From contig NZ_VYQF01000009.1 of assembly GCF_008710285.1 (NCBI RefSeq), positions 62,001 through 126,000 on the forward strand: DNA of 64,000 bases. The letters are read 5' to 3'. The notes under the pieces were generated by a model that was not told where the DNA came from, searched no databases, and saw only the letters and a list, made by a program, of their open reading frames with translations. Positions 1 through 64,000 of the stretch are shown here, piece by piece. A program made the position numbers and the translations under genes. The stretch's first letter is position 1. Each line of letters begins with the position of its first letter. The stretch comes from Ginsengibacter hankyongi. GTDB lineage: Bacteria; Bacteroidota; Bacteroidia; Chitinophagales; Chitinophagaceae.

Positions 1-405
1 CCATGGCGGCTTTACAGCTACAGGAGGTTTACCATTATATTCAATTTTAATGCTTTGCCTGCCAGCCTTAAAACCGCCCGCATCAACGACATAAATAAAA
101 TCGCGGTCGCGATAAAAGGTTTTTTTCTTCTTAGCTTCGGTGATCTTTGTTACATTTAAAAAATGAACCAGGTCAAACAAAATAGTGTCCGTTGGTTGTA
201 ATAAGATAAGATCAATCACTGCGTATCCTGTGATTGCCTGGTTGGCTATATCTACATCAAGCGAAAGGGTATAATGCCTGATATCCATGTTTGCCTGTAT
301 AGGATTCAGTTTTCCTCCCGAACTCATATAATTTATATCACGGTCTTGTGCTGTAATGCCGGCTGTAAAAAAACAAAATAGCAGAAAATGGACAGTTTTT
401 TTCAT
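1..405 (-). CDS. M1-family metallopeptidase, N-terminal part (runs off left edge)
   Basis: The reading frame starts at 405 and stays open to base 1, giving 135 residues without a stop; the C-terminal part lies outside the window. The product begins with a signal peptide (MKKTVHFLLFCFFTAGITAQ). It continues with a beta-rich N-terminal domain containing 'NMDIRHYTLSLDVDIANQAITGY', here named only by its ends NMDIRHYTLS and NQAITGY, the usual opening of the M1 aminopeptidase saddle domain. The same design is seen in the complete M1 gene at 1168-2814. The catalytic HEXXH region is not in view, so activity cannot be judged. Its ATG shares four bases (ATGA) with the stop of the truncated sulfatase upstream, which suggests either translational coupling or a deletion junction. 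M1 is clear from the fold pattern; the substrate is unknown. Confidence 0.75.
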   Translation of the reverse strand, partial: MKKTVHFLLFCFFTAGITAQDRDINYMSSGGKLNPIQANMDIRHYTLSLDVDIANQAITGYAVIDLILLQPTDTILFDLVHFLNVTKITEAKKKKTFYRDRDFIYVVDAGGFKAGRQSIKIEYNGKPPVAVKPPW

Positions 406-797
406 GATAAAGTTTGATTTTCATAGCCGTTTTCTTTAAAAAGATCTGCAATAGTAGGCATTCCTTCCTTTAAAAGAGATCTGCCTCCTATCGTGTTCCA
501 AACGCCCGCCCGGGGAGAATAGCAGCCTGTCAACAGTGCTGCTCTTGTTGGAGAACACATAGGATCTACATGGAAATCGGTAAAATGTACACTTTGTTTG
601 TACAGCGAATCAATAGCCGGTGTTTTTACATATGGACTGCCATGACATCCCATGTCTCCATCTCCCTGGTCATCTGTAAGTATCAGAATGACATTAGGTC
701 TTTTATTTTCGGCTGGTTTTTGTGCATCCAATTTAATTTGACCGCATGCTATCCCCGCACAAAGCACTGCAAATAAGATTATAATTTGTTTTTTCAT
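402..797 (-). pseudogene. Sulfatase remnant, N-terminal 131 residues only
   Basis: This is the start of a type I (formylglycine) sulfatase. From the Met codon at 797 it has a signal peptide, possibly lipoprotein type (LCAGIACGQ). The metal-binding pair D42-D43 lies in ILTDDQG, and the formylglycine motif C81-S-P-T-R opens CSPTRAALLTGCY. A family member normally has 450-550 residues; this one stops at residue 131 after KENGYENQTLS, long before the second metal site and substrate pocket. It cannot be a working sulfatase. An alternative start 33 bases upstream is possible but would put extra residues before the signal peptide. The stop overlaps the ATG of the next peptidase gene by four bases. 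The simplest reading is a deletion that removed the rest of the sulfatase and joined the remnant to the peptidase gene. Confidence 0.8.
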
Positions 798-830
798 TCG
801 GCTATATATTTTAATGGCTTTCTCCCCCAA

Positions 831-1167
831 AATTCAGGGAAAATTGAGAATGCACATCTTTTAAGGTTATCCGGTTACTCCAAGGTTCATTTCAGCTAAC
901 ATTTTAATGAACTTCCGTACTCTATTAAATTTCCAATTCCTCTTAGACGGAAGCTTTGCATGTCTTAATTTTCAATTCAAATTATATCTAATTTTTAAAA
1001 AAGTTGCCGAGTCATTGTTCAAAAAAGCACGTCAACCAGTGACAGTTTCAGTTAAATATTAATGAAACCCGGTGCTTGTGTCCAACCATACATTTATTAA
1101 ATTATAAGGCAGTCAACATCCCGCAACTTCATGAGACATTTTTTGCGATTTAATTATAATTTATATT
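831..1167. other. Intergenic region, nothing recognised
   Basis: This 337-base AT-rich spacer lies between the stop of the complete M1 gene and the start of the sulfatase remnant. I see no convincing small gene, RNA or terminator. A loose 7-base inverted pair (CTTCCGT near 911, ACGGAAG near 948) is too weak to call. Confidence 0.5.
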
Positions 1168-2814
1168 TTATTTCCTCTCACTTAACTCAACCATCGCGAG
1201 CAAAACAGTCCGGGGATCGAATACCACTTTTTCAGGCCTGGTATCAACAGGTATTGCAAACTGTGCAGTTTTTGAGTTCATTCTGAATTTTGAAATTTTA
1301 GGAACCGGGCTACCCGTTTGATAAATGCCTATTTCAACCGGAACATCAAATACATAATGCGTTTTCTGTGACTGATCAAATTTTACAATTACCTGTTTCT
1401 TTGCAGGATCATATTTCCAGTTACCCTTTATCATCAGGTTCTCACTATGATAAAGCCATTGGTCAAAAAAGGCTTTCAGATCTTTACCTGATGCTTGTTC
1501 CATTTCATGCAAAAAATCATTAGTGGTTGCATTGGAATTCATAAAGTGGCTGTAATATGACTGAATTCCTTTATGAAAATTTTCATTACCAATCGAATCT
1601 CTCAGCATATGAAGAAACCATGCGCCTTTCTGATAAGTAATGGCACTGGTTACAGGTCCCTTCTCGGCAGAGCGATCCGCGACAATACTATAATGAGGAT
1701 CTTTCTCATAATATGCATAGACCATTTTTTTAGCGTTTAGTAGCCCCTTTATATAATCATCATGGCCGTAAGTATGTTCTCTATATAACAGCGTAAAAAA
1801 AGTTGCAAATCCTTCGCTAAGCCATGCATCATCCCAGGTGGACTCAGTTACAGAGTTTCCAAACCATTGGTGTGCCAATTCATGTGTCACCACATTCCTG
1901 AGACCCTCTGCCCGCTTTCCGGTAACTAAATTTTCTGTATAAAATATTGCCGAAGCCGTTTCCATCCCTCCGTGACTGGTGGCCTGGATATTTGCAATTT
2001 TTTCATACACATATGGTCCTATATAGTCAGAAAAAAATTCAATGACAGACTTTGTTGGAACGGCAAAATCATAAAAACCGGCATCGCGGTCTTTGGGGTA
2101 TATCCAGGTTTGAATCGATTTACCATACACATCGCCAACATACTGGACGGCAAAATCTGCTACGCCTAAAACATACAACCAGCAGGAGATCGGCACTGAT
2201 TGTTTCCAGTGAGTAAGCCTGGTAGCTGAATCAAGATTACTTTCTTCCAATAATAACCCGTTAGAAATTACCTTATAATGTGAAGGAGCTATTACTTTGA
2301 ACTCGCTTGTCGCTTTATCATAAGGATGGTCAACGCATGGAAGCCAATGACGGGCTAAGTTTGGCCAGTTTTCGCTAAAAAAACTTCTATCACCATACTT
2401 GGTCGGGCCGATCCTAAGGCCATCTGCAGGAATTCCATGATACCGTAAGACAAAAACCAGTTTAGTGCCTTCTATTGAACCAGTTGGCAATTGAATAAAT
2501 AATTCATCATTTCTATGAGTATATTGCAATGCTTCACCATTAAGGGTTATCGAGTCAACCACCATTCCCTTGCCATTTCTTTCAACAGTTTTATTTGCTA
2601 AATCCAGCCGGACCTGACGGATATCATTCTTCTTAAATAATATTGTAATGGAAGCATTACCATTTATTTGATCTGTGTTGTCAGACAGGGTGAGTTCAAA
2701 GGAATAATGAAGAACATCAATATTATAGTTGCGTGGATAATTATCGGCATATGCTGCGCGGGAGAGCCCTGTCAATAGCAGCAAGATAGTGAGCCATTTA
2801 AATTTATTGATCAT
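1168..2814 (-). CDS. Exported M1-family zinc metallopeptidase
   Basis: Predicted exported aminopeptidase of the M1 (gluzincin) family, 548 residues from the Met at 2814. That start gives a clean signal peptide (MINKFKWLTILLLLTGLSRAAYA); an upstream Met at 2832 would add six residues. The zinc site is complete: H311-E-L-A-H315 followed 18 residues later by E334 in WLSEGFATF. The substrate-anchoring loop reads GGMETASAIFY near residue 284, a GGMET form of the usual GAMEN. At about 550 residues it has the saddle and catalytic domains but not the long C-terminal helical domain of the 850-residue enzymes. It is a paralogue of the partial gene at 1-405. Its position among sulfatases is unexplained. 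It may act on peptides or on peptide-bearing glycans; that is inference. Confidence 0.9.
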   Translation of the reverse strand: MINKFKWLTILLLLTGLSRAAYADNYPRNYNIDVLHYSFELTLSDNTDQINGNASITILFKKNDIRQVRLDLANKTVERNGKGMVVDSITLNGEALQYTHRNDELFIQLPTGSIEGTKLVFVLRYHGIPADGLRIGPTKYGDRSFFSENWPNLARHWLPCVDHPYDKATSEFKVIAPSHYKVISNGLLLEESNLDSATRLTHWKQSVPISCWLYVLGVADFAVQYVGDVYGKSIQTWIYPKDRDAGFYDFAVPTKSVIEFFSDYIGPYVYEKIANIQATSHGGMETASAIFYTENLVTGKRAEGLRNVVTHELAHQWFGNSVTESTWDDAWLSEGFATFFTLLYREHTYGHDDYIKGLLNAKKMVYAYYEKDPHYSIVADRSAEKGPVTSAITYQKGAWFLHMLRDSIGNENFHKGIQSYYSHFMNSNATTNDFLHEMEQASGKDLKAFFDQWLYHSENLMIKGNWKYDPAKKQVIVKFDQSQKTHYVFDVPVEIGIYQTGSPVPKISKFRMNSKTAQFAIPVDTRPEKVVFDPRTVLLAMVELSERK

Positions 2815-2904
2815 ACAAATTTGATTATACAAAAATTAAGCTTTTATAGAAAACAATTAAATATCAGCCCGAACACAAACACTCAATTATATTGTTAGAG
2901 AATT

Positions 2905-4368
2905 TCACAATTTACCCGGAGGCCGCCTATTTTCACCTTCTCTCCCGGTAAGGTCATCCCCAAGGTCTTCACGGGCTTTTTCTACCAATTGCTGTAATTT
3001 TTCAACCACATCAGGATTTTGTTCTTTTACATTGTACCGCTCTCCAGGATCTCTTCGTAAATCATATAAAGCCAATCCGGTTGAATCCATGTGAATTTTG
3101 CCTGGCCAGCCATCCTTGCCAGGTGGTTCATTTTCATTAGACTCAATTTTGTGGGGCAATACTAATTTCCACGACCCCTGCCTGACGGCTTCCAAACTAT
3201 TTTTGTTATAATAATAATACAAGTGGTCCCGGGGATTTGCATTCGGGTCCCCTTTAAACAATGGCAGAATATTTACTCCGTCTATTTTATGGAGAGGCAA
3301 CGGCGCACCTGTAAGAGCAGCGAGTGTAGGCAGAATATCTATATTACAGGCAAGCTTGTTACAAACCGCCCCCGGCGCTATTATACCCGGCCAGCAGACA
3401 ATGGCCGGTTCTCTTAAACCACCTTCAAAGGTTGTCATTTTACCTTCTTTCAGGCCTCCGGCCGAACCAGCGTGGTTGCCGAAAGTGAGCCATGGCCCAT
3501 TATCACTGGTAAAAATTATTAAAGTATTCTTGTCTAACCCATTGTCGTGAATTGCCTTCAGTATTTGTCCTATTGACCAATCTACTTCCATCATTACGTC
3601 ACCAAAGAGTCCTTGCTTGCTTTTTCCTTTAAACTTATCGGATACAGCAATAGGAACGTGAACCATGGTATGAGCCAGGTAAAGGAAAAAAGGATGATTC
3701 TTCTGTCGCTTAATAAAGTTAACCGCATGCTCGGTATAAAGTGTAGTAAGTATACTCTGATCATCCAACGTTTTGATATAGCGAAAAACTTTATTCCCTT
3801 CCATCAAGGGTAATGGTGGATATTTTGACCGGAAGTCGTTGGTATCTTTTATAGGCTTTCCATCATAATTAACCGGCCACATATCATTGGAATAAGGAAG
3901 TCCAAAATATTCGTCGAAGCCATGTTGTAAGGGTAAAAACTTTTTAGTGACACCTAAATGCCATTTACCAATCATACCCGTCGCATAACCTTTCTTTTTT
4001 AGCATCTGGGCAATTGTTACTTCCTTATCACTGATACCAATTTTAGAATAGGGGCCAAGCGCTCCATGTAAGCCAATTCGATTAGGATAACATCCGGTTA
4101 ATAAACCAGCTCGTGAAGCTGTACAAATAGGCTGCGAAGAATAAAAATTGGTAAATCTCATCCCACAGGCTGCCAGTTTATCTATATTGGGAGTAATATA
4201 ATCAATACCCCCGTATGCATCAACGTCGCCATAGCCCATATCGTCCATATAAATAAGTACAATATCGGGATTCGAAATTGGTTGTTTCGATCTCTGAGCA
4301 ATGCAGGAAATATCTATGATAATTAAGATAAAAAAGATCACCACACCGCTATGCAAGAATTTTCTCAC
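2905..4368 (-). CDS. Exported sulfatase (S1 family)
   Basis: Formylglycine-dependent sulfatase of 487 residues, predicted exported by a long hydrophobic N-terminus (residues 1-24, ending ISCIAQ). Metal ligands D42-D43 sit in YMDDMGYGD, and the modification motif is C82-T-A-S-R86. The variant with alanine in the third position is accepted by formylglycine-generating enzymes. A downstream IIFTSDNGPW motif supplies the second Asp-Asn metal pair, and an IGKWHLG motif is present. Length and motif order are normal for a full-length arylsulfatase-like enzyme. It lies 90 bases upstream of the M1 peptidase on the same strand and probably shares a transcript. The maturation enzyme is not encoded in the window. 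The sulfated substrate cannot be read from sequence, but the neighbouring glycan locus makes a polysaccharide likely. Confidence 0.93.
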   Translation of the reverse strand: MRKFLHSGVVIFFILIIIDISCIAQRSKQPISNPDIVLIYMDDMGYGDVDAYGGIDYITPNIDKLAACGMRFTNFYSSQPICTASRAGLLTGCYPNRIGLHGALGPYSKIGISDKEVTIAQMLKKKGYATGMIGKWHLGVTKKFLPLQHGFDEYFGLPYSNDMWPVNYDGKPIKDTNDFRSKYPPLPLMEGNKVFRYIKTLDDQSILTTLYTEHAVNFIKRQKNHPFFLYLAHTMVHVPIAVSDKFKGKSKQGLFGDVMMEVDWSIGQILKAIHDNGLDKNTLIIFTSDNGPWLTFGNHAGSAGGLKEGKMTTFEGGLREPAIVCWPGIIAPGAVCNKLACNIDILPTLAALTGAPLPLHKIDGVNILPLFKGDPNANPRDHLYYYYNKNSLEAVRQGSWKLVLPHKIESNENEPPGKDGWPGKIHMDSTGLALYDLRRDPGERYNVKEQNPDVVEKLQQLVEKAREDLGDDLTGREGENRRPPGKL

Positions 4369-4820
4369 GTTATAATTATAATTTAGAAAAATAATTGTTA
4401 GATTTTATAAATTAAAAGTTAAGAAAATATTCTCCTATAAATACTCCTTTTAAATTTGAATAAAAATTAGCATATCATCCAAAATTTAAGGTGAATAAAT
4501 TCAAAGTTTCCGCAGGTAAATAAAGGTATATTGCTTCCACTCCTTTAAGTATACAAATATTAACCAGTCATCAGCGAAATTTCTCATTTTCTTCATTTAA
4601 TATCATCCCATTCTAATGAAAAACGCAGCCCACCAGATTACGTTCTGAGAAAATTTTCTCATTTTGAATCAATGGCTGTTCCAATCGGCTGGTATAATAA
4701 CGCTTGTTTATGCCGGGCCAGAAACGGACAACAGAAATTCTGGAAGAAAGCCTCTTAAGGCAGTTCAGCAACTAAAATAGTTTATCTTTTGACGTTGTTA
4801 ATCGCATTGATTTTATAAAT
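4369..4820. other. Intergenic region with a 16-bp palindrome
   Basis: This 452-base spacer separates the symporter stop from the sulfatase start, so it probably carries the promoter of the sulfatase/peptidase unit. It holds no gene I can support. One short perfect palindrome (4646-4661) is listed separately. Confidence 0.5.
4646..4661. promoter_or_regulatory. Perfect 16-bp palindrome, possible operator
   Basis: TGAGAAAATTTTCTCA reads the same on both strands. It lies about 280 bases upstream of the sulfatase start. A similar half (GAAATTTCTCATTTTC) occurs some 70 bases away. In AT-rich DNA such palindromes can occur by chance, and no cognate regulator is known, so this is only a candidate. 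Confidence 0.25.
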
Positions 4821-6470
4821 CTATCTGAATATTGCGTACATAATAATCAGGAAAATTAAGAGTAAGCCAGCCAAAAACCGGACATCTCCAATACCTTTAA
4901 ATTTTCCCTGGGTAATTACAGAAATTGGGCTATCCCATGTACATTGCGAAATCGCTTCAGGATCGGGTTTTGGCGTGAGATAGCTTACAATATAATAGAT
5001 AAGACAATTGATGCAAAATAACCACCATGCCTGCATCATAAAAGGAATTCCTAAACCCTCGGTAATATACATTTTCCCACTAATGGGGACGTAGTCGAGA
5101 CAAAATGAAATTATTCCCAAAAGAAAACCCACATACAGCGTAATTATCGAGGCTTCTTTTGTTCCCCGTTTACTAAACACACCAAGCAAAAACACAGTTG
5201 TGATAGGTGGTGCCATAGCAGCGGCAATCTTATTGATAGCCTCGAAAATACTCGCAAAATTTCCTCCCTGGGTTGACCACAACATAGCCACAATCATAAT
5301 AACTACGGCCGCTATGCGCCCTACTAAAACCTGTTCCTTATCCGAGGTTTTTGGTCTATACCGTTTAACAATATCAACAGATACTAAAGTAGCTGAACTA
5401 TTAAGTGCCGCGGCTACAACACTCATCAGGGCCGATAATAATGCCGCAGCTACAATCCCCTTTATTCCGACAGGTAATAAATGTGTGATAAGAATCGGAA
5501 AAGTCTGGTTTGCATCAGTTCCAATAATGTCTTTATACAATACATAACCGATAACGCCTGGCAGAATTAAAATAAATACCGGCAAAATTTTCAATACTCC
5601 CGCAAACAAAGAACCTTTTTGAGCGTCTTCTAAAGAACGGGCACTTAACACACGCTGTACATGTGTTTGGTCAGTGCACCAATACCATATTCCTAAGACA
5701 GGATAGCCTAAAAAAACTGCATACCAGGTTAAACCGCTATCAGCGCCTTTGGGACTCAACGCCTTTATTGAGGCAGCAGAGTGGAGCATACTAAGTTGCC
5801 CCTCTTTTAATGCTGCCTTAAATAATGCAAAAGAAGTTATTCCGTGTTCCGGCAACGCAAGAATTCCGAAAATTGTCAGCAATACGGCCCCCGAGATAAG
5901 AATTACAGTTTGCACCGTCTCCGTTATCATAACGGCTTTTAACCCGCCTATAACAGTATATATAGCAGTAATGAGAGAAATCAGAAAAATTGAAATATAT
6001 ACATTGATCCCAAAAAATGATTCGAAAACCACCGCACCGGCATATAAACTCATCCCCAGATGAATGAATAAAGCAGCTACGATTCCCATAAAGGCCACAA
6101 ATGTGCGGGATGCGGGCCCATATCGCTTTTCCATAAATTCAGGGAGGGTTGAAATTTTAGTCTTGAAATAAAAAGGAGCAAATATTAGTGCCAGTAAAAT
6201 AAGAGTAAAGACCGCCATCCATTCAAAATTTCCCCACACCAATCCTTCATTGTATCCTGAAGCTGCAAGACCAACCATGTGAATTGTTGAGATATTAGAT
6301 GCAAAAAGAGCTGTACCTACTATTAACCATTTTAAACTGCGACCGGCCAGGAAATAGTTATTACTTGTCATTTTATTTTTCCGAACGGAAAATAACCCTA
6401 TTGCCAAAATACCAATGATATAAATAATAATTATTATAAGATCAGTTGTACCTATTTTAATATCTTTCAT
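4821..6470 (-). CDS. Sodium:solute symporter (SSS/SGLT family)
   Basis: Inner-membrane symporter of 549 residues with about 13-14 hydrophobic segments along its whole length, the normal size for SGLT-like members of the SSS family. The family signature near the first helices is clear: NNYFLAGRSLKWLIVGTALF followed by ASNISTIHMVG at residues 37-67. A central WYWCTDQTHVQRVLSARSLEDA segment matches the sugar-transporting subgroup. It would carry a sugar or sugar acid into the cytoplasm with sodium. It lies 143 bases downstream of the AraC regulator gene on the same strand, and the regulator may control it. The nearby DapA-like enzyme and aldehyde dehydrogenase could process the imported substrate. 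Substrate identity is inference. Confidence 0.9.
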   Translation of the reverse strand: MKDIKIGTTDLIIIIIYIIGILAIGLFSVRKNKMTSNNYFLAGRSLKWLIVGTALFASNISTIHMVGLAASGYNEGLVWGNFEWMAVFTLILLALIFAPFYFKTKISTLPEFMEKRYGPASRTFVAFMGIVAALFIHLGMSLYAGAVVFESFFGINVYISIFLISLITAIYTVIGGLKAVMITETVQTVILISGAVLLTIFGILALPEHGITSFALFKAALKEGQLSMLHSAASIKALSPKGADSGLTWYAVFLGYPVLGIWYWCTDQTHVQRVLSARSLEDAQKGSLFAGVLKILPVFILILPGVIGYVLYKDIIGTDANQTFPILITHLLPVGIKGIVAAALLSALMSVVAAALNSSATLVSVDIVKRYRPKTSDKEQVLVGRIAAVVIMIVAMLWSTQGGNFASIFEAINKIAAAMAPPITTVFLLGVFSKRGTKEASIITLYVGFLLGIISFCLDYVPISGKMYITEGLGIPFMMQAWWLFCINCLIYYIVSYLTPKPDPEAISQCTWDSPISVITQGKFKGIGDVRFLAGLLLIFLIIMYAIFR

Positions 6471-6613
6471 AATGCCGTTTTACATTGTATAATAAAAATA
6501 TTGTCTGCCAGATTCTCTCACCAGATGTTACTGGTGTAGTTTCTTTATTAATACTCCCCTATTATCCATTTGATGTGATTTTTAATGGTAATATAATTTT
6601 ATAAAAATGAGGA

Positions 6614-7492
6614 TTAATTATCTTTGTGATAAGTTCTTATGAACTCTTTAGGGGTTTTCTCCATAATACTTTTAAATACGCGGTTAAACGAAACCACACT
6701 ATTAAAACCCGATTGGTACGCAACGTTGCCGATGCTTTCAAAATTCAATTCCATAAATTTCTTGCACGCTTCGTTTATCCTAACTTCATTTAAAAAATTG
6801 ACATAGGTTTTGTTAGTATGCTTTTTAAAATAGCGGCAAAATGACTGGGGAGTTAAATAGGCAATAGCTGCAATTTGCGCCAGCGTGATATCCTCAGTGA
6901 AATGATCCATAGTATATTGATAAATATCATTCATTCTCAATCCTTCGGTATCGGAAATGGAATACTCAAATGATCCGGTAGATAGAGGTTTCCATTTTCG
7001 TAAATTAGCCATTACCTGCAGAAATTCGATAAAATATGCCAATCTGAATCCAACGGAACTATTACGTATTTTTAAAAAATGTTCGGCTAATTTGGCTGCA
7101 TCCTTGTCTGAAGCCTGCAACCCGGTATTACTTGAGTTTACAAATTTTTTTATACTAAGCATCTCGGGAAACGCAAGTAGGTGTGAAATGAACCCGGTGG
7201 GATTAAAAAATATATTTAATGAATGGATCTGTCTTCGACTACCCGGAATAAAATACGACGGGTCGCTTTTAAATAAGTGCGGTTGATTGGCGCCGATAAC
7301 AAACAGGTCGCCTGAACGAAATGGCAGCATATTGTTGCCTATCACTAAAGTGCCTTCTCCATTTACCACCCAGGTAATCTGGGTTTCGATATGACGGTGC
7401 AGATGGCGATAAAAATAAGGCAACCTATCCTCTTGAAAATATATTGAATTATCAATTTCTACCGGGATGGTAAACTGTATAACCTTCATCAT
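6614..7492 (-). CDS. AraC-family transcriptional regulator
   Basis: Regulator of 292 residues. The N-terminal half is a cupin-like sensing domain: HLHRHIETQITWVVNGEGTL near residue 30 and FRSGDLFVIGANQPHLF near residue 58 match the AraC-type ligand pocket. Residues about 190-290 form the double helix-turn-helix. The first has TLAQIAAIAYLTPQSFCRYFKKHTNKT; split by its ends, TLAQIAAIA and SFCRYFKKHT mark the DNA-reading helices. The second ends in the family signature VAYQSGFNSVVSFNRVFK and KTPKEFIR. This architecture senses a small sugar or sugar acid. Immediate neighbours are the SSS symporter downstream and the aldehyde dehydrogenase/DapA unit upstream, both plausible targets. Confidence 0.93.
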   Translation of the reverse strand: MMKVIQFTIPVEIDNSIYFQEDRLPYFYRHLHRHIETQITWVVNGEGTLVIGNNMLPFRSGDLFVIGANQPHLFKSDPSYFIPGSRRQIHSLNIFFNPTGFISHLLAFPEMLSIKKFVNSSNTGLQASDKDAAKLAEHFLKIRNSSVGFRLAYFIEFLQVMANLRKWKPLSTGSFEYSISDTEGLRMNDIYQYTMDHFTEDITLAQIAAIAYLTPQSFCRYFKKHTNKTYVNFLNEVRINEACKKFMELNFESIGNVAYQSGFNSVVSFNRVFKSIMEKTPKEFIRTYHKDN

Positions 7493-7889
7493 AACAAATT
7501 ACGTTTATTTTTCTAAAAGTTAAAATGCATCAATAAAACTAACCGTGATGACAAAGACCGATATCCATTAAACACCTCGCGGCTGGTTATTGCAGAAAAA
7601 GCCATCAACAATTTTACCCGGATCTCTGCAACTCCGTAATATCCGTGGACATATTTATTACCAAATTATAAAGCATTCTCGTGCTTATCATTACGAGAGT
7701 AAAATAAACACAGCTCAATTGAAATTGAGCACCTTTACGTTTTATCCTTTTAATTTAGGATATAAATCTTTAATTCTTCGGGTATAATTATCCAACAGCA
7801 GAGTAACCGATTTGTTCACTGAAATAAACGGGTTCAGGAAGCCCAAAACAAATATTTATAATTATTAAAAGAATCCTGCACTGTACATA
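7493..7889. other. Intergenic region upstream of the AraC regulator
   Basis: This 397-base spacer lies between the aldehyde dehydrogenase stop and the regulator start. I see no gene. It should contain the regulator's promoter; a dyad at 7713-7730 is the only structured element and is listed separately. Confidence 0.5.
7713..7730. promoter_or_regulatory. 8-bp dyad with 2-bp spacer, possible operator or weak terminator
   Basis: GCTCAATT, two bases (GA), then AATTGAGC form a perfect 8+8 inverted repeat, 221 bases upstream of the AraC regulator start and 160 bases past the aldehyde dehydrogenase stop. There is no T-run on either side, so it is unlikely to be an intrinsic terminator. A protein-binding dyad is the better guess, unproven. 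Confidence 0.3.
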
Positions 7890-9476
7890 CTACAAACTTT
7901 CTCTTGTGTAACTTCCATTTACTTTTCGCATTAAATTAAGCGGGTTTTCATTTCTCAAGGCTTCAGGTAAAAACTCGTCAGGGCAATCCTGCAAGCACAG
8001 TGGCCGTACAAAACGCTTTATTGCATCTGCACCAACAGATGTAGTTCGCGAATCCGTCGTGGAAGGGAATGGTCCGCCATGCACCATTGCCTGGCAAACT
8101 TCCACACCTGTAGGGACACCGTTGTAAACTATCCTGCCCACTTTAGTGTACAGAACGTCTATACATTTCAAATAGTTACTAACGTCAGCGTTATCTGCAA
8201 TAACAGTTCCTGTTAGCTGCCCATGTAATGATTCGATAGCTTGCAACAACTCAAGTGCATGTTTGCATTTTACAAGCAATGTTGCCGGTCCAAACATCTC
8301 ATTTTGCAGTTTCGGATTATTTATGAAATCCCTTGCACTTGTCAGGAACAATGCAGTAGAACCTTGATAAACTTCGGAAAAATCATTACCCTTAAATAAT
8401 GTGATTACACCATTTTGCTCTGCTATAATCCTCCTGCTTTTATAATAATTCAAACAAATATCGGAATTCAACATGGTAGCCGGAGATTCATTTGAAAGAA
8501 CTTCGGTAAACCTTTTAATAAATATGTCGGCCGATTCATCTTCAATTAAAAATATCAAACCAGGATTTGTACAAAATTGGCCAGTACCCAAGGTAACAGA
8601 ACCTGCGATTTGCTCAGCTAAAGTAGTAGCATCTCTTTTTAGTTTTGACGGCAATAACAAGACGGGATTAATACTGCTCATTTCCGCATACACAGGAATA
8701 GGAGTTTCGCGTTCGTTTACCGCTGCTTTATAAATCGCCATGCCTCCCTTATAAGAACCTGTAAAACCTACCGCCTTTACTCCAGGGTGTTTTACCAGCT
8801 GCATGCCGGTTTCAGCACCCGGACCAATAACAAATGAAAATACACCGTCCGGCATATTGCATTTTTTTGCCGCATTATTAATAGCCATTGCAACTAATTC
8901 GTTTGTACCCAAGTGCGAAGCATGTGCTTTTACGATCACAGGGTTGCCTGCTGCCAATGCAGACGCTGTGTCACCCCCAGCTGTTGAAAATGCAAATGGA
9001 AAATTGCTGGCACCAAAAACAACCACCGGGCCAATAGGTACCTGCATTTTCCGTATATCAGCATGGGGAAAAGGTTTGCGGTGAGGCAATGCAGTGTCAA
9101 TTACCGCTTCCACCCATGAACCTTCCCGTAACAAATCGGCAAATAACTTTAACTGCCCTATTGTTCTTCCACGTTCACCAATTAACCGTGCTTCCTGCAA
9201 ACCTGTTTCCAGAATCGCACGTTGTATCAAGTCATCCCCAACTGCCATTATTTCTTCTGCAATAGTATCTAAAAAGATGGCTTTAATTTCACCGGTAATA
9301 TCTTTATATACCTCAAAAGCTATTTCCGCTTTTAAAACAGCATTATTAATTTCCCGAGTGGTTGCTATAAAAAAATTTTTGGGCAGAACACTTCGGGTAA
9401 CAGTGCTAAATGCAAGTAGTGATTGATCACCTTCATTACATTCTGTTTGCCCAATAAGGTTACACCCCTTCAACAT
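7890..9476 (-). CDS. NADP-type aldehyde dehydrogenase (2-oxoglutarate-semialdehyde dehydrogenase-like)
   Basis: Cytoplasmic aldehyde dehydrogenase of 528 residues with all catalytic elements. N158 lies in FGASNFPFAFS, cofactor-binding K183 in IVKAHASHLG, the general base E265 in PVYAEMSS and the nucleophile C302 in TLGTGQFCTNPG. The long form and the FGASNFPFAFS motif match the ketoglutarate semialdehyde dehydrogenase group rather than glyceraldehyde or betaine types. Its start lies inside the last 17 bases of the DapA-family gene, so the two are translationally linked. Together they fit the end of a pathway in which the upstream enzyme releases 2,5-dioxopentanoate, oxidised here to 2-oxoglutarate. 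Both hydroxyproline and pentose/hexarate acid routes end this way. The family is firm; the physiological substrate is inference. Confidence 0.9.
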   Translation of the reverse strand: MLKGCNLIGQTECNEGDQSLLAFSTVTRSVLPKNFFIATTREINNAVLKAEIAFEVYKDITGEIKAIFLDTIAEEIMAVGDDLIQRAILETGLQEARLIGERGRTIGQLKLFADLLREGSWVEAVIDTALPHRKPFPHADIRKMQVPIGPVVVFGASNFPFAFSTAGGDTASALAAGNPVIVKAHASHLGTNELVAMAINNAAKKCNMPDGVFSFVIGPGAETGMQLVKHPGVKAVGFTGSYKGGMAIYKAAVNERETPIPVYAEMSSINPVLLLPSKLKRDATTLAEQIAGSVTLGTGQFCTNPGLIFLIEDESADIFIKRFTEVLSNESPATMLNSDICLNYYKSRRIIAEQNGVITLFKGNDFSEVYQGSTALFLTSARDFINNPKLQNEMFGPATLLVKCKHALELLQAIESLHGQLTGTVIADNADVSNYLKCIDVLYTKVGRIVYNGVPTGVEVCQAMVHGGPFPSTTDSRTTSVGADAIKRFVRPLCLQDCPDEFLPEALRNENPLNLMRKVNGSYTRESL

Positions 9477-10401
9477 TGTGTAATTTTATTAGATGTGAAT
9501 AATCTGGCAATTTTGGTCTTGTAGACATCCCCTCATTTATGATTTTTAAAATCAATTCTTTTTCCGTGCCCGCTAACCGTAACCGGGGCGGCCTTACGTA
9601 TTCTGAACTTAGCCCGTTTTGTGCAGCAGCCAGTTTAATGTATTGAACAAACTTTGGATGTATATCCAATTCTAACAAAGGAAAGAACCAACGATAAATT
9701 GCCAATGCTTCATCATAATTACCTGTTTTCATAAGCTGGTAGATCGCTACTGTCTCAGCAGGAAAAGCATCTACCAAACCACCGACCCAGCCATCAGCTC
9801 CAAGAGCTAATTCTTCAAATGCAAGAGTATCAACTCCACAAAGGATTTTAAAGCGGTTACCAAAAAGATTTTTCATACGTGTTATATTCGTCACATCTCT
9901 CGTTGATTCTTTCACGGCTTGTATGGAAGGCACATCCGCCAACTCTTCAAACATACTTAACGTCACTTCAATTTTATAGTCATATGGATTATTATATATA
10001 ATTATCGGTAAAGAAGTGGCTTTGACTACCGACTTAAAGTAAGTAACTGTTTCTATTCCATCAGCTTTATACCGCATTGGGGGCAAAAGCATTAAGCCGT
10101 CGGCACCATTTTTTTCGGCATCCTGAGCAGCTTCAATCGCACATTTTGTAGATTGCTCGGCAATATTGATAATAATGGGCACTGGCCTGTTCATCGCTTG
10201 CTTACTTATTTGAAGCAATTCTAATTTTTCGCTGTTCAGTAAGGTACTTGCTTCACCCAATGAGCCGCCGATGACTATTCCATCAATACCGGCATTCAAC
10301 TGCGCATTCAGGTTTTTTTTGAACATGTCAAAATCTATTGAATTGTTGGCATTAAATGGAGTTAACAATGCAGGGTATATACCTTGCCAATTCACAATCA
10401 T
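9460..10401 (-). CDS. DapA/NAL-family class I lyase or deaminase
   Basis: TIM-barrel enzyme of the dihydrodipicolinate synthase/N-acetylneuraminate lyase family, 313 residues from the Met at 10401. That start gives the standard MIVNWQGIYPALLTPF opening; an upstream Met at 10431 would add an atypical tail. The Schiff-base lysine is K164 in IQAVKESTRD, the catalytic tyrosine Y136 in IIIYNNPY, and the carboxylate-binding loop reads GGSLGEAS near residue 45 (GGTGE-like). The paired aldehyde dehydrogenase suggests either pyrroline-4-hydroxy-2-carboxylate deaminase of hydroxyproline breakdown or a 4-deoxy-5-keto/3-deoxy sugar-acid dehydratase; both feed 2-oxoglutarate semialdehyde. The peptide transporter upstream favours the first and the SSS symporter the second. 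I cannot decide from sequence alone. Confidence 0.88.
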   Translation of the reverse strand: MIVNWQGIYPALLTPFNANNSIDFDMFKKNLNAQLNAGIDGIVIGGSLGEASTLLNSEKLELLQISKQAMNRPVPIIINIAEQSTKCAIEAAQDAEKNGADGLMLLPPMRYKADGIETVTYFKSVVKATSLPIIIYNNPYDYKIEVTLSMFEELADVPSIQAVKESTRDVTNITRMKNLFGNRFKILCGVDTLAFEELALGADGWVGGLVDAFPAETVAIYQLMKTGNYDEALAIYRWFFPLLELDIHPKFVQYIKLAAAQNGLSSEYVRPPRLRLAGTEKELILKIINEGMSTRPKLPDYSHLIKLHNVEGV

Positions 10402-10634
10402 GATATAATGTATTTTAAAATTAAAGAACAAACATATCCTATTATCGAAAGAATGCTTTGATATAAAGTATCCGTTTATTTACAGATTTTACCATAGATT
10501 AATATAATGTCAGATGTAAATTCTTTTTAGCGGCCAGAGGTTAAGAAATATCAAAATATTGCATAATACCTTCAAATCGTCAATCCTGAATTTGCAAAGA
10601 AGTATCCTGGTTATTTTGTCGGTAATTGCGAAAT

Positions 10635-12119
10635 TTACTTTACATCCTGCATCCACTTTTTGAGAATTGGGACGAGAAGACACAAAAATATACCGGTCGC
10701 AGCCGCCCATAAAGCGATTTTAAAAAGAATGTTCTCGTAATAAGGCAAGGAAGCAATAGAATTATCCTGAATAGCCCCGGGGACACTCATCATTGCTCCA
10801 ATCTTACTCGCTAAGAATTCCCCTATCGCCGTTGCAAAAAACCAAATACCCATTATTAATGATACAATTTTAACAGGGGATAATTTCGTAATCATTGATA
10901 AACCAATTGGTGAAATACAAAGCTCTCCCGATATGATAAAAAAATAACCTGCAACAAACCACCATAATGGTACTAATCCACTAATTTCATTTGAATGACA
11001 TCCAAACCAAAACACATAGAATCCTAACGCCATAAGTATAAATGAAATGGCAAATTTCAATGGAGTCGACGGCTCCTTTCCTTTTTTATTTAACCACGGC
11101 CATAATTCTGCAAAGAAAAAACTTAAAATAATCACCCAGGCCGGGGGCAAAAAATTATTTACAGATAAAGGTGGAAGATTTACCCCGAGGAATTTCATAT
11201 CTACATTTCTGATAGCAAATAAATTCAGGGAACCGGAGTTCTGTTCATAAAAAGCCCAAAACATGATAGAGAAGATTATCATAATCAAAGCAGCAAAAAG
11301 CTTAAAACGCGAAACAGTATCCATTTTCAGAGCTATATAAATTATATATGCAAGGGAAATAAATCCAAGGCTGAACATGATGTAATCCATCAATTCATAA
11401 GTATTAAACAGGGTGACTATCAGGGGCACTACCAGGAGCGTCCCTCCATAAATTATTAGCTCGGTCGTAATACATCCTAAAAAAATACGGGCGTATAATG
11501 ATTCAGGGTGTGGAGGTAATCCTTTTTGATCCAGTGATTTTTTTCCCACATAAAAAATAAGCAATCCCAGTATCATAAAAATTCCGGCTAACCCAAATCC
11601 ATAATGCCAATTGAGTTTTTGTCCTACATAGCCACACAATAAACCACCAAGGGCTGCGCCGGCATTTATTCCAATATAGAATATAGAAAAACCGCTGTCC
11701 TTTTTAGGATCATTTTTAGCATATAGTGTACCCACGAGGCTTGAAATATTAGGTTTAAAAAACCCATTGCCACATATAATGAAGGCCATTCCATAAAAGA
11801 AACTCCATTTATTTGGTAGTGCCAGAACGAAATGACCAATTGCCATCAATATACCGCCAAACATAATAGATCTGCGATAACCGAGAAAGCGGTCTGCCAT
11901 CAAGCCTCCAAACATGGGCATGGTATAAACCAAGGCAGTATATGAGCCAAGTATAGCATATCCTTTTGGTTCATCAAATTTCAGCTGGGTAACCATGTAT
12001 GCGAGAAGCAAAGCTTTCATTCCGTAAAATGAAAACCTTTCCCACATCTCAGTAAAGAATAAAATGTAGAGTTGTTTTGGGTGCCCAGCCGGCGCTTTTA
12101 ATGCGGTTGCCGAATTCAT
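10635..12119 (-). CDS. POT/PTR-family proton-coupled oligopeptide transporter
   Basis: Inner-membrane transporter of 494 residues with about 12-14 hydrophobic segments. The family signature in helix 1 is intact: TEMWERFSFYG at residues 23-33 (ExxERFxYY type, proton coupling and peptide binding). The second signature region is present as FSIFYIGINAGAALGG. It would import di- and tripeptides with protons. The gene precedes the DapA-like gene by 233 bases on the same strand. With the exported M1 peptidases to the left, this suggests extracellular peptide breakdown followed by uptake, but co-regulation is not shown. The sequence is full length without defects. Confidence 0.93.
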   Translation of the reverse strand: MNSATALKAPAGHPKQLYILFFTEMWERFSFYGMKALLLAYMVTQLKFDEPKGYAILGSYTALVYTMPMFGGLMADRFLGYRRSIMFGGILMAIGHFVLALPNKWSFFYGMAFIICGNGFFKPNISSLVGTLYAKNDPKKDSGFSIFYIGINAGAALGGLLCGYVGQKLNWHYGFGLAGIFMILGLLIFYVGKKSLDQKGLPPHPESLYARIFLGCITTELIIYGGTLLVVPLIVTLFNTYELMDYIMFSLGFISLAYIIYIALKMDTVSRFKLFAALIMIIFSIMFWAFYEQNSGSLNLFAIRNVDMKFLGVNLPPLSVNNFLPPAWVIILSFFFAELWPWLNKKGKEPSTPLKFAISFILMALGFYVFWFGCHSNEISGLVPLWWFVAGYFFIISGELCISPIGLSMITKLSPVKIVSLIMGIWFFATAIGEFLASKIGAMMSVPGAIQDNSIASLPYYENILFKIALWAAATGIFLCLLVPILKKWMQDVK

Positions 12120-12531
12120 GAATAATTTTATTAATTGGGATAATTACGACCGAAGAATTATTGATTAATCTTTCCGAAATACATAGCTAAGAACTACATG
12201 TACGACTTTGGCACTTTTCCGATACTCGTTCTGTAATTCTTCCGTGCAAAATTGGATAGTCATACAGCTTCATAATAAGAGGGTATTAGCCTCATGTTGG
12301 CTTGCCCGGCCTGTTTAAACAGGCCGGTTAGAGCCTTCATGTTATGCTTGATTGCACATGAGAAAAAGATCACAGACAATTACGCCATTTGTAATATCTC
12401 CTTTACTAACGGCTTTTCGTTGCCATCGCAACCGAAAGCAAAGGATAAATTATTGGCTTATTTACGTTTGCTAAATTGAAGCGTATAAAATATTTTAATT
12501 GAAAAAATAAGCTTTCACAATTTTTTTAAGT
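12120..12531. other. Intergenic region upstream of the peptide transporter
   Basis: A 412-base spacer between the decayed GH43 gene and the POT transporter start. It contains a 22-bp perfect palindrome (12306-12327) and an imperfect dyad around CTTTTCGTTG/CAACCGAAAG near 12413-12440. No credible gene is present. Confidence 0.5.
12306..12327. promoter_or_regulatory. Perfect 22-bp GC-flanked palindrome
   Basis: The site consists of CCGGCCTGTTT followed directly by its reverse complement AAACAGGCCGG, with no spacer, 187 bases upstream of the transporter start. The GC-rich arms stand out in an AT-rich spacer. With no loop and no T-run on either side, it is a poor intrinsic terminator, so a binding site for a dimeric regulator is the better guess. 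It could also be a small cruciform or a repetitive element; only a genome search would tell. Confidence 0.45.
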
Positions 12532-13296
12532 TTAATAATTTAAATCAAAGCTATGAGGACTAAACCAAATTCGAATTGCATATATTGATAGATTATAAAC
12601 TGATTTTCTCCTTTTATTAAATAACCGCGTTTCGGGATAAAATTTCGCCTTATAAAAATGAATGTTGCGTTTATCATCAGTAGGTTCTTTTGTATTAAGA
12701 CCATCCAAATTATAAGGGCCATGAGGATTATTTATAATTATCTTTATGGGTATCTCCGCCAGTGAGATCATATCATGATTCAACCTCGATATATAAAATT
12801 CCATACGCCAAAAACGATATAATAATTTCCATTAATCTCAACAATAGCAGGATCGTAAGGATCTGTTGGAGCCGTTCCCGGCTTTATCAATGGATACCCA
12901 ATCGGATCACGCCAGGGACCGCCAGGAGATGGAGCTGTCATTACGCCGATAGCAAGATTATACTGAGAAAGGTACCAATAGAACCGGCCATTTCTTTTTG
13001 CAAAACCGCTTCCCCAGCATTCGTTGTAGGGCCTGCCAATGAAGGTTTCTTCCGGATGCGACGTATATTCCTTTTTCCAGTTCACAAGATCTGGAGAAGA
13101 ATACATAGCCCAATAATTCATTTCAAACCACTTATTGTTAATAGAGCTATCGTGATCGACAACTATATAGGCTTTGCCGTCATAAACATGAATATGTGGA
13201 TCTGTCATTCCTTCTTTAACAGGTAGAATTGGATTTTGACAGATTCCACACATTTGAAATAGTGCGAAAACCAGCATGATAGAAAATTTTTTTCAT
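12532..13296 (-). pseudogene. Decayed GH43 glycosidase
   Basis: Remains of an exported five-bladed beta-propeller glycosidase of family GH43. The readable part has the blade-1 motif MTDPHIHVYDGKAYIV with the expected catalytic-base Asp, and later DPYDPAIVEINGNYY. Three lesions are visible. At the start, ATG at 13294 followed by seven A's is one base out of frame with the rest; removing one base restores the signal peptide MKKFSIMLVFALFQMCGICQ. Near 12795 the frame breaks after FGVWN: the next frame continues with FYISRLNHDMISLAEIP and NNPHGPYNLDGLNTKEPTDD, typical GH43 sequence. After about 12660 the similarity fades and the protein ends early, at roughly 250 residues. Arabinan/xylan-type activity is lost here. 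Sequencing error could explain single frameshifts but not the degenerate 3' end. Confidence 0.8.
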
Positions 13297-13444
13297 ATTT
13301 CATCAATCTTTAAAAGTTCTGTATGGGTAAAGGCAATTGTACACGCTGACTTTAAACTTGAGCACAGGTAAATTTTTAGTTCCGCATTCCCATTACTTGT
13401 ATAGAAAATTCTGTCTTAATTCAATTAATCCTTTAACGAAACTC

Positions 13445-14731
13445 CTATTGGCTTATTACCATATACAAACATGACCTGGATTTCACCAGGTAGCTTATCC
13501 GGTCAGAGAACTTCCCTAAATTCCTTTTTGCATAAACATCTGTTACATTTACTGTTTTGTGAATTCCTAATTCACTTAAATTAAGCTCAATATTTTTAGC
13601 CTGTGAACGGCTTTTATTAAATAATAATAAGGCGACTTTATTATGTCCAAGTTTTTTTGCCCATATTTCTCCATCTCCATTTACTTTAAGTTGTACACCC
13701 TGGCCGGTGGTATCCTGATCAATTGCAATAGCTTCTTTATTTAAAATAATATCCTTCTCGTATTGGGGAACTTTCCTGGGATCGTCTCCCAAAAATAAAG
13801 GTGCAGACATGATCCCCCAAAGTGCAAAGTGAATTTTTTGTTCGTCAGGGGTAAGCCCCTGATCACCGGTCGCGAGCATATCAGGATCGTTCCAATAGCC
13901 GGGTCTTGCATACTTCGCCCATTTATTATTTTCCTCCGCTATGTGCATAACACTTCCGGGAACGGAATCAAAAATTGCTCCTCCATTCACTTTTGCTCCT
14001 ATATCGCCTGTTGTTCTTGACATATTACCTACTTCAGGATTCCAATCCCTGAATTGGTAAGCACTAATACTTAAAACAATATTTCTCCCGCTTTTTTTCA
14101 AAATAGTAGCCCATTTCCGGTAGGTTCTTTCTAACAGCTGCTCGTTCCATCCACCTGAAAACCGACATTTGTCCAGTTTTATAAAATCAATTCCCCAATC
14201 GACGAATTGCTGTATCTGGACTTTCTCATGGCCATAACCACCCACTTTGTCTCCACCACAATCGTTGGTACCGGGTACAGTGTGCAGGCCAAATTTAAAC
14301 CCGTTAGAATGGGCATAATCTGCCAAAACCTTCATTCCATGGGGGAATCTAATGGGATTAGCGAGCAGTTCACCATTTGGTCCCAGTTTATTGTCTCTCC
14401 ACCCCCCGTCCACAACAATATATTCATAGCCGGCATCCCGAAGTCCGTTTCTTGCCATCGCGTCGATTACTTCTCTAATTATCTTCTCATTAATCCCGGT
14501 CTTACCAAACCAATTCCAAGTATTCCATCCCATTGGAGAAGTTGGCGCCAACTCTTGCTGACCCGTTTGAATGCTGCGCTGATCTTTGCCGGATATTATT
14601 AATTCTTTGCCATTTGATTTGGAAAAAGATAGTTGCTGGGCATTTACTTCTCTTGAATTTAAATTCACAAAGAGAAGGCTGGATAAAATAACAACCTCGG
14701 TTTTATTGAACGACCAGAATTTCTTTAACAT
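13445..14731 (-). CDS. GH27 alpha-galactosidase-type glycosidase
   Basis: Exported glycoside hydrolase of family GH27, 428 residues from the Met at 14731, which gives a signal peptide ending near NSREVNAQ; an upstream Met at 14794 is less likely. The TIM-barrel start PMGWNTWNWFG and YIVVDGGW are diagnostic. The nucleophile is D187 in FIKLDKC and the probable acid/base D243 in MSRTTGDI. The conserved WNDPDMLATG follows. A beta-sandwich domain occupies the last 80 residues. GH27 contains alpha-galactosidases and beta-L-arabinopyranosidases, and the sequence does not let me separate them. It probably trims terminal galactose or arabinopyranose from the target glycan in the periplasm. Confidence 0.92.
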   Translation of the reverse strand: MLKKFWSFNKTEVVILSSLLFVNLNSREVNAQQLSFSKSNGKELIISGKDQRSIQTGQQELAPTSPMGWNTWNWFGKTGINEKIIREVIDAMARNGLRDAGYEYIVVDGGWRDNKLGPNGELLANPIRFPHGMKVLADYAHSNGFKFGLHTVPGTNDCGGDKVGGYGHEKVQIQQFVDWGIDFIKLDKCRFSGGWNEQLLERTYRKWATILKKSGRNIVLSISAYQFRDWNPEVGNMSRTTGDIGAKVNGGAIFDSVPGSVMHIAEENNKWAKYARPGYWNDPDMLATGDQGLTPDEQKIHFALWGIMSAPLFLGDDPRKVPQYEKDIILNKEAIAIDQDTTGQGVQLKVNGDGEIWAKKLGHNKVALLLFNKSRSQAKNIELNLSELGIHKTVNVTDVYAKRNLGKFSDRISYLVKSRSCLYMVISQ

Positions 14732-14990
14732 AAGCACGTACATTATTTGTTGATGTAATAAAAAATTTCCTGAACAATACCATTCATCATCCACGCCAGA
14801 GTTCTATGAAACCGATTAGGGGCAATTCTGCGACTTGTTGCACACTCAGGATTCTATTCGCCTAATTATCTAAACCTGTTGAAGCCTTAGGCCTCCAACT
14901 TAAATTCCTATCGAACACCAAAAGAAAAGCCCCGTTGTTTGTCTTTCTATGTTTATCTTATAGCGCCAGGCTTTACCAACAACAATACGT

Positions 14991-16253
14991 TCAGGCCTTT
15001 CCCAATTCACTCAGTGCCCTCACCAACTGATCCAGGTCTCCAGGTGTTGTATAAATATTTGGCGAAATGCGGCAGCCGTGAACGTTTGCACTATCAATGG
15101 CAACGGTATAAATGTTATATTTTTCTATTAGGGCATTAGCAAGGTCTGCTGGCTTCATTCCTTTTATACCAACATTGGCAATGCCACAGGATCGCTCAAT
15201 TTCAACCGGTGTGTTAACGATTATATTGTCCAGGTTTCTCACTTTATCTGTCCAATACCGCTGCAGGTAGCGAAGCCTGGCTTCTTTTCTTTCTGCTCCT
15301 ATCTTTGAGTAATAGTCTAATGCATTTGCGATAGATAAATTGGTATGCATAGGGTTTGTACCTGTATGACCCAGGCGAAGAATATTGTCGTCATCCAGCT
15401 TAGGATTATCCGCAAGCAGTGGCCACAGGTCCGAAATGTTTTCTTTCTTCACATATAAGAACCCACAACCTAGTGGGGCACTTAACCATTTATGCAAACT
15501 CGTGCCGTAATAGTCACAATGCAAATCAGGAATTGAAAAAGTAATATGGGCGAAGGCATGTGCACCATCTACCATCACCTTAACGCCTTTGCTGTGGGCC
15601 ATATCGCAGATCTTTTGAATTGGAAGTATCTGCCCCGTTATATTGATCATATGACACACCATCAGCAATTTTGTTTTTGAAGTGAGGGCATTAGCATATA
15701 AATCCACGATCTCTTCATCTGATGAGGGATGATTAGGAACGGAGATAATTTTATTTACGACTCCATATTTTTTTGATACCAGTTTAAACATATCTATCAT
15801 TGACCCATAATCCTGCTCGGCCATTACGGCTTCATCGCCTTCCTTCCAGTGTGTACCGCCGATAACCAGATCGAGCGACTCAGTAGCATTCCTTGTTATG
15901 TTCAGTTCCTCTTTGGAACAGCCCGTTACCGCCGCTAATTTTGCTGCCATGATATTGTTATCCTTCACTCTGTGATTGCGCATATAATAAGATCCCTGGT
16001 AGTTGACTTCCCTTACATGAGTGATAAAATACTCCAATATTTCTTCAGGCATAAAACAATAATATCCATTTTCAAGGTTGATGTAATCGGGTTTGAGACG
16101 ATACCCTTTGCGAATGCCTTCCCAAAAATCTTCATCAGCTGCTAAAACTTCAGGATGTATTTTCTCGAACTTTTTTATCCATTTATCCAGATGGCTGAAT
16201 GCAGGCGTCATACCGAGTAAGGAAAAGTTTTTTATAAAAGTTCTTTTGTTCAT
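14991..16253 (-). CDS. Exported class V aminotransferase-like PLP enzyme
   Basis: PLP-dependent fold-type I protein of 420 residues, related to class V aminotransferases and isopenicillin-N-epimerase-like enzymes. PLP-binding elements are visible: ITRNATESLD near residue 122, the cofactor Asp in MVDGAHAF (D229) and the Schiff-base lysine K255 in SLHKWLSAPLGCGFLY. The N-terminus NKRTFIKNFSLLG resembles a short Tat-type or atypical signal peptide, suggesting export as a folded holoenzyme; this is inference. The start at 16253 is preferred, since an alternative Met nine bases upstream only adds three residues. It sits between GH27 and GH106 genes on the same strand, unusual company for such an enzyme. 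The substrate is unknown. Confidence 0.85.
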   Translation of the reverse strand: MNKRTFIKNFSLLGMTPAFSHLDKWIKKFEKIHPEVLAADEDFWEGIRKGYRLKPDYINLENGYYCFMPEEILEYFITHVREVNYQGSYYMRNHRVKDNNIMAAKLAAVTGCSKEELNITRNATESLDLVIGGTHWKEGDEAVMAEQDYGSMIDMFKLVSKKYGVVNKIISVPNHPSSDEEIVDLYANALTSKTKLLMVCHMINITGQILPIQKICDMAHSKGVKVMVDGAHAFAHITFSIPDLHCDYYGTSLHKWLSAPLGCGFLYVKKENISDLWPLLADNPKLDDDNILRLGHTGTNPMHTNLSIANALDYYSKIGAERKEARLRYLQRYWTDKVRNLDNIIVNTPVEIERSCGIANVGIKGMKPADLANALIEKYNIYTVAIDSANVHGCRISPNIYTTPGDLDQLVRALSELGKA

Positions 16254-16356
16254 AATTAACATTTAGACTGTAGAAAAATATTTAAGGATGTCGATTATCT
16301 TTTTTTAAAAAGACATATTCTATATCTGTCCATCATTATTTTAATTTAGCGTCTGC

Positions 16357-19098
16357 TTATCGGATCGATTTATATTGAATAGCTTCGATCGTAACTGGCC
16401 CAAACAAACCTGATGGTTGAACGTGATATTTTTCATCTCCAACGGGTGACCTGTCCTGCGTAATATCCGGGACATTGGTTTGACAAAATTTTTTTCCTTT
16501 GGGCAAATTCATATCGCCTGTCAAACGATTCACCCACATATTGGTAATTTTAATTTCAACAATATTTTCACCGGGTTTCAAATAGCTTTTAATATTTAGT
16601 TTAAAAGGATATGTCCATAATATCCCGGAAGATCTTCCATTAACAATTACCTCTGCCACATCCCGCACGTTGCCTAAATCTAAAACAACTAAACTGTCCA
16701 TTTTTATAGTAGCCGAACTGATCGCAATATTCTTTTTATAAGTTGCCGTTCCTGAAAAATATTTAACGCCACTATCCGGATAGTCTGTCCAGGAAATAAG
16801 TGTATCAAGTTTTACTGAATCCGGTGCTCCACGGTGTCTCGGAAATGATAAAGTCCATGGGCCTTTTATCTGTGTAACAGAATTTGATCCAGCTACATAA
16901 TATCCTGGAAGTTGGCGCCGTTGCGAACTGAATATTATAAAACAGGAACCATTGGGTGGCAATTGTAATTTCAGTTTTGCTTTGCCTTCGGATGTTTCTG
17001 AAGTTTTAATCAGATATTGCTGCCTTGTCACAGGATCCCAAAATTCTACCTGTTTACCCGTTGACCTGAATTGACAGTCTTCAACAATATTTTGATCCGT
17101 TTTATTTCTTACAAAATATATATCAGCAATGTCTGTCTTGCGATGAATAAAATCCAGTTTGTCGGCATCACCAGTAAAATCTTTTGCAATGGATAATTTA
17201 CGCAATGCCGCATCTATACTTACATTTACAAGATCAGAACTTATTGAATGTTGTGGTATCGATGAAGAATTTTGTATCAGTACATGGGCACCGCCCGCGA
17301 TCAATCTTTCAATTTTTTTCCATACAGCAATGGGTATGTCTTTTTTATCAGGAATTACAAGCAGCTTATAATTTAAACCATCGGGGAGAATAAGTTTACC
17401 TCTGGAAACAGTCATTCGATTCAATAAAACATCTGTATTGATTAAATCAAAATCATATCCAAAACTCAATCCAATTAATCCAGTCCGATCCGGAGAGCCC
17501 TGTAATTCAGGAAAAAAATGGGGGGCTTTATCTCCATAATAATAAGCGATGTCGGCTACAGATTGCCCCTGCCGAAGCATATAAGAACATCTTGACAAAT
17601 AATCCATAAACGGTTTAGCATCTTCCCACCAGGTTGTGGTAGGATTAATATCAGAACCCGCATGGTAAGCCCTTCCAGGGAAACCAAATTCCGGCCGGGT
17701 ATTAGCAAATGCATGCATGGTAATACTATTCAACCCTTCACAAAAGGCGCGATCAACGTAAGGTTTCAAATCATGAGGCGCATCTTTCCATCTTCTCCAC
17801 GTAGTGAAAGATTCAGCATCTGTCAAATGTAATCCGTAAATATGCGAAGCACTGGCAATTTCCTTGACGAGAAAAATATTGTAGCGATTGCGTATCCAGA
17901 ATTCACCACGGGGAACACTAACATTTCCCAAAGCCTTCAATGCCTCAACCGGGCATGAGTTCCAGATAGGAGGGCCCGGGCCGCCTGCTTCTGCCACTAA
18001 TTGAATCCCATAACGGGCAAGAAATTTTCTTCCTGTGATGTAATGGCTTAAAATAAGTTGGTCACTTACTGTTTTTTTGAATTGTGAAAGAAACTCATCA
18101 TTACCTCCCGGCAAATTCCATCTGGCAAATGCTGGTAAGTATGGTAAAATATCATATCCGTTATGATCATGAAAAATACTGTCCATAGAATCAGTCCATG
18201 AAGTCGCTTCATCCAATTCCATGCTATCAAAAGACAAATAAGTTAAACCCGATTTCTCCGCATTATCCGTTGTAATGCCTAAACGATCAAGCATATATTT
18301 CAAATGCTTTTTGGTTGCATCAGGATCAAGAAAATCTATAAACAGTCCATTGGAATTGGGGCTCGGAACAATTAAATGCTGTCCTGTATTGGAACAAATA
18401 AATCGCAGCAAGGTCCAGTTACCTGTGGGAATTTCCCACTTCAAAATTTTTCCATTAAAGTTTTTATTTAAAATCCGGACATCATTAAGGCTTACTATTT
18501 TTCTATCCTTGTTATCAGGAATTGCCAAGACGGCGACCTCTTTGTAATAAACCGGCCTTCCATTTTTATCTTTCGGGCATTGTGCCGGAACAGATGGAAA
18601 TGGCAAGGTATCTGAAAATAAAAGCGGCCCTTTTACTTTACATTCTGAATAATAGAGCGCCTTTGCAGCCCAACCAGGCTTCACCCATGAGCCACCGGCA
18701 TTCCAGCCACTCGAACCGATCAATCCCATTTTAATGCCCAGTCGTTTTCCTTCTGATAAAGCATATTGGATCGATTTTACAGATTGTTGTCCCAAAAATT
18801 CCGGGCCGGTACCATAAGCTTTTCCAGGATTATACATTGCTGCCACATCCCAGATTTCAGCTCTTCCCATTCCTTTTGCTTTCATCTCTTCAAGGTCATG
18901 TGTAATGGAAGCATTAGTAACATCTCCATTCAGCCAGCACCAGTAAGCGCCTGGTCTGCTTGAACTGGGTGGATGTATAAATTCATCAGAAAGCTTTTGA
19001 AAGTCTTTCGTGATTTTGTTTGGTGCAGGATTCAGCTTTTTTGCAACCGTATAGGAAAGTACGGACAAACTGAATAATATAAAATAAACTGGCTTCAT
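16357..19098 (-). CDS. GH106-family glycosidase (alpha-L-rhamnosidase type), copy 1
   Basis: Exported enzyme of 913 residues with a signal peptide (first 19 residues). The N-terminal barrel carries the GH106 pattern: SSSRPGAYWCWLNGDVTNAS, LEEMKAKGMGRAEIWDV and IGSSGWNAGGSWV within residues 45-145, then LRFICSNTGQHLIVPSPNSNG and an ITMHAFANTRPEFGFPGRAYH-like segment. The C-terminus (about 760-900) is a jelly-roll beta-sandwich, with VLDLGNVRDVAEVIVNGRSSG and VEIKITNMWVNRLTGDM, typical of the domain that completes these enzymes. Known members remove alpha-L-rhamnose from pectins and related glycans. A second member with the same layout lies at 37640-40510. No frame defects are seen. Confidence 0.88.
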   Translation of the reverse strand: MKPVYFILFSLSVLSYTVAKKLNPAPNKITKDFQKLSDEFIHPPSSSRPGAYWCWLNGDVTNASITHDLEEMKAKGMGRAEIWDVAAMYNPGKAYGTGPEFLGQQSVKSIQYALSEGKRLGIKMGLIGSSGWNAGGSWVKPGWAAKALYYSECKVKGPLLFSDTLPFPSVPAQCPKDKNGRPVYYKEVAVLAIPDNKDRKIVSLNDVRILNKNFNGKILKWEIPTGNWTLLRFICSNTGQHLIVPSPNSNGLFIDFLDPDATKKHLKYMLDRLGITTDNAEKSGLTYLSFDSMELDEATSWTDSMDSIFHDHNGYDILPYLPAFARWNLPGGNDEFLSQFKKTVSDQLILSHYITGRKFLARYGIQLVAEAGGPGPPIWNSCPVEALKALGNVSVPRGEFWIRNRYNIFLVKEIASASHIYGLHLTDAESFTTWRRWKDAPHDLKPYVDRAFCEGLNSITMHAFANTRPEFGFPGRAYHAGSDINPTTTWWEDAKPFMDYLSRCSYMLRQGQSVADIAYYYGDKAPHFFPELQGSPDRTGLIGLSFGYDFDLINTDVLLNRMTVSRGKLILPDGLNYKLLVIPDKKDIPIAVWKKIERLIAGGAHVLIQNSSSIPQHSISSDLVNVSIDAALRKLSIAKDFTGDADKLDFIHRKTDIADIYFVRNKTDQNIVEDCQFRSTGKQVEFWDPVTRQQYLIKTSETSEGKAKLKLQLPPNGSCFIIFSSQRRQLPGYYVAGSNSVTQIKGPWTLSFPRHRGAPDSVKLDTLISWTDYPDSGVKYFSGTATYKKNIAISSATIKMDSLVVLDLGNVRDVAEVIVNGRSSGILWTYPFKLNIKSYLKPGENIVEIKITNMWVNRLTGDMNLPKGKKFCQTNVPDITQDRSPVGDEKYHVQPSGLFGPVTIEAIQYKSIR

Positions 19099-19140
19099 AA
19101 TATTTATTTATATATCGTATCGTAGCTGCCTTTGCTGGTG

Positions 19141-21165
19141 CTATTTTGGCCACAACTTAATTTCATTTTCACCGGGTTTCAAACTTATAAAAGGCCCGGG
19201 CATTGAATTGTTACCAAGCGCTCTTTTCTGATTAAAATAATCGGTATCAAATAAGACGGGAGTGCCTTCCGGGTTTTCAAATGCAACTTCAGGTACCAAT
19301 GCCTCCCCCAGATCCGGGCTATTAATGATCTTAATTTTATGGCCGAAAACATCTTTATCTATTTTGATGATCAAATAAATACCGTCTGACTTTTCCTCGA
19401 TATGTATATTTGTATCGGGCTGCTTATCCACCAACTCATTCAAGCCATTTTTATAAGGAATAGCACCATTTATATACACGTTATTGGCTGCTTTTACCGG
19501 TAATTTCACTTCCGACAATTCACTTATAAAATAATCTGATGAGGGCATGATAGCCGGATAGTCGTTATAGATCCCCAGGCCATAATCCATTGTACCTTTT
19601 TTTCTTTTAGGCCTGTTGGCTTTTTCAAAAATATCATAGGACGGCGCCGGTGTTTTGATAAAAATGTTATTCAGGTATCTGTCATCTCCGCCTTGTGTTG
19701 TCATTATCCCCGCTACTTTAGTGGAATGAGGATAATGATAAGGTGTAAATCTTTCATTCTCCGTGCCTTTACAGATCTGGCCCGTAAACATATTATTAAT
19801 GAAGGCACTGCCTGTTGACAGGTTCCACAAATTAAGATTGGATAAGAAACAATTGTTATCAATAATCTGTGGCCCGTGGCTCACCTCAATATGAAGATCC
19901 ATCCAACTGTTATCATACAACAAATTCCCTGTGATTCTTATACCCTGTGCCTCCCAGTCGATCCATATCCCCTTAGATGCATTGTGAACGCAATTATTCT
20001 TTATCAATACATCAATAGGTGCATGCAGTTTTATACCCGCCATTTCAAAACCACCCCATTGCCTTTTTACATAAATATTATAAATATGGTTGCCGTAAAT
20101 CTGGCTGAATATCGCACCCAGGTCTCCACAAATTCCCGTTTGTTCGCAATTGAAGATTTCGTTATTCCGCACAATATGCGAGCCCACTGTTTCCTTCGAC
20201 CAGCCATTTTTTATAGCGTTGAATACTGTCTCCAGCTGACTGATGTGTCCACTTTTTGTTTTATAAACTGAAGAATAGTTCTGCCCTATCATCCGATCGG
20301 CTCCAAGGCTTATACCGGAAGATTTTGAATCGCTGATGGTATTATTTTCAATGATCCATCCTTTGCTCCAGTGAGGACCTATTAGCCCTATCTGCTCTGC
20401 TGTTGGTGGCGCCCAGTTGGTAGCAGCCTGCTTTAAAATAAATCCTCTTACAGTGATATAATTAATACCCGTTTTCTTAGGATAAAAAACTGCAGGTCTT
20501 GCGTTGATCTCAACTAATTCTTTGTTAGGATCAGCATTATGAAAATTAGCCCATACCGTAGTTGTTTTGCTATCGCTTTTACAATACCATTGGTACACTG
20601 AACCCTCCTGATCCTGTGCTCCTTTTAATGGTTGAGGATTAAAAATTTTTTCCAGTGAATCGATCTCATAAAATGATTTCCCGTTCAGGTACACCTCCCC
20701 GGTATGATGAACCCTACCTAAATCAAGGAACCAGTCACCACCGATAATCTCGCGGTAGGGATTGTAATCACCAAACATGGCATTATTAAGTATTACCTTC
20801 CAAACTCCTTCGCCTGCCTTTTTCCATCCTTTAATAACTTCTGATCCGGTTATAATAACCTTCACTCCATCTGCTGCACGATATAGAATCCTGTTGAGAT
20901 CGTTTATCCCACCGTATTTTGGATCTACCCATTCACGATACGTTCCTTCATGAACCGTAATTGTATCTCCCGCCCTTGCGACCCTACTGGCTGCCATTAT
21001 TGTTTTAAAGGGATGCCCCATCGAACCATCTGCGTCATCACTGCCATTTTTTGATACATGATACTCCCTGGCAGCTACATTCAAACTGGTCAGCATAAGA
21101 AAGAATAAAATTACCAATACGGTTATAATTTTATTCATTTTATTTTGGATTAAGTTCTTTTTCAT
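19141..21165 (-). CDS. GH120 beta-xylosidase (right-handed beta-helix)
   Basis: Exported protein of 674 residues; the signal peptide probably starts at the second Met (MNKIITVLVILFF), giving mature REYHVSKNGSDDADG. The N-terminal third has the GH120 landmarks VHEGTYREWVDPKYGG, FGDYNPYREI and EVYLNGKSFYE, followed by parallel beta-helix coils. By comparison with the characterised GH120 beta-xylosidase as I remember it, the nucleophile would be D403 in GIWIDWEAQG and the acid/base E427 in LHIEVSHGP, 24 residues apart. The similarity covers the full length, including the PHSTKVAGI region. Such enzymes release xylose from beta-xylo-oligosaccharides. In this locus it suggests xylose in the target glycan. 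The enzyme looks intact. Confidence 0.85.
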   Translation of the reverse strand: MKKNLIQNKMNKIITVLVILFFLMLTSLNVAAREYHVSKNGSDDADGSMGHPFKTIMAASRVARAGDTITVHEGTYREWVDPKYGGINDLNRILYRAADGVKVIITGSEVIKGWKKAGEGVWKVILNNAMFGDYNPYREIIGGDWFLDLGRVHHTGEVYLNGKSFYEIDSLEKIFNPQPLKGAQDQEGSVYQWYCKSDSKTTTVWANFHNADPNKELVEINARPAVFYPKKTGINYITVRGFILKQAATNWAPPTAEQIGLIGPHWSKGWIIENNTISDSKSSGISLGADRMIGQNYSSVYKTKSGHISQLETVFNAIKNGWSKETVGSHIVRNNEIFNCEQTGICGDLGAIFSQIYGNHIYNIYVKRQWGGFEMAGIKLHAPIDVLIKNNCVHNASKGIWIDWEAQGIRITGNLLYDNSWMDLHIEVSHGPQIIDNNCFLSNLNLWNLSTGSAFINNMFTGQICKGTENERFTPYHYPHSTKVAGIMTTQGGDDRYLNNIFIKTPAPSYDIFEKANRPKRKKGTMDYGLGIYNDYPAIMPSSDYFISELSEVKLPVKAANNVYINGAIPYKNGLNELVDKQPDTNIHIEEKSDGIYLIIKIDKDVFGHKIKIINSPDLGEALVPEVAFENPEGTPVLFDTDYFNQKRALGNNSMPGPFISLKPGENEIKLWPK

Positions 21166-21238
21166 TACAATCTCTAATTTGCCTAATTAGTTATAACAGT
21201 ACAAGAAAATCATCAAATGCTAATTATTATTATTTCTG

Positions 21239-23149
21239 TTACTTTTCCATCAATTCAACATTAGGATTTTTAATATAGCCTTCTTCTATCATAGAGATCA
21301 AGCCAAGCAACCCACCCCAGTGATAAAACAAATCACAATTCCTCACATCATCGCATTCACCCGTTTTAGCATTATAATTTTCGCAGACATATCCATTTTT
21401 TTGCCATTGTTCCAGAAAAAGATCTTTTGATTTTTGTACTAAATCCTTTTGTGCGCTTTTAAGATTATAATTCCTAAGGCCGAGATATACCAGAAAATTC
21501 ATAGGCGCCCAAACTCTCCCGCGCCAGTAATCGTTTTCATAACCCGGACCATTAAACGCAATTGAGGGTAACATATATTTACCCCAAAATTCATCCGGGT
21601 TATAAAAATGTTCCTTTATCATTCTTTCAGCTTTTTTTTGGGTAGGAACTTTTGCAAGTAATGGATAGAAATTAGTCGGCGAAATTTCATTACTGAATTC
21701 ACCGTTATCCAGTCGCTTATTCAGATAGATTCCCTTTTTTTCGCTCCACAACTTCTTAAGATTGTTACGGTATTTTAGTGCTCTGCCAGTGAGTTCTTTT
21801 TGCACTTCAGGTTTGTCCAATATTCCTGCAATATCACTAAGCGCATCACAATCCATTATGTAAAGACTCATGAGTCCAACATCTGCCAGTTCTAGGTGAT
21901 TTGCAACAGTGTCAAAAGGTATGCTATCATACATCGGGGAATTATCAAGACCTGATTCCAGAGCGGCACCAAACCTGGAATGCGCATTCTTATCAAAGTT
22001 TCTCAGGTAAGGCTCAAATGGAGATGACCCCCAGCCCAAAAAGCCATCCTTATCTCTGTTCTTGGGCCACCACCGATTCCATGTTAATAGTTTTGGGAAA
22101 ACCTCACGGAGAAACCACTTTTCCCTGTAATGTCGGTAAATTTCCCTTACCACGAATGATCCTACCGGTGGTTGCGATCTGTCATTGGTTTTAATCCCCA
22201 TAGAAGCACTCAAATTAGGAACAAATCCTGAGCCGGTGATAGCATTTGTAATTTCAATGGCATTCGCGTAGGCAAGATCTTTATTGTCTAACGAATGCAT
22301 ATATGCTGCAAAATAATTATCCCAGCAAAATATCACAAAACCTCCCCGGTAAGTATTCCATAAACGACTTACTGTTGTCAATTCACGTTGTCCTTCGGGG
22401 TCATAGATCATGTCCCATGCTAAAACATTTTGCATAGCATGATATACTTCCTCGCTCTCCCCATACTTGTGTTTACTTTGCTCATAGCGTGTTTTGGCAA
22501 CTTTTATCCGCTCTTCAATTTCTTCAACAGACAAATTTGGCATCGTCGTTAAAGCAATTATGGATTGTGCAGAAAAAGCCAGATGTGGTGAAGTTGAGTC
22601 TTTGTGTCTTAACTGCTGCCCATTTGCAGTAAGTGTAATTTTACCGGATGGTAATTTAAAAATTATTTGATTGCTGTCTATGCTTATGTTTCCTTCTCTT
22701 TTCCACCATATTTTTCGGGGATTTATCCACACCTCACCATTGCTATTCATATTAACCGGCGTTAGCAAAAAACATATATCCCGACCACGGGAACATGACT
22801 GAATCCTTAATTTGATATTCTTCCATTCGATAATTAATTCCGTATATGAACCGTCATAGGAATGTGCCAGCGGCAATATCGTCTCTGCTTCCTTGCCCTT
22901 TTTCCCCATTAATGCTTCTTTTAATATTGCCCCATTTTTATCTTTTAAATAAAAATCTATTGCAATAGCTTCAGGAAGCAAAACATGTGATAAAACGCTA
23001 TTCGTATTCCATGTATTCCATCCCCGGTCAAGTTCAGATTTCAATTGTATGTATTCCGTTCCTGTATAATCGGAATTATATTTTTTTTGAGCGTTGGTGT
23101 CCAAATAATTCAGCAGTAACAGTAGTAGTAAATGAATTTTTATTTTCAT
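21239..23149 (-). CDS. MGH1-like (alpha/alpha)6 glycosidase, paralogue A
   Basis: Exported protein of 636 residues with a signal peptide (KIHLLLLLLLNYLDTNAQ). An N-terminal beta-sandwich opens with LDRGWNTWNTNSVLSHVLLP and is followed by an (alpha/alpha)6 barrel. The barrel carries motifs of the GH63/GH37-type clan: CWDNYFAAYMHSLDNKDLAY near residue 285, the probable acid ALESGLDNSPMYD with D402, and WRGRVWAPMNFLVYLGLRNY and CENYNAKTGECDD near the C-terminus with the probable base Glu. It is the most divergent of three paralogues; the others are at 26180 and 28287. Exact GH family and specificity cannot be assigned by eye; alpha-glucosidase, mannosylglycerate hydrolase and trehalase relatives share this fold. 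Confidence 0.82.
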   Translation of the reverse strand: MKIKIHLLLLLLLNYLDTNAQKKYNSDYTGTEYIQLKSELDRGWNTWNTNSVLSHVLLPEAIAIDFYLKDKNGAILKEALMGKKGKEAETILPLAHSYDGSYTELIIEWKNIKLRIQSCSRGRDICFLLTPVNMNSNGEVWINPRKIWWKREGNISIDSNQIIFKLPSGKITLTANGQQLRHKDSTSPHLAFSAQSIIALTTMPNLSVEEIEERIKVAKTRYEQSKHKYGESEEVYHAMQNVLAWDMIYDPEGQRELTTVSRLWNTYRGGFVIFCWDNYFAAYMHSLDNKDLAYANAIEITNAITGSGFVPNLSASMGIKTNDRSQPPVGSFVVREIYRHYREKWFLREVFPKLLTWNRWWPKNRDKDGFLGWGSSPFEPYLRNFDKNAHSRFGAALESGLDNSPMYDSIPFDTVANHLELADVGLMSLYIMDCDALSDIAGILDKPEVQKELTGRALKYRNNLKKLWSEKKGIYLNKRLDNGEFSNEISPTNFYPLLAKVPTQKKAERMIKEHFYNPDEFWGKYMLPSIAFNGPGYENDYWRGRVWAPMNFLVYLGLRNYNLKSAQKDLVQKSKDLFLEQWQKNGYVCENYNAKTGECDDVRNCDLFYHWGGLLGLISMIEEGYIKNPNVELMEK

Positions 23150-23222
23150 CCGGGTTACTTTTTATATTAAATTATGATTGATTCTTTTTAAAGGAATACA
23201 TTAAATGACTTGATGGATTTTC

Positions 23223-24659
23223 TCATTTAATAATCGGTTCCGGAGATTCCACATAAAGTGTTTTTCTGACTTCTGGCCCTTTGTTGGTCCATTCTCCAAG
23301 TTCCCTTTTTTCTTTTTCTGCTAATTTGAGGATCTCAGCAACTATATCAGGATGTTTTTCTGATACATCATTACTTTCTCCTGGATCTTCACGTAAATTG
23401 TATAATTCGATGTGATCTGAAAAATCAGCTATATGATAGGTGCTCTTCAATATATTCTGCTGTTCTTCTTTTGAAAACCGCCCCAGTAAACTAAGTTTCC
23501 AATCGCCATATCTCACTGCCTGGAGATATCCGACATGCCAGTAGTAAAACGGACGGGCTTCCCTTTTTGCATCAGGATGAAACAAATAATCTGAAATGTC
23601 ATTGCCATCCCTTCTTACATTGTCGTTAAACTGAAAATTTGCTAATGCCGCGAATGTCGGGTAGAGATCCAGAACAGATGCCGGAGCATTACATGTAGCA
23701 CCGGGATGTATTTTCCCCGGCCACCAGGCAATACATGGGACACGAATACCTCCCTCATAAACCTGGCCTTTTCTGCCTTTAAGGACTCCGTTATTTGCCC
23801 CCCAACGTGGTGCTCCGCCATTATCGGAAGTAAAAATCACCAAAGTATTTTTAGCGATTCCCTCCTTTTTAAGACACTCTAATATTCTTCCAGTCGACCA
23901 GCTTATTTCAGCTATACTCGCCCCATAACTCTCTTTCGGATTAATAGTCTTCAGGTGAAACTGTTCCCGAGCGGCAACAGGATTATGCGGCATCGTATGC
24001 GCAAAATATAAAAAGAATGGATGATCCTTGTTTTGACCGATCCATTTTATAGCTTCGGCGGTGTACCGCTTTGTAATCGTTGACAAGTCACTTTGGCTAT
24101 CTTCATTTATTTCATCTATAACCTTTTCATTCTGCATCAATGGCAAAAGCGGAATCTTATTTTTTCTGATCCCCATGTCATTGGAATAGGGCAGCCCAAA
24201 CCAATAATCAAATCCATTGTTTACAGGTAGAAACACAGGTTGGTCACCTAAATGCCATTTGCCAATAATAGCAGTAGCATATCCTGCTTTTTTCAACATC
24301 TCGGGTAAAATAGTTTCCGCTGGATTTATACCCTTTTGCGACTTAGGAAAAAGCACCCATTGATTTTCGGCATCTAGATCCAGATCAACCCGACGGGCAT
24401 AACAACCGGTCATTAATCCTGCCCGCGAAGGTGTGCAAACGGGTGCCCCTGCATAAAAATCGGTAAATCTGAGACCTTCCACGGCCATTTTATCGATTTC
24501 AGGAGTCTGGTTCCATACCGAGCCGTAAGACGACAAGTCACCATAGCCGAGGTCATCGCAAAAAATTAAAATAATATTAGGTGGTGTAGTTTTATCTCCG
24601 GCAAGTGAATCTAGAGTAACACTCAAAAAAGCAAATGCTAACATTAATGCATTTCTCAT
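23223..24659 (-). CDS. Exported sulfatase (S1 family), second intact copy
   Basis: Formylglycine sulfatase of 478 residues with a signal peptide (first 21 residues, ending DSLAG). Metal ligands are D35-D36 in IFCDDLGYGD; the modification motif is the canonical C75-T-P-S-R79. GKWHLGDQPVF and VIFTSDNGGAPRW provide the other metal and sulfate-binding positions. Length and domain order are normal. It lies 73 bases upstream of MGH1-like paralogue A on the same strand, within the polysaccharide locus, so it probably removes sulfate from the glycan before or between glycosidase steps. Subfamily is not assignable by eye. Confidence 0.93.
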   Translation of the reverse strand: MRNALMLAFAFLSVTLDSLAGDKTTPPNIILIFCDDLGYGDLSSYGSVWNQTPEIDKMAVEGLRFTDFYAGAPVCTPSRAGLMTGCYARRVDLDLDAENQWVLFPKSQKGINPAETILPEMLKKAGYATAIIGKWHLGDQPVFLPVNNGFDYWFGLPYSNDMGIRKNKIPLLPLMQNEKVIDEINEDSQSDLSTITKRYTAEAIKWIGQNKDHPFFLYFAHTMPHNPVAAREQFHLKTINPKESYGASIAEISWSTGRILECLKKEGIAKNTLVIFTSDNGGAPRWGANNGVLKGRKGQVYEGGIRVPCIAWWPGKIHPGATCNAPASVLDLYPTFAALANFQFNDNVRRDGNDISDYLFHPDAKREARPFYYWHVGYLQAVRYGDWKLSLLGRFSKEEQQNILKSTYHIADFSDHIELYNLREDPGESNDVSEKHPDIVAEILKLAEKEKRELGEWTNKGPEVRKTLYVESPEPIIK

Positions 24660-24853
24660 AATTTAATAATTTAAATATTTAAAAACATTTTATTAGGCAG
24701 TGACTTCCAAAATTCATTTTGGTACTGAATTTCCAGAAGATATTGTAGTTTGAATAATTTTTTTATCATGTTTGTTCGGTCTTCATTATTTGCTGTTTTT
24801 GTCAGGAATTATCAAACATGGATGATCATTTTAATTTTTCAGCCAACCGTATT

Positions 24854-25594
24854 TTAATATTTATAGAATGCCCTTTTAATAGTTTTTGCAGCGAGTTCCG
24901 GCTTATCTTCAGCTATTGAAATAGATGCTGCGATTAATCCACTATTACAAACCTGGTTCCAGTTATTATAACCATTTATCAACCACGTATTTCTTTTATC
25001 GCCACCATATTCCTCCCAGCTAGGATAAATACCTTTTTCGATCAAAGCATTTTTTGCCTTTTTAATCGTTGATGCAGGTAGATTATCAAGTGTCCAGTCC
25101 AACGCAAACGAAATCGCCATGGAAATTTCTGCAACATCTAAATAAACAGGTGGATTCCAGTCCGAAAAATTGCAGGTTGCAAGCACCTCCTGGTTGATAC
25201 GGTCAAGAATAATGTGATTTTTTTCCACTAAATACACCAAACCCAGCATGTTTATCCTGCGAAGTAATTCCCTGGAAACATCCAGCATAGAATTGGTGGT
25301 TTTAATTCTCTTTATTACCGGGGTATCAAGAATTTTGTATGCAGCAAGACGCACTGCCTCATACATATTAGCAATAACCGGATCTGATTTTATTTTTCCT
25401 TTAAGCTCTTCAATTAATTGTTTGTTGTAAATCAGCCGGGGTTTGGATTGTTTCAGATTTTCTTTGATGTATGACTCCGAAAAAGGATTTTGAAGGGGTG
25501 GTATCATTATATCCTTTTCCTGGGCTAAACTGGAATTTGTCGCAAAAATTAACAGAGAGCCAGTCAAACTTAATAAGGTCATTAATTTATTCAT
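24854..25594 (-). pseudogene. Heparinase II/III-type polysaccharide lyase, N-terminal remnant
   Basis: A 246-residue product with a signal peptide (ending SSLAQ) and the N-terminal alpha-toroid of the heparinase II/III-like lyases (PL12/15/17/21 type). The opening KPRLIYNKQLIEELKGKI is typical, and YLDVAEISMAISFALDWTLD with NGYNNWNQVCNSGLIAA matches the conserved helices that hold the substrate Asn and Trp. Full-length members have about 600-700 residues, including a two-layer beta-sandwich that contributes catalytic His and Tyr. Here the frame ends right after ELAAKTIKRAFYKY, so more than half is missing. It is most likely inactive. The original enzyme would have cleaved a uronate-containing polymer, a useful hint about the glycan. 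Confidence 0.72.
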
Positions 25595-25693
25595 TGTATT
25601 TTATTTATGAACCAATACTGCTATTGAACAATAGATTTATTTTAAACAGTAGTAAATTATTTATTATGATTTTTTAGTTTCAGTTCGTATTTT

Positions 25694-26061
25694 TTAGTCA
25701 GCCGATTCAGTTTGAAGAACCTGTGCCTTTCTTTGTGCCATCTCTCTAGTAGGAACTCCAGCTGCAAGTGGAATCCAGCTGCCAATTGTTAGCCACAGGG
25801 ATTTTCTCCATGGTTTCCTTTTTTACTGACAAAAAAGTCACCGCGTGCTCATCCCACATATAAGTTCTCATAGCCTGCACTGCCTTATCAATAAATACTT
25901 GCCTCCGTGCTGCCATTTCAGTTTCTCCAGCCAGCTTCGCTAATCTAACCAAACTTTTCTCGCCCATAATGAGGTAGGACGTATTTCCTGTTACCCAAAA
26001 CATTGCCATACCATGCCCCTTCATTTTCTGCTTCCCATGCCGGAACCACATAACTAATTAT
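25694..26061 (-). pseudogene. Fragment of an (alpha/alpha)6 glycosidase, two frameshifts
   Basis: Only a middle-to-late piece of a glycosidase remains. Read in the 5' to 3' direction, one frame gives VVPAWEAENEGAWYG up to about 26015. A second gives AMFWVTGNTSYLIMGEKSLV and MRTYMWDEHAVTFLSVKK, up to EKIPVA near 25790. A third gives IGSWIPLAAGVPTREMAQRK and ends with a stop at 25694. Joined, these make one continuous family-like sequence of about 120 residues, so two single-base indels are implied. Both ends are missing. It differs from the three intact MGH1-like paralogues and represents a separate gene lost from the locus. Confidence 0.72.
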
Positions 26062-26179
26062 TTAATTTTCAAAATAAAAACCCTGCAATTTGCGGAAAAC
26101 CCTCACGAAACAAATATTCAATAGGAAAAACAGGCTTTTATTTTCATAATATAGATCTCATAAAATCTATAGTGAAAAT

Positions 26180-28114
26180 TTAATTTTTAGCTTCCAATGG
26201 CAACTCCGGAGCTGGCACATAACCTTTATCCATAATATCAATAAATCCTAACAGAGCTCCCCAATGATAGAATGGATCACTCATCCCTGAATCATTCCCT
26301 TCACCAGATGTTGCGTTGTAATTTTCATAAATATGGTGCTCTCCTAACCAGGATTTCAAAAGCAGGTTTTTCGATTTTTCAACCATATCCTTTCTTGCAT
26401 TGGGCAGTTGATAATTTCTCATGCCCAGATATACCAGGAAATCCATCGGGGCCCAAATCCTTCCTCTCCAATATTTGTTATCTTTAAATGCGGGATCATT
26501 TCTGGTAATAGAAGGCATAATGAATTGACCCCAGAATTCCTGTGGATTATAAAAATGTTCTTTGATCATTCTTTCTGCCTGCTTATGAGTAGGCACTTTA
26601 ACAAGTAGCGGATAAAACAAGGTTGGAGATAAACGATAACTGAATTTGCCGGTTATAAGATTCTTATTCAGGTACAGACCAAATTGATCATCCCAAAGAG
26701 TTCTTAGTTTCTTTGAATACTTATCGGCTCTTTGGGTTAACTCTTTTACTATTGCGGTTTTTCCTAAGGCATTAGCGATTTCAGAAAGACTTTGGCAATC
26801 TGTAATGTATAAGCTCATTAATCCAACATCTGCCTGCATCAAACGATGTCTTGTACTATCAAAAACCGCATCATCCCACATAGGTGAATTGTCTAAGCCC
26901 GACTCCCATTGTGCTCCCTTTTTTGTGCCAATTCCCTTAATAAGAAAGGGCGATATTTTACCGTAAACATAGGGATCTGATCCCCAACATAAGTATCCAT
27001 TGATATCACGATTGTTTGCCCACCAGCGATTCCAGCTTAACAGTTCGTCGAATACTTCTTTAAGAAACCATTTTTCATGATACTTCTTATAAATCTCATT
27101 CACGATTAATGAACCAACTGGCGGCTCAGAACGATCTTCACTTTTATTTTTTGATGATCCAAAATTTGGAACAAAGCCCCTTTTTGTAATCTCCTTTGTA
27201 ATGGCAATTGCATTGGAATAAGCGAGGTCTTTGTTATCCAACGATAACATATATGCAGCAAAATAGTTATCCCATTCAAACAAAACCCATCCCTGCCACC
27301 CAACACACCAGTTGCGGCTGACCGGAGTGAGCAGACGGTTATTTGCGGGATCGTAAACTGTATTCCAGGCTAATACCGTTTGCATCGCATTATACTCTTC
27401 TGAAGCTTCTTTATATTTTGATTTTTCCGCCGTAAATTTTTTCTCTGACACTTTCATAATACTTTCAATATCTGCAGCAGATTTAGATTTATCAGTACTA
27501 AGAGCGATATCATGATCAAGCGAAAAAATTATTCTAGTATCCGACGTTGAATAATTTCCTCCGGCTACTTTTATCCTAATTTCACCTGATGGTGTATTTG
27601 CAATGATGATACCATCACTCATTTTTATTTTTCCTTTCCTTCCCCATAACATCTGCGGATCTATTATCAGCGAATCCATGTTTGAGAAATTGACTGGAGT
27701 TATTAATAAGAATAAATCATTTTTTTCAGCGGCACTTTGTACACGAACATTTATATGTTGCCACTCAACAGTTAAGTCGGTATATGATCCATCGTAGCAA
27801 TGAGGTCCTGGAACAACATGTTCTTTTGTACCATAATCTTCCCTGCCAATTAAGGCTTCCTTTAGTGTATCTCCTTTTTGATGATTTACTAACTGTACAT
27901 TAATAGCAAAACCTTCCGGCAATAATACATGAGACAAAACACTATTGGTATTCCATGTATTCCATCCTTTGCAAAGATGTGCATTCAATTGCCTCATTTG
28001 TATTACATTCCTCTCTTGATCGGATATCTGCTGGGCCTGTAGGTAAGTGTTGAAAATGAAACTTGAAAGTACGGCAGCGATCAAAAATTTAATTTTCATC
28101 TTGTTTCTATTCAT
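26180..28114 (-). CDS. MGH1-like (alpha/alpha)6 glycosidase, paralogue B
   Basis: Exported protein of 644 residues (or 639 from the internal Met), with a signal peptide ending near YLQAQQ. Layout matches paralogue A: an N-terminal beta-sandwich with KGWNTWNTNSVLSHVLLPEG, then the barrel with EWDNYFAAYMLSLDNKDLAY, the probable acid in WESGLDNSPMWDD, and WRGRIWAPMDFLVYLGMRNY and YENYNATSGEGND near the end. It is far closer to paralogue C than to A: blocks such as DTLKEALIGREDYGTKEHVV are identical. The DNA at 27811-27871 differs from 29900-29960 by one base. The neighbouring genes on both sides are co-oriented. Specificity is unknown; the tandem pair suggests a dosage or specificity advantage on related linkages. 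Confidence 0.82.
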   Translation of the reverse strand: MNRNKMKIKFLIAAVLSSFIFNTYLQAQQISDQERNVIQMRQLNAHLCKGWNTWNTNSVLSHVLLPEGFAINVQLVNHQKGDTLKEALIGREDYGTKEHVVPGPHCYDGSYTDLTVEWQHINVRVQSAAEKNDLFLLITPVNFSNMDSLIIDPQMLWGRKGKIKMSDGIIIANTPSGEIRIKVAGGNYSTSDTRIIFSLDHDIALSTDKSKSAADIESIMKVSEKKFTAEKSKYKEASEEYNAMQTVLAWNTVYDPANNRLLTPVSRNWCVGWQGWVLFEWDNYFAAYMLSLDNKDLAYSNAIAITKEITKRGFVPNFGSSKNKSEDRSEPPVGSLIVNEIYKKYHEKWFLKEVFDELLSWNRWWANNRDINGYLCWGSDPYVYGKISPFLIKGIGTKKGAQWESGLDNSPMWDDAVFDSTRHRLMQADVGLMSLYITDCQSLSEIANALGKTAIVKELTQRADKYSKKLRTLWDDQFGLYLNKNLITGKFSYRLSPTLFYPLLVKVPTHKQAERMIKEHFYNPQEFWGQFIMPSITRNDPAFKDNKYWRGRIWAPMDFLVYLGMRNYQLPNARKDMVEKSKNLLLKSWLGEHHIYENYNATSGEGNDSGMSDPFYHWGALLGFIDIMDKGYVPAPELPLEAKN

Positions 28115-28286
28115 TTGAGTTTAATTATTAAATAATTCAGGATACTTTCTTTTTATTATTTCCTCTCATCCGGGGTGATCGTTTATTCTAAGTTTAGGAA
28201 GTTTCAATGCTCCTTTTATTTTTGCCAGCTGCATAAAGAACTTCCTGAGAATATTTACTATTAATTATTATAAATGATTATTAAGA

Positions 28287-30191
28287 TCAAGGAGGGAATA
28301 CATATCCCTTTTCAATAAGATTTATAAAACCTAATAGTGCTCCCCAGTGATAAAAAGCATCACTCCATTTTCTTGCATCATCGTCTCCACGCCCTGTTTC
28401 AGCGCTGTAATTTTCATAGACATGATTCTCTCCTGCCCATGATTTCAACAGCAGGTTTTTCGATTTCACTACCATATCCTTTCTTGCCCCGGGTAAATCA
28501 TAATTTCGAATACCCAGATATACCAGGAAATTCAATGGTGCCCATATTCTTCCTCTCCAGTAATGGTTATCCTTATATGCCGGATCATTTCGTGCTATGG
28601 AAGGCATAATGTATTGACCCCAGAATTCCTTCGCACTATAAAAATGTTCTTTAATCATTCTTTCTGCTTGCTTTTGTGAAGGCACTTTTGAGAGAAGCGG
28701 GTAAAATAAGGTGGGTGATAACCTGTAACTGAATTTTCCTGTTACCAGGTCTTTATTAAGATAAAGCCCAAATGTATCATTCCATAGTGTTTTCAATTTC
28801 CTGGAATACCTTTCTGCTCTTTCATTTAACTCTTGCTCTATCGCTGTTTTACCCAGAACTCTGGCAATCTTTGATAAACTTTGACAATCTGCAATATAAA
28901 GGCTCATTAAGCCAACATCAGCCAGCATCATACGATGATTAGCAGTATCAAAAACTGCATCATCCCACATAGGAGAATTATCCATCCCTGATTCCCATTT
29001 GGCTGCCTTCATCTTTCCCGATTCAGTGGCGGAGCGGGATTTATTAGTGCCATAGTCATATGGATCCGTGCCGTAAACCAAATACCCGTCAATATCACGG
29101 TTTGCAGATCGCCAACGGTTCCAACTTAGCAATTCATCGAACACTTCCCGTAAAAACCACTTTTCAGGGAATCTTTTATAAATTGCCAGAACGGCAATAG
29201 CCCCAACTGGCGGTTCTGTACGATCCTCACTCTTATGTCCTGGCTGTGAGTTATTGGGTATAAATCCTTTTTTAGTAATCTCTTTTGTGATTGCAATTGC
29301 ATTGGCGTATGCCAAATCTTTATTGTCTAGTGATAGCATGTATGCTGCGAAATAGGTATCCCAATCAAACAACACCCAGCCACCATCCGGAGCTGCCCAG
29401 TTTCGGCTTACCGGTGTAATTGCTCTTTTATTGATGGGATCGTAAATGGTATTCCATGCCAATACCGTTTGCATTGCGTTGTACTCTTCTGACAATTCTT
29501 TATAACCCGATTTTACTGCAGTGAATTTCTTCTTTGAATCATTAATAATCCTTTCAACATCTTCTGCTGACCTGGATTGATCAGAGCAAAGAGCGATAAC
29601 ATGATCCAGTGAAAAAGTCATAACACTATCTGATATAGAATACTTACCTCCTGCTACTTTAATTTTTATTTCACCGGAAGGTGTATGAACCGTGATCCTA
29701 TCTGGCATAACCGTAATTTGTCCTTTCTTTCCCCACAACATTTTTGGATATACGATTAGAGAATCACTTCGTGAATGTTTTACCGGACTTATCAATAAAA
29801 AGAACGCATTTTTTTTGGTCGCACTTTGAACACGAATAATAATATTTTTCCACTCTGCAGTGAGATCGGTGTACGATCCATCGTAGGCATGAGGCCCGGG
29901 AACAACATGCTCTTTTGTACCATAATCTTCCCTGCCAATTAAGGCTTCCTTTAGTGTATCACTTTGTTGATGATTTAGTAGTCGCAGATCGATCGCAAAA
30001 CCTGCGGGTAATAATACATGAGATAATACACTGTTGGTATACCACGTATTCCATCCTGTTGCAAGACGGTTATTTAATTTTATCAATTGTTTTGCAGCAT
30101 TACCATCTTTAATTGAATTTTTTTGAGCAATCAAATTATTATTTAAAAAGAAAAATGAGATCAGGACGGGGATCAGAAATTTAATTTTCAT
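28287..30191 (-). CDS. MGH1-like (alpha/alpha)6 glycosidase, paralogue C
   Basis: Exported protein of 634 residues from the Met at 30191, which begins a good signal peptide (MKIKFLIPVLISFFFLNNN). The frame is open 93 bases further upstream, but that stretch reads as leader, not protein. The fold and motifs follow paralogue B: TGWNTWYTNSVLSHVLLPAG, DWDTYFAAYMLSLDNKDLAY, WESGMDNSPMWDD, WRGRIWAPLNFLVYLGIRNY and YENYSAETGRGDD. Two small differences may matter for specificity: WNTWY for WNTWN, and Thr for Asn in WD(N/T)YFAAY. It lies just downstream of GH20 on the same strand. The function is presumably hydrolysis of an alpha-linked residue in the target glycan. Confidence 0.82.
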   Translation of the reverse strand: MKIKFLIPVLISFFFLNNNLIAQKNSIKDGNAAKQLIKLNNRLATGWNTWYTNSVLSHVLLPAGFAIDLRLLNHQQSDTLKEALIGREDYGTKEHVVPGPHAYDGSYTDLTAEWKNIIIRVQSATKKNAFFLLISPVKHSRSDSLIVYPKMLWGKKGQITVMPDRITVHTPSGEIKIKVAGGKYSISDSVMTFSLDHVIALCSDQSRSAEDVERIINDSKKKFTAVKSGYKELSEEYNAMQTVLAWNTIYDPINKRAITPVSRNWAAPDGGWVLFDWDTYFAAYMLSLDNKDLAYANAIAITKEITKKGFIPNNSQPGHKSEDRTEPPVGAIAVLAIYKRFPEKWFLREVFDELLSWNRWRSANRDIDGYLVYGTDPYDYGTNKSRSATESGKMKAAKWESGMDNSPMWDDAVFDTANHRMMLADVGLMSLYIADCQSLSKIARVLGKTAIEQELNERAERYSRKLKTLWNDTFGLYLNKDLVTGKFSYRLSPTLFYPLLSKVPSQKQAERMIKEHFYSAKEFWGQYIMPSIARNDPAYKDNHYWRGRIWAPLNFLVYLGIRNYDLPGARKDMVVKSKNLLLKSWAGENHVYENYSAETGRGDDDARKWSDAFYHWGALLGFINLIEKGYVFPP

Positions 30192-30304
30192 CCTGATTGC
30201 TGATTTATACGATCCACATTTAATCATCAATCTTAATAAGATCATCCCGAAATGCTCTCCGGTTATTTTTTTCAATCTATACATATCATTTTATAATATA
30301 TTGC

Positions 30305-31897
30305 TTAGTGTGTCAAATATTTAATATCGCCTATCCAGCCAGGGGTCCTGTAATTCACACCAGCTGCTTTATACCGCATATATTGTTTTTGCATCCTGAA
30401 ATGAAAGTCTTTAAGATTTTTTGAACCCCTGGGTACCCAATTTATTTCAGCAAGTGCAGACATTCGTGGATAGATCATATAATCACGGAAGCTGGTTGAT
30501 TTTATAAATTCTGTCCATAACGGAGCTTCAATACCCAGAACTAGCACTTGCTTGCCTGCAGATAAAGTATCCGGAAGCGGTTCCCAGTTGTAGATAAGCT
30601 CGAGGCTATTGGGGCCATTTATATTTCCGTTCCATGGAGCCCCGGGCTCACCCGGCGCCTGCGCATAATCAAGATAGACATACCAGTTTGGCGACATGAT
30701 CACAGGATTTCCATTACTGAGTGCCTTGTTTAAATTTTTCGGAGGCATTAAATGACCGAGCCACCACTGGATTACTGTTTTCCTATTTACATCTGAATTT
30801 ACCACCTCTTCCCAACCTATCGGTTGCTTACCTCTGCTTATGAGCATATCTGCTACTTTTCTATCAAAATACGCTTCTACTTCACCGGCTGTTTTATAGC
30901 CCCTGGCCTTCATAAAATTTTGGACATCCGGCATTTCTAACCAATGAGTGGCACCAGCCACTTCGTCGCCACCTAAATGAAAATATGGTGCAGGAAAAAG
31001 TGTTATCATCTCATCCATGATTTTCCCAATAAAAGTGAAGGTTCCTGAATTAGCGGGGTTGAAGGCGTTCCCTCCATCAAAAAAATCCGGATAGGCTTTG
31101 CTGGCAGCGTGGGAATGCCCCGGCATTTCAATTTCAGGAATAACCATCACATGGCGATATGCTGCGAAGGCCACTATTTCCCGGATTTCATCCTGGCTAA
31201 GGAAATATTTTTCCGGACCATCCGGATTGGTGAAATCTCCCGTAGACCCAACTGATGTAAGTTTTGGATAACTTTTTATTTCAATTCTCCAACCCTGATC
31301 ATCTGTAAGATGGAGATGTAAAACATTAAGTTTATGCATCGCCATCATATCAATTATCTTCAGGAGGTCTTTTTTAGATACAAAATGGCGTGAAATATCC
31401 ACCATCATGCCACGATATTGAAAACGAGGGTAATCGTTTATTCTTAGTTTAGGTAGTTCCAATGACTTAATTTCTGATGTATGCTCTCCATAAACCTGGG
31501 GTGGCATAAGTTGCAACAAACTTTGCACCCCATAAAAAAGGCCAGCATTGTCTGATGCAATAATTGAAATATTATCGTCAATAAGAAGTTTATAACCCTC
31601 TTTACCAATATCTGTTTGTTTGTCGATCTTAAGAATAAGTTTGTTGATACAATCTACTGTACTGTTTTCTTTAAGCACAATGCCCAGCCCTTCTCTAATG
31701 CGGCTCTGAAGATAGTCGGCAGTTTTGCTGGCTCCATTGTCGACCACCAGGCATGTTTTCCCACTTAGAACAAAACATCCCGTCTGAATTGTCATTTCAA
31801 CAGGTTTTGGAATAATAGATATTTCCTGAGCATATAAGGAACTGACGTAAAAAAACGCGGCAATTAATTGAACGTAAAAAATCAAATATTTTTTCAT
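30305..31897 (-). CDS. GH20 beta-N-acetylhexosaminidase
   Basis: Exported enzyme of 530 residues with a signal peptide ending SLYAQ. Residues 25-155 form the GH20b domain, then the TIM barrel starts at YRGMMVDISRHFVSKKDLLK. The catalytic pair D311-E312 lies in YFHLGGDEVAGATHW. Other substrate-binding positions are present: LHLHLTDDQGWRIE, IPEIEMPGHSHA and IQWWLGHLMPP. The C-terminal tail is short. GH20 releases terminal N-acetylglucosamine or N-acetylgalactosamine by substrate-assisted catalysis. Its presence points to an amino sugar on the glycan or a glycoprotein-derived substrate. Confidence 0.95.
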   Translation of the reverse strand: MKKYLIFYVQLIAAFFYVSSLYAQEISIIPKPVEMTIQTGCFVLSGKTCLVVDNGASKTADYLQSRIREGLGIVLKENSTVDCINKLILKIDKQTDIGKEGYKLLIDDNISIIASDNAGLFYGVQSLLQLMPPQVYGEHTSEIKSLELPKLRINDYPRFQYRGMMVDISRHFVSKKDLLKIIDMMAMHKLNVLHLHLTDDQGWRIEIKSYPKLTSVGSTGDFTNPDGPEKYFLSQDEIREIVAFAAYRHVMVIPEIEMPGHSHAASKAYPDFFDGGNAFNPANSGTFTFIGKIMDEMITLFPAPYFHLGGDEVAGATHWLEMPDVQNFMKARGYKTAGEVEAYFDRKVADMLISRGKQPIGWEEVVNSDVNRKTVIQWWLGHLMPPKNLNKALSNGNPVIMSPNWYVYLDYAQAPGEPGAPWNGNINGPNSLELIYNWEPLPDTLSAGKQVLVLGIEAPLWTEFIKSTSFRDYMIYPRMSALAEINWVPRGSKNLKDFHFRMQKQYMRYKAAGVNYRTPGWIGDIKYLTH

Positions 31898-32021
31898 CTA
31901 AGTAATACTTTAATCATATTCTTTTTTTCTAAGTTCTTATTGCCCCTGATTACCAGTAATGCCAGTGACTTCTTGCTTATGCTATTTTTAGGTAGTATAA
32001 AGTACTTGGGAGTAGTATTTA

Positions 32022-33473
32022 TTATCTATCTTTTTCAAAATCGTGTTTACGAATAAATAATTCTGGATATCTTTTATAAATCATTGCCTGCTCTTCAGAA
32101 GTCAATTTTCTGATATCAACCGGTTTGTCCTGCGGACGGATCCCTTTTTGGTTTAGCCTGTTCATTAAACTCCAGTTACGGACGTGCTGTCCCGGTTTGG
32201 GATCATCAGGTTCCTTTGCTTTCAGATCATAGCGGGTAAAATCGATAACTTTCTGGGGGGAATCGTCTTTCAGGTTTCTCATTAAAGCCAGCCTGAAGTC
32301 TTTATTCATATACCAGTTGACTTCCAGGTTTGAATCTGAACCGCAAATACCAGAGCCTCGCTGTATGAAACGGTAATTGATGCTGTCATTATTTTTGAAA
32401 TGATTTCGCCAGATCATCCCAAACTCTCCATGTGTGATGCATTTGGCATCGGGCCAGCGTTTATGCATTTCCCTCAACCATATTTGCAAACCTTCCATAC
32501 CATTTCGTCCGTCGTATCCATATATTTTTCTTGCTTCGACAAGACTTAATTCCCAGATACAGGTTACCCAGGCAAATCCATTTAGTGCAAATCCGGTATC
32601 AAAATGAGCCGACGTGCAGGAAAGCATTTCTTTGATTCCCTGCTCCGTGCCGAGGCGGATCACGGTCTCAATAGGTCCTACACCCTGCCTGCTGCCACAA
32701 CGTTTTCCATTAATAAATTTTGCACCCGGGTATATGGCGTTTACAAAATCAACCGTCCAGCCATCAAGATTCACGCAATCAATAAAATCTTTCTTTCCCT
32801 GTGCCGGTTTGCAAAAATGTTCAAGTGAAGGATAATATGGATAAGATATGGAACCCTCCCCGTCGCCATTGTCAACAGAATATTGACTCCAGATATTACC
32901 CTGGCAAACATGAATTCCTTCTTTTTCTGCCAGGTATCTCAAGTTGTCTGATGAAAGAAACCCGGCAATGACCGCAAGAGGACGGTAATTATTGCCAACC
33001 ATTTGAGATACCATTTTCAAGCCATCGTGCAAATCCCGGCTAACCTGTTCGCGGGTATTATACATATTGGCAAAATAGGCTCCGGGAATAAAGGTGATCT
33101 CATCACCATACTTTTTATGATATGAAACAACCAGTTTTTTTAGCTCACGATAGTTGGGACGATTATCTTTTAAGGCAAGCCAGCTGAAGGCCCACGTAAT
33201 TCTGGCTCCCGGCCATGCATTTGCCACTGTTTCCCGGAAAATGCGTGCTTCAGCCGGACTGTGCACGCTTGATTCATCTGGACCATAAGCCGAATCTCTT
33301 GATACTTCAACCTGACGAACCCGAACGACCGTACTAAGTGTAAAAAAACGGTGACCCATTAATTGAAGTCCGGGAATTTCCTGAGCTGTTACTAATTCAC
33401 AAAATGAACACGCTATAATAAATACTAAGAGTATTTTAAAAATTAATTTTCGTAATTTTTCAAGCTTATTCAT
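32022..33473 (-). CDS. Exported protein, DUF3863-like, function unknown
   Basis: Predicted exported protein of 483 residues with an N-terminal hydrophobic segment ending around ELVTAQ. The body reads like a modified (beta/alpha) barrel. Successive strands are visible: ITWAFSWLAL, ITFIPGAYFANMY, LAVIAGFLSSDNLRYLAE, IHVCQGNIWSQYSVD, and later CITHGEFGMIWR. I associate this with the DUF3863 family found in Bacteroidota glycan loci, from memory and with moderate confidence. Several conserved-looking acidic and His residues (D and E in DNGDGEG, H in THGEFG) could form a metal or catalytic site, but none can be assigned. The gene lies between GH20 and the unrecognised 557-residue protein, all on the minus strand. 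Confidence 0.6.
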   Translation of the reverse strand: MNKLEKLRKLIFKILLVFIIACSFCELVTAQEIPGLQLMGHRFFTLSTVVRVRQVEVSRDSAYGPDESSVHSPAEARIFRETVANAWPGARITWAFSWLALKDNRPNYRELKKLVVSYHKKYGDEITFIPGAYFANMYNTREQVSRDLHDGLKMVSQMVGNNYRPLAVIAGFLSSDNLRYLAEKEGIHVCQGNIWSQYSVDNGDGEGSISYPYYPSLEHFCKPAQGKKDFIDCVNLDGWTVDFVNAIYPGAKFINGKRCGSRQGVGPIETVIRLGTEQGIKEMLSCTSAHFDTGFALNGFAWVTCIWELSLVEARKIYGYDGRNGMEGLQIWLREMHKRWPDAKCITHGEFGMIWRNHFKNNDSINYRFIQRGSGICGSDSNLEVNWYMNKDFRLALMRNLKDDSPQKVIDFTRYDLKAKEPDDPKPGQHVRNWSLMNRLNQKGIRPQDKPVDIRKLTSEEQAMIYKRYPELFIRKHDFEKDR

Positions 33474-33612
33474 ATTTTATGATTATAAAAATGTAACAAT
33501 ATAAACCTGATGCCTCTTCGCTATTTTTAACACAACTGGATATTCCTCTACTTTATCACATTAAGCTAAACTGATGGCATCAATCGAACAGACCCCAGCA
33601 ATCCGGCAGATT

Positions 33613-35286
33613 CTACATGCCATGGTTCAGCTTTTTCAACCCCTGTTGCGTGACGATCGGGACATATCCAAATTCCAGGCCTTTGGGCGGAGTTACAATC
33701 AGCGCAGGGTCAATATCTGCCAATTTCCCGATAAAAGGAGAAGGAAGGTATTCACGGTCCTTTTTCCAGTGCCTGTGAAGCAATTCCACCCGCCTTTGCA
33801 TTTCTTCACGCTCATCTTTTGTCAAATCAGCGTTGAGTAAAGCAGGCTGGTCGGCAAATCGGTACCAATAGTAGGTTACGACGCTGCCGTCACCCAGTTT
33901 CGCCTCAAATGGCCCGGCTACCGGACCAGGGGTTTTCCAGCAACTTTCCTTCTCCTTGGGAGTGATATAGGCAATGGGAATTCTTTTGTCGGAATTACTA
34001 AAATCAACATTGTGAAGTCGGGTTTCTGCCGGCACTTCTTCCGGTGCCACAGCTATCCATTGACCAACTTCATCATTTCCGTTTTTTACCAGTTTGTAAT
34101 ATTCAGGAAGAGTTACCAAAGAACCGTTATTTGTTTTTCTGTGGGTAATAATTGCACCTTCCCATCTCACCCTTAAAGTTGCTGTATCGGTAACATTTGC
34201 ATCCATATAAGAAGTGATATTCATTAAGGCCAACTTATCCTTGGGAACATTGTCTGCATATAACTTCCAGTTTGACCGAACTCCCTTTTTGAACTTCTGC
34301 ATGGTAGCCCCTTCCAGATCAATGGTACCATCAGCCGGAAGGCCACCTTGAAACCAGGCATCAACCTTGTTCCAGAGGGCCTTCTTGTTATAAACCATCA
34401 GACGATGCAACAAATTCGAATTACCATCAGGTCCGACAGGATACTGTGTGGGAGCTATACGTGCGTAAGTTTGTCCTTTAGAGTCAGTGGCTTCAAAAGA
34501 ATGGATATGCTGCGTTTCCATCTGGAATGGCTTATTGGCCAGTGAAGGGCGTTGGTCCAGAAATAATCCATTAAGTTGCTGGTCATCAACTGATGCCTGG
34601 GTCCAGAAATAAGGGGTAAAAAATGCAACGGGTCCTTTAAAGTTGCCAGTATTAAGAAACAACGTCCAGCACTGATTGCCGGTAATAATATCCTCACCAG
34701 CAGTTTTTGATTTCGGTTCGGTGAGCGGCAAGGGCAGATAGCCACTGCCGAATAATTCACCGCAGGTGCCCTGCTTTAGGTTCAATCCATCAGGAGGCCA
34801 CAATAACCACGGACTCAGTTGTGCCACACCATATTTGCCTTTTGGCTTGCTCCAGTCTCTTCCTTGCCCGGCTCCAGGACCATTAGCCCATCCGACAAAG
34901 TCGCGCTGTACTCCGCCCATGATAAATTTTGGAGTTTCTGTTGCATACTCAGTATCGCGCCACCATCCAAGCCCACCCTCGATATCGGTATATAATTTAT
35001 CCACCGGTAAAGGCCGGTCGTATTGTGGATGCATCCAAGTACCAAAAAGGCCCGATTGAAAACTCCTACCTGGATACTTCTTCAGTAAAGGATAGGCAGC
35101 CACATACATTGAGTAACCTGCATTATATGATTGATCAACCTTCTCTGTCTGCGCAATCATATAACCGCCAACATTTCCCTTTTTTATTTTGCTTTCGTCA
35201 GATGCCTTTTGCGCCGAGGCAAAAGATGTAAGCAAAATAATAAGATTAAGAACTAAAAATACTTTTACGATCATTTTTTTTGTCAT
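33613..35286 (-). CDS. Exported protein of unknown family (557 residues)
   Basis: I do not recognise this protein. It has a signal peptide (MIVKVFLVLNLIILLTSFASAQ) and no lipobox. The composition is beta-rich with many Trp, Tyr, Gly and Pro residues, as in carbohydrate-active beta-sandwich or beta-helix proteins. Notable segments are FQSGLFGTWMHPQYDRPLP, EGGLGWWRDTEYAT, LSPWLLWPPDG, VAFFTPYFWTQASVDD and DGSVVTYYWYRFADQ. The C-terminal 80 residues include a charged helix (DERE-EMQRRVELLHRHWKK). No known catalytic signature is visible. It lies between the DUF3863-like protein and the LamG protein in the middle of the locus, so a role in binding or cleaving the glycan is the natural guess; that is inference only. 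Confidence 0.6.
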   Translation of the reverse strand: MTKKMIVKVFLVLNLIILLTSFASAQKASDESKIKKGNVGGYMIAQTEKVDQSYNAGYSMYVAAYPLLKKYPGRSFQSGLFGTWMHPQYDRPLPVDKLYTDIEGGLGWWRDTEYATETPKFIMGGVQRDFVGWANGPGAGQGRDWSKPKGKYGVAQLSPWLLWPPDGLNLKQGTCGELFGSGYLPLPLTEPKSKTAGEDIITGNQCWTLFLNTGNFKGPVAFFTPYFWTQASVDDQQLNGLFLDQRPSLANKPFQMETQHIHSFEATDSKGQTYARIAPTQYPVGPDGNSNLLHRLMVYNKKALWNKVDAWFQGGLPADGTIDLEGATMQKFKKGVRSNWKLYADNVPKDKLALMNITSYMDANVTDTATLRVRWEGAIITHRKTNNGSLVTLPEYYKLVKNGNDEVGQWIAVAPEEVPAETRLHNVDFSNSDKRIPIAYITPKEKESCWKTPGPVAGPFEAKLGDGSVVTYYWYRFADQPALLNADLTKDEREEMQRRVELLHRHWKKDREYLPSPFIGKLADIDPALIVTPPKGLEFGYVPIVTQQGLKKLNHGM

Positions 35287-35350
35287 AAGATTTATATTTA
35301 TTTCCTTTCCATTTTATTTAATTCTACTAAAAACTAATAATACATAGTAA

Positions 35351-37378
35351 TCAGGGTAAAATAGTAATCTTTACCGGCACCTCTGATTTTAAAGGGATAT
35401 ACAGAACCAGTTCGTCACCATCAAGTTGATGGTTAATTCCAGCTTTATATTTTCCATTTTCTTTCCCGTTAACCAAAATCTTTGCCCCATTTGAATTCCA
35501 GTTTTTCACAACAATTGCCGGATTAATAATAGGAGAATCGTTACTACCCATAAGGGTCAATTCAACGGATGAAACTTTGGAATTTTGGTTCTCCAATTGG
35601 TAGCAACGCTGAGTTTTATCGTAACCTTTTGAAATAGTTCCATTCCCAGAAAGAGAAAGGGCAGGTGCATAAGCCCATGAACGCCCGAAACTTATCAATT
35701 CATCCATGTTCATATTATTCATGCCGTAAAGACCCATCCAAAACAGACGATTTCCGCTCTCGTGAATAACTGGATCTGAACACGGTGAACTCATGAAATG
35801 GGTAGGGCGATCTGTTTCTTTTGCCCATCTCCCATCACTTCGAGCCTGATTTACAGGGAAATGATTATATCCACCATCAATCCACCTTACCCACATTTCG
35901 TTACATGGTTCAAAACAGATATAAGGTTTGTTTTCTGATTTGAAATTAAATTGCTGAATAGTGTATTTTTCGGTCCAGCTGGCTGACTTCTTGCCCTGAT
36001 CGACAGAAACAGCAATTTTATTGTATTTATAGTCTGCAATATGGACATAATCATTCCAGATCACATCTTTGCTTTGCTGACCGGGTTGTGTCAGAGGTAG
36101 TGATTCCTGGTATTGTATTGCTCGACCCGTTGTCCCTTTATTCCACGAAACTTTTCTAATGGCAGAACCATCAGGGTAAATGTAGTAATATTCATCTACC
36201 CAGCACTCCCAACCTGTTTTGGGATCGGGCATCCAGGTATGATCGTGAGAACTGACCAGGGCATAACGCCAGTGCACAACTGCTCTGGCTTCATTATTTT
36301 CAATAATTCTAACATGAGAAAAACGACAATGACGGTCCTGCATGTGTTCGAAACATCCTTCAATGTCATTTTTCCCATTTCCCCAGGTTTCAAGGCTTTG
36401 ATCTGCCATCCAATTTTCATTTTCAGAAACCCAGGCAGGTCCATACCTGGTTCCTCTCCAGAAAATAAACTTAGTTGGATTATTGTCAAAACAGACAACA
36501 ATATCAGGATCCTGATCAACAGGCCAAAGATTATCCCACCCGGGATAGTATTTCAATTTGGTATAATAGGCTCCAAAATGGCCCGGGTTCTTTTCAATTG
36601 CAGGCAGCCTGCGTGGTTTAATATCCGGAACAACAGACTTAACCTTCATAAAATTATTTTTGACCTGATTGGCAGTCAATGCTGTACTAAACACATTAAT
36701 ATCATCAACAATTCCATCCAGTCCATAGTAAGCTTCAACGGTTCCCCATGTTCTGATGGTATTGCTGGGTCGCCCGGGAACGGCTACCATTCCAAGAATA
36801 CAACTGGCTTTTGAAGGAAATGTTAACGCTCCTTTTATTACCTGGGAGGACACAAGCCCACCATTTATATATAGTGCCAATTCTTTTTTAGCGGTATAAA
36901 CGCCAGTGATGTGCATCCATTTTCTGAGTGGCACTGCTTCATCGGCACTTGTACATGAAATCCATTGCTCACTAATAGCTGTTTCAAAAGAAACCTGGCC
37001 GTAAGGCCCGATCATCAGGCGATATCCCTTAACTTCATCAGATTCAGTTGTGATTACCGGACACCAATTTAGGGGATATTCGCCCAAAGCAACCCATGCC
37101 TCAATCGTGAACGCTCTACCTGGCTTAGTGATATCCTTACTTTGGCGGACAATCCGGGTTGTAAATCCATCAAGGCGTATTCCTTTTCCGCTCACCCCTT
37201 CTGCCCATTCAAAGTTCCCTTCAATGGTATCTGAGATATTTGTCAATTCTTCAATCACACTCCGGTTCCTTACTGTTTCAAAATCCCATTTCATGACGGG
37301 TGCCTGGGCCTGAATAGTTTGCTGCCCCGTCAGCGTGGCGAGCAGCAAAATAATTAGGTATTTGAAGATTTGTTTCAT
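35351..37378 (-). CDS. Exported LamG-domain protein with unassigned C-terminal domain
   Basis: Exported protein of 675 residues with a signal peptide (ending TIQAQA). Residues about 28-235 are a concanavalin-A-like LamG domain: GKGIRLDGFTTRIV, FTIEAWVALGEY, LRKWMHITGVYTAKKELALY and GLDGIVDDINVFSTALT are the classic steps. Residues 250-675 form a second large beta-rich domain with clustered aromatic residues and His: FIFWRGTRYGPAWVSENENW, CRFSHVRIIENNEARAVVHW, WECWVDEYYYIYPDGSAIRK. I cannot place that domain in a family. The aromatic/His/Tyr pattern would suit a glycosidase or polysaccharide lyase. LamG fusions are common in marine and soil glycan loci. Confidence 0.7.
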   Translation of the reverse strand: MKQIFKYLIILLLATLTGQQTIQAQAPVMKWDFETVRNRSVIEELTNISDTIEGNFEWAEGVSGKGIRLDGFTTRIVRQSKDITKPGRAFTIEAWVALGEYPLNWCPVITTESDEVKGYRLMIGPYGQVSFETAISEQWISCTSADEAVPLRKWMHITGVYTAKKELALYINGGLVSSQVIKGALTFPSKASCILGMVAVPGRPSNTIRTWGTVEAYYGLDGIVDDINVFSTALTANQVKNNFMKVKSVVPDIKPRRLPAIEKNPGHFGAYYTKLKYYPGWDNLWPVDQDPDIVVCFDNNPTKFIFWRGTRYGPAWVSENENWMADQSLETWGNGKNDIEGCFEHMQDRHCRFSHVRIIENNEARAVVHWRYALVSSHDHTWMPDPKTGWECWVDEYYYIYPDGSAIRKVSWNKGTTGRAIQYQESLPLTQPGQQSKDVIWNDYVHIADYKYNKIAVSVDQGKKSASWTEKYTIQQFNFKSENKPYICFEPCNEMWVRWIDGGYNHFPVNQARSDGRWAKETDRPTHFMSSPCSDPVIHESGNRLFWMGLYGMNNMNMDELISFGRSWAYAPALSLSGNGTISKGYDKTQRCYQLENQNSKVSSVELTLMGSNDSPIINPAIVVKNWNSNGAKILVNGKENGKYKAGINHQLDGDELVLYIPLKSEVPVKITILP

Positions 37379-37639
37379 AATTAGGTATAAATTGAACTTT
37401 TAAAAATATTCCTTTTGCAAACTTCCTCGTGGCATTTAAATTCGAACATTTTCTAACAGGAAAACTTATTGCATCCTAAATCATCGGTTTAAATGATGAT
37501 ATTTTTGTGGGAAGCGGCTGAGCATCTCAGTTTAAAATACCTCAAGTGCGACATTATATTGAGCAATAATCTTGTCTTATTCATCCCATTTCTCTATTAT
37601 ATTTTCAACTGATTTTCTTCATTCTATTAACTAATAATG

Positions 37640-40510
37640 TTACTTTTTAGAAAAGAATATTTTAGCTGTGCCAATTAAACCTGATTTCAACAATGGGCTT
37701 TCGGCTTTGAATTTATATTTAATATTGGTCCTTGTATATTGCTTTTTATCCGGGTTTCTCAAATCACCAACAATCCTGTTATTCCAGGTATTTACTACTC
37801 TCACAGTTATATGATTTGAACCTGCTCTGAGGTATTTTGTAATGTCAGCTTTATAAGGAGGAGTCCATACAATACCGCAATCCTGCCCATTCACAAAAAC
37901 CTGTGCCATCTCCTGTATATCGTCAAATACCACAAATGCTTCTGTTCCTTTGGTTAAAGCATCTTTACCCACATAAAAATCCTTTTCATAACTTGCAGTA
38001 CCAGAATAATACTTAATTCCTTCGTTATTGATATCTGACCAGCTTTGCAAGCTGTCCAGTTGGTAAGATGCCGGCCCTCCCATTGAAGTATCGAACTTCA
38101 AAGTCCAACCCTTGCTGATATCTATCAGCTTATGGTTTTCTGCCGCCTTCTGTTTTTTATCAAACCCAAATTGTAAATCATAGTTTAAACCAGCATCATT
38201 CTTCCCTGTTGATTTGTTTTTGAATACCACAAATCTTGATGCCAATGGATCCATTATGAAATCAATACTTATCCCATTTTTCACTTTTGAATATTCCACT
38301 TCCCGCTGAATTAATCCGGTTTCGGCATCCCACAATTCAGGAATCATCTTTTTATCTACCCTGAAGACACAGGTTACTTTTTCCGCCGCAGGTTTACTGT
38401 TTGAGATAAAATAGATGTCTTGTGTTTCGGTCTTACGATGAATATAATCAATGTGCCTGTCGGAATTATCCACCCCGATGACCTGCATATCCGGCGGTAT
38501 ATTCTGTTCGTCAAGTACCTGTTGTACTGTCTTTCCCCAGTAAATGGTTCCTTTACCATATTTGTTTGACAGTATCTTCCTGCTGTCACATGCTCCCCAC
38601 ATTTTATCTGCAATGGATTTGACCTGTTCATCACATGCAGGATAATTTTTCAAACTCGTTGCCCTCCTGGGCTTTGGACCAATAATAATGGCCCCTTCAT
38701 AAACCAGCGTATCGAGCTTTTTTAATACTTCCAGGGATATATCTTCCCGGTCGGGGATCTGCATCATCTTATAGCTTTGCCCTGAAGGCAGAACCAACTG
38801 CCCTTTTTCCACCTTTAGTTTCGAGGTTATAATATCGACATTAATGTAATCATAATCGTATCCTGGTAATTTTCCCGGATCAACCGGTTTGAGTTGACCA
38901 CAATGAAGGCAGTGGTTATCATCATATAATGGAACAATATTCGGATCAATACGCCTTGTGGGAACCAGGTTGGGCGCCTGGTCGCCATAATAAAGGCACA
39001 CATCTCCGACAAAGTTTCCCTGTCTTAGCATATAGGAACATCTGCTTAGATAATCCATAAACGGCCTGGACATGTCCCACCAGGTTGCATTCACGTTGAT
39101 ATGCTCACCTGCATGATAAGCGAATCCTGGTTTTCCGGCTATTCTCGGATTATGAGCAAAATTGTGAAAAACGATCTGGTTAAGACCCGCACAGAATGCT
39201 ATATCACATAGCTGCTTAAAATCGGTTGGTCCTTGTTGCCAATTCTGCCACCCGGTAAGCGATTCTGAGGCTACTACATTTTTCCCATATATATGAGCTG
39301 CACTTGCAGCTTCTTTGGTAACCCAAAATTGTTTCCTGTTCCAGAATTCTCCCATAGGTACATCAGAATTTCCAAGCCCCTTTAACGGGTCAACCCTGGC
39401 ATAACCTCCGTGCCCCGCTTCGGTAAACATGTTCATTCCATTCTTATGTGCAATATCAACAGATTGGCCAAAATGATTTTCAATTATCATATCGCTTACC
39501 AGGCGATTATAATCACCCAAAAACCGCTGCCCAATTACACTATCCTTACTTCTATATCCTTCTAGGACGGGCAGGAATGGTTTCGGATCGTATCCATAGC
39601 GGGTTTTAAATTCCTGTACAAACCCAGGAGTCCAGTCTTTGGCCGGCCAAACTTCATAACTGTCGAGCTCAAGAAAGTTTAAATGATTTTCCGGCGTACT
39701 TACGGTAGCCAGTCTTGCAAGGACACTATCGAAATCTCTCTTTGTCGCCCTTCCGCTCAAATGGTCAATAATCAATCCATTAGAGTTTGGACTTGGGCAT
39801 TCCAGGTTTTGACCGGTATTGCACATAAAAAAAGAGATAATATCCCATTTCCCGTCAGGAACGTCCCAGTCAATAAACTTATCTCCGGTTGTAAATTCAT
39901 CCAGGGGGATTATTTTAGCCATGGAATAATCAATCACCTTTGAGCCGGAGTAGGGGATTGCCATTGATGTTATCAAAGAATAGGACTCATTTCCTCCCCG
40001 CCTTGTTTTAGGTCGTCCGATAGCGATCCTTTTCTTCAACGGCCCTGTAACCATTTGGGACACACTTAGAAGCTCTTTACTTGCGTCAGCCTGCCCAATC
40101 CAGGGTCCCCCGGCATTCCAACTGCTGGAAACACACATCCCAAGGTCAAGGCCCAGCCTTTTAACTGTTCTCAAAGCAAGGGATATATATCCAAGTGATT
40201 CTGATCCGAGAAATGCAGGCCCTGCAGGAACGACTTTATCAGGATCAGCTATTGCACCAACATCCCATATAAATGCTCCCCCCATGCCTTTTTCTTTCAT
40301 TTGTTCCAGCTCATAAACCATTTTAGCTGTATCCACAAATCCATTTAGCCAGGGCCAATATGCGAGTGGCCGGTTCGCTATTGGAGGGTTTACAAAACTA
40401 TCTTCTGGTTTTTCTTTGGTAAGCTTTTCTGTATTACACTGCGTTAATAAAGCTGTGGTTACCAAAAGGATCATTATTAATTTACTCAAGCGAATTAATC
40501 TATTTTTCAT
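37640..40510 (-). CDS. GH106-family glycosidase (alpha-L-rhamnosidase type), copy 2
   Basis: Exported enzyme of 956 residues from the Met at 40510; an earlier Met adds two residues. The N-terminus has a possible lipobox (LLTQC), suggesting surface or periplasmic lipoprotein. The GH106 pattern is clear: NRPLAYWPWLNGFVDTAK, LEQMKEKGMGGAFIWDV and VSSSWNAGGPWIG in the first 150 residues, then FMCNTGQNLECPSPNSNGL, ESLTGWQNWQ and FHNFAHNPRIAGKPGFAYH. The C-terminal jelly roll contains VVFDDIQEMAQVFVNGQDCG and VRVVNTWNNRIVGDL. It is clearly a distant paralogue of copy 1, so two different rhamnoside linkages or positions may be attacked. No defects are seen. Confidence 0.88.
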   Translation of the reverse strand: MKNRLIRLSKLIMILLVTTALLTQCNTEKLTKEKPEDSFVNPPIANRPLAYWPWLNGFVDTAKMVYELEQMKEKGMGGAFIWDVGAIADPDKVVPAGPAFLGSESLGYISLALRTVKRLGLDLGMCVSSSWNAGGPWIGQADASKELLSVSQMVTGPLKKRIAIGRPKTRRGGNESYSLITSMAIPYSGSKVIDYSMAKIIPLDEFTTGDKFIDWDVPDGKWDIISFFMCNTGQNLECPSPNSNGLIIDHLSGRATKRDFDSVLARLATVSTPENHLNFLELDSYEVWPAKDWTPGFVQEFKTRYGYDPKPFLPVLEGYRSKDSVIGQRFLGDYNRLVSDMIIENHFGQSVDIAHKNGMNMFTEAGHGGYARVDPLKGLGNSDVPMGEFWNRKQFWVTKEAASAAHIYGKNVVASESLTGWQNWQQGPTDFKQLCDIAFCAGLNQIVFHNFAHNPRIAGKPGFAYHAGEHINVNATWWDMSRPFMDYLSRCSYMLRQGNFVGDVCLYYGDQAPNLVPTRRIDPNIVPLYDDNHCLHCGQLKPVDPGKLPGYDYDYINVDIITSKLKVEKGQLVLPSGQSYKMMQIPDREDISLEVLKKLDTLVYEGAIIIGPKPRRATSLKNYPACDEQVKSIADKMWGACDSRKILSNKYGKGTIYWGKTVQQVLDEQNIPPDMQVIGVDNSDRHIDYIHRKTETQDIYFISNSKPAAEKVTCVFRVDKKMIPELWDAETGLIQREVEYSKVKNGISIDFIMDPLASRFVVFKNKSTGKNDAGLNYDLQFGFDKKQKAAENHKLIDISKGWTLKFDTSMGGPASYQLDSLQSWSDINNEGIKYYSGTASYEKDFYVGKDALTKGTEAFVVFDDIQEMAQVFVNGQDCGIVWTPPYKADITKYLRAGSNHITVRVVNTWNNRIVGDLRNPDKKQYTRTNIKYKFKAESPLLKSGLIGTAKIFFSKK

Positions 40511-40581
40511 AATCACTTTACTATATTTTTTTGTGCTGAATTAATACCATTCTGCATCATTGAATTCCCATCGCACGATTT

Positions 40582-42594
40582 TTACTTCAACTGAAACGGC
40601 AACCAGACTTTCATTTGCCCCAATTCCCGGTTGCACCAGGCATAATAGGGGATGGCCGTAATATCAACCTTACTTTTTTTCGTCGGTTCGAAAGCAGTCC
40701 CCTCAATAGTCACAACACCATCCAGCAAATCATTTCTGTATTTTACCTTTAAAGCTGAAGAAACCATATATGCATCTTTATCATTTTCAAAATAGAGCTT
40801 ATTATCTGTTTCTTCAATACAATAAACAAGAGGGCCGCGCATGATAACTAATTTACCATGTGTATCCTTAAGCTTGGTATTCCCCGCTACCAGCCTTATT
40901 AGCATGGGCAAATCCAGTTCCACCTTATCCCCTTTTTTCCATTTTCTTTTAATGACGGCATACCCTTTTTCCAGTTCAATTTTTTGTATTGTTCTTCCAT
41001 TTACTTTCAGGATTATTTCCTTCCCGGGATTGGTTTCATTTCCAACATAATGATAGAGGCCGTCCGGCAGTAATTCGCCCCGCGCCCATCCGGGAATCCG
41101 GATATGCAAGGCAATGTCCACCGGAGTTTCGGGGTCAATCTCCAGGCTAACGGAACCTTCCCAGGGATAATCGGTATCCATTTTTAGAGAGATATCCTGG
41201 TTTCCTATGTGGATGTTTGCTTCATTTGCGATAAACTGATTTATAAAAATTTCTTTATCCCTCTTACCATAAATAGTGGACCCTATTTCCGGTAGAAACC
41301 GAACCATATTGGTGGGACAACAGGGAGGATCATCCCAGGGTTGCCTCATTGTCTTTCCTTTCGATTCAAGGGGATTAGTATAGAAGAACCTGTCACCACT
41401 TAATGATACGCCAGCTATTGCTGCATTATACATAGTAAGCTCCAGTAAGTCAGCATATTTAGCATCTCCAGTCAACAGGCTCATTTTCCTGTTCCAAAAA
41501 ATAAATCCAATACTGGAACAGGTTTCACAATATGCCTGGTCATTGGGAAGCAGGTAGGCTGAACCAAATCCCTCGTTGTGAAACTGCCTGGTGCCAATAC
41601 CACCGGTGATATACAATTTTTTACCAACAATATCATTCCAGATAGAATCCATGGGGGGAAGGTATTTACTACTTTTAGTTTCCATGGAAAGATCTGCCAT
41701 AGCAGTATATAGATAGGTAGCACGTACAGCGTGTCCTACAGCATAAAACTGCTGCGTCACTGGAAGGTGGTCCTGCATATAGGAAGGTGGCCGCCAGCGA
41801 TGTGGTGTATTTGCATTAGGATCATGATCAGGAGGAGTGATTCTATCTGCTGCCATCCTCCCGGGATCACCACGTTCGTCAACAAAATAAGAAGACAATT
41901 CAAGGTATTTTTCCTCTCCGGTTACTTTGTATAGTTTATAAAGGGCCAGTTCAATTTCTTCATGTCCCGGCACCTCCAGCCGCTTATGGTGCCCAAATGT
42001 CGAATAAATCAAGTCGGCATAACGAATAGCAGCATCCAATAATTTCCTTTTACCTGTCACCTGGTAATAAGCTGCAGCCGCCTCAAACAGGTGGCCGGCA
42101 CAATATAACTCGTGTCCACTGGCAATGTCTGACCACCTCTTTGAAAGGTCATTCACTGTCCAGTAGGTTGAAAGATACCCGTCCGGTTGCTGGGCGGCCA
42201 CAATCCTGTCAATAAGGGAGTCAATGGTTGCTTTCAGTGCCTTATCAGGTGTATCATTTAGTGAATATGCGGCACCCTGGATTATTTTAAATACGTTTGA
42301 ATCACTACCTCCACTACCGGCATGTTTTCCTTTCTTTTTTCCAGCAGCAATATCAAAATTATCTATGTCATGGGAAGCTTCCTTTAAGGCAGACCTGATA
42401 CCGGCTAACCGGTTATTATCAATTTTCGGCCGCCAGAATTTATCGGTAATGGTCACATGCTGAAAGGAAACCTCTTCAATAGAGTTCCCCGGTATTATAC
42501 CTTGCCCGTTGACCAAATATTGTCCTTCTTTTAACCCAACAGTGAATGCAAGCATAAAAAATCCAGCCATCAAAATAAAGAATTCCTTTTTCAT
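40582..42594 (-). CDS. GH127 beta-L-arabinofuranosidase-type enzyme
   Basis: Exported enzyme of 670 residues with an N-terminal hydrophobic signal. It follows GH127 (formerly DUF1680): an (alpha/alpha)6 barrel beginning VTITDKFWRPKIDNNR, with IASGHELYCAGHLFEAA and GGIGTRQFHNEGFG. The cysteine/zinc site is present: the general acid is probably E341, and the metal ligands E357 and C359 lie in AYCETCSSIGF. C425 and C426 in DDPPCCPTN complete the site, C425 being the likely nucleophile. The E341-E357 spacing of 16 matches what I remember of the characterised enzyme. Such enzymes release beta-L-arabinofuranose. The gene is the first after SusD, with a 345-base spacer. Confidence 0.92.
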   Translation of the reverse strand: MKKEFFILMAGFFMLAFTVGLKEGQYLVNGQGIIPGNSIEEVSFQHVTITDKFWRPKIDNNRLAGIRSALKEASHDIDNFDIAAGKKKGKHAGSGGSDSNVFKIIQGAAYSLNDTPDKALKATIDSLIDRIVAAQQPDGYLSTYWTVNDLSKRWSDIASGHELYCAGHLFEAAAAYYQVTGKRKLLDAAIRYADLIYSTFGHHKRLEVPGHEEIELALYKLYKVTGEEKYLELSSYFVDERGDPGRMAADRITPPDHDPNANTPHRWRPPSYMQDHLPVTQQFYAVGHAVRATYLYTAMADLSMETKSSKYLPPMDSIWNDIVGKKLYITGGIGTRQFHNEGFGSAYLLPNDQAYCETCSSIGFIFWNRKMSLLTGDAKYADLLELTMYNAAIAGVSLSGDRFFYTNPLESKGKTMRQPWDDPPCCPTNMVRFLPEIGSTIYGKRDKEIFINQFIANEANIHIGNQDISLKMDTDYPWEGSVSLEIDPETPVDIALHIRIPGWARGELLPDGLYHYVGNETNPGKEIILKVNGRTIQKIELEKGYAVIKRKWKKGDKVELDLPMLIRLVAGNTKLKDTHGKLVIMRGPLVYCIEETDNKLYFENDKDAYMVSSALKVKYRNDLLDGVVTIEGTAFEPTKKSKVDITAIPYYAWCNRELGQMKVWLPFQLK

Positions 42595-42939
42595 GATTTA
42601 TTAGATTTTCATAAAACAGGGTTTCCTTAATAATAAAGAGCCTTTGAAGACTTATTAATTATTTTTGTTGCTCCCTTAAAAATTGAAACCTCCGGATGTT
42701 CAAATCGGTAAAAAATTTTCAGAATAAAATATTCATAACTTTTTCTGTCATGTGCCAAAAAATCTGGAAAAAATGTTCATATACGTGCCTCCTTCAAATG
42801 ACCTTTGGTGGCAACACATTTTCATTTCAAAATAAATAAAACAAAATAAAGCTAACCCTAAGTATATATTGATGACTTAGGCATTGCTTTGAAATCATGA
42901 GATTATTGATTAAATCATAAAAAAAACAATTGTTTTATT
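42595..42939. other. Intergenic region between susD-like gene and GH127
   Basis: The 345-base spacer is longer than others in the locus. Directly after the SusD stop the minus strand reads AAAACAATTGTTTTTTTT, a self-complementary AT tract with a T-run that might slow transcription. It lacks a stable loop, so I do not call it a terminator. A separate promoter for the downstream enzyme genes could lie here. No gene is seen. Confidence 0.45.
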
Positions 42940-44673
42940 TTACCAACCAGGATTCTGTTTCAAATTTGGATTCAACGTCAATTCATTGGTTGGAATTGGC
43001 ATCAGATAATTCTTGTTAGGATTAAATCCCCATGTCCCGCTAGCCCCGCTAAGAACTTTCAAATATGGATCAATATAATTATTGGCATCAGTAACTAAGT
43101 TCGGCCATGCAGATTTCAACTCAGCTGTATAATAGGCTCCCTTAGGTCTTTTGCCAACAAAAAGCCTATCTGCTTTCCAGCGCATCAGGTCATCATAACG
43201 GAATCCTTCAGAAAATAATTCCACTTCGCGTTCCCGCCTGATTTCATAAAGATAATCTGGTAAAGAATACCCATAATCCGGCCATGCCGGATCAACGGGT
43301 ATTGAACTCAACGTTAAATGCGGCATTCCAACTCTGTCTCTTAATTTATTAATCGTCATATCAATATCATCCTGGGTTAATTGTCCCAATTCAGCCCTGG
43401 CTTCAGCATAATTTAGCAAAACCTCGGCATAACGAAATATGATATATGCCAGATCAGTACTATAAAGCCCGGTGGCAGGGTCAAGGTGCGGCTGGCGGAA
43501 TTTCTGTGAATCATATCCTGTTGGATCCCCCTGCTGATTGATCATTTGAGGCACGACAAATTTGGTTGTGTCACCTGTCAAACTAATGGTAATCGGATCG
43601 CCGGGATTCATAACCGTTTGGACCAGCCTCGGGTCCCGGTTTTGGATTATCTGTCGTATATCATGATCGCCCTGGTAAAGCGGGCTAAGTGATATTGGCT
43701 TACCATCAGAGCAAAGATACATATCCACCATATCTTTGGTAATGCCTGAACCATTCGGCCAGTTCCAAACTTCATTTCCGAAATCATCACCATAAGCTGC
43801 TCTATCATAACTTCTATATAGCATTACTTCAGGGTTATTGCTGAGTTCAGTTTTAACTTTATTAAAAAGTTCATAATAAGCCTGGTGCGGATCACCTGTG
43901 GAAAGAGAGTAATTTGCACCATCCATAACCGCTTTAGCAGCTTGCGCTGCCTTTGTGAGGAAGGCGGTACCGTTAGTAGTTCCTTTAAAAGCGTCATTTG
44001 CATGATACTTTTCCCATGTACCTTCATACAGGCATACTCTTGCTTCAAAAGCCAGGGCTACATCCCTGTTAATCCGATTTGCTCCAGCGGAAGATTTATC
44101 TCCCATTTTTGAAATAGCTGTATCCAGATCTTTAACAATGAAGTTAACAACATCGGTTCTTGAACTGCGGGTACCATATAAGATATCGTGATCTGCCGTA
44201 GTAAGAGACTTGGTTACAATCGGTAAGTCACCAAATTGCTTAAGCAGTGTAAAATAAGCCCACGCCCTGAAAAAGTAACCTTCGCCAATATATTGATTTT
44301 TCTTTCCGCCCTCGGGAACCCTGTCGATATTATCAAGAAAATAATTGGCTGCCCGAACGTTCTGCCAACTCCATCCCCCTCCGGTAGAAGGAACGTTTAT
44401 AACACCGTCCAGACGATTTTTGGTGGTTTGAAACAACCCCGTGGCAATTGCTACATCAGTGCCAGCGTCCAACAGCGGAGTACCCCCTTCGCCTGTAACA
44501 TTCCATCCTGGAAACTGACTGTATAAATTGTTGATATACAATTGGAGGTCTCCGTCCGATTTCCAGAATGCCGGATCTGATATCTGGTCCTGGGGACTTT
44601 TATTCAGTAAATCTTTTTTACAGGAATTAAGAACTATCCCTAGTAATAAGAGTACAAATAATATTTTTTTCAT
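42940..44673 (-). CDS. susD: SusD/RagB-family glycan-binding lipoprotein
   Basis: Surface lipoprotein of 577 residues. The lipobox is clear (GIVLNSC with C18). The SusD/RagB fold follows: KSDGDLQLYINNLYSQFPGW near the N-terminus, GEGYFFRAWAYFTLLKQFGDLP in the TPR region near residue 130, and YRYAEVLLNYAEARAELGQLT with LYEIRREREVELFSEGFRYDDLMRWK near the C-terminus, ending MPIPTNELTLNPNLKQNPGW. It captures oligosaccharide and closes over the SusC pore. It follows the SusC gene by ten bases, the usual tight pairing. Family is certain; ligand unknown. Confidence 0.97.
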   Translation of the reverse strand: MKKILFVLLLLGIVLNSCKKDLLNKSPQDQISDPAFWKSDGDLQLYINNLYSQFPGWNVTGEGGTPLLDAGTDVAIATGLFQTTKNRLDGVINVPSTGGGWSWQNVRAANYFLDNIDRVPEGGKKNQYIGEGYFFRAWAYFTLLKQFGDLPIVTKSLTTADHDILYGTRSSRTDVVNFIVKDLDTAISKMGDKSSAGANRINRDVALAFEARVCLYEGTWEKYHANDAFKGTTNGTAFLTKAAQAAKAVMDGANYSLSTGDPHQAYYELFNKVKTELSNNPEVMLYRSYDRAAYGDDFGNEVWNWPNGSGITKDMVDMYLCSDGKPISLSPLYQGDHDIRQIIQNRDPRLVQTVMNPGDPITISLTGDTTKFVVPQMINQQGDPTGYDSQKFRQPHLDPATGLYSTDLAYIIFRYAEVLLNYAEARAELGQLTQDDIDMTINKLRDRVGMPHLTLSSIPVDPAWPDYGYSLPDYLYEIRREREVELFSEGFRYDDLMRWKADRLFVGKRPKGAYYTAELKSAWPNLVTDANNYIDPYLKVLSGASGTWGFNPNKNYLMPIPTNELTLNPNLKQNPGW

Positions 44674-44683
44674 TTTCAGAATT

Positions 44684-47600
44684 TTAGAAGTTTATATTTA
44701 ATCCCAAAGAATAAGATTTTGACAATGGATAGGTTCTACCATCTCCGTTTCTTCCCCCAACTTCCTCAGGATCTAAAAGCTTAAATTTTGAAAAAACCAA
44801 CAGGTTTTCTCCTGATAGATAAATCTGTGCATGTGAAATGAGCGCCTTTTGAGAAATTTTCTCAGGAATTGTATATCCTAACCTGAGATTCTTTAAACGT
44901 AGATATGCCCCGCTTGGGGAGTAGCGATCAGTAGGGTTCCCGTAATTCTTGTGATTAGCTCCATCATATACAGAATACGGTGCAGGGTAATAAGCATTAG
45001 GGTTTGCTCCCAATGGGCTGGAAGCATCGCGCCAGTAATCCATCTGTCCCTGATAAACCATTGCGTGAAATGGGCCATTTGCCGGTCCCCTGAAAATTGC
45101 TCCATTATATAAATCGGCAAGCCAAAGGGTTTGCTTGGCGACCCCCTGGAATAAAACGTACAAGTCAATTCCTTTCCATGAGGCACCGGCGTGAAAAGCA
45201 TACAAGTATTGTGGAAGTGTATTTCCAATGATTGTCTTGTCGCCATGATCAGCTAAGGTATTTGTTCCAATGCCGATCTTTTTATCCCCGTTCAGATCCA
45301 CATATTTCACATCACCCGGATTCCATTTACCATTATATATATAACTTTGATCAACCCATTTTGTAACCTCATCAGTCGTCTGGAACAGGCCAGCTGTTTT
45401 ATAGCCCCATAATTCACCCAGCACTTCCCCTTCGTAATACGTACTCAAAATCTTGTTGGGGTTATTGTATTTTGTCACTACACTCCGGTTATTAGACAAA
45501 TTGCCTCCAACTTCATAGTAAAAATTGCCTACATGATCCTTCCAGCTAAATTCCAGTTCAAATCCCCGGGTTCTAACTTCTCCATCGTTTTGCTTTGGTA
45601 CGCCAGTTCCCAACAGGGCAGGAACCGCACTACCCGGACCAACCAGGTTGGTTGTATATGTTTGATACCAGTCGAAGGAACCGGACAAATGATTTTTCAG
45701 CAAACTGAAATCCGTCCCGAGATCCGTCGTATTCACTTTTTCCCATGTTAAATTGACACTGGACAGGTTAGGAGTCCCCACAGTCCACAGCCGATCACCA
45801 CCAAACAGATAATTGCTCTGAGAGATTGGTAAAGTAGGGACATAGAGATAATTGTCTACATTCTGGTTTCCAAGTGCACCATAGGAAGCCCTAACCTTGA
45901 AAAAATTGATCTCGTTTTTCAATGGGAAAAATTTTTCCTTTGAAGCCACCCATCCGCCAGACACAGAAGGAAATGTTCCCCATTGTTTACCTGGCTCAAA
46001 TCGTGAAGATCCGTCGGCCCGAACGTTGGCCTCCAACAAGTATTTATCGTCGTAATTGTAATTCAGCCTTCCGAATGCACTCTGGGTAGCCCAGTGTCCG
46101 ATAGCATCTGAAATGGTTTTTGTTCCAACGGCTGTACTGACTGAAGGAACGTTATCACTCAGCAGATAACCGGCCGTTCCCGATAAGTCAAAGTAATTGT
46201 ATGCTTCCTGCTGATAGCCCGCCATTATTGCCAGGTTATGTTTTCCAAAGCTTCGCGTATAACTTGTATAAAGATTTGGCGACAAATATGAATTAGTATT
46301 TATATTGGGATTGTATGTGGTATTAGCCTGAGCATTTCCAGCGGCCAATTGACCATTGGGTTGAACCCAGAAATACTGCTTAGCCAAAAATACCTCCTGG
46401 TCATTATTTTGCGTGTAATTAAAGTCCAAATTCGTCACCCATCCTTTGATGGGTTCAATTATGATCCTGGGTGAAATAATCATATTTCTGGTGGTAGTAT
46501 TATCCCTGTCTGCCTGCCACTCTTCAATTCTGCTTTCCAGGGTCCAAATATCTGTACCGGGATACTTTGCCGGCATGGTTGGTTTTATTTTGGTCATCAT
46601 ATCATAGATACGACCCCGGCCAAGACCAAGTTGCCATGGAAAAAGTTGCTGACCGTAATTGTATTTGAACAAAACTGAAACCTTAGCCCAGGAAGTAGCC
46701 TTTACATTTATTTTTCCATTGAAATTATACCGGTCAAAACTTTCATGACCATATCTCAGCAATCCCTGATCATTGTACAATCCTGCCGATAAATAATAAT
46801 CAACCTTTTCATTGGAACCTGATACACTCAGGCTGTGACTTTGATGCGTAGCAAATTTCTTGAAAAAAATATCATACCAATCTGTATTAGCTGCTGCACC
46901 AAGCCCTTCTGATCCAATGTTCCAGGTTTGTCCGTTAGCATTACCATACATAGTTGGAGCACTTCCGGGATTGGCTATGTTCTTGGCCAACCGATCCAGG
47001 GCATCGGCATTATACCAGGGAGACCCGCCAACATTTTTTGCTGCGTCGTTCATAGCAAGTGCAAAATCCATAGCCCCAACCAGTTTAGGCCATTTCACAG
47101 GCTTTGCCATGTCCATGTTTGCTGTATAGGAAATATTCGCACCCCTGTTATTATTTTTCCCCGATTTTGTGGTTATCAGGATAACACCATAAGCTGCACG
47201 CGCTCCGTAAATCGCAGCTGAAGCAGCATCTTTTAGAACCGATATGGATTCAATGGTGTTGGGATCAATGCTATTTATATCCATCGGAACACCATCCACC
47301 AGCACATAAGGTGCATTACTTCCACTAAAAGATTGTAGCCCCCTGATATTCATTTTCATAGAACCGCCGGGCTCACCGCCCTGATCCGAAACTGTAATAT
47401 TAAGGTTAGGAACCAACCCCTGCAATGCCTGTTGGGTACTGGCGATCGGCCGCGATTCAATTTCTTTAGAAGAAACAGTAGAAATAGCTCCGGTTAAATC
47501 TACCTTCTTTTTTGTACCATATCCCACCACTACTACTTCATTTAATGCGCTGGCCGCCGACGGGCTCAGCTTTATAACCACATTGTTCGAACTTGTTCCG

Positions 47601-47866
47601 ACCGTAATCGTTCGCGTTTCATAACCTACAAAAGAAATCGAAAGAATACTCCGACCGTTAGGTGCCGTAATTTCAAATTTGCCCCCTTCTTTTGACAGAG
47701 TATTAGTTTGACTGTTCTGAATTGAAACAGTTGCTCCATCCAATGGCAAGTTGGTCGTGGCATCCTGTACAAATCCCGTTATTTTTCTCTGCGCCATACC
47801 GGACGTAGAGAATAAGAAAATAGCCAGTAGCAGGACGCCAACGTTTAGGAATATTGACTTTTTCAT
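44684..47866 (-). CDS. susC: SusC/RagA-family TonB-linked outer-membrane transporter
   Basis: Outer-membrane transporter of 1060 residues from the Met at 47866, which begins a good signal peptide (MKKSIFLNVGVLLLAIFLFS). Residues about 25-115 form the carboxypeptidase-like domain (ITGFVQDATTNLPLDGATVS). The plug follows with NEVVVVGYGTKKKVDLTGAI, RGLQSFSGSNAPYVLVDGVP and SISVLKDAASAAIYGARAAYG, the SusC signature. The rest is a 22-strand barrel ending in the aromatic LGLNINF. It imports oligosaccharides from the SusD partner using TonB energy. No N-terminal signalling (STN) domain is present, so it does not signal to an anti-sigma factor by itself. It is the leftmost-transcribed head of the locus. 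Confidence 0.97.
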   Translation of the reverse strand: MKKSIFLNVGVLLLAIFLFSTSGMAQRKITGFVQDATTNLPLDGATVSIQNSQTNTLSKEGGKFEITAPNGRSILSISFVGYETRTITVGTSSNNVVIKLSPSAASALNEVVVVGYGTKKKVDLTGAISTVSSKEIESRPIASTQQALQGLVPNLNITVSDQGGEPGGSMKMNIRGLQSFSGSNAPYVLVDGVPMDINSIDPNTIESISVLKDAASAAIYGARAAYGVILITTKSGKNNNRGANISYTANMDMAKPVKWPKLVGAMDFALAMNDAAKNVGGSPWYNADALDRLAKNIANPGSAPTMYGNANGQTWNIGSEGLGAAANTDWYDIFFKKFATHQSHSLSVSGSNEKVDYYLSAGLYNDQGLLRYGHESFDRYNFNGKINVKATSWAKVSVLFKYNYGQQLFPWQLGLGRGRIYDMMTKIKPTMPAKYPGTDIWTLESRIEEWQADRDNTTTRNMIISPRIIIEPIKGWVTNLDFNYTQNNDQEVFLAKQYFWVQPNGQLAAGNAQANTTYNPNINTNSYLSPNLYTSYTRSFGKHNLAIMAGYQQEAYNYFDLSGTAGYLLSDNVPSVSTAVGTKTISDAIGHWATQSAFGRLNYNYDDKYLLEANVRADGSSRFEPGKQWGTFPSVSGGWVASKEKFFPLKNEINFFKVRASYGALGNQNVDNYLYVPTLPISQSNYLFGGDRLWTVGTPNLSSVNLTWEKVNTTDLGTDFSLLKNHLSGSFDWYQTYTTNLVGPGSAVPALLGTGVPKQNDGEVRTRGFELEFSWKDHVGNFYYEVGGNLSNNRSVVTKYNNPNKILSTYYEGEVLGELWGYKTAGLFQTTDEVTKWVDQSYIYNGKWNPGDVKYVDLNGDKKIGIGTNTLADHGDKTIIGNTLPQYLYAFHAGASWKGIDLYVLFQGVAKQTLWLADLYNGAIFRGPANGPFHAMVYQGQMDYWRDASSPLGANPNAYYPAPYSVYDGANHKNYGNPTDRYSPSGAYLRLKNLRLGYTIPEKISQKALISHAQIYLSGENLLVFSKFKLLDPEEVGGRNGDGRTYPLSKSYSLGLNINF

Positions 47867-48598
47867 AAACATCTGTTTTTTTAAGTTATTGGTAAGTTTA
47901 TATATCAATAATAGTAATATTAATTTATATTATCTGCCTTTGGATAAAATCTGGTAAATACTGGAAAAAATTGGTTTATTTTTTCACTTTAGTCAACTCC
48001 TAATTTATAAGAAAGTCATGTTTAAAGCCGATAATGTGAGGCGTGCGTCTATACTATTCCGCTATCTCTAATTTATTGCCATGCTACATACAAACTCGTA
48101 CCGATGGCTTTATTGCATTTAATAATATCGGGCTTCTTATGACCAGTCCTTTGCATTTCATTAAAAGAATGCGAATAACCATTTCAGGCGCAGTATTAAC
48201 AATACTTATCACAATCTTCGCCGCCACCTAAAGGAACAAAGTCTGCTTTGTTAACAACATTTGAATCATCTCAAACCTTCAACAAAAAAACCCTGCTGCA
48301 AACATCAGGGTTAAATGACGGCATATACTGACTATATACAAATTCAGCAGGTCTTTAATAAATTTATGGCAGGTTGCCAGTCCGCTTATTTTGGCCGTGT
48401 CCATCACGGAAGCCCGCGTAATGTTTATGGGATTACAAAAGCGGTTTAATTATACAACTGAAAAAGCGCCATATACAAACTAATAAGGATCGGATCGATC
48501 CTGTTGTCATCTTTGATCGCTTCGTAAAGGCGGTGGTAATGGAGGTAATGGAAATAGAAGGGCTTTATAGTGGAGGGCCTAAGCAATTAAAAAAAGTA
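47867..48598. other. Region upstream of the susC-like gene, no gene assigned
   Basis: About 730 bases before the transporter start, presumably holding the promoter of the glycan locus. No regulator gene is here. A minus-strand terminator lies at 48284-48311. On the plus strand a start-less frame ends at 48603 (…IEGLYSGGPKQLKKVL); I cannot identify it. A short GATC-rich inverted repeat (GGATCGATCC) near 48490 has no known meaning. Confidence 0.45.
48284..48311 (-). terminator. Intrinsic terminator, minus strand
   Basis: On the minus strand ACCCTG, a 10-base loop and CAGGGT are followed by seven T's. It would end transcription coming from the HEPN remnant side (48599 and above) before the susC promoter region. 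The stem is short (6 bp) but the T-run is good. Confidence 0.55.
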
Positions 48599-48979
48599 TT
48601 ATAACCTGTCCGACAGTCCTTTCAATTCCTCCACCCTTTTCTTTAACACTTCCAGGTCCTGCATGCCGATAGAATAATCAATATCATAACGCCTACCTGT
48701 ATACGCTTTTTGCAAAAGCCGGAATAAACGTTCGTTCTTTTCATTGTTCCCGGGAAAAATATCAGGAAGGCGGTAATATACCATGGAGCAATAACGCAAT
48801 AAATTACCAATACTGTGCGTGTTCAGGTACATGCCCGTGGTAATAAGAAACATGGTATGCAAAGCCTGCTCGCCAGCCCGGTGCAACATAAAGCCCGCCA
48901 TATTTCTTTGTTTTCTTAACAGGTACAAATCAGCAGAGGCTAAAAATTCTGCTATTTTATTTGTGCCTTCTGTAAGCAA
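48599..48979 (-). pseudogene. HEPN-domain protein, probably N-terminally truncated
   Basis: The 126-residue product is a HEPN domain: NMAGFMLHRAGEQALHTMFLITTG and NTHSIGNLLRYC, then ERLFRLLQKAYTGRRYDIDYSI, matching the helices seen in C-terminal HEPN domains of nucleotidyltransferase-HEPN proteins of Bacteroidota (about 300 residues). The only available start is TTG at 48979. The frame stays open for another 30 bases upstream (LPQVSLKRNKE) until a stop, with no ATG, so an upstream nucleotidyltransferase part appears lost. The usual HEPN RNase motif R-x4-6-H is not intact near RRYDIDY. It abuts head-to-head with the coiled-coil tail gene at 49028. It could still be a small functional protein, but I favour a remnant. 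Confidence 0.6.
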
Positions 48980-49027
48980 CTCTTTATTTCGTTTTAAAGA
49001 TACCTGCGGAAGCTACTAAGAATTTTG

Positions 49028-49228
49028 ATGAACAGTTCTGCAATAAACGTTATATCCAGTACTTTTCATGATAATGCATCTGTTTCTAATACTAATTGTA
49101 CTTTAAACATAAACCTGCTTGATAAATACATTGAGCGGGTAGGAGAAAACAAAAAGCTTTACCAGGTTTTATTGAAAGAGAAGGATGAGAAGATTGCTTT
49201 GCTGGAAAAGACGATGGGAAAAAAATAG
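49028..49228 (+). CDS. Small coiled-coil protein or tail of a lost XRE regulator
   Basis: A 66-residue product with an ATG at 49028 and a TTG codon just before it. The last 25 residues (ENKKLYQVLLKEKDEKIALL) form an amphipathic helix like the coiled-coil tails that follow HTH_XRE domains in many Bacteroidota regulators. The first 40 residues are Asn/Ser-rich linker, also typical of such regulators. No helix-turn-helix is present. The frame reads back to about 48998 without an earlier ATG. It looks like the C-terminal half of a regulator whose DNA-binding domain has been deleted. A real small protein is possible. Confidence 0.4.
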   Translation: MNSSAINVISSTFHDNASVSNTNCTLNINLLDKYIERVGENKKLYQVLLKEKDEKIALLEKTMGKK

Positions 49229-49425
49229 CGGCCGCCACCTAACGAACGTGATTGCTAACTCTTTGGGGGTTTATCTTTGTTGAACGTGGATGTAATTCAT
49301 TGAGATAATTTTTTCCATGCAGATATTTCGGTTGCACCTACGCTCTACTCCAAAATAGTTCGAATACCCTTCACAGTAATGAATCATTTTAATTTTTTGT
49401 AATTTAAGTTGGCAGAATAAAATCC

Positions 49426-50072
49426 TCACACTTCCAGCCGTCCCGTATACACGCTGTTGGAAGCGATCTGCCCGTCTGCACTAACAAAACCTATCCATGT
49501 TTCTGCAACGGCACCTTTATTCTCACCAGGTATTGTAAGAGTAGCCGTACCGGCTGCCCTTTCTGCAGCATCCAGCGACCATGCCAGTTGTGTTTGCTTC
49601 TCCGGGAACCATGCTACCAATACAGTCTTGTCATTGGTTTTGGCGGTACCATCAGTTGAGTTATCTGTCCAGCAAAGACAAAGTTACCGCCAGCATCTAA
49701 AGTTACCGCCGCATTTTCAGCAACGGGCAGTTCGCCTTTGGAGATAAGAAACTTATCGTATAGTATTTCGTAATGAGGATACCGGCCTGCTAAGGCACTG
49801 TTCATTAAAACCTTCATGGCCCGATTGTAACCAGAGCCGCCGTGGTTAGGATCAGGAAACGTTTTGCGAAAGATGCCCGTTCCGGAAAACGCGTTGATGA
49901 ACGCATTGCAAACTTTCACTTTTTCACGCTGGGCCACCCGTGCCGGGGTAGGCTTGTCCGTTACTGTGCTGGTGGCACTGCGCATAAGGTCACGGCCATT
50001 TCTTCTAAAGCCGGATACGGGGCCTACTCTTCCGGTAAAGCCGCCCAATATTCCTTGTCTTATTTCTGCCAT
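49426..50072 (-). pseudogene. DUF6266-family protein gene with a frameshift
   Basis: The first frame, from 50072, begins MAEIRQGILGGFTGRVGPVS and continues to GGNFVFAG, the standard opening of DUF6266 proteins common in Chitinophagaceae and relatives. Around 49671 the frame breaks; the correct continuation, in another frame, reads WTDNSTDGTAKTNDKTVLVA and runs to a natural C-terminus near 49426 (SNSVYTGRLEV). A single missing base in TTTGCTGGACAG explains this. With the base restored the protein would be about 215 residues, the usual family size. The function of DUF6266 is unknown. Sequencing error cannot be excluded. Confidence 0.75.
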
Positions 50073-50610
50073 ATTATTTATTTTTAATGAAAATAATTTT
50101 TGTTTACCGCTTTATTCCTGTTTCCTAACCAGCCAATTCCCCAAGTGATTTAATGAATAGATACCAAGTGGTAACTCAATTTTCGGTGTTAAGACCGAAC
50201 AAATACCGGCCAAATACCATCCGCTTACTATTTATTCTCCGGTCACTATTAAACGCAGGTATTGATTAATTATTGTGCAGGGAGATGAAAGAGGTAGGAA
50301 AAAGGAAATTGATCAGAGAGAACGATATTGTAAACAAATTCAAAATAACAATGCAGCTCCTCTTCGTATAGGCCAGCTGTTACTAACGTGATACCCTGTA
50401 AATTGAAAAACTCTCCGAAAGGTTTCCATTTTATACAAATCATTAAATTTCATACGCTGTATATTTCGTTTTTCAAATGTCGGGGCGGGTCAAAGTGAAT
50501 GCCAATCCAAAGCAATACTTTTATTTACCTCATCCAAAATACCCCTATGCTATCGCGCAATATTCCCAAAGATGCTAACTTTATCATTTGAACCTATCAA
50601 TTTATTCATT
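50073..50610. other. Intergenic region, nothing recognised
   Basis: This 538-base spacer lies between the divergent DUF6266 remnant and the cupin gene. It should contain two outward promoters. I see no RNA, repeat or gene fragment that I can support. Confidence 0.5.
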
Positions 50611-51114
50611 ATGATGCCGGCAAATAATGGTAACAATAAAGTGCAAGTAAATCAATCAGTTTTTTTTCGCGCATTGGGCACTACCTATAAAGTGCTAAGT
50701 GAATCAGTAAGCGGGTCTGCTGCAATAGTAGAACACACCCTGGAGGCTAGAAGTATCGGATCCCCCATGCATAAACATACCCATGAAGACGAAATATCGT
50801 ATATACTTGAGGGTGAGCTTTCCGTATTCCAAAACGGGAATGTTCAAACTGCAGGTCCTGGACAGTATATCGTAAAACCAAGGGGATTTTTTCATACTTT
50901 TTGGAATTCGGGAACAGAGGTGGTGCGCTTTATCGAGGTGATTACACCTGGAAACTTTGAATGTTATTTTGCTGAAATAGCTCCTTTCCTACAACCCGGA
51001 AAGCCGCCTCAGATTGATAGACTTAAAGAAACAGCTAAAAAGTACGGCCTTATTATCGATCCATATGGCGCAGAAGAAATTATTAAACGGTATGATTTAA
51101 GCCCCTTGTCATAA
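50611..51114 (+). CDS. Cupin-domain protein
   Basis: Small cytoplasmic protein of 167 residues with one cupin barrel. The metal-type motif lies around residues 50-70: SPMHKHTHEDEISYILEG, with the second motif GQYIVKPRGFFHTFWNSG. These provide three His and one Glu, so a metal-binding cupin is likely. The start at 50611 (MMPANN) is favoured; a codon at 50572 would add 13 residues of poor protein character. A C-terminal helix (PQIDRLKETAKKYGLII) follows. No neighbours are informative. Such proteins are annotated as quercetinase-like or 'cupin domain-containing'; no specific reaction can be given. Confidence 0.85.
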   Translation: MMPANNGNNKVQVNQSVFFRALGTTYKVLSESVSGSAAIVEHTLEARSIGSPMHKHTHEDEISYILEGELSVFQNGNVQTAGPGQYIVKPRGFFHTFWNSGTEVVRFIEVITPGNFECYFAEIAPFLQPGKPPQIDRLKETAKKYGLIIDPYGAEEIIKRYDLSPLS

Positions 51115-51790
51115 CTCAATCAATCAAACATCAATAAACGGAACATACCAGATTAATTATCATACTGATGATGGGGCATTAAAAAAACACCGTACTTATC
51201 TGCACAGCGCGGAGATTTCTTCAGAAATATTAATACGCAGGCTGGTTTGCCATTCAAATGAAACTTTTTATAAGATAAATTTAATTTCTTAACTTGACCT
51301 TCGTAAGATAATTGGTAATTATAACCCTAATTGTCAATGTGCCTGGGGATACCGAAAATATGATCTGGAAGATTTTAAATAAATGTGCCCTGTCATGGCA
51401 GGCGTCCCGATATAGAAATCGACTCCAATTGGAAACTAAAAGTATCTGCCTGTTGCTTCGAATTTAAAGAAATGATAGAATCAATACCTGGGAATTTCGA
51501 AAATACACAAGTCGTAATTTCTGAATTGCAAATTTAAAGCACGGGACAGCAATCTGTTGCCTGAAGTATGAAAATGCAAAAGCCGGAACAGCATCTAACC
51601 TGAAAGATTAAGCGAAGATATAGGGACATTCAGTATAAGGATGGAGGAAAAAATATTACCGGGCTTTTTTTATTGTTAAATCAAGTCAAAGGTACAATCC
51701 GGCTATTCAGAATGAATTCCATCAGACATCTTTTGGTTAAGCTGAGGCTCCTCAGTTTCTACTAAAAGGGTGAACAAATAACTCAGAATC
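51115..51790. other. Intergenic region, nothing recognised
   Basis: A 676-base stretch with stops in all frames at short intervals. Neither strand shows a family-like peptide. It may be degraded sequence; I can support no feature. Confidence 0.45.
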
Positions 51791-52126
51791 ATGAATACCA
51801 CATATTCACAAATAGCAAAGTCATTGGTTGCATTTGGCATTGTCATCGCTCTCGTAATTGGAGCGGCGATACCTCACCAATATAGTTATTACATCATAAT
51901 GAGATGGTTTATCATGACTACATTTACTTACTTCGTTTTTACCTCTTGCAAAAATAAAAAGACCGGGCTCCTGATTTTTTACAGTGCATCTGCACTTCTT
52001 TTTAATCCCTTTAAGAAGAATTGGTTGCAAAAAGAAACCTGGCATTCAATTGACTATTTAGTAGCTGTCATTATCACCATAATAATAGTATACGAATGGC
52101 TGGAATATGAGAAAACCCGGGCGTAA
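51791..52126 (+). CDS. Small membrane protein, DUF6804-like
   Basis: A 111-residue protein with four hydrophobic segments: SLVAFGIVIALVIGAAI, MRWFIMTTFTYFVF, GLLIFYSASALLFNPF and IDYLVAVIITIIIVYEW. The FYSASALLFNPFKKNWLQKE block followed by W-x-x-I-D is the pattern I associate with DUF6804 proteins. The function is unknown. The ATG has no competing start, and the gene stands alone on the plus strand. Confidence 0.7.
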   Translation: MNTTYSQIAKSLVAFGIVIALVIGAAIPHQYSYYIIMRWFIMTTFTYFVFTSCKNKKTGLLIFYSASALLFNPFKKNWLQKETWHSIDYLVAVIITIIIVYEWLEYEKTRA

Positions 52127-52445
52127 ACAGAAATAGCCAAGCCGGGCCTTGGCTGAAAATTGCTAATTAGCTTTGTGCATATTCAGTTCTTTTGCAAATC
52201 ATTTGAGCACCCACTAACACAAGCAAAAAATTGTTAAATAGCGTGACACATTACTATCAGTTTCAGCCTGCGCAGGACTTTCGTTTTTTGTTTTGCGCAC
52301 CCCGGCTTTCCCGAAGAAGTCTCGGCCCGGACTCAAAAAAATCACCCCGTTAATTACAGAAACAAAACCTTTTGTAACCTTTTTGATTGAATGACACTCC
52401 AATATGGTATGGCTATATTATCAAACACAATCTAAATAAATCAAG
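52127..52445. other. Intergenic region with a weak hairpin
   Basis: A 319-base spacer. Just after the small membrane protein, AGCCAAG and CTTGGCT form a 7-bp stem with loop CCGGGC at about 52136-52155, but no T-run follows, so terminator function is doubtful. Nothing else is recognised. Confidence 0.4.
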
Positions 52446-52868
52446 ATGGCAGTCGCTAATTTAAATCAAGAGCTTAAACCAACATTCCATTTATTAAAGT
52501 ACACATTTGGCATTGTTTCAATTGTTGCAGGAATTGACAAATTCACCGACTTGTTAACACAATGGGAAAATTATCTTAACCCTGGCATTGCACATTTAAT
52601 TCCATTTACACCACATACTTTCATGATGATAGTTGGAGTAATTGAAGTTATCGCAGGTTTGATCGTACTGGCCAAACCAATAATCGGAGGATATATTGTT
52701 TCAGCCTGGTTAACATTAATCGCAATTACTTTATTAGCAAGTGGAAATTATTTAGATGTTGCTGTTCGTGATATCGTAATGGGAATTGGAGCATTTTCTC
52801 TTGCCAAAATCAGCAAGCTTACTTCATCAATAGTGCCCGGTAGAGGGAACTTTGCTCAACCGCAATAG
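52446..52868 (+). CDS. DoxX-like small membrane protein
   Basis: A 140-residue inner-membrane protein with four hydrophobic helices: TFGIVSIVAGIDKFTDLL, TFMMIVGVIEVIAGLIVL, GGYIVSAWLTLIAITLLA and a final VAVRDIVMGIGAFSLAKI. The 'G(I/L)-DKF' turn in helix 1 and the xxGxxEVxAGLxVL helix 2 are typical of DoxX-like proteins. The family is diverse and the role here is unknown. The start is unambiguous and the protein is complete. Confidence 0.75.
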   Translation: MAVANLNQELKPTFHLLKYTFGIVSIVAGIDKFTDLLTQWENYLNPGIAHLIPFTPHTFMMIVGVIEVIAGLIVLAKPIIGGYIVSAWLTLIAITLLASGNYLDVAVRDIVMGIGAFSLAKISKLTSSIVPGRGNFAQPQ

Positions 52869-53405
52869 TAACCTGAATCTTTAATTATAAACCAGCCCGC
52901 CGGCAGGTTTGACAACGGTTATGAACAGACGAAATTTTAAATTCCCGGACGGTATAAATGCATGGCCGTGGAGCGTCAACAATGAATCCTTCCCTCATAC
53001 GTACTTTCAATACTATTAATTAATCCGACAAAATCATTACTCACCATCAACGCACATTGATAAAAAATTTGAGTTGCTCAACGGCACCACTCAAACCCGT
53101 ACGCAAGTATAAAAAAGGCCACAAGAAAACGCCGCGGCCCAAAACCAGCCACATGCGTCTAAATACTTATTAAGAAATTACTTTATTAAGTTTAAGATTT
53201 AACAAAATCAAAATCCCAATTAAAATACTGAAGGATAAATTGATGAATGTCGTAAGTTTAAAAGATCTTGCCCCCTATAAGTTTAAGTTAATTTCTTGGA
53301 AGGAGCCCAAACTGTGAGTTATTAATAACCGTTATGCCTACACGAAAAAATCAGATTCATTAACCAACAGTTACTATCCAGACGACCGGCCAATCGTTAG
53401 GTTTA
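52869..53405. other. Intergenic region, nothing recognised
   Basis: A 537-base spacer between the convergent DoxX-like and exported-protein genes. No clear terminator, RNA or gene fragment is visible. A GGCC-containing imperfect hairpin near 53118-53140 is too weak to call. Confidence 0.45.
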
Positions 53406-54470
53406 TTAATCCACCGGGGAAGCATAATCACTTACATTGACCGCAAAGTGCCTGCTGTCTGCATTATTTTTTCGAAGTTTATCCGCCAGCAGCGCTGCCG
53501 CCTCGTGCAGCATTTTGCCGTCTCTTTCATCAAAGTCGTTCATAGCAAGCGCATCAGCTTCTACCATCGCCTTCTCCGGTTCGTCCAGATAGAGATAGAT
53601 CTTAGCCAGGTTGTAGTAACTAGCATACCTCATTTTCCTGTCCTCTTTATCGGTCGAGATGTATTGACGTTTTACTTTTTCAAAATAATCGATAACCGGT
53701 TGCATCTTAAGCTTTACTTTATCCAGCGGTTCATTTTCGTTCATAAGTACAACCACGTTTTTGAAATCGTTCCAGGCTTTCTGCTGGTCACCGTAAGCTT
53801 TATGGCGTTTATTATTTAATATCCACAAAATATCATTTACCCGCCTCGCAGGAAAACCATATTCGTTATTCAGCCATTGATTGGCTTGGGTAACTACGGT
53901 TGCTGTAAGCTGCACGGCAATAGACGACCTTACATCATTGAACTTGTTATTATAATAGGTTGAAGCCTCTTGTGGTGAATTTGACTCAGGGGTTTTAAAA
54001 GTCATTTTATTGCCCCGGTCAAATAATATTTTATTGCTGACAAGGGTATTGCCTTTATAGTCATAAACAGACATCCTGGCGGCGAAAGAATAAGTAAGTT
54101 GCGTAGCGAAGAAAGATGTTCTTATTTCCCTCCCTTGTTTGTCTCTTGAGGTGTTTATTCTTTCGATGGATTCGGGTCTGTCAAACACCAGATCATCCAT
54201 CATCAGCAGGACGGTAACATGCCCGGTACCTTGTACTTTTCTTAACCCTTCTACCAGGATATTATTCTCCAGGTTTAGTACTGAATAACCGAGCCCAAGA
54301 GAAGGTGATGCTTCCAGCCGCACATTATAAGTTTTATAGGCTTCAGGTAAAGGATTCTCCGGAAAGTCGCGGTACGACACGCTGAAATTAAAGCGGTCAA
54401 GATCCACCCGTTGCGCATAGACGGCTGAAATAAATAGCATAAAGCCTGAAAGAGCGAATAGTTTTTTCAT
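53406..54470 (-). CDS. Exported protein of unknown function with TPR-like C-terminus
   Basis: A 354-residue protein with a signal peptide (MKKLFALSGFMLFISAVYAQ). The first 170 residues are beta-rich (VDLDRFNFSVSYRDFPENPL…, MSVYDYKGNTLVSNKILFD). The C-terminal part is helical, with a tetratricopeptide-like pair: YASYYNLAKIYLYLDEPEKA and ALAMNDFDERDGKMLHEAAA. I do not recognise a named family. Similar exported proteins occur in Sphingobacteriia and Chitinophagia genomes as hypotheticals. It is a single gene, upstream of and divergent from the lipase-maturation-factor-like gene. Confidence 0.75.
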   Translation of the reverse strand: MKKLFALSGFMLFISAVYAQRVDLDRFNFSVSYRDFPENPLPEAYKTYNVRLEASPSLGLGYSVLNLENNILVEGLRKVQGTGHVTVLLMMDDLVFDRPESIERINTSRDKQGREIRTSFFATQLTYSFAARMSVYDYKGNTLVSNKILFDRGNKMTFKTPESNSPQEASTYYNNKFNDVRSSIAVQLTATVVTQANQWLNNEYGFPARRVNDILWILNNKRHKAYGDQQKAWNDFKNVVVLMNENEPLDKVKLKMQPVIDYFEKVKRQYISTDKEDRKMRYASYYNLAKIYLYLDEPEKAMVEADALAMNDFDERDGKMLHEAAALLADKLRKNNADSRHFAVNVSDYASPVD

Positions 54471-54712
54471 AATAAACAGATTATTCGGTGTTTACAACGA
54501 TGAAAGCACCGAAAAATTATATTTATTCAACTTTCAGCATCTATTGAAACTCAGAAACTAATATCATTTAAATTTCCATGGTGTTACTTCTCTCAAAAAC
54601 TTCAAATTATTTCAAGCTTGAAAGGCGCAATTTGGAATGAAGAATATATTAATTCATCATAATTTTATAGCAGTAAAAACAGCGTTAATACTCCGGAAAT
54701 AAAATATGGATA

Positions 54713-56263
54713 GTGGAGCCAATAAACGAAACGGATACTGAAATTCAACCGGCGATTGCGGAGCCTATGCGCCTAACTTATTGGCTGACCCGTTTTATGA
54801 TTCTGCGTTTACTGGGTGTTATTTATGCTATTGCATTTCTTGTTGCTATTAACCAGTTGCTTCCGCTCATTGGCTCAAATGGCCTTCTACCGGTGGGCAT
54901 TTATTTTAAACAGGTCCGTGAAGCGCTCGGATCGACAAGTGCAGGATTTATCAGGCTTCCATCACTATTTTGGTTTTTCCAATCAGATACCGCACTGTTA
55001 ACAGTAGCGTGGACAGGGTTTATTCTTTCCTTAATTGTAACCGCTGGCTTTGCTAATGCGCCTATACTTACTGTATTGTGGTTGCTGGACATGTCGATAG
55101 TTCATGCTGGCCAGGAATGGTATGGATACGGGTGGGAAATTCAATTACTCGAGACCGGGTTTCTAGCTATATTTCTTTGCCCGCTTATTGACATGCGACC
55201 ATTTCCAGGTCGTGCACCGCCATTGCCAATTATTGTTTTGTTTCGCTGGCTTATCTTCCGCATCATGCTGGGCGCAGGTCTTATTAAGTTACGCGGTGAT
55301 AAAATCTGGCGCAACGGCACGGCACTTTATTATCATTTTGAAACGCAACCATTGCCCGGACCTTTTAGCCGTTGGTTCAATTTTTTACCACGGGCTGTTT
55401 TGAAAATTGGTGTGTGGTTCAACTTTCTAGCTGAGTTGGCAGCTCCGTTATTTGTCTTTTGGCCAAGACTTGCACGTCATATTGCTGCATCGGTGATAAT
55501 ACTTTTCCAACTCATCCTTATCATTAGCGGCAACCTTTCCTTTTTCAATTGGCTTACCATCCTTCCGGCATTGGCTGGTTTTGATGATGGATTCTGGTCA
55601 AAGGTTCTTCCACAAAAGCTTGTTCGTAAAGCAGAAACTGCTGCTGCAAACGAACAGCCATCCCGACCTATGTTTATTACCGCATGGGCTGTAACAATAG
55701 TGATTGGGCTGCTTAGCATCCAGCCTGCCTTCAATATCTTATCTCCCCGTCAGATCATGAACGGCTCTTTTGATCCTTTCGAACTTGTGAATACTTATGG
55801 TGCCTTCGGAACGGTTGGACAGGAACGTTTAAATGTTGTGTTCGAAGGAACGAGTAACGATACCACAAATAATAATGCACAATGGAAACCGTATCTATAC
55901 AAAGCACTGCCCGTTATGCCCGACAAACGACCTCCGCAAATAGCTCCTTACCAACTTCATTTGGATTGGCAAATGTGGTTTGCCGCAATGGATACTCCTG
56001 ATGATTATCCATGGACGCTGAATCTTGTTTGGAAATTGCTGCATAACGATAGAGGCACTTTGAGTTTATTTGCAAACAATCCCTTCCCGGAAAAGCCTCC
56101 TAAATATATTCGGGCGGTTTTGTATCGCTATTCGTTTGCAGCACCGGGAAACCCGGATGGACTTTGGTGGATCCGTGAGCGGCTCGGCGAATGGATCCCG
56201 GCAATGTCGGTCAATGATGTGCTTCTTAAAGATTACCTGCAACGTAATGAATGGCTCCCGTAA
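54713..56263 (+). CDS. Lipase-maturation-factor (LMF1)-like membrane protein
   Basis: Membrane protein of 516 residues starting with GTG at 54713; no ATG in frame gives a better start. It has about seven hydrophobic segments and carries the LMF landmarks: LTYWLTRFMILRLLGVIYAI, GWEIQLLETGFLAIFLCPL, FRWLIFRIMLGAGLIKLRGD, then WRNGTALYYHFETQPLPGPF and SRWFNFLPR. The C-terminal soluble part contains the LMF-typical WQMWFAAMD and PPKYIRAVLYRYSFA. In animals LMF1 helps fold lipases in the ER; in bacteria the role is unproven, perhaps in assembly of exported proteins. Length is normal. The gene is followed by a strong terminator. Confidence 0.9.
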   Translation: MEPINETDTEIQPAIAEPMRLTYWLTRFMILRLLGVIYAIAFLVAINQLLPLIGSNGLLPVGIYFKQVREALGSTSAGFIRLPSLFWFFQSDTALLTVAWTGFILSLIVTAGFANAPILTVLWLLDMSIVHAGQEWYGYGWEIQLLETGFLAIFLCPLIDMRPFPGRAPPLPIIVLFRWLIFRIMLGAGLIKLRGDKIWRNGTALYYHFETQPLPGPFSRWFNFLPRAVLKIGVWFNFLAELAAPLFVFWPRLARHIAASVIILFQLILIISGNLSFFNWLTILPALAGFDDGFWSKVLPQKLVRKAETAAANEQPSRPMFITAWAVTIVIGLLSIQPAFNILSPRQIMNGSFDPFELVNTYGAFGTVGQERLNVVFEGTSNDTTNNNAQWKPYLYKALPVMPDKRPPQIAPYQLHLDWQMWFAAMDTPDDYPWTLNLVWKLLHNDRGTLSLFANNPFPEKPPKYIRAVLYRYSFAAPGNPDGLWWIRERLGEWIPAMSVNDVLLKDYLQRNEWLP

Positions 56264-56348
56264 AACACCTCGCAAATGGCCGAACTCATAAATTACTCAC
56301 GATTTATAAGCGCTTAAATGAACATTGTGACAGTCTTAAAAACCAAAA

Positions 56349-56375
56349 AGCCCGCAAACACTGAGTTTGCGGGCT
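56349..56375. terminator. Strong bidirectional intrinsic terminator
   Basis: AGCCCGCAAAC, loop ACTGA, GTTTGCGGGCT form an 11-bp perfect stem with A/T runs on both sides. It serves the lipase-maturation-factor-like gene on the plus strand and would also end a minus-strand transcript from the tmRNA-like fragment just to its right. Confidence 0.9.
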
Positions 56376-56402
56376 TTTGATTTCTTTTGAATTGTAAAAA
56401 AG

Positions 56403-56430
56403 TGGAGCTGCAGGGAGTCGAACCCTACTG
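56403..56430 (-). other. Isolated tmRNA/tRNA-like 3' end, attachment-site candidate
   Basis: On the minus strand the sequence reads as a T-arm (AGGG-TTCGACT-CCCT) followed by an acceptor strand GCAGCTCC and A. This is how many tmRNA (ssrA) genes end. The rest of the molecule is absent: to the right the sequence becomes AT-rich, and no GGGGCTG start or tag frame is seen within 400 bases. A terminator lies 27 bases downstream, as expected for the native 3' flank. Displaced 3' ends of this kind are left at the far side of elements that integrate into ssrA or tRNA genes. A tRNA origin is possible but the acceptor CAGCTCC favours ssrA. Confidence 0.6.
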
Positions 56431-57203
56431 ATAATTAAATAATTTACAGTGTTTTACGAAATTTCAAAAAGCAAACTCATGAATTACGCAAGAATATTAT
56501 TTTGTCAAAGAATCACTTGAGGGTTTTGTCTCTTCAAAGATAAAAACTTTCATAATATGCCCATATTTTTATTCCACTTATCAACTGAATAACTTACTAG
56601 GAAATTTGAAAAAGAATTATTATACCTGAGGATAATTTCTTTATCAATAAAAAAATCTTTCTTTCGGTGAAAGACATGTAGCATCGGCAATGGAATCCTG
56701 CATTCTCCTGCACTCACAATTCAGTGCATAACTGTTTGCGAAAAACCCGGACGGTATCAAAAGGCCAACTGTAAAATTTATAACGTGAAAGCATAAACGC
56801 ATCTTATCTTTTCCGGCTTACCGGATTCTCCACATCTATTGAGTTTTGTTGCAAACACCTGTTCAAGAATGTTGCCACTACATGCCCTGTTTGAAAAGAA
56901 AATAAAACGGCTACAGATTGCTACAGTTTTCTAAAACAAATGGGTCAAACGCGAAAGCGAAGTTAGCGGGCGTATTATCAAGGATAAATCAGGTAGCCAA
57001 AAGCTTCCGGCATAAACACAAATTCTGCGCTGCACCTGTCACACTGAGCCCCGCTGAATTGCCTTCCTTTATTCCGTTTCCTTTTGCCCGTTTACGCCCG
57101 CTTTAACACTTAGCTTTCTTTTTTCCCATTTTTTCTTTTAAAAAACAGTTTTTTTCGGAACAGATGGGAGAAACATTATTTAATCATTTTAAAATTTACA
57201 ATT
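56431..57203. other. AT-rich non-coding region inside the presumed element edge
   Basis: This 773-base stretch separates the tmRNA-like end from the SSB fragment. It has no gene I can identify; a short plus-strand frame at 56918-57106 does not resemble a known protein. T- and A-runs near 57115-57160 could belong to the promoter of the former SSB gene. No integrase or excisionase is visible. Confidence 0.45.
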
Positions 57204-57284
57204 ATGGAACTCGTAGGAAGAATCACGAAAGACGCGGTTGTCAGGCAACTGAAAGATGACAAAGCAGCGGCAGCGATTATGTAA
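57204..57284 (+). pseudogene. Single-stranded-DNA-binding protein (SSB), N-terminal fragment
   Basis: The 26-residue product MELVGRITKDAVVRQLKDDK (then AAAAIM) matches the first strand of the OB-fold SSBs carried by Bacteroidota plasmids and conjugative elements. The frame stops at 57282-57284, so the fold cannot form. The stop region overlaps, in another frame, the start of the DUF932 fragment. A deletion fused the two genes out of frame. Confidence 0.7.
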
Positions 57285-57892
57285 TTGAAAAATACCTTTT
57301 TCTTTCCACTTCTCATGATGGCTTTGGAAGCATCACTGCTGCGTTTATCCCTATCCGTATAATATGCAATAATACTTTGAATGCCGCTCTTCGTAATCGT
57401 TCCAATAGTATTAAAATACGTCATACTCAAAACGCAAAAGAACACCTGGAGGAGGCGCACAAAGTAATGGGAATTGTTAACCGGCTTTCCAATGAGCTCG
57501 GAGCCATCTTGAACAGGTGGTCGAAGGTTCGCATTACTGATGAAAAATTGAAACAGTTAATTCAACTGGCCATGGTTCCCAATAAGGAAGTTTTAACCAA
57601 TATTAAGTCCGGCAACCTGGATGAATTATCCACCGCATTTAAAAATGTATTTGACAACGTTTACGGGTATACGCAGTCTGCGCCATCCCAACAAACGGCA
57701 ACGGCAAAGGGAACGGTATTCGGTGCATACAATGCCTTAACTGGTTACTTTCAAAATGTACGTATCTACAAGAATGAGAAAGCCAAATTAAAATCTTTAT
57801 TGTTTGGCGGCACCGGTCAGTTACGGACACAAAAAGCATTTCAATTATGTGAAGATTTTGCAATGAAGGGGGATTCCATTTTTTTAAATTAG
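57272..57892 (+). pseudogene. DUF932 phage/plasmid-type protein, C-terminal fragment
   Basis: The frame, open from about 57272, reads DYVIEKYLFLSTSHDGFGSI and continues with TAAFIPIRIICNNTLNAALR, then KGTVFGAYNALTGYFQNVR and LFGGTGQLRTQKAFQLCEDF. This is the C-terminal two-thirds of the DUF932 (phage/plasmid-like TIGR03299) family, which is normally 300-350 residues. No proper start is available; a TTG at 57377 would lie inside the domain. The N-terminal part, with the typical WHGLG segment, is missing. A terminator follows nine bases after the stop, so the end is natural. It marks former mobile DNA. Confidence 0.8.
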
Positions 57893-57900
57893 TCTTTATT

Positions 57901-57931
57901 AACAACGGCCTTTATTGGCCGTTGTTTTTTT
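57901..57931 (+). terminator. Intrinsic terminator after the DUF932 fragment
   Basis: AACAACGGCC, loop TTTA, then TGGCCGTTGTT and a run of T's form a strong plus-strand terminator directly after the stop codon at 57892. Confidence 0.9.
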
Positions 57932-57940
57932 AATGGTAAA

Positions 57941-57987
57941 AAGCTGCCGCCCAAAATAATGAAGAGTAAAAAATGGGGCGGCAGCTT
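57941..57987. repeat. 12-bp perfect inverted repeat with 23-base loop
   Basis: AAGCTGCCGCCC (57941-57952) is mirrored by GGGCGGCAGCTT (57976-57987). The arms are GC-rich in an AT-rich setting; the loop is purine-rich. No T-run follows, so it is not a classical terminator. It could be a recombination or binding site, or part of a small RNA. Confidence 0.5.
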
Positions 57988-58519
57988 GGTTGTATTGATG
58001 ATTATGTTGCCAGGGTTATTGGTTGTTGACAATAGGGATAAAGAAGCCTGGCGATTGTTTTGTCGAATTACCCATCAATTTTAGTCTCAGTAAATTATCG
58101 CCTAAAGATTACATTATATCCTTTCCGACGTAATGAATAAAAAGAACTGCAATAAAAGGTTCTGCTGCAGGAATTATTTTGATCCCGGTCCAGGGTAAAA
58201 TTATTTTCGTCCAACATAAAAACTTGAGAAGCTAAAACTTCCCATACGACATGCAGGATCTGCAAAAGTAAGTGTGGAAGAATGTGTTTACTGTATCCGA
58301 TGATCGCTCAACAGAAGAACTCTGTTATTACTTTGGTAATCGAAGCTTATGGAAAAAATTAGGGATGCACGTCCCGGTCTTTATACATCATCAAATTAAA
58401 AAGCAGGGAAAGTAAAAACAATCCCCGGATGTGTTTGCAACACTATTATGAGAAAATCATGAATATTTAATTTTAAAAGAATTCTTGATGCGAGGAGCCT
58501 TTTCTTTGTTTCGTTACTA
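57988..58519. other. Intergenic region, nothing recognised
   Basis: A 532-base spacer between the mobile-element debris and the end of the sugar-acid operon. I see no gene, and no terminator for the operon. Confidence 0.45.
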
Positions 58520-59185
58520 TTATGTTTTATCGTACTGTTTTGTCATCGCGATAATTTTTTTTACAAGAAACTCAATTCCTGTATAATCTTTCTTTTCTAA
58601 TAATTGTTTACTGATCAGTTTACTTCCCAGGCCTACCGCACACACCCCAGCCTTAAACCATCCCCCAATATTTTCGCTATTAATATCTACCCCTCCGGTA
58701 GGGATAAATAATAAATCAGGAAACAAGACTTTTATTGCGTTCATAAATTCAGCACCCAGGAGGTTTCCAGGGAAAAGCTTAATCATTCTTGCACCTAAAT
58801 TTTCTGCACGGATAATTTCTGATGGAGTCATACATCCCGGTATCCAAAGCAGGTTATTTTTATCGGCTAAATAAGCAACTTCTTCTATCAAACCGGGGCA
58901 AATAATAAAATCTGCTCCTGCATCAATAAAGGTTTTAGCAGCCACTTCATTTTTTATAGTGCCTATTCCCAGGTACATACCAGGTAGCTCGGAAGTACAC
59001 ATTTCACGCATCTGTTGAAAGTTCGCCAAGGCTGCTTTACCTCGGTTTGTATACTCAACCGCTCTTATTCCTGCTTTGTATAAGGTTTTTAATACCTGCA
59101 GGCTTACTTCGGTATCTTCGAAAAAATAGAGAGGTAAGACTCGCTGTTCCGGAATCAGTTTTAGTAATTCATGTTTTTTATCCAT
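58520..59185 (-). CDS. eda: KDPG/KHG aldolase
   Basis: Cytoplasmic class I aldolase of 221 residues that splits 2-keto-3-deoxy-6-phosphogluconate into pyruvate and glyceraldehyde-3-phosphate. The Schiff-base lysine is K136 in ARMIKLFPGNLLGAEF. The catalytic E44 lies in RAVEYTNRG, where the usual VEVTLRT is altered to VEYTNRG, with R48 retained. The WIPGCMTPSEI and PTGGVDINSENIGGW phosphate/substrate loops are normal. It is the last gene of the minus-strand operon, 90 bases after the kinase that makes its substrate. Some relatives accept other 2-keto-3-deoxy acids. Confidence 0.93.
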   Translation of the reverse strand: MDKKHELLKLIPEQRVLPLYFFEDTEVSLQVLKTLYKAGIRAVEYTNRGKAALANFQQMREMCTSELPGMYLGIGTIKNEVAAKTFIDAGADFIICPGLIEEVAYLADKNNLLWIPGCMTPSEIIRAENLGARMIKLFPGNLLGAEFMNAIKVLFPDLLFIPTGGVDINSENIGGWFKAGVCAVGLGSKLISKQLLEKKDYTGIEFLVKKIIAMTKQYDKT

Positions 59186-59275
59186 ACGCTTATAGTTCTG
59201 AACATAAAGCTCGCCCGGTCATTTTTTATCGTTACCCGCGTCGCTTTGATTTTTTAAGTAAACAGTTCGCTTTTT

Positions 59276-60301
59276 TTAACGCTGCACTCTTCCGCTTGCA
59301 TCTCCTTTCATCAAACCTGTTACATCACTTAATGTAGCATGGTTTAAATCTCCGGGGATAGTATGTTTCAATGCAGAAGCAGCAACACCGAATTCGGCAG
59401 CATCTTTCATTGCCATTTCAGTAACCAATCCATAGATAAAGCCGCTTGCAAAAGAATCACCGCTTCCAACGCGGTCTACAATTCTTACTTCGTATTGTTT
59501 GGTATGATAAAATTCATTGCCATCATATACTAATGCGCTCCATCCGTTATCTGAGGCACTATGGCTTTCTCTTAATGTAGAAGCAATGTATTTGAAGTTG
59601 AATTTTTCTTTCATCTGTTGAAATACATCTTTATAACCATCAAGATTTAATTCGCCTTTGGTTACGTCTGTTCCTTTGCTTTTAAATCCTAATGTTGTTT
59701 CTGCATCTTCTTCGTTGCCGATACATACATCAACATAAGCACAAAGCTTCGTCATTACTTCTTTAGCTTTTTCTTTGCTCCATAATTTTTTACGATAATT
59801 AAGATCAATACTCGTAGTAATTCCTTTAGCCTTTGCCGCTTTCAATGCTGTTTCAGTAAGTGCCGCAGCACTATCGCTTAACGCAGGTGTTATCCCGGTT
59901 GTATGAAACCATGAAGCGCCATCAAATATTTTATCAAAATCAAAGTCTTTAATTTCAGCTTCTGAAATAGCCGCATCAGCACGATCATATACCACTTGCG
60001 ATGCACGCATAGACGCACCTGTTTCCAAAAAATAAATGCCTAATCTTTTTCCACCTCTTGCAACAAATTGCGTATCTACACCATAACGGCGTAAGTGATT
60101 TATTGCAGATTGTCCTATTGGATTATCCGGCACTTTGGAAACGAAAGTTCCCTGTAATCCATAGTTACAAAGGGCTGCAGCTACGTTTGCTTCTCCGCCA
60201 CCATAGGTCACATCAAATGTATCCGCTTGCACGAATCTTTTAAAATCGGGAGTAGATAACCGAAGCATTATTTCTCCAAGTGTTACAACTTTTTTTGCCA
60301 T
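59276..60301 (-). CDS. kdgK: 2-keto-3-deoxygluconate kinase (PfkB family)
   Basis: Cytoplasmic ribokinase-fold kinase of 341 residues that makes KDPG from 2-keto-3-deoxygluconate. The N-terminal motif VTLGEIMLRLSTPDFKRFVQ and YGGGEANVAAALCNYG are typical of bacterial KdgK. The C-terminal PfkB signature is IVDRVGSGDSFASGFIYG with the base D282. An ISEAEIKDFDFDKIFDGASW-like stretch and IDLNYRKKLW also match this subgroup. The next gene downstream is the KDPG aldolase and the upstream gene is the mannonate dehydratase that makes its substrate, so the assignment is well supported by context. Confidence 0.93.
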   Translation of the reverse strand: MAKKVVTLGEIMLRLSTPDFKRFVQADTFDVTYGGGEANVAAALCNYGLQGTFVSKVPDNPIGQSAINHLRRYGVDTQFVARGGKRLGIYFLETGASMRASQVVYDRADAAISEAEIKDFDFDKIFDGASWFHTTGITPALSDSAAALTETALKAAKAKGITTSIDLNYRKKLWSKEKAKEVMTKLCAYVDVCIGNEEDAETTLGFKSKGTDVTKGELNLDGYKDVFQQMKEKFNFKYIASTLRESHSASDNGWSALVYDGNEFYHTKQYEVRIVDRVGSGDSFASGFIYGLVTEMAMKDAAEFGVAASALKHTIPGDLNHATLSDVTGLMKGDASGRVQR

Positions 60302-60394
60302 TGTTATTTTGTGATTTAACAGTAATAGTCACCTTTTTATAAGAAAAAAGTATAAACGATATCTGTTTAGTAAAGTAAAATTTGAAAAGAAATA

Positions 60395-61453
60395 TCAATC
60401 AATCATCTTAATGGCAGCATTCATAAACCCAAGCGCATACGCCATCCCTGCATACCATGGCCCTTCACAAGTCATCTGGGGAGTATGGTCGGGTATCAGT
60501 ACCCCTTTAAAATTTCGTCTTTTTAATATAGTCAGTACTCTTTTCATATCGATGTCTCCTTCATCTACAAACACTTCTTTATAAAAAGGAACCTTCCCCC
60601 GAACATTTCTGAAATGTATATAAGCTATATTGTCTGCATACTGTTCTGTAGCATCATAGACATTGCCTTCGGTCATCTCTGCTATTGAACCTAAACAGAA
60701 TTCGAGGGCATTACTCTTACTCTTAATAACATTCAATAATTTGCTGTACATCTCTGGTTGATAAACTAACCGTGGCGATTGCCGCACAACTGGCATGGGC
60801 GGATCATCGGGATGGGCGGCCAAAATAACTCCCGCCTCTTCCGCTACAGGAATAATTTCATTCAAAAAATATTCAAGTCGCTGCCATAATTCATCATGAG
60901 ATATATTCTTTATAAAGCCGTCCGCCGCGCTCTGGTCATAAGTCATATTCCACACCATTCCGTTAGGGATGGGACGTTCATCAACTCCATCCATACCTAC
61001 AGAAACAGCGCCACCTCTTGCAAATGCCCCGGACGTTCTGCTACAAACGCCGGCCAAACTAAAATTATAGCCAATCACCGGAATGCCTGCCTCTCCCACA
61101 TTTCTTATCAACTGCTTAATTCTCTCGACCTGTTTCTTTTTTAGGGGCCCATCGAGTAGCACGTCATACCAATCAGCAGGATCAAAATTTTCAATGGCCT
61201 CCCACTCCAGCCCTGCATCATTAATCTCTTTCTTTAACCGAAGCAATTCTTCTACTTCCCATAAATTTCTTGATTTGCCGGCAATTCCCCAGCCTGTCCC
61301 ATCACCGATAGGCTGATCATTAGTCTTTTTCTGGTTCCCTTTGTTAAAATAATCTACCAAATGAACCACCAAATGAGTGCAACCACACTGTTTGGCAAAA
61401 TCAAAATGTGCTTTGTTCAACATATGATTGTACAGCCCTAAACCCAACTTCAT
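60395..61453 (-). CDS. uxuA: D-mannonate dehydratase
   Basis: Cytoplasmic TIM-barrel dehydratase of 352 residues in the UxuA family, converting D-mannonate to 2-keto-3-deoxygluconate. Typical elements are IENFDPADWYDVLLDGP, VIGYNFSLAGVCSR, ILAAHPDDPPMPVVR with metal-binding His and Asp, and IAYIHFRNVRGKVPFYKEVF followed by VDEGDID. The length is slightly below the enterobacterial enzyme (about 390) but within the family. It starts 18 bases after the RraA-family gene ends and is followed by kdgK. Together the genes make a complete D-mannonate to pyruvate segment. The missing upstream steps (uronate isomerase, mannonate oxidoreductase) are not in view, except possibly the SDR at 62630. Confidence 0.9.
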   Translation of the reverse strand: MKLGLGLYNHMLNKAHFDFAKQCGCTHLVVHLVDYFNKGNQKKTNDQPIGDGTGWGIAGKSRNLWEVEELLRLKKEINDAGLEWEAIENFDPADWYDVLLDGPLKKKQVERIKQLIRNVGEAGIPVIGYNFSLAGVCSRTSGAFARGGAVSVGMDGVDERPIPNGMVWNMTYDQSAADGFIKNISHDELWQRLEYFLNEIIPVAEEAGVILAAHPDDPPMPVVRQSPRLVYQPEMYSKLLNVIKSKSNALEFCLGSIAEMTEGNVYDATEQYADNIAYIHFRNVRGKVPFYKEVFVDEGDIDMKRVLTILKRRNFKGVLIPDHTPQMTCEGPWYAGMAYALGFMNAAIKMID

Positions 61454-61471
61454 ATTTTTTTATTTTATTGC

Positions 61472-62164
61472 TTATAATATCCCATATTTAAGAAAAGCAT
61501 CCGTACTCGACATTCCATTTTCAATCTCCCGCCTCACGATCTTTTCACCCCGCGCTTTCTTCAATGCTTTTTCGAACACTTCTTTCTCATTTTGTTTGGG
61601 TATCACCAATACGCCATCTACGTCTCCAAAGATTAAATCGCCGGGCCTTATCCAAACCTCTCCAATTTCAATATCACATCTGTAGTTTACGACCTGCGTG
61701 CGAACTGCAGAGTCCTGGGCATACCTTCCCCGGCTGAAAACCGGCCAATTTTGCTCCATCACTTTTGGTGTATCTCTATAAAAACCATCAATCACGGCAC
61801 CGGAGGCGCCTCTTTTTTTTGCAGTGGCAGTCAGAATCTCCCCCCAATAAGCGCATCGCATAGTTCCACCGGCTGCAATATATACTTCCCCTAGCTGAAG
61901 TTGATCAAGCGCCTCTGTAAGCCTGCCGAATGGTTTCTTTTGCGGCCCGTAAACGTCAATCATTAAGACAGGCATTGCCCGTCCAATAATCTTATCTGTA
62001 ATTCGAAGTGGCTGTACCTGCTGTGGTAAAAACTGGTGGTAATATCCCAATTCATCAAGGATATCTCCCACTACCGACGTATATAATTCCTTCCTGAAAA
62101 GTTCAAAGAGGTCAGTGTCAGTCTCCCATTTATAATTTTCATCTTTTAAAATAACCGGTTCCAT
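61472..62164 (-). CDS. RraA-family protein (HMG-aldolase-like)
   Basis: A 230-residue protein of the RraA / 4-hydroxy-4-methyl-2-oxoglutarate aldolase fold. The signature is clear: [20 protein letters not shown] near residue 96, [14 protein letters not shown] with R130-D131 that hold metal and pyruvate, and [20 protein letters not shown] near residue 175. Members act as class II pyruvate aldolases or oxaloacetate decarboxylases; true RraA (RNase E inhibitor) is shorter (about 160), and the longer length favours an enzyme. In this operon it could cleave a 2-keto acid derived from a deoxy sugar or remove oxaloacetate. It begins 30 bases after the cupin gene. Confidence 0.88.
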
Positions 62165-62194
62165 AAGTTTTCGTTTATAATTATCATATAGTAT

Positions 62195-62626
62195 CTAAAA
62201 AGGTTGCTCATTTAATAACCTGCGTATGGCGTCATTAAGGTATTCAGCTTCATTTTTGCTAAGCTGCCTGTAAACAAAATCACCCAGGTGTGTATTACTC
62301 TTCTCAATTATAATTACCTCAGCATCTTTGTCCATCGCGATGTTGTGCCATGTGTTTACGGGAACATTATAGGTTATTCCAATTTTCATCTGTATTAGTT
62401 GAAAGTTGAATCCTTCGTTCTCCAGGACAGCTCCAATTAATACCGCAGTTCCTGTTGTCAACACAAATACCTCATCAGTCTGCATATGCATATCCATTTT
62501 TTGGATAGCATACAATCCCTGTTCAGGTATAAAATTTAATTGAGCTACCTGCCAGTTATCTTTTATTATAAAAGGATTGTAGCCAAGGCCTTCATGATAA
62601 TATGTTTCGATCAATTCGTTGCTCAT
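62195..62626 (-). CDS. Small cupin-superfamily protein
   Basis: A 143-residue protein with a single cupin barrel: GLYAIQKMDMHMQTDEVFVL, then TAVLIGAVLE and ITYNVPVNTWHNIAMDKDAE. His residues in MDMHMQTDE and TWHNIAM could bind a metal. It looks like the small cupins found in sugar-acid operons of Bacteroidota, some annotated as ureidoglycolate-lyase-like, but no reaction is certain. Its ATG lies three bases after the SDR stop, so it is translated together with that gene. It might isomerise or epimerise a keto sugar acid; that is inference. Confidence 0.75.
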   Translation of the reverse strand: MSNELIETYYHEGLGYNPFIIKDNWQVAQLNFIPEQGLYAIQKMDMHMQTDEVFVLTTGTAVLIGAVLENEGFNFQLIQMKIGITYNVPVNTWHNIAMDKDAEVIIIEKSNTHLGDFVYRQLSKNEAEYLNDAIRRLLNEQPF

Positions 62627-62629
62627 GAC

Positions 62630-63424
62630 TTATCTTTTTGGACGGGGATCGTAAGGAATGGTACTCTCTTTATAGCCGCCGTCAATGTATAACTCCGTCG
62701 CCGTTATATAAGAAGCCCTTTCGCTGGCAAGGAATGCACAAGTCCAGGCCACATCATCTACCACACCAACTTTCCCCAAAGGAATCCAGTTATTAAATTT
62801 ATCTCTGCCAAATTCATTTATTTCCTCCCGGTTCATTTCAGTCTCTATAGCCCCCGGGCATACCGCTACGACCCTGATATTGTGTTCTGCTAATTCAAGC
62901 GCCAGGCATTTCGTCATCATATTTAAAGCGGCTTTAGATGAACAATAATGCACCAATCCCTTACGTGGTACTTTGTCATGAATGGATGAAATATTAATAA
63001 TAACGCCGGTTTTCTTCTCAACCATTCTTCGGCCCGCCAACTGCGCACAATGAAATGCCCCTTTCAGGTTTACATCAAATATCTTATCCCACACTGCAAG
63101 GTCAAGATGGATCGCGTGCGCCACTGTTTCACAGCCTGCATTATTCACAAGTACGTCAAGCTGGCTAAAATTTTCATCGATAAATGAAAACATTTTTGCC
63201 ACTTCTTCCGGGTTAGAAATATCCGCCCCAAACGACAACGCTCTTACCCCGTATAGATTGTGTAAAGAAATGGCAAGGTTCTCCGCACTTTCTTTATGCG
63301 TGTGATAATTAATGACCACATTGGCGCCACAGGCAGCCATCGATGTACAGATCGCTGATCCGATTCCCTGGCTTCCGCCGGTTACTAATACAACCTTATT
63401 TTTTAGTTCGATGCTGTTATTCAT
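62630..63424 (-). CDS. Short-chain dehydrogenase/reductase (SDR)
   Basis: Cytoplasmic NAD(P)-dependent oxidoreductase of 264 residues from the Met at 63424 (an upstream Met adds five). Numbering from the longer start, the nucleotide-binding motif is TGGSQGIG at residues 20-27. NNAG lies at 99-102 and the catalytic set at S151/S152, Y165 and K169 (HYCSSK). The C-terminal TELYIDGGYKES is typical of classical SDRs of the glucose/gluconate dehydrogenase type. The residue after the first loop (INYHTHKE) suggests NADP preference. In context it may oxidise or reduce a sugar acid such as fructuronate/mannonate or a deoxy sugar. The specific substrate is not readable. Confidence 0.9.
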   Translation of the reverse strand: MNNSIELKNKVVLVTGGSQGIGSAICTSMAACGANVVINYHTHKESAENLAISLHNLYGVRALSFGADISNPEEVAKMFSFIDENFSQLDVLVNNAGCETVAHAIHLDLAVWDKIFDVNLKGAFHCAQLAGRRMVEKKTGVIINISSIHDKVPRKGLVHYCSSKAALNMMTKCLALELAEHNIRVVAVCPGAIETEMNREEINEFGRDKFNNWIPLGKVGVVDDVAWTCAFLASERASYITATELYIDGGYKESTIPYDPRPKR

Positions 63425-63468
63425 AATAAACTTTTTCATTTATGGACCCATTACGCATTTCCACGCCT

Positions 63469-64000
63469 TTATTCCTGGTCCCTGCTATTTATTTCCTGCA
63501 TTATCTCTGCAGTATGTTCGCCCAGCGACGGTGCAGGACGGTACAGCTTCTGTTCTGTTTCGCTAAACCGCACAGGAAATCCCGTCGTCCGGATTTTGCC
63601 CACCACGGGATGCTCATAGTCCAGAATCATATTGTTATGTTTAACCTGGGGATCGTCAACCATCTCTTTAAAAGTATTCACCTGCGAACACCAGACATCA
63701 TGAGGCAGCAAAATATCCAGCCAATCGTTGGTTGACTTTGTTTTAAAAACAGCTGCAAATGCAACCCGTATGTCATCCCTGTTTTCGATCACATTATTAC
63801 TTTCAAATTCAGGATGGTCATATTCCGGAACATTCAGCAAAACGGCAAGTTTCCTCACGGAGTTCATCCCGATACTTATATAATTATCCTTCGTTTCAAA
63901 TAGCCCATAGGGAGCGCCTAACCATGGATTGGGAATACCACTTTCACTTCTTTCAGGGTTAGCTCCTTTGTGAAGGAAAGCCGTTATTTCCTGTACCTGG
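63469..64000 (-). CDS. Class III CoA-transferase (CaiB/BaiF type), C-terminal part
   Basis: The frame enters from the right edge and ends at 63469, giving 176 codons plus stop. Visible motifs belong to the C-terminal half of family III CoA-transferases: IPNPWLGAPYGLFETKDNYI, WLDILLPHDVWCSQVNTFKE, NMILDYEHPVVGKIRTTGFP, VRFSETEQKLYRPAPSLGEH and TAEIMQEI. The catalytic Asp of the N-terminal half is outside the window. These enzymes move CoA between carboxylic acids, e.g. formyl-, carnitinyl- or succinyl-CoA. It is the first visible gene of the sugar-acid operon, 29 bases before the SDR, an unusual partner for UxuA/KdgK/Eda. Confidence 0.88.
   Translation of the reverse strand, partial: QVQEITAFLHKGANPERSESGIPNPWLGAPYGLFETKDNYISIGMNSVRKLAVLLNVPEYDHPEFESNNVIENRDDIRVAFAAVFKTKSTNDWLDILLPHDVWCSQVNTFKEMVDDPQVKHNNMILDYEHPVVGKIRTTGFPVRFSETEQKLYRPAPSLGEHTAEIMQEINSRDQE

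Follow-up and report, generated by a model that had tools for sequence, protein, structure and literature searches.

A displaced tmRNA gene end in Ginsengibacter hankyongi as the probable distal junction of an integrative and mobilisable element

How does a stray 3' end of the tmRNA gene (ssrA) come to lie beside a uronate-type catabolic cluster, and did the cluster arrive with the element whose edge this end seems to mark? We addressed this question in a 64,000-nt stretch of DNA (hereinafter, the window; C33:62001-126000) from the 5.5-Mb genome of Ginsengibacter hankyongi, which is assembled in 33 contigs. We read the site as the probable far attachment junction of an integrative and mobilisable element that targets the tmRNA gene, an element itself probably stacked on an older layer (Table 1).

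Table 1 Features around the displaced ssrA end (window coordinates unless a contig is named).
Feature	Position	Strand	Evidence or remark
Lipase-maturation-factor-like (LMF1-like) gene, left of the junction	54713-56263	+	
P-arm-like block of the putative older element: terminator, spacer, motif GTAATTTATGAGTT (56283-56296)	56280-56401	-	Repeat comparison
Rho-independent terminator within the presumed integrase-side (P) arm	56346-56378	-	Hairpin z -7.0; block recurs at C12 and C1
Displaced ssrA (tmRNA) 3' end, T-arm and acceptor strand; presumed crossover core	56402-56426	-	25/25 identity with C12 ssrA
Putative P'-arm side of the incoming element, nominal extent	56427-57180	-	Exact motif GTAATTCATGAGTT at 56474-56487
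SSB N-terminal fragment, 26 aa	57204-57281	+	Pfam E 0.034, 14.6 bits vs cut-off 26
DUF932 fragment without the N-terminal part	57377-57892	+	PF06067 E 1.3e-26, profile positions 93-226 of 227
DUF932 3' end and downstream segment	57755-58058	+	Direct repeat at C33:145793-146104, 312 columns, 78%
Uronate-type cluster, left part	58520-64000	-	Continues on C33 to about 145553

ARAGORN detected no tRNA or tmRNA in the 64,000-nt window, and an Rfam search of the window never reached the gathering score, the tmRNA model yielding a sub-threshold match of 15 nt (56412-56426; 10.7 bits, E 0.036). Thus, the segment is a lone ssrA end and not a gene. Its minus-strand sequence, AGGGTTCGACTCCCTGCAGCTCCAC, is identical to the 25 nt with which the intact ssrA of contig C12 ends, which confirms the lone T-arm/acceptor end of tmRNA type that had been predicted from the window. 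The likeness between the window and C12 extends 3' of ssrA through the terminator (134 of 149 columns, 90%, E 1e-52) and breaks off on the 5' side where the T-arm begins, which fits a putative recombination core. T-arm motifs are common and the Rfam match alone is weak, so that a T-arm-like match of 25 nt without any shared history deserves consideration, but the full identity over 25 nt, the long alignment that continues it and the rarity of the core leave this explanation with a vanishingly small probability, and we reject it: at up to 3 mismatches, a 21-nt core pattern occurs in only two places in the genome, the window and ssrA, and the backward control pattern has no occurrence.

The only intact ssrA that was found (C12:2192-2562, minus strand) encodes the tag GNTSYAMAA; the other, weaker tmRNA-model matches in the genome are, or overlap, tRNA-Ser genes. 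Directly adjoining it are remnants of a mobile element. In the segment C12:1585-1942 (minus strand), Pfam identifies two parts of a tyrosine integrase, an Arm-DNA-bind_5 piece and, from the C-terminal end, a Phage_integrase piece, and the middle of this broken gene is missing; beyond it come a truncated relaxase (MobA/VirD2 domain, E 1.9e-29; 262 aa vs 417 in the related locus L116) and MobC (E 8.5e-10). Hence the integrase that the original prediction expected beside ssrA is there in pieces, and the outcome it feared, an intact ssrA elsewhere without mobility genes, was not seen. The predicted rightward extension is likewise borne out by the element genes that run right of the core. As for the two mobile gene fragments predicted on that side, DUF932 is firmly identified, whereas the SSB match, being below the cut-off, is weak alone and gains support from the SSB-DUF932 order in relatives. 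The SSB, DUF932, relaxase and integrase genes are all truncated, so the element is probably immobile by itself now. Inspection by eye of the larger ORFs in C33:118-146 kb, in C8 and in C12:1-2.2 kb revealed no complete conjugation system.

Other pieces of related sequence are scattered in this genome. Another relaxase copy (L212, C30:1-2864), with 98% DNA identity over 379 bp to that on C12, is followed by a full-length-looking coupling-protein gene, and C30 starts inside the relaxase gene; this locus may belong to a more complete related element. In C3:47187-47445 (L111), a DUF932 fragment is fused directly to a piece that matches P'-side sequence of the window (56572-56618); this seems to be one more relic of the element family.

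Loci of relaxase relatives (80 kept of 86, many of them short or cut) suggest that the mobile genes of the window and those of C12 belong together: L116 displays the order SSB, DUF932, ParB, RadC, MobC, MobA, coupling protein. Across the 80 loci, MobC is found upstream of the relaxase in 71 and the coupling protein downstream in 58; RadC occurs in 14, always upstream, SSB in 13 (10 upstream) and DUF932 in 10 (7 upstream). A minus-strand integrase lies downstream in five loci. In three of these (L121, L148 and L192), a tRNA gene, also on the minus strand, follows just past the integrase, the geometry that we propose here for ssrA; L127 is without a tRNA, and L125 has one at the other end. Within the stretches examined, a tRNA gene is present in 18 of the 80 loci and a tmRNA gene in none, and L121, L148 and L192 contain no displaced tRNA end at up to 4 mismatches. 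An exact-repeat scan of the 80 loci produced one clear case, the tRNA-Arg of L125 with about 10.4 kb between the copies, which we rejected as an instance of the same layout given the integrase at the opposite end; two other candidate displaced ends, in L152 and L163, are only neighbouring tRNA-Met genes.

The designations P arm, P' arm and attL/attR follow the common usage for tyrosine recombinases, and the arm roles assigned here are putative. We propose that a recombinase of the Arm-DNA-bind_5/Phage_int_SAM_5 type recombined a core in the T-arm/acceptor end of ssrA, which would leave ssrA intact beside the integrase and displace its old 3' end to the far edge, at 56402-56426. The integrase-side arm would bring its own terminator, with which the invaded ssrA could still end its transcript. 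In the window, the displaced core is followed by the same type of arm without an integrase, so that integration most likely took place atop an older, decayed copy, that is, by accretion. Rightward from the window, the order would be P' arm, SSB, DUF932, the uronate cluster, a DUF932 remnant, radC and a joining segment, denoted R; then, possibly, the 55-kb C8 cluster with its own DUF932 remnant, radC and R; and finally mobC, the mobA remnant, the integrase pieces, the P arm and ssrA.

This probable path from C33 to C12 was derived from a comparison of the 36 ends of the 18 readable contigs (the other 15 contigs, shorter than 2 kb, read as N). The right ends of C33 and C8 share an identical terminal 77-mer, located inside a radC-like gene, and another identical terminal 77-mer, immediately before mobC, is common to the left ends of C12 and C8. 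Pfam gives no match for the C33 end piece alone, which is identical to the L116 RadC at 25 of 45 positions; by analogy, L116 suggests that radC and spacer sequence together make up about 0.6 kb between these points. Both simple paths, C33-R-C12 (~31 kb) and C33-R-C8-R-C12 (~87 kb), reach ssrA. The shorter one would leave C8 as a separate circle; judged by eye, SusC/SusD-like genes and sugar-acid genes make up most of the 55 kb of C8, and no gene for replication was noticed there; for these reasons we favour the longer path. C23 ends at the same radC base and differs from C33 and C8 at positions 15 and 51 from the end; a third path via C23 is possible. DUF932 remnants followed by radC-like sequence are located at C33:145793-145938, C8:54799-54950 and C23:532828-532954, those of C33 and C23 starting at the same DUF932 position.

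The original prediction had placed the intact ssrA to the right of the window and in the same orientation; the orientation is the same, and the rightward place is supported, short of proof, by the contig-end identities. If C33 had no link to C12, the window copy could be an orphan attachment site left by a rearrangement. The reconstructed nature of R and the end of C23 at the same radC base would fit such separate events, which nevertheless appear improbable to us because the sole two copies of the core share an arm motif, placed in complementary arms, and because the shared radC and pre-mobC ends join C33 and C12.

The arm motif in question is the exact 14-mer GTAATTCATGAGTT, which is present in the C12 arm, in a comparable arm on C1 and, in the window, at a distance of 47 nt on the right side of the core; among 20,000 first-order Markov simulations of the 754-bp P'-side stretch, none contained this exact 14-mer. 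The tract shared by C12 and the window runs past the terminator into the motif CGTGAGTAATTYATGAGTTCGG. At a tRNA-Lys gene on C1, a small element is flanked on both sides by its own motif, TCGGTTACCA, the inner copy of which is 49 nt from a set point in the core of a tRNA-Lys end that is both degraded and displaced; the corresponding distance in the window is 50 nt. After this displaced end comes the same terminator-plus-motif block as in the window, and then another integrase remnant. The C1 site looks like a second, accretion-like case. The surrounding locus (L114, C1:126000-145000) seemingly comprises tRNA-Lys with two stacked element remnants, the outer one belonging to the arm family of the ssrA element, and its neighbours, named by eye, encode glycerate-kinase-like and permease-like proteins.

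What, then, lies to the left of the core? The original prediction took the terminator there for a native one. The terminator itself stands, with a strong hairpin and a U-tract (shuffle z-score for the hairpin, -7.0), but its native status finds no support, given that the block containing it also lies beside the C12 and C1 integrases. The block 56280-56401 belongs to the 149-column tract, at 90% with C12:2068-2216, and the same tract aligns with C1:133648-133792 over 146 columns at 83%. On C12, the block sits between the intact ssrA and the integrase, and on C1, between the degraded tRNA-Lys end and another integrase; in the window, the integrase expected next to it is absent. A search of 14 genus-mate ssrA loci did not find the block part 56280-56346, and the top match was 14 nt long and at chance level (E 0.94; one of these genomes, G013, contributes only 133 nt downstream of ssrA). 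The sharing of this block, and the absence of its part 56280-56346 from the genus-mate loci, point to accretion: most likely, an older element, now decayed and without its integrase, left one of its arms as the left flank, and 56402-56426 is most likely where two element layers meet, not a clean boundary between element and host.

Accretion is weakened by the failure to find a third ssrA end, which would mark the far edge of the older layer (the genome holds the two core copies only, at up to 3 mismatches), and by the existence of native hairpins. These observations bear on a simpler scenario, a single insertion in which the left terminator and flank are the native sequence downstream of ssrA and the element arm was captured long ago from an ssrA flank, whence the likeness. 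Two ssrA ends are exactly what this scenario predicts; single-layer cases are seen in the genus-mates G010 and G004; and in G012 and G003, with no integrase seen beside it, ssrA is followed by a terminator similar to that of the window (80% over 90 nt and 75% over 97 nt, respectively, core included). A capture of this kind is nonetheless rather unlikely, since the block runs past the terminator into a motif that is also found across the core, the same block follows the degraded tRNA-Lys end ahead of another integrase, and the part past the terminator is missing from the genus-mate ssrA loci. The hairpin as such does not discriminate element from host origin: it occurs in 8 of 9 other stretches on the element side (the exception being G010, where it was missed), in neither of two host-side stretches and in 2 of 300 random window stretches, but equally in 7 of the 12 genus-mate ssrA loci that have no integrase next to them. 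When the arm region was searched against the class, 28 of the 39 rows from other genomes fell within query positions 325-407, the terminator part.

Two candidate routes to the host flank were abandoned. The LMF1-like gene was rejected as the ancestral neighbour of ssrA: in the three genus-mates that have this gene, another gene comes next (two genomes) or the contig ends (one), and the rest of window 53-59 kb showed no other match to the genus-mate LMF1 loci. The ABC transporter next to ssrA in G003 was uninformative, its position here, C12:363694, being far from both edges.

The genus sample (20 genomes including this one and 19 genus-mates; 11 of the 20 at least 90% complete) contains comparable insertions. 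The core pattern was detected at up to 2 mismatches in 15 of the 20 genomes, and three of them (this genome, G004 and G010) have a second copy, a displaced ssrA end. Three genomes have an integrase immediately next to ssrA, namely this one, G010 and G011; in the latter two, it is the start of an integrase gene that lies directly downstream of ssrA. The displaced end of G010 shows, by eye, the arm motif that accompanies the integrase at its ssrA, and a different gene comes after this end. In G004, the element side encodes an integrase with all three domains, cut at the edge of the stretch examined, and on the other side lie the genes found immediately after the intact ssrA of G006 and G017; the latter two genomes thus look like the empty site of G004. 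No empty site closely matching this genome was found. Thus, ssrA appears to be a repeatedly used insertion point in this genus, and a terminator next to a displaced tRNA or tmRNA end may belong to the element and is, alone, no proof of a host edge.

We turn to the cargo. According to Pfam, the part of the cluster in the window encodes a KDPG aldolase, a PfkB kinase, a UxuA-like dehydratase, an RraA-like protein, a small protein without a match, an SDR and a CoA-transferase III that extends past the window edge; the proteins tested from the rest, on C33, comprise an AraC regulator, SusC, SusD, a sugar transporter and a solute-binding protein, together with four enzymes or enzyme-like proteins: an M24 peptidase, an enoyl-CoA hydratase and one family 38 glycosidase. 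Conservation was surveyed for the UxuA-like gene only. Some match exists in 12 of the 20 genus genomes, including this one, and the best elsewhere, at 39%, is partial. At E <= 1e-60, the gene is present in 4 of 395 genomes of the class, namely this one and three others (68, 55 and 54%), and in none of the eight other same-family genomes listed; the closest class match (68%) comes from another family and also has the SDR nearby. Conservation of the operon in place across the family, the outcome that would have refuted the original prediction, was thus not seen for this gene. The operon is likely cargo of the element, and its predicted arrival as cargo agrees with the lack of conservation of the UxuA-like gene in the genus. 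Arrival in one step finds no support: the cluster, between the two ssrA ends, is bracketed by the two direct copies of the DUF932 3' end, which suggest a layered assembly. GC content is not decisive as to origin (uronate cluster, 40.3%; C8, 42.1%; DNA beside ssrA, 35.3%; left window, 39.5%).

The uronate cluster and the 55-kb C8 cluster each end with a DUF932 remnant and radC. It is conceivable, albeit doubtful, that the DUF932-radC segments act as a homology dock, whereby catabolic blocks join and leave the ssrA island as circles by homologous recombination. If so, ssrA would be a site at which polysaccharide and sugar-acid loci are stacked like cassettes.

The arrangement appears to be of a known kind, a mobile element at the end of the tmRNA gene with a catabolic block inside, and ties this gene block to a specific mobile-element site. 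In Dehalococcoides, ssrA islands with displaced 20-bp ends and tandem arrays have been documented (PMC3146451). The shared traits are the single-copy ssrA 3' end as the target, the displaced direct repeat at the far edge, tandem islands and catabolic cargo; in contrast, those islands use the serine recombinase DsiB, whereas tyrosine-recombinase domain pieces and other cargo are found here (PMC3146451). Accretion of integrative and mobilisable elements (IMEs) onto decayed elements has been reviewed (PMC5704250), and the likeness to such IME/CIME accretion lies in the IME in the att site of a decayed element and in the integrase and relaxase genes; the present case, known from sequence alone, differs in that the younger layer is decayed too and the older far end was not found. 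Mobile elements of gut Bacteroidetes carry SusC/SusD loci (PMC6907783), that is, polysaccharide-utilisation genes as cargo of integrative elements, as here; the ssrA target and the repeated DUF932-radC segments between cargo blocks may set the present locus apart. Judging by titles and abstract starts, neither an ssrA island in Bacteroidota nor a DUF932-radC mobile module is reported among the literature matches listed.

Farther to the left, window 1-48000 is occupied by a large SusC/SusD and sulfatase cluster that may also be mobile. Just past it, window 48231-48528 is a 300-bp piece (82%) of a 1.18-kb segment that is common to C1:128177-129341 and C8:53622-54796 (88%) and that ends, in C1, within an HTH_17 gene. 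Between this left catabolic cluster and the ssrA end, window 48599-50072 contains an ORF with a HEPN domain and a DUF6266 ORF.
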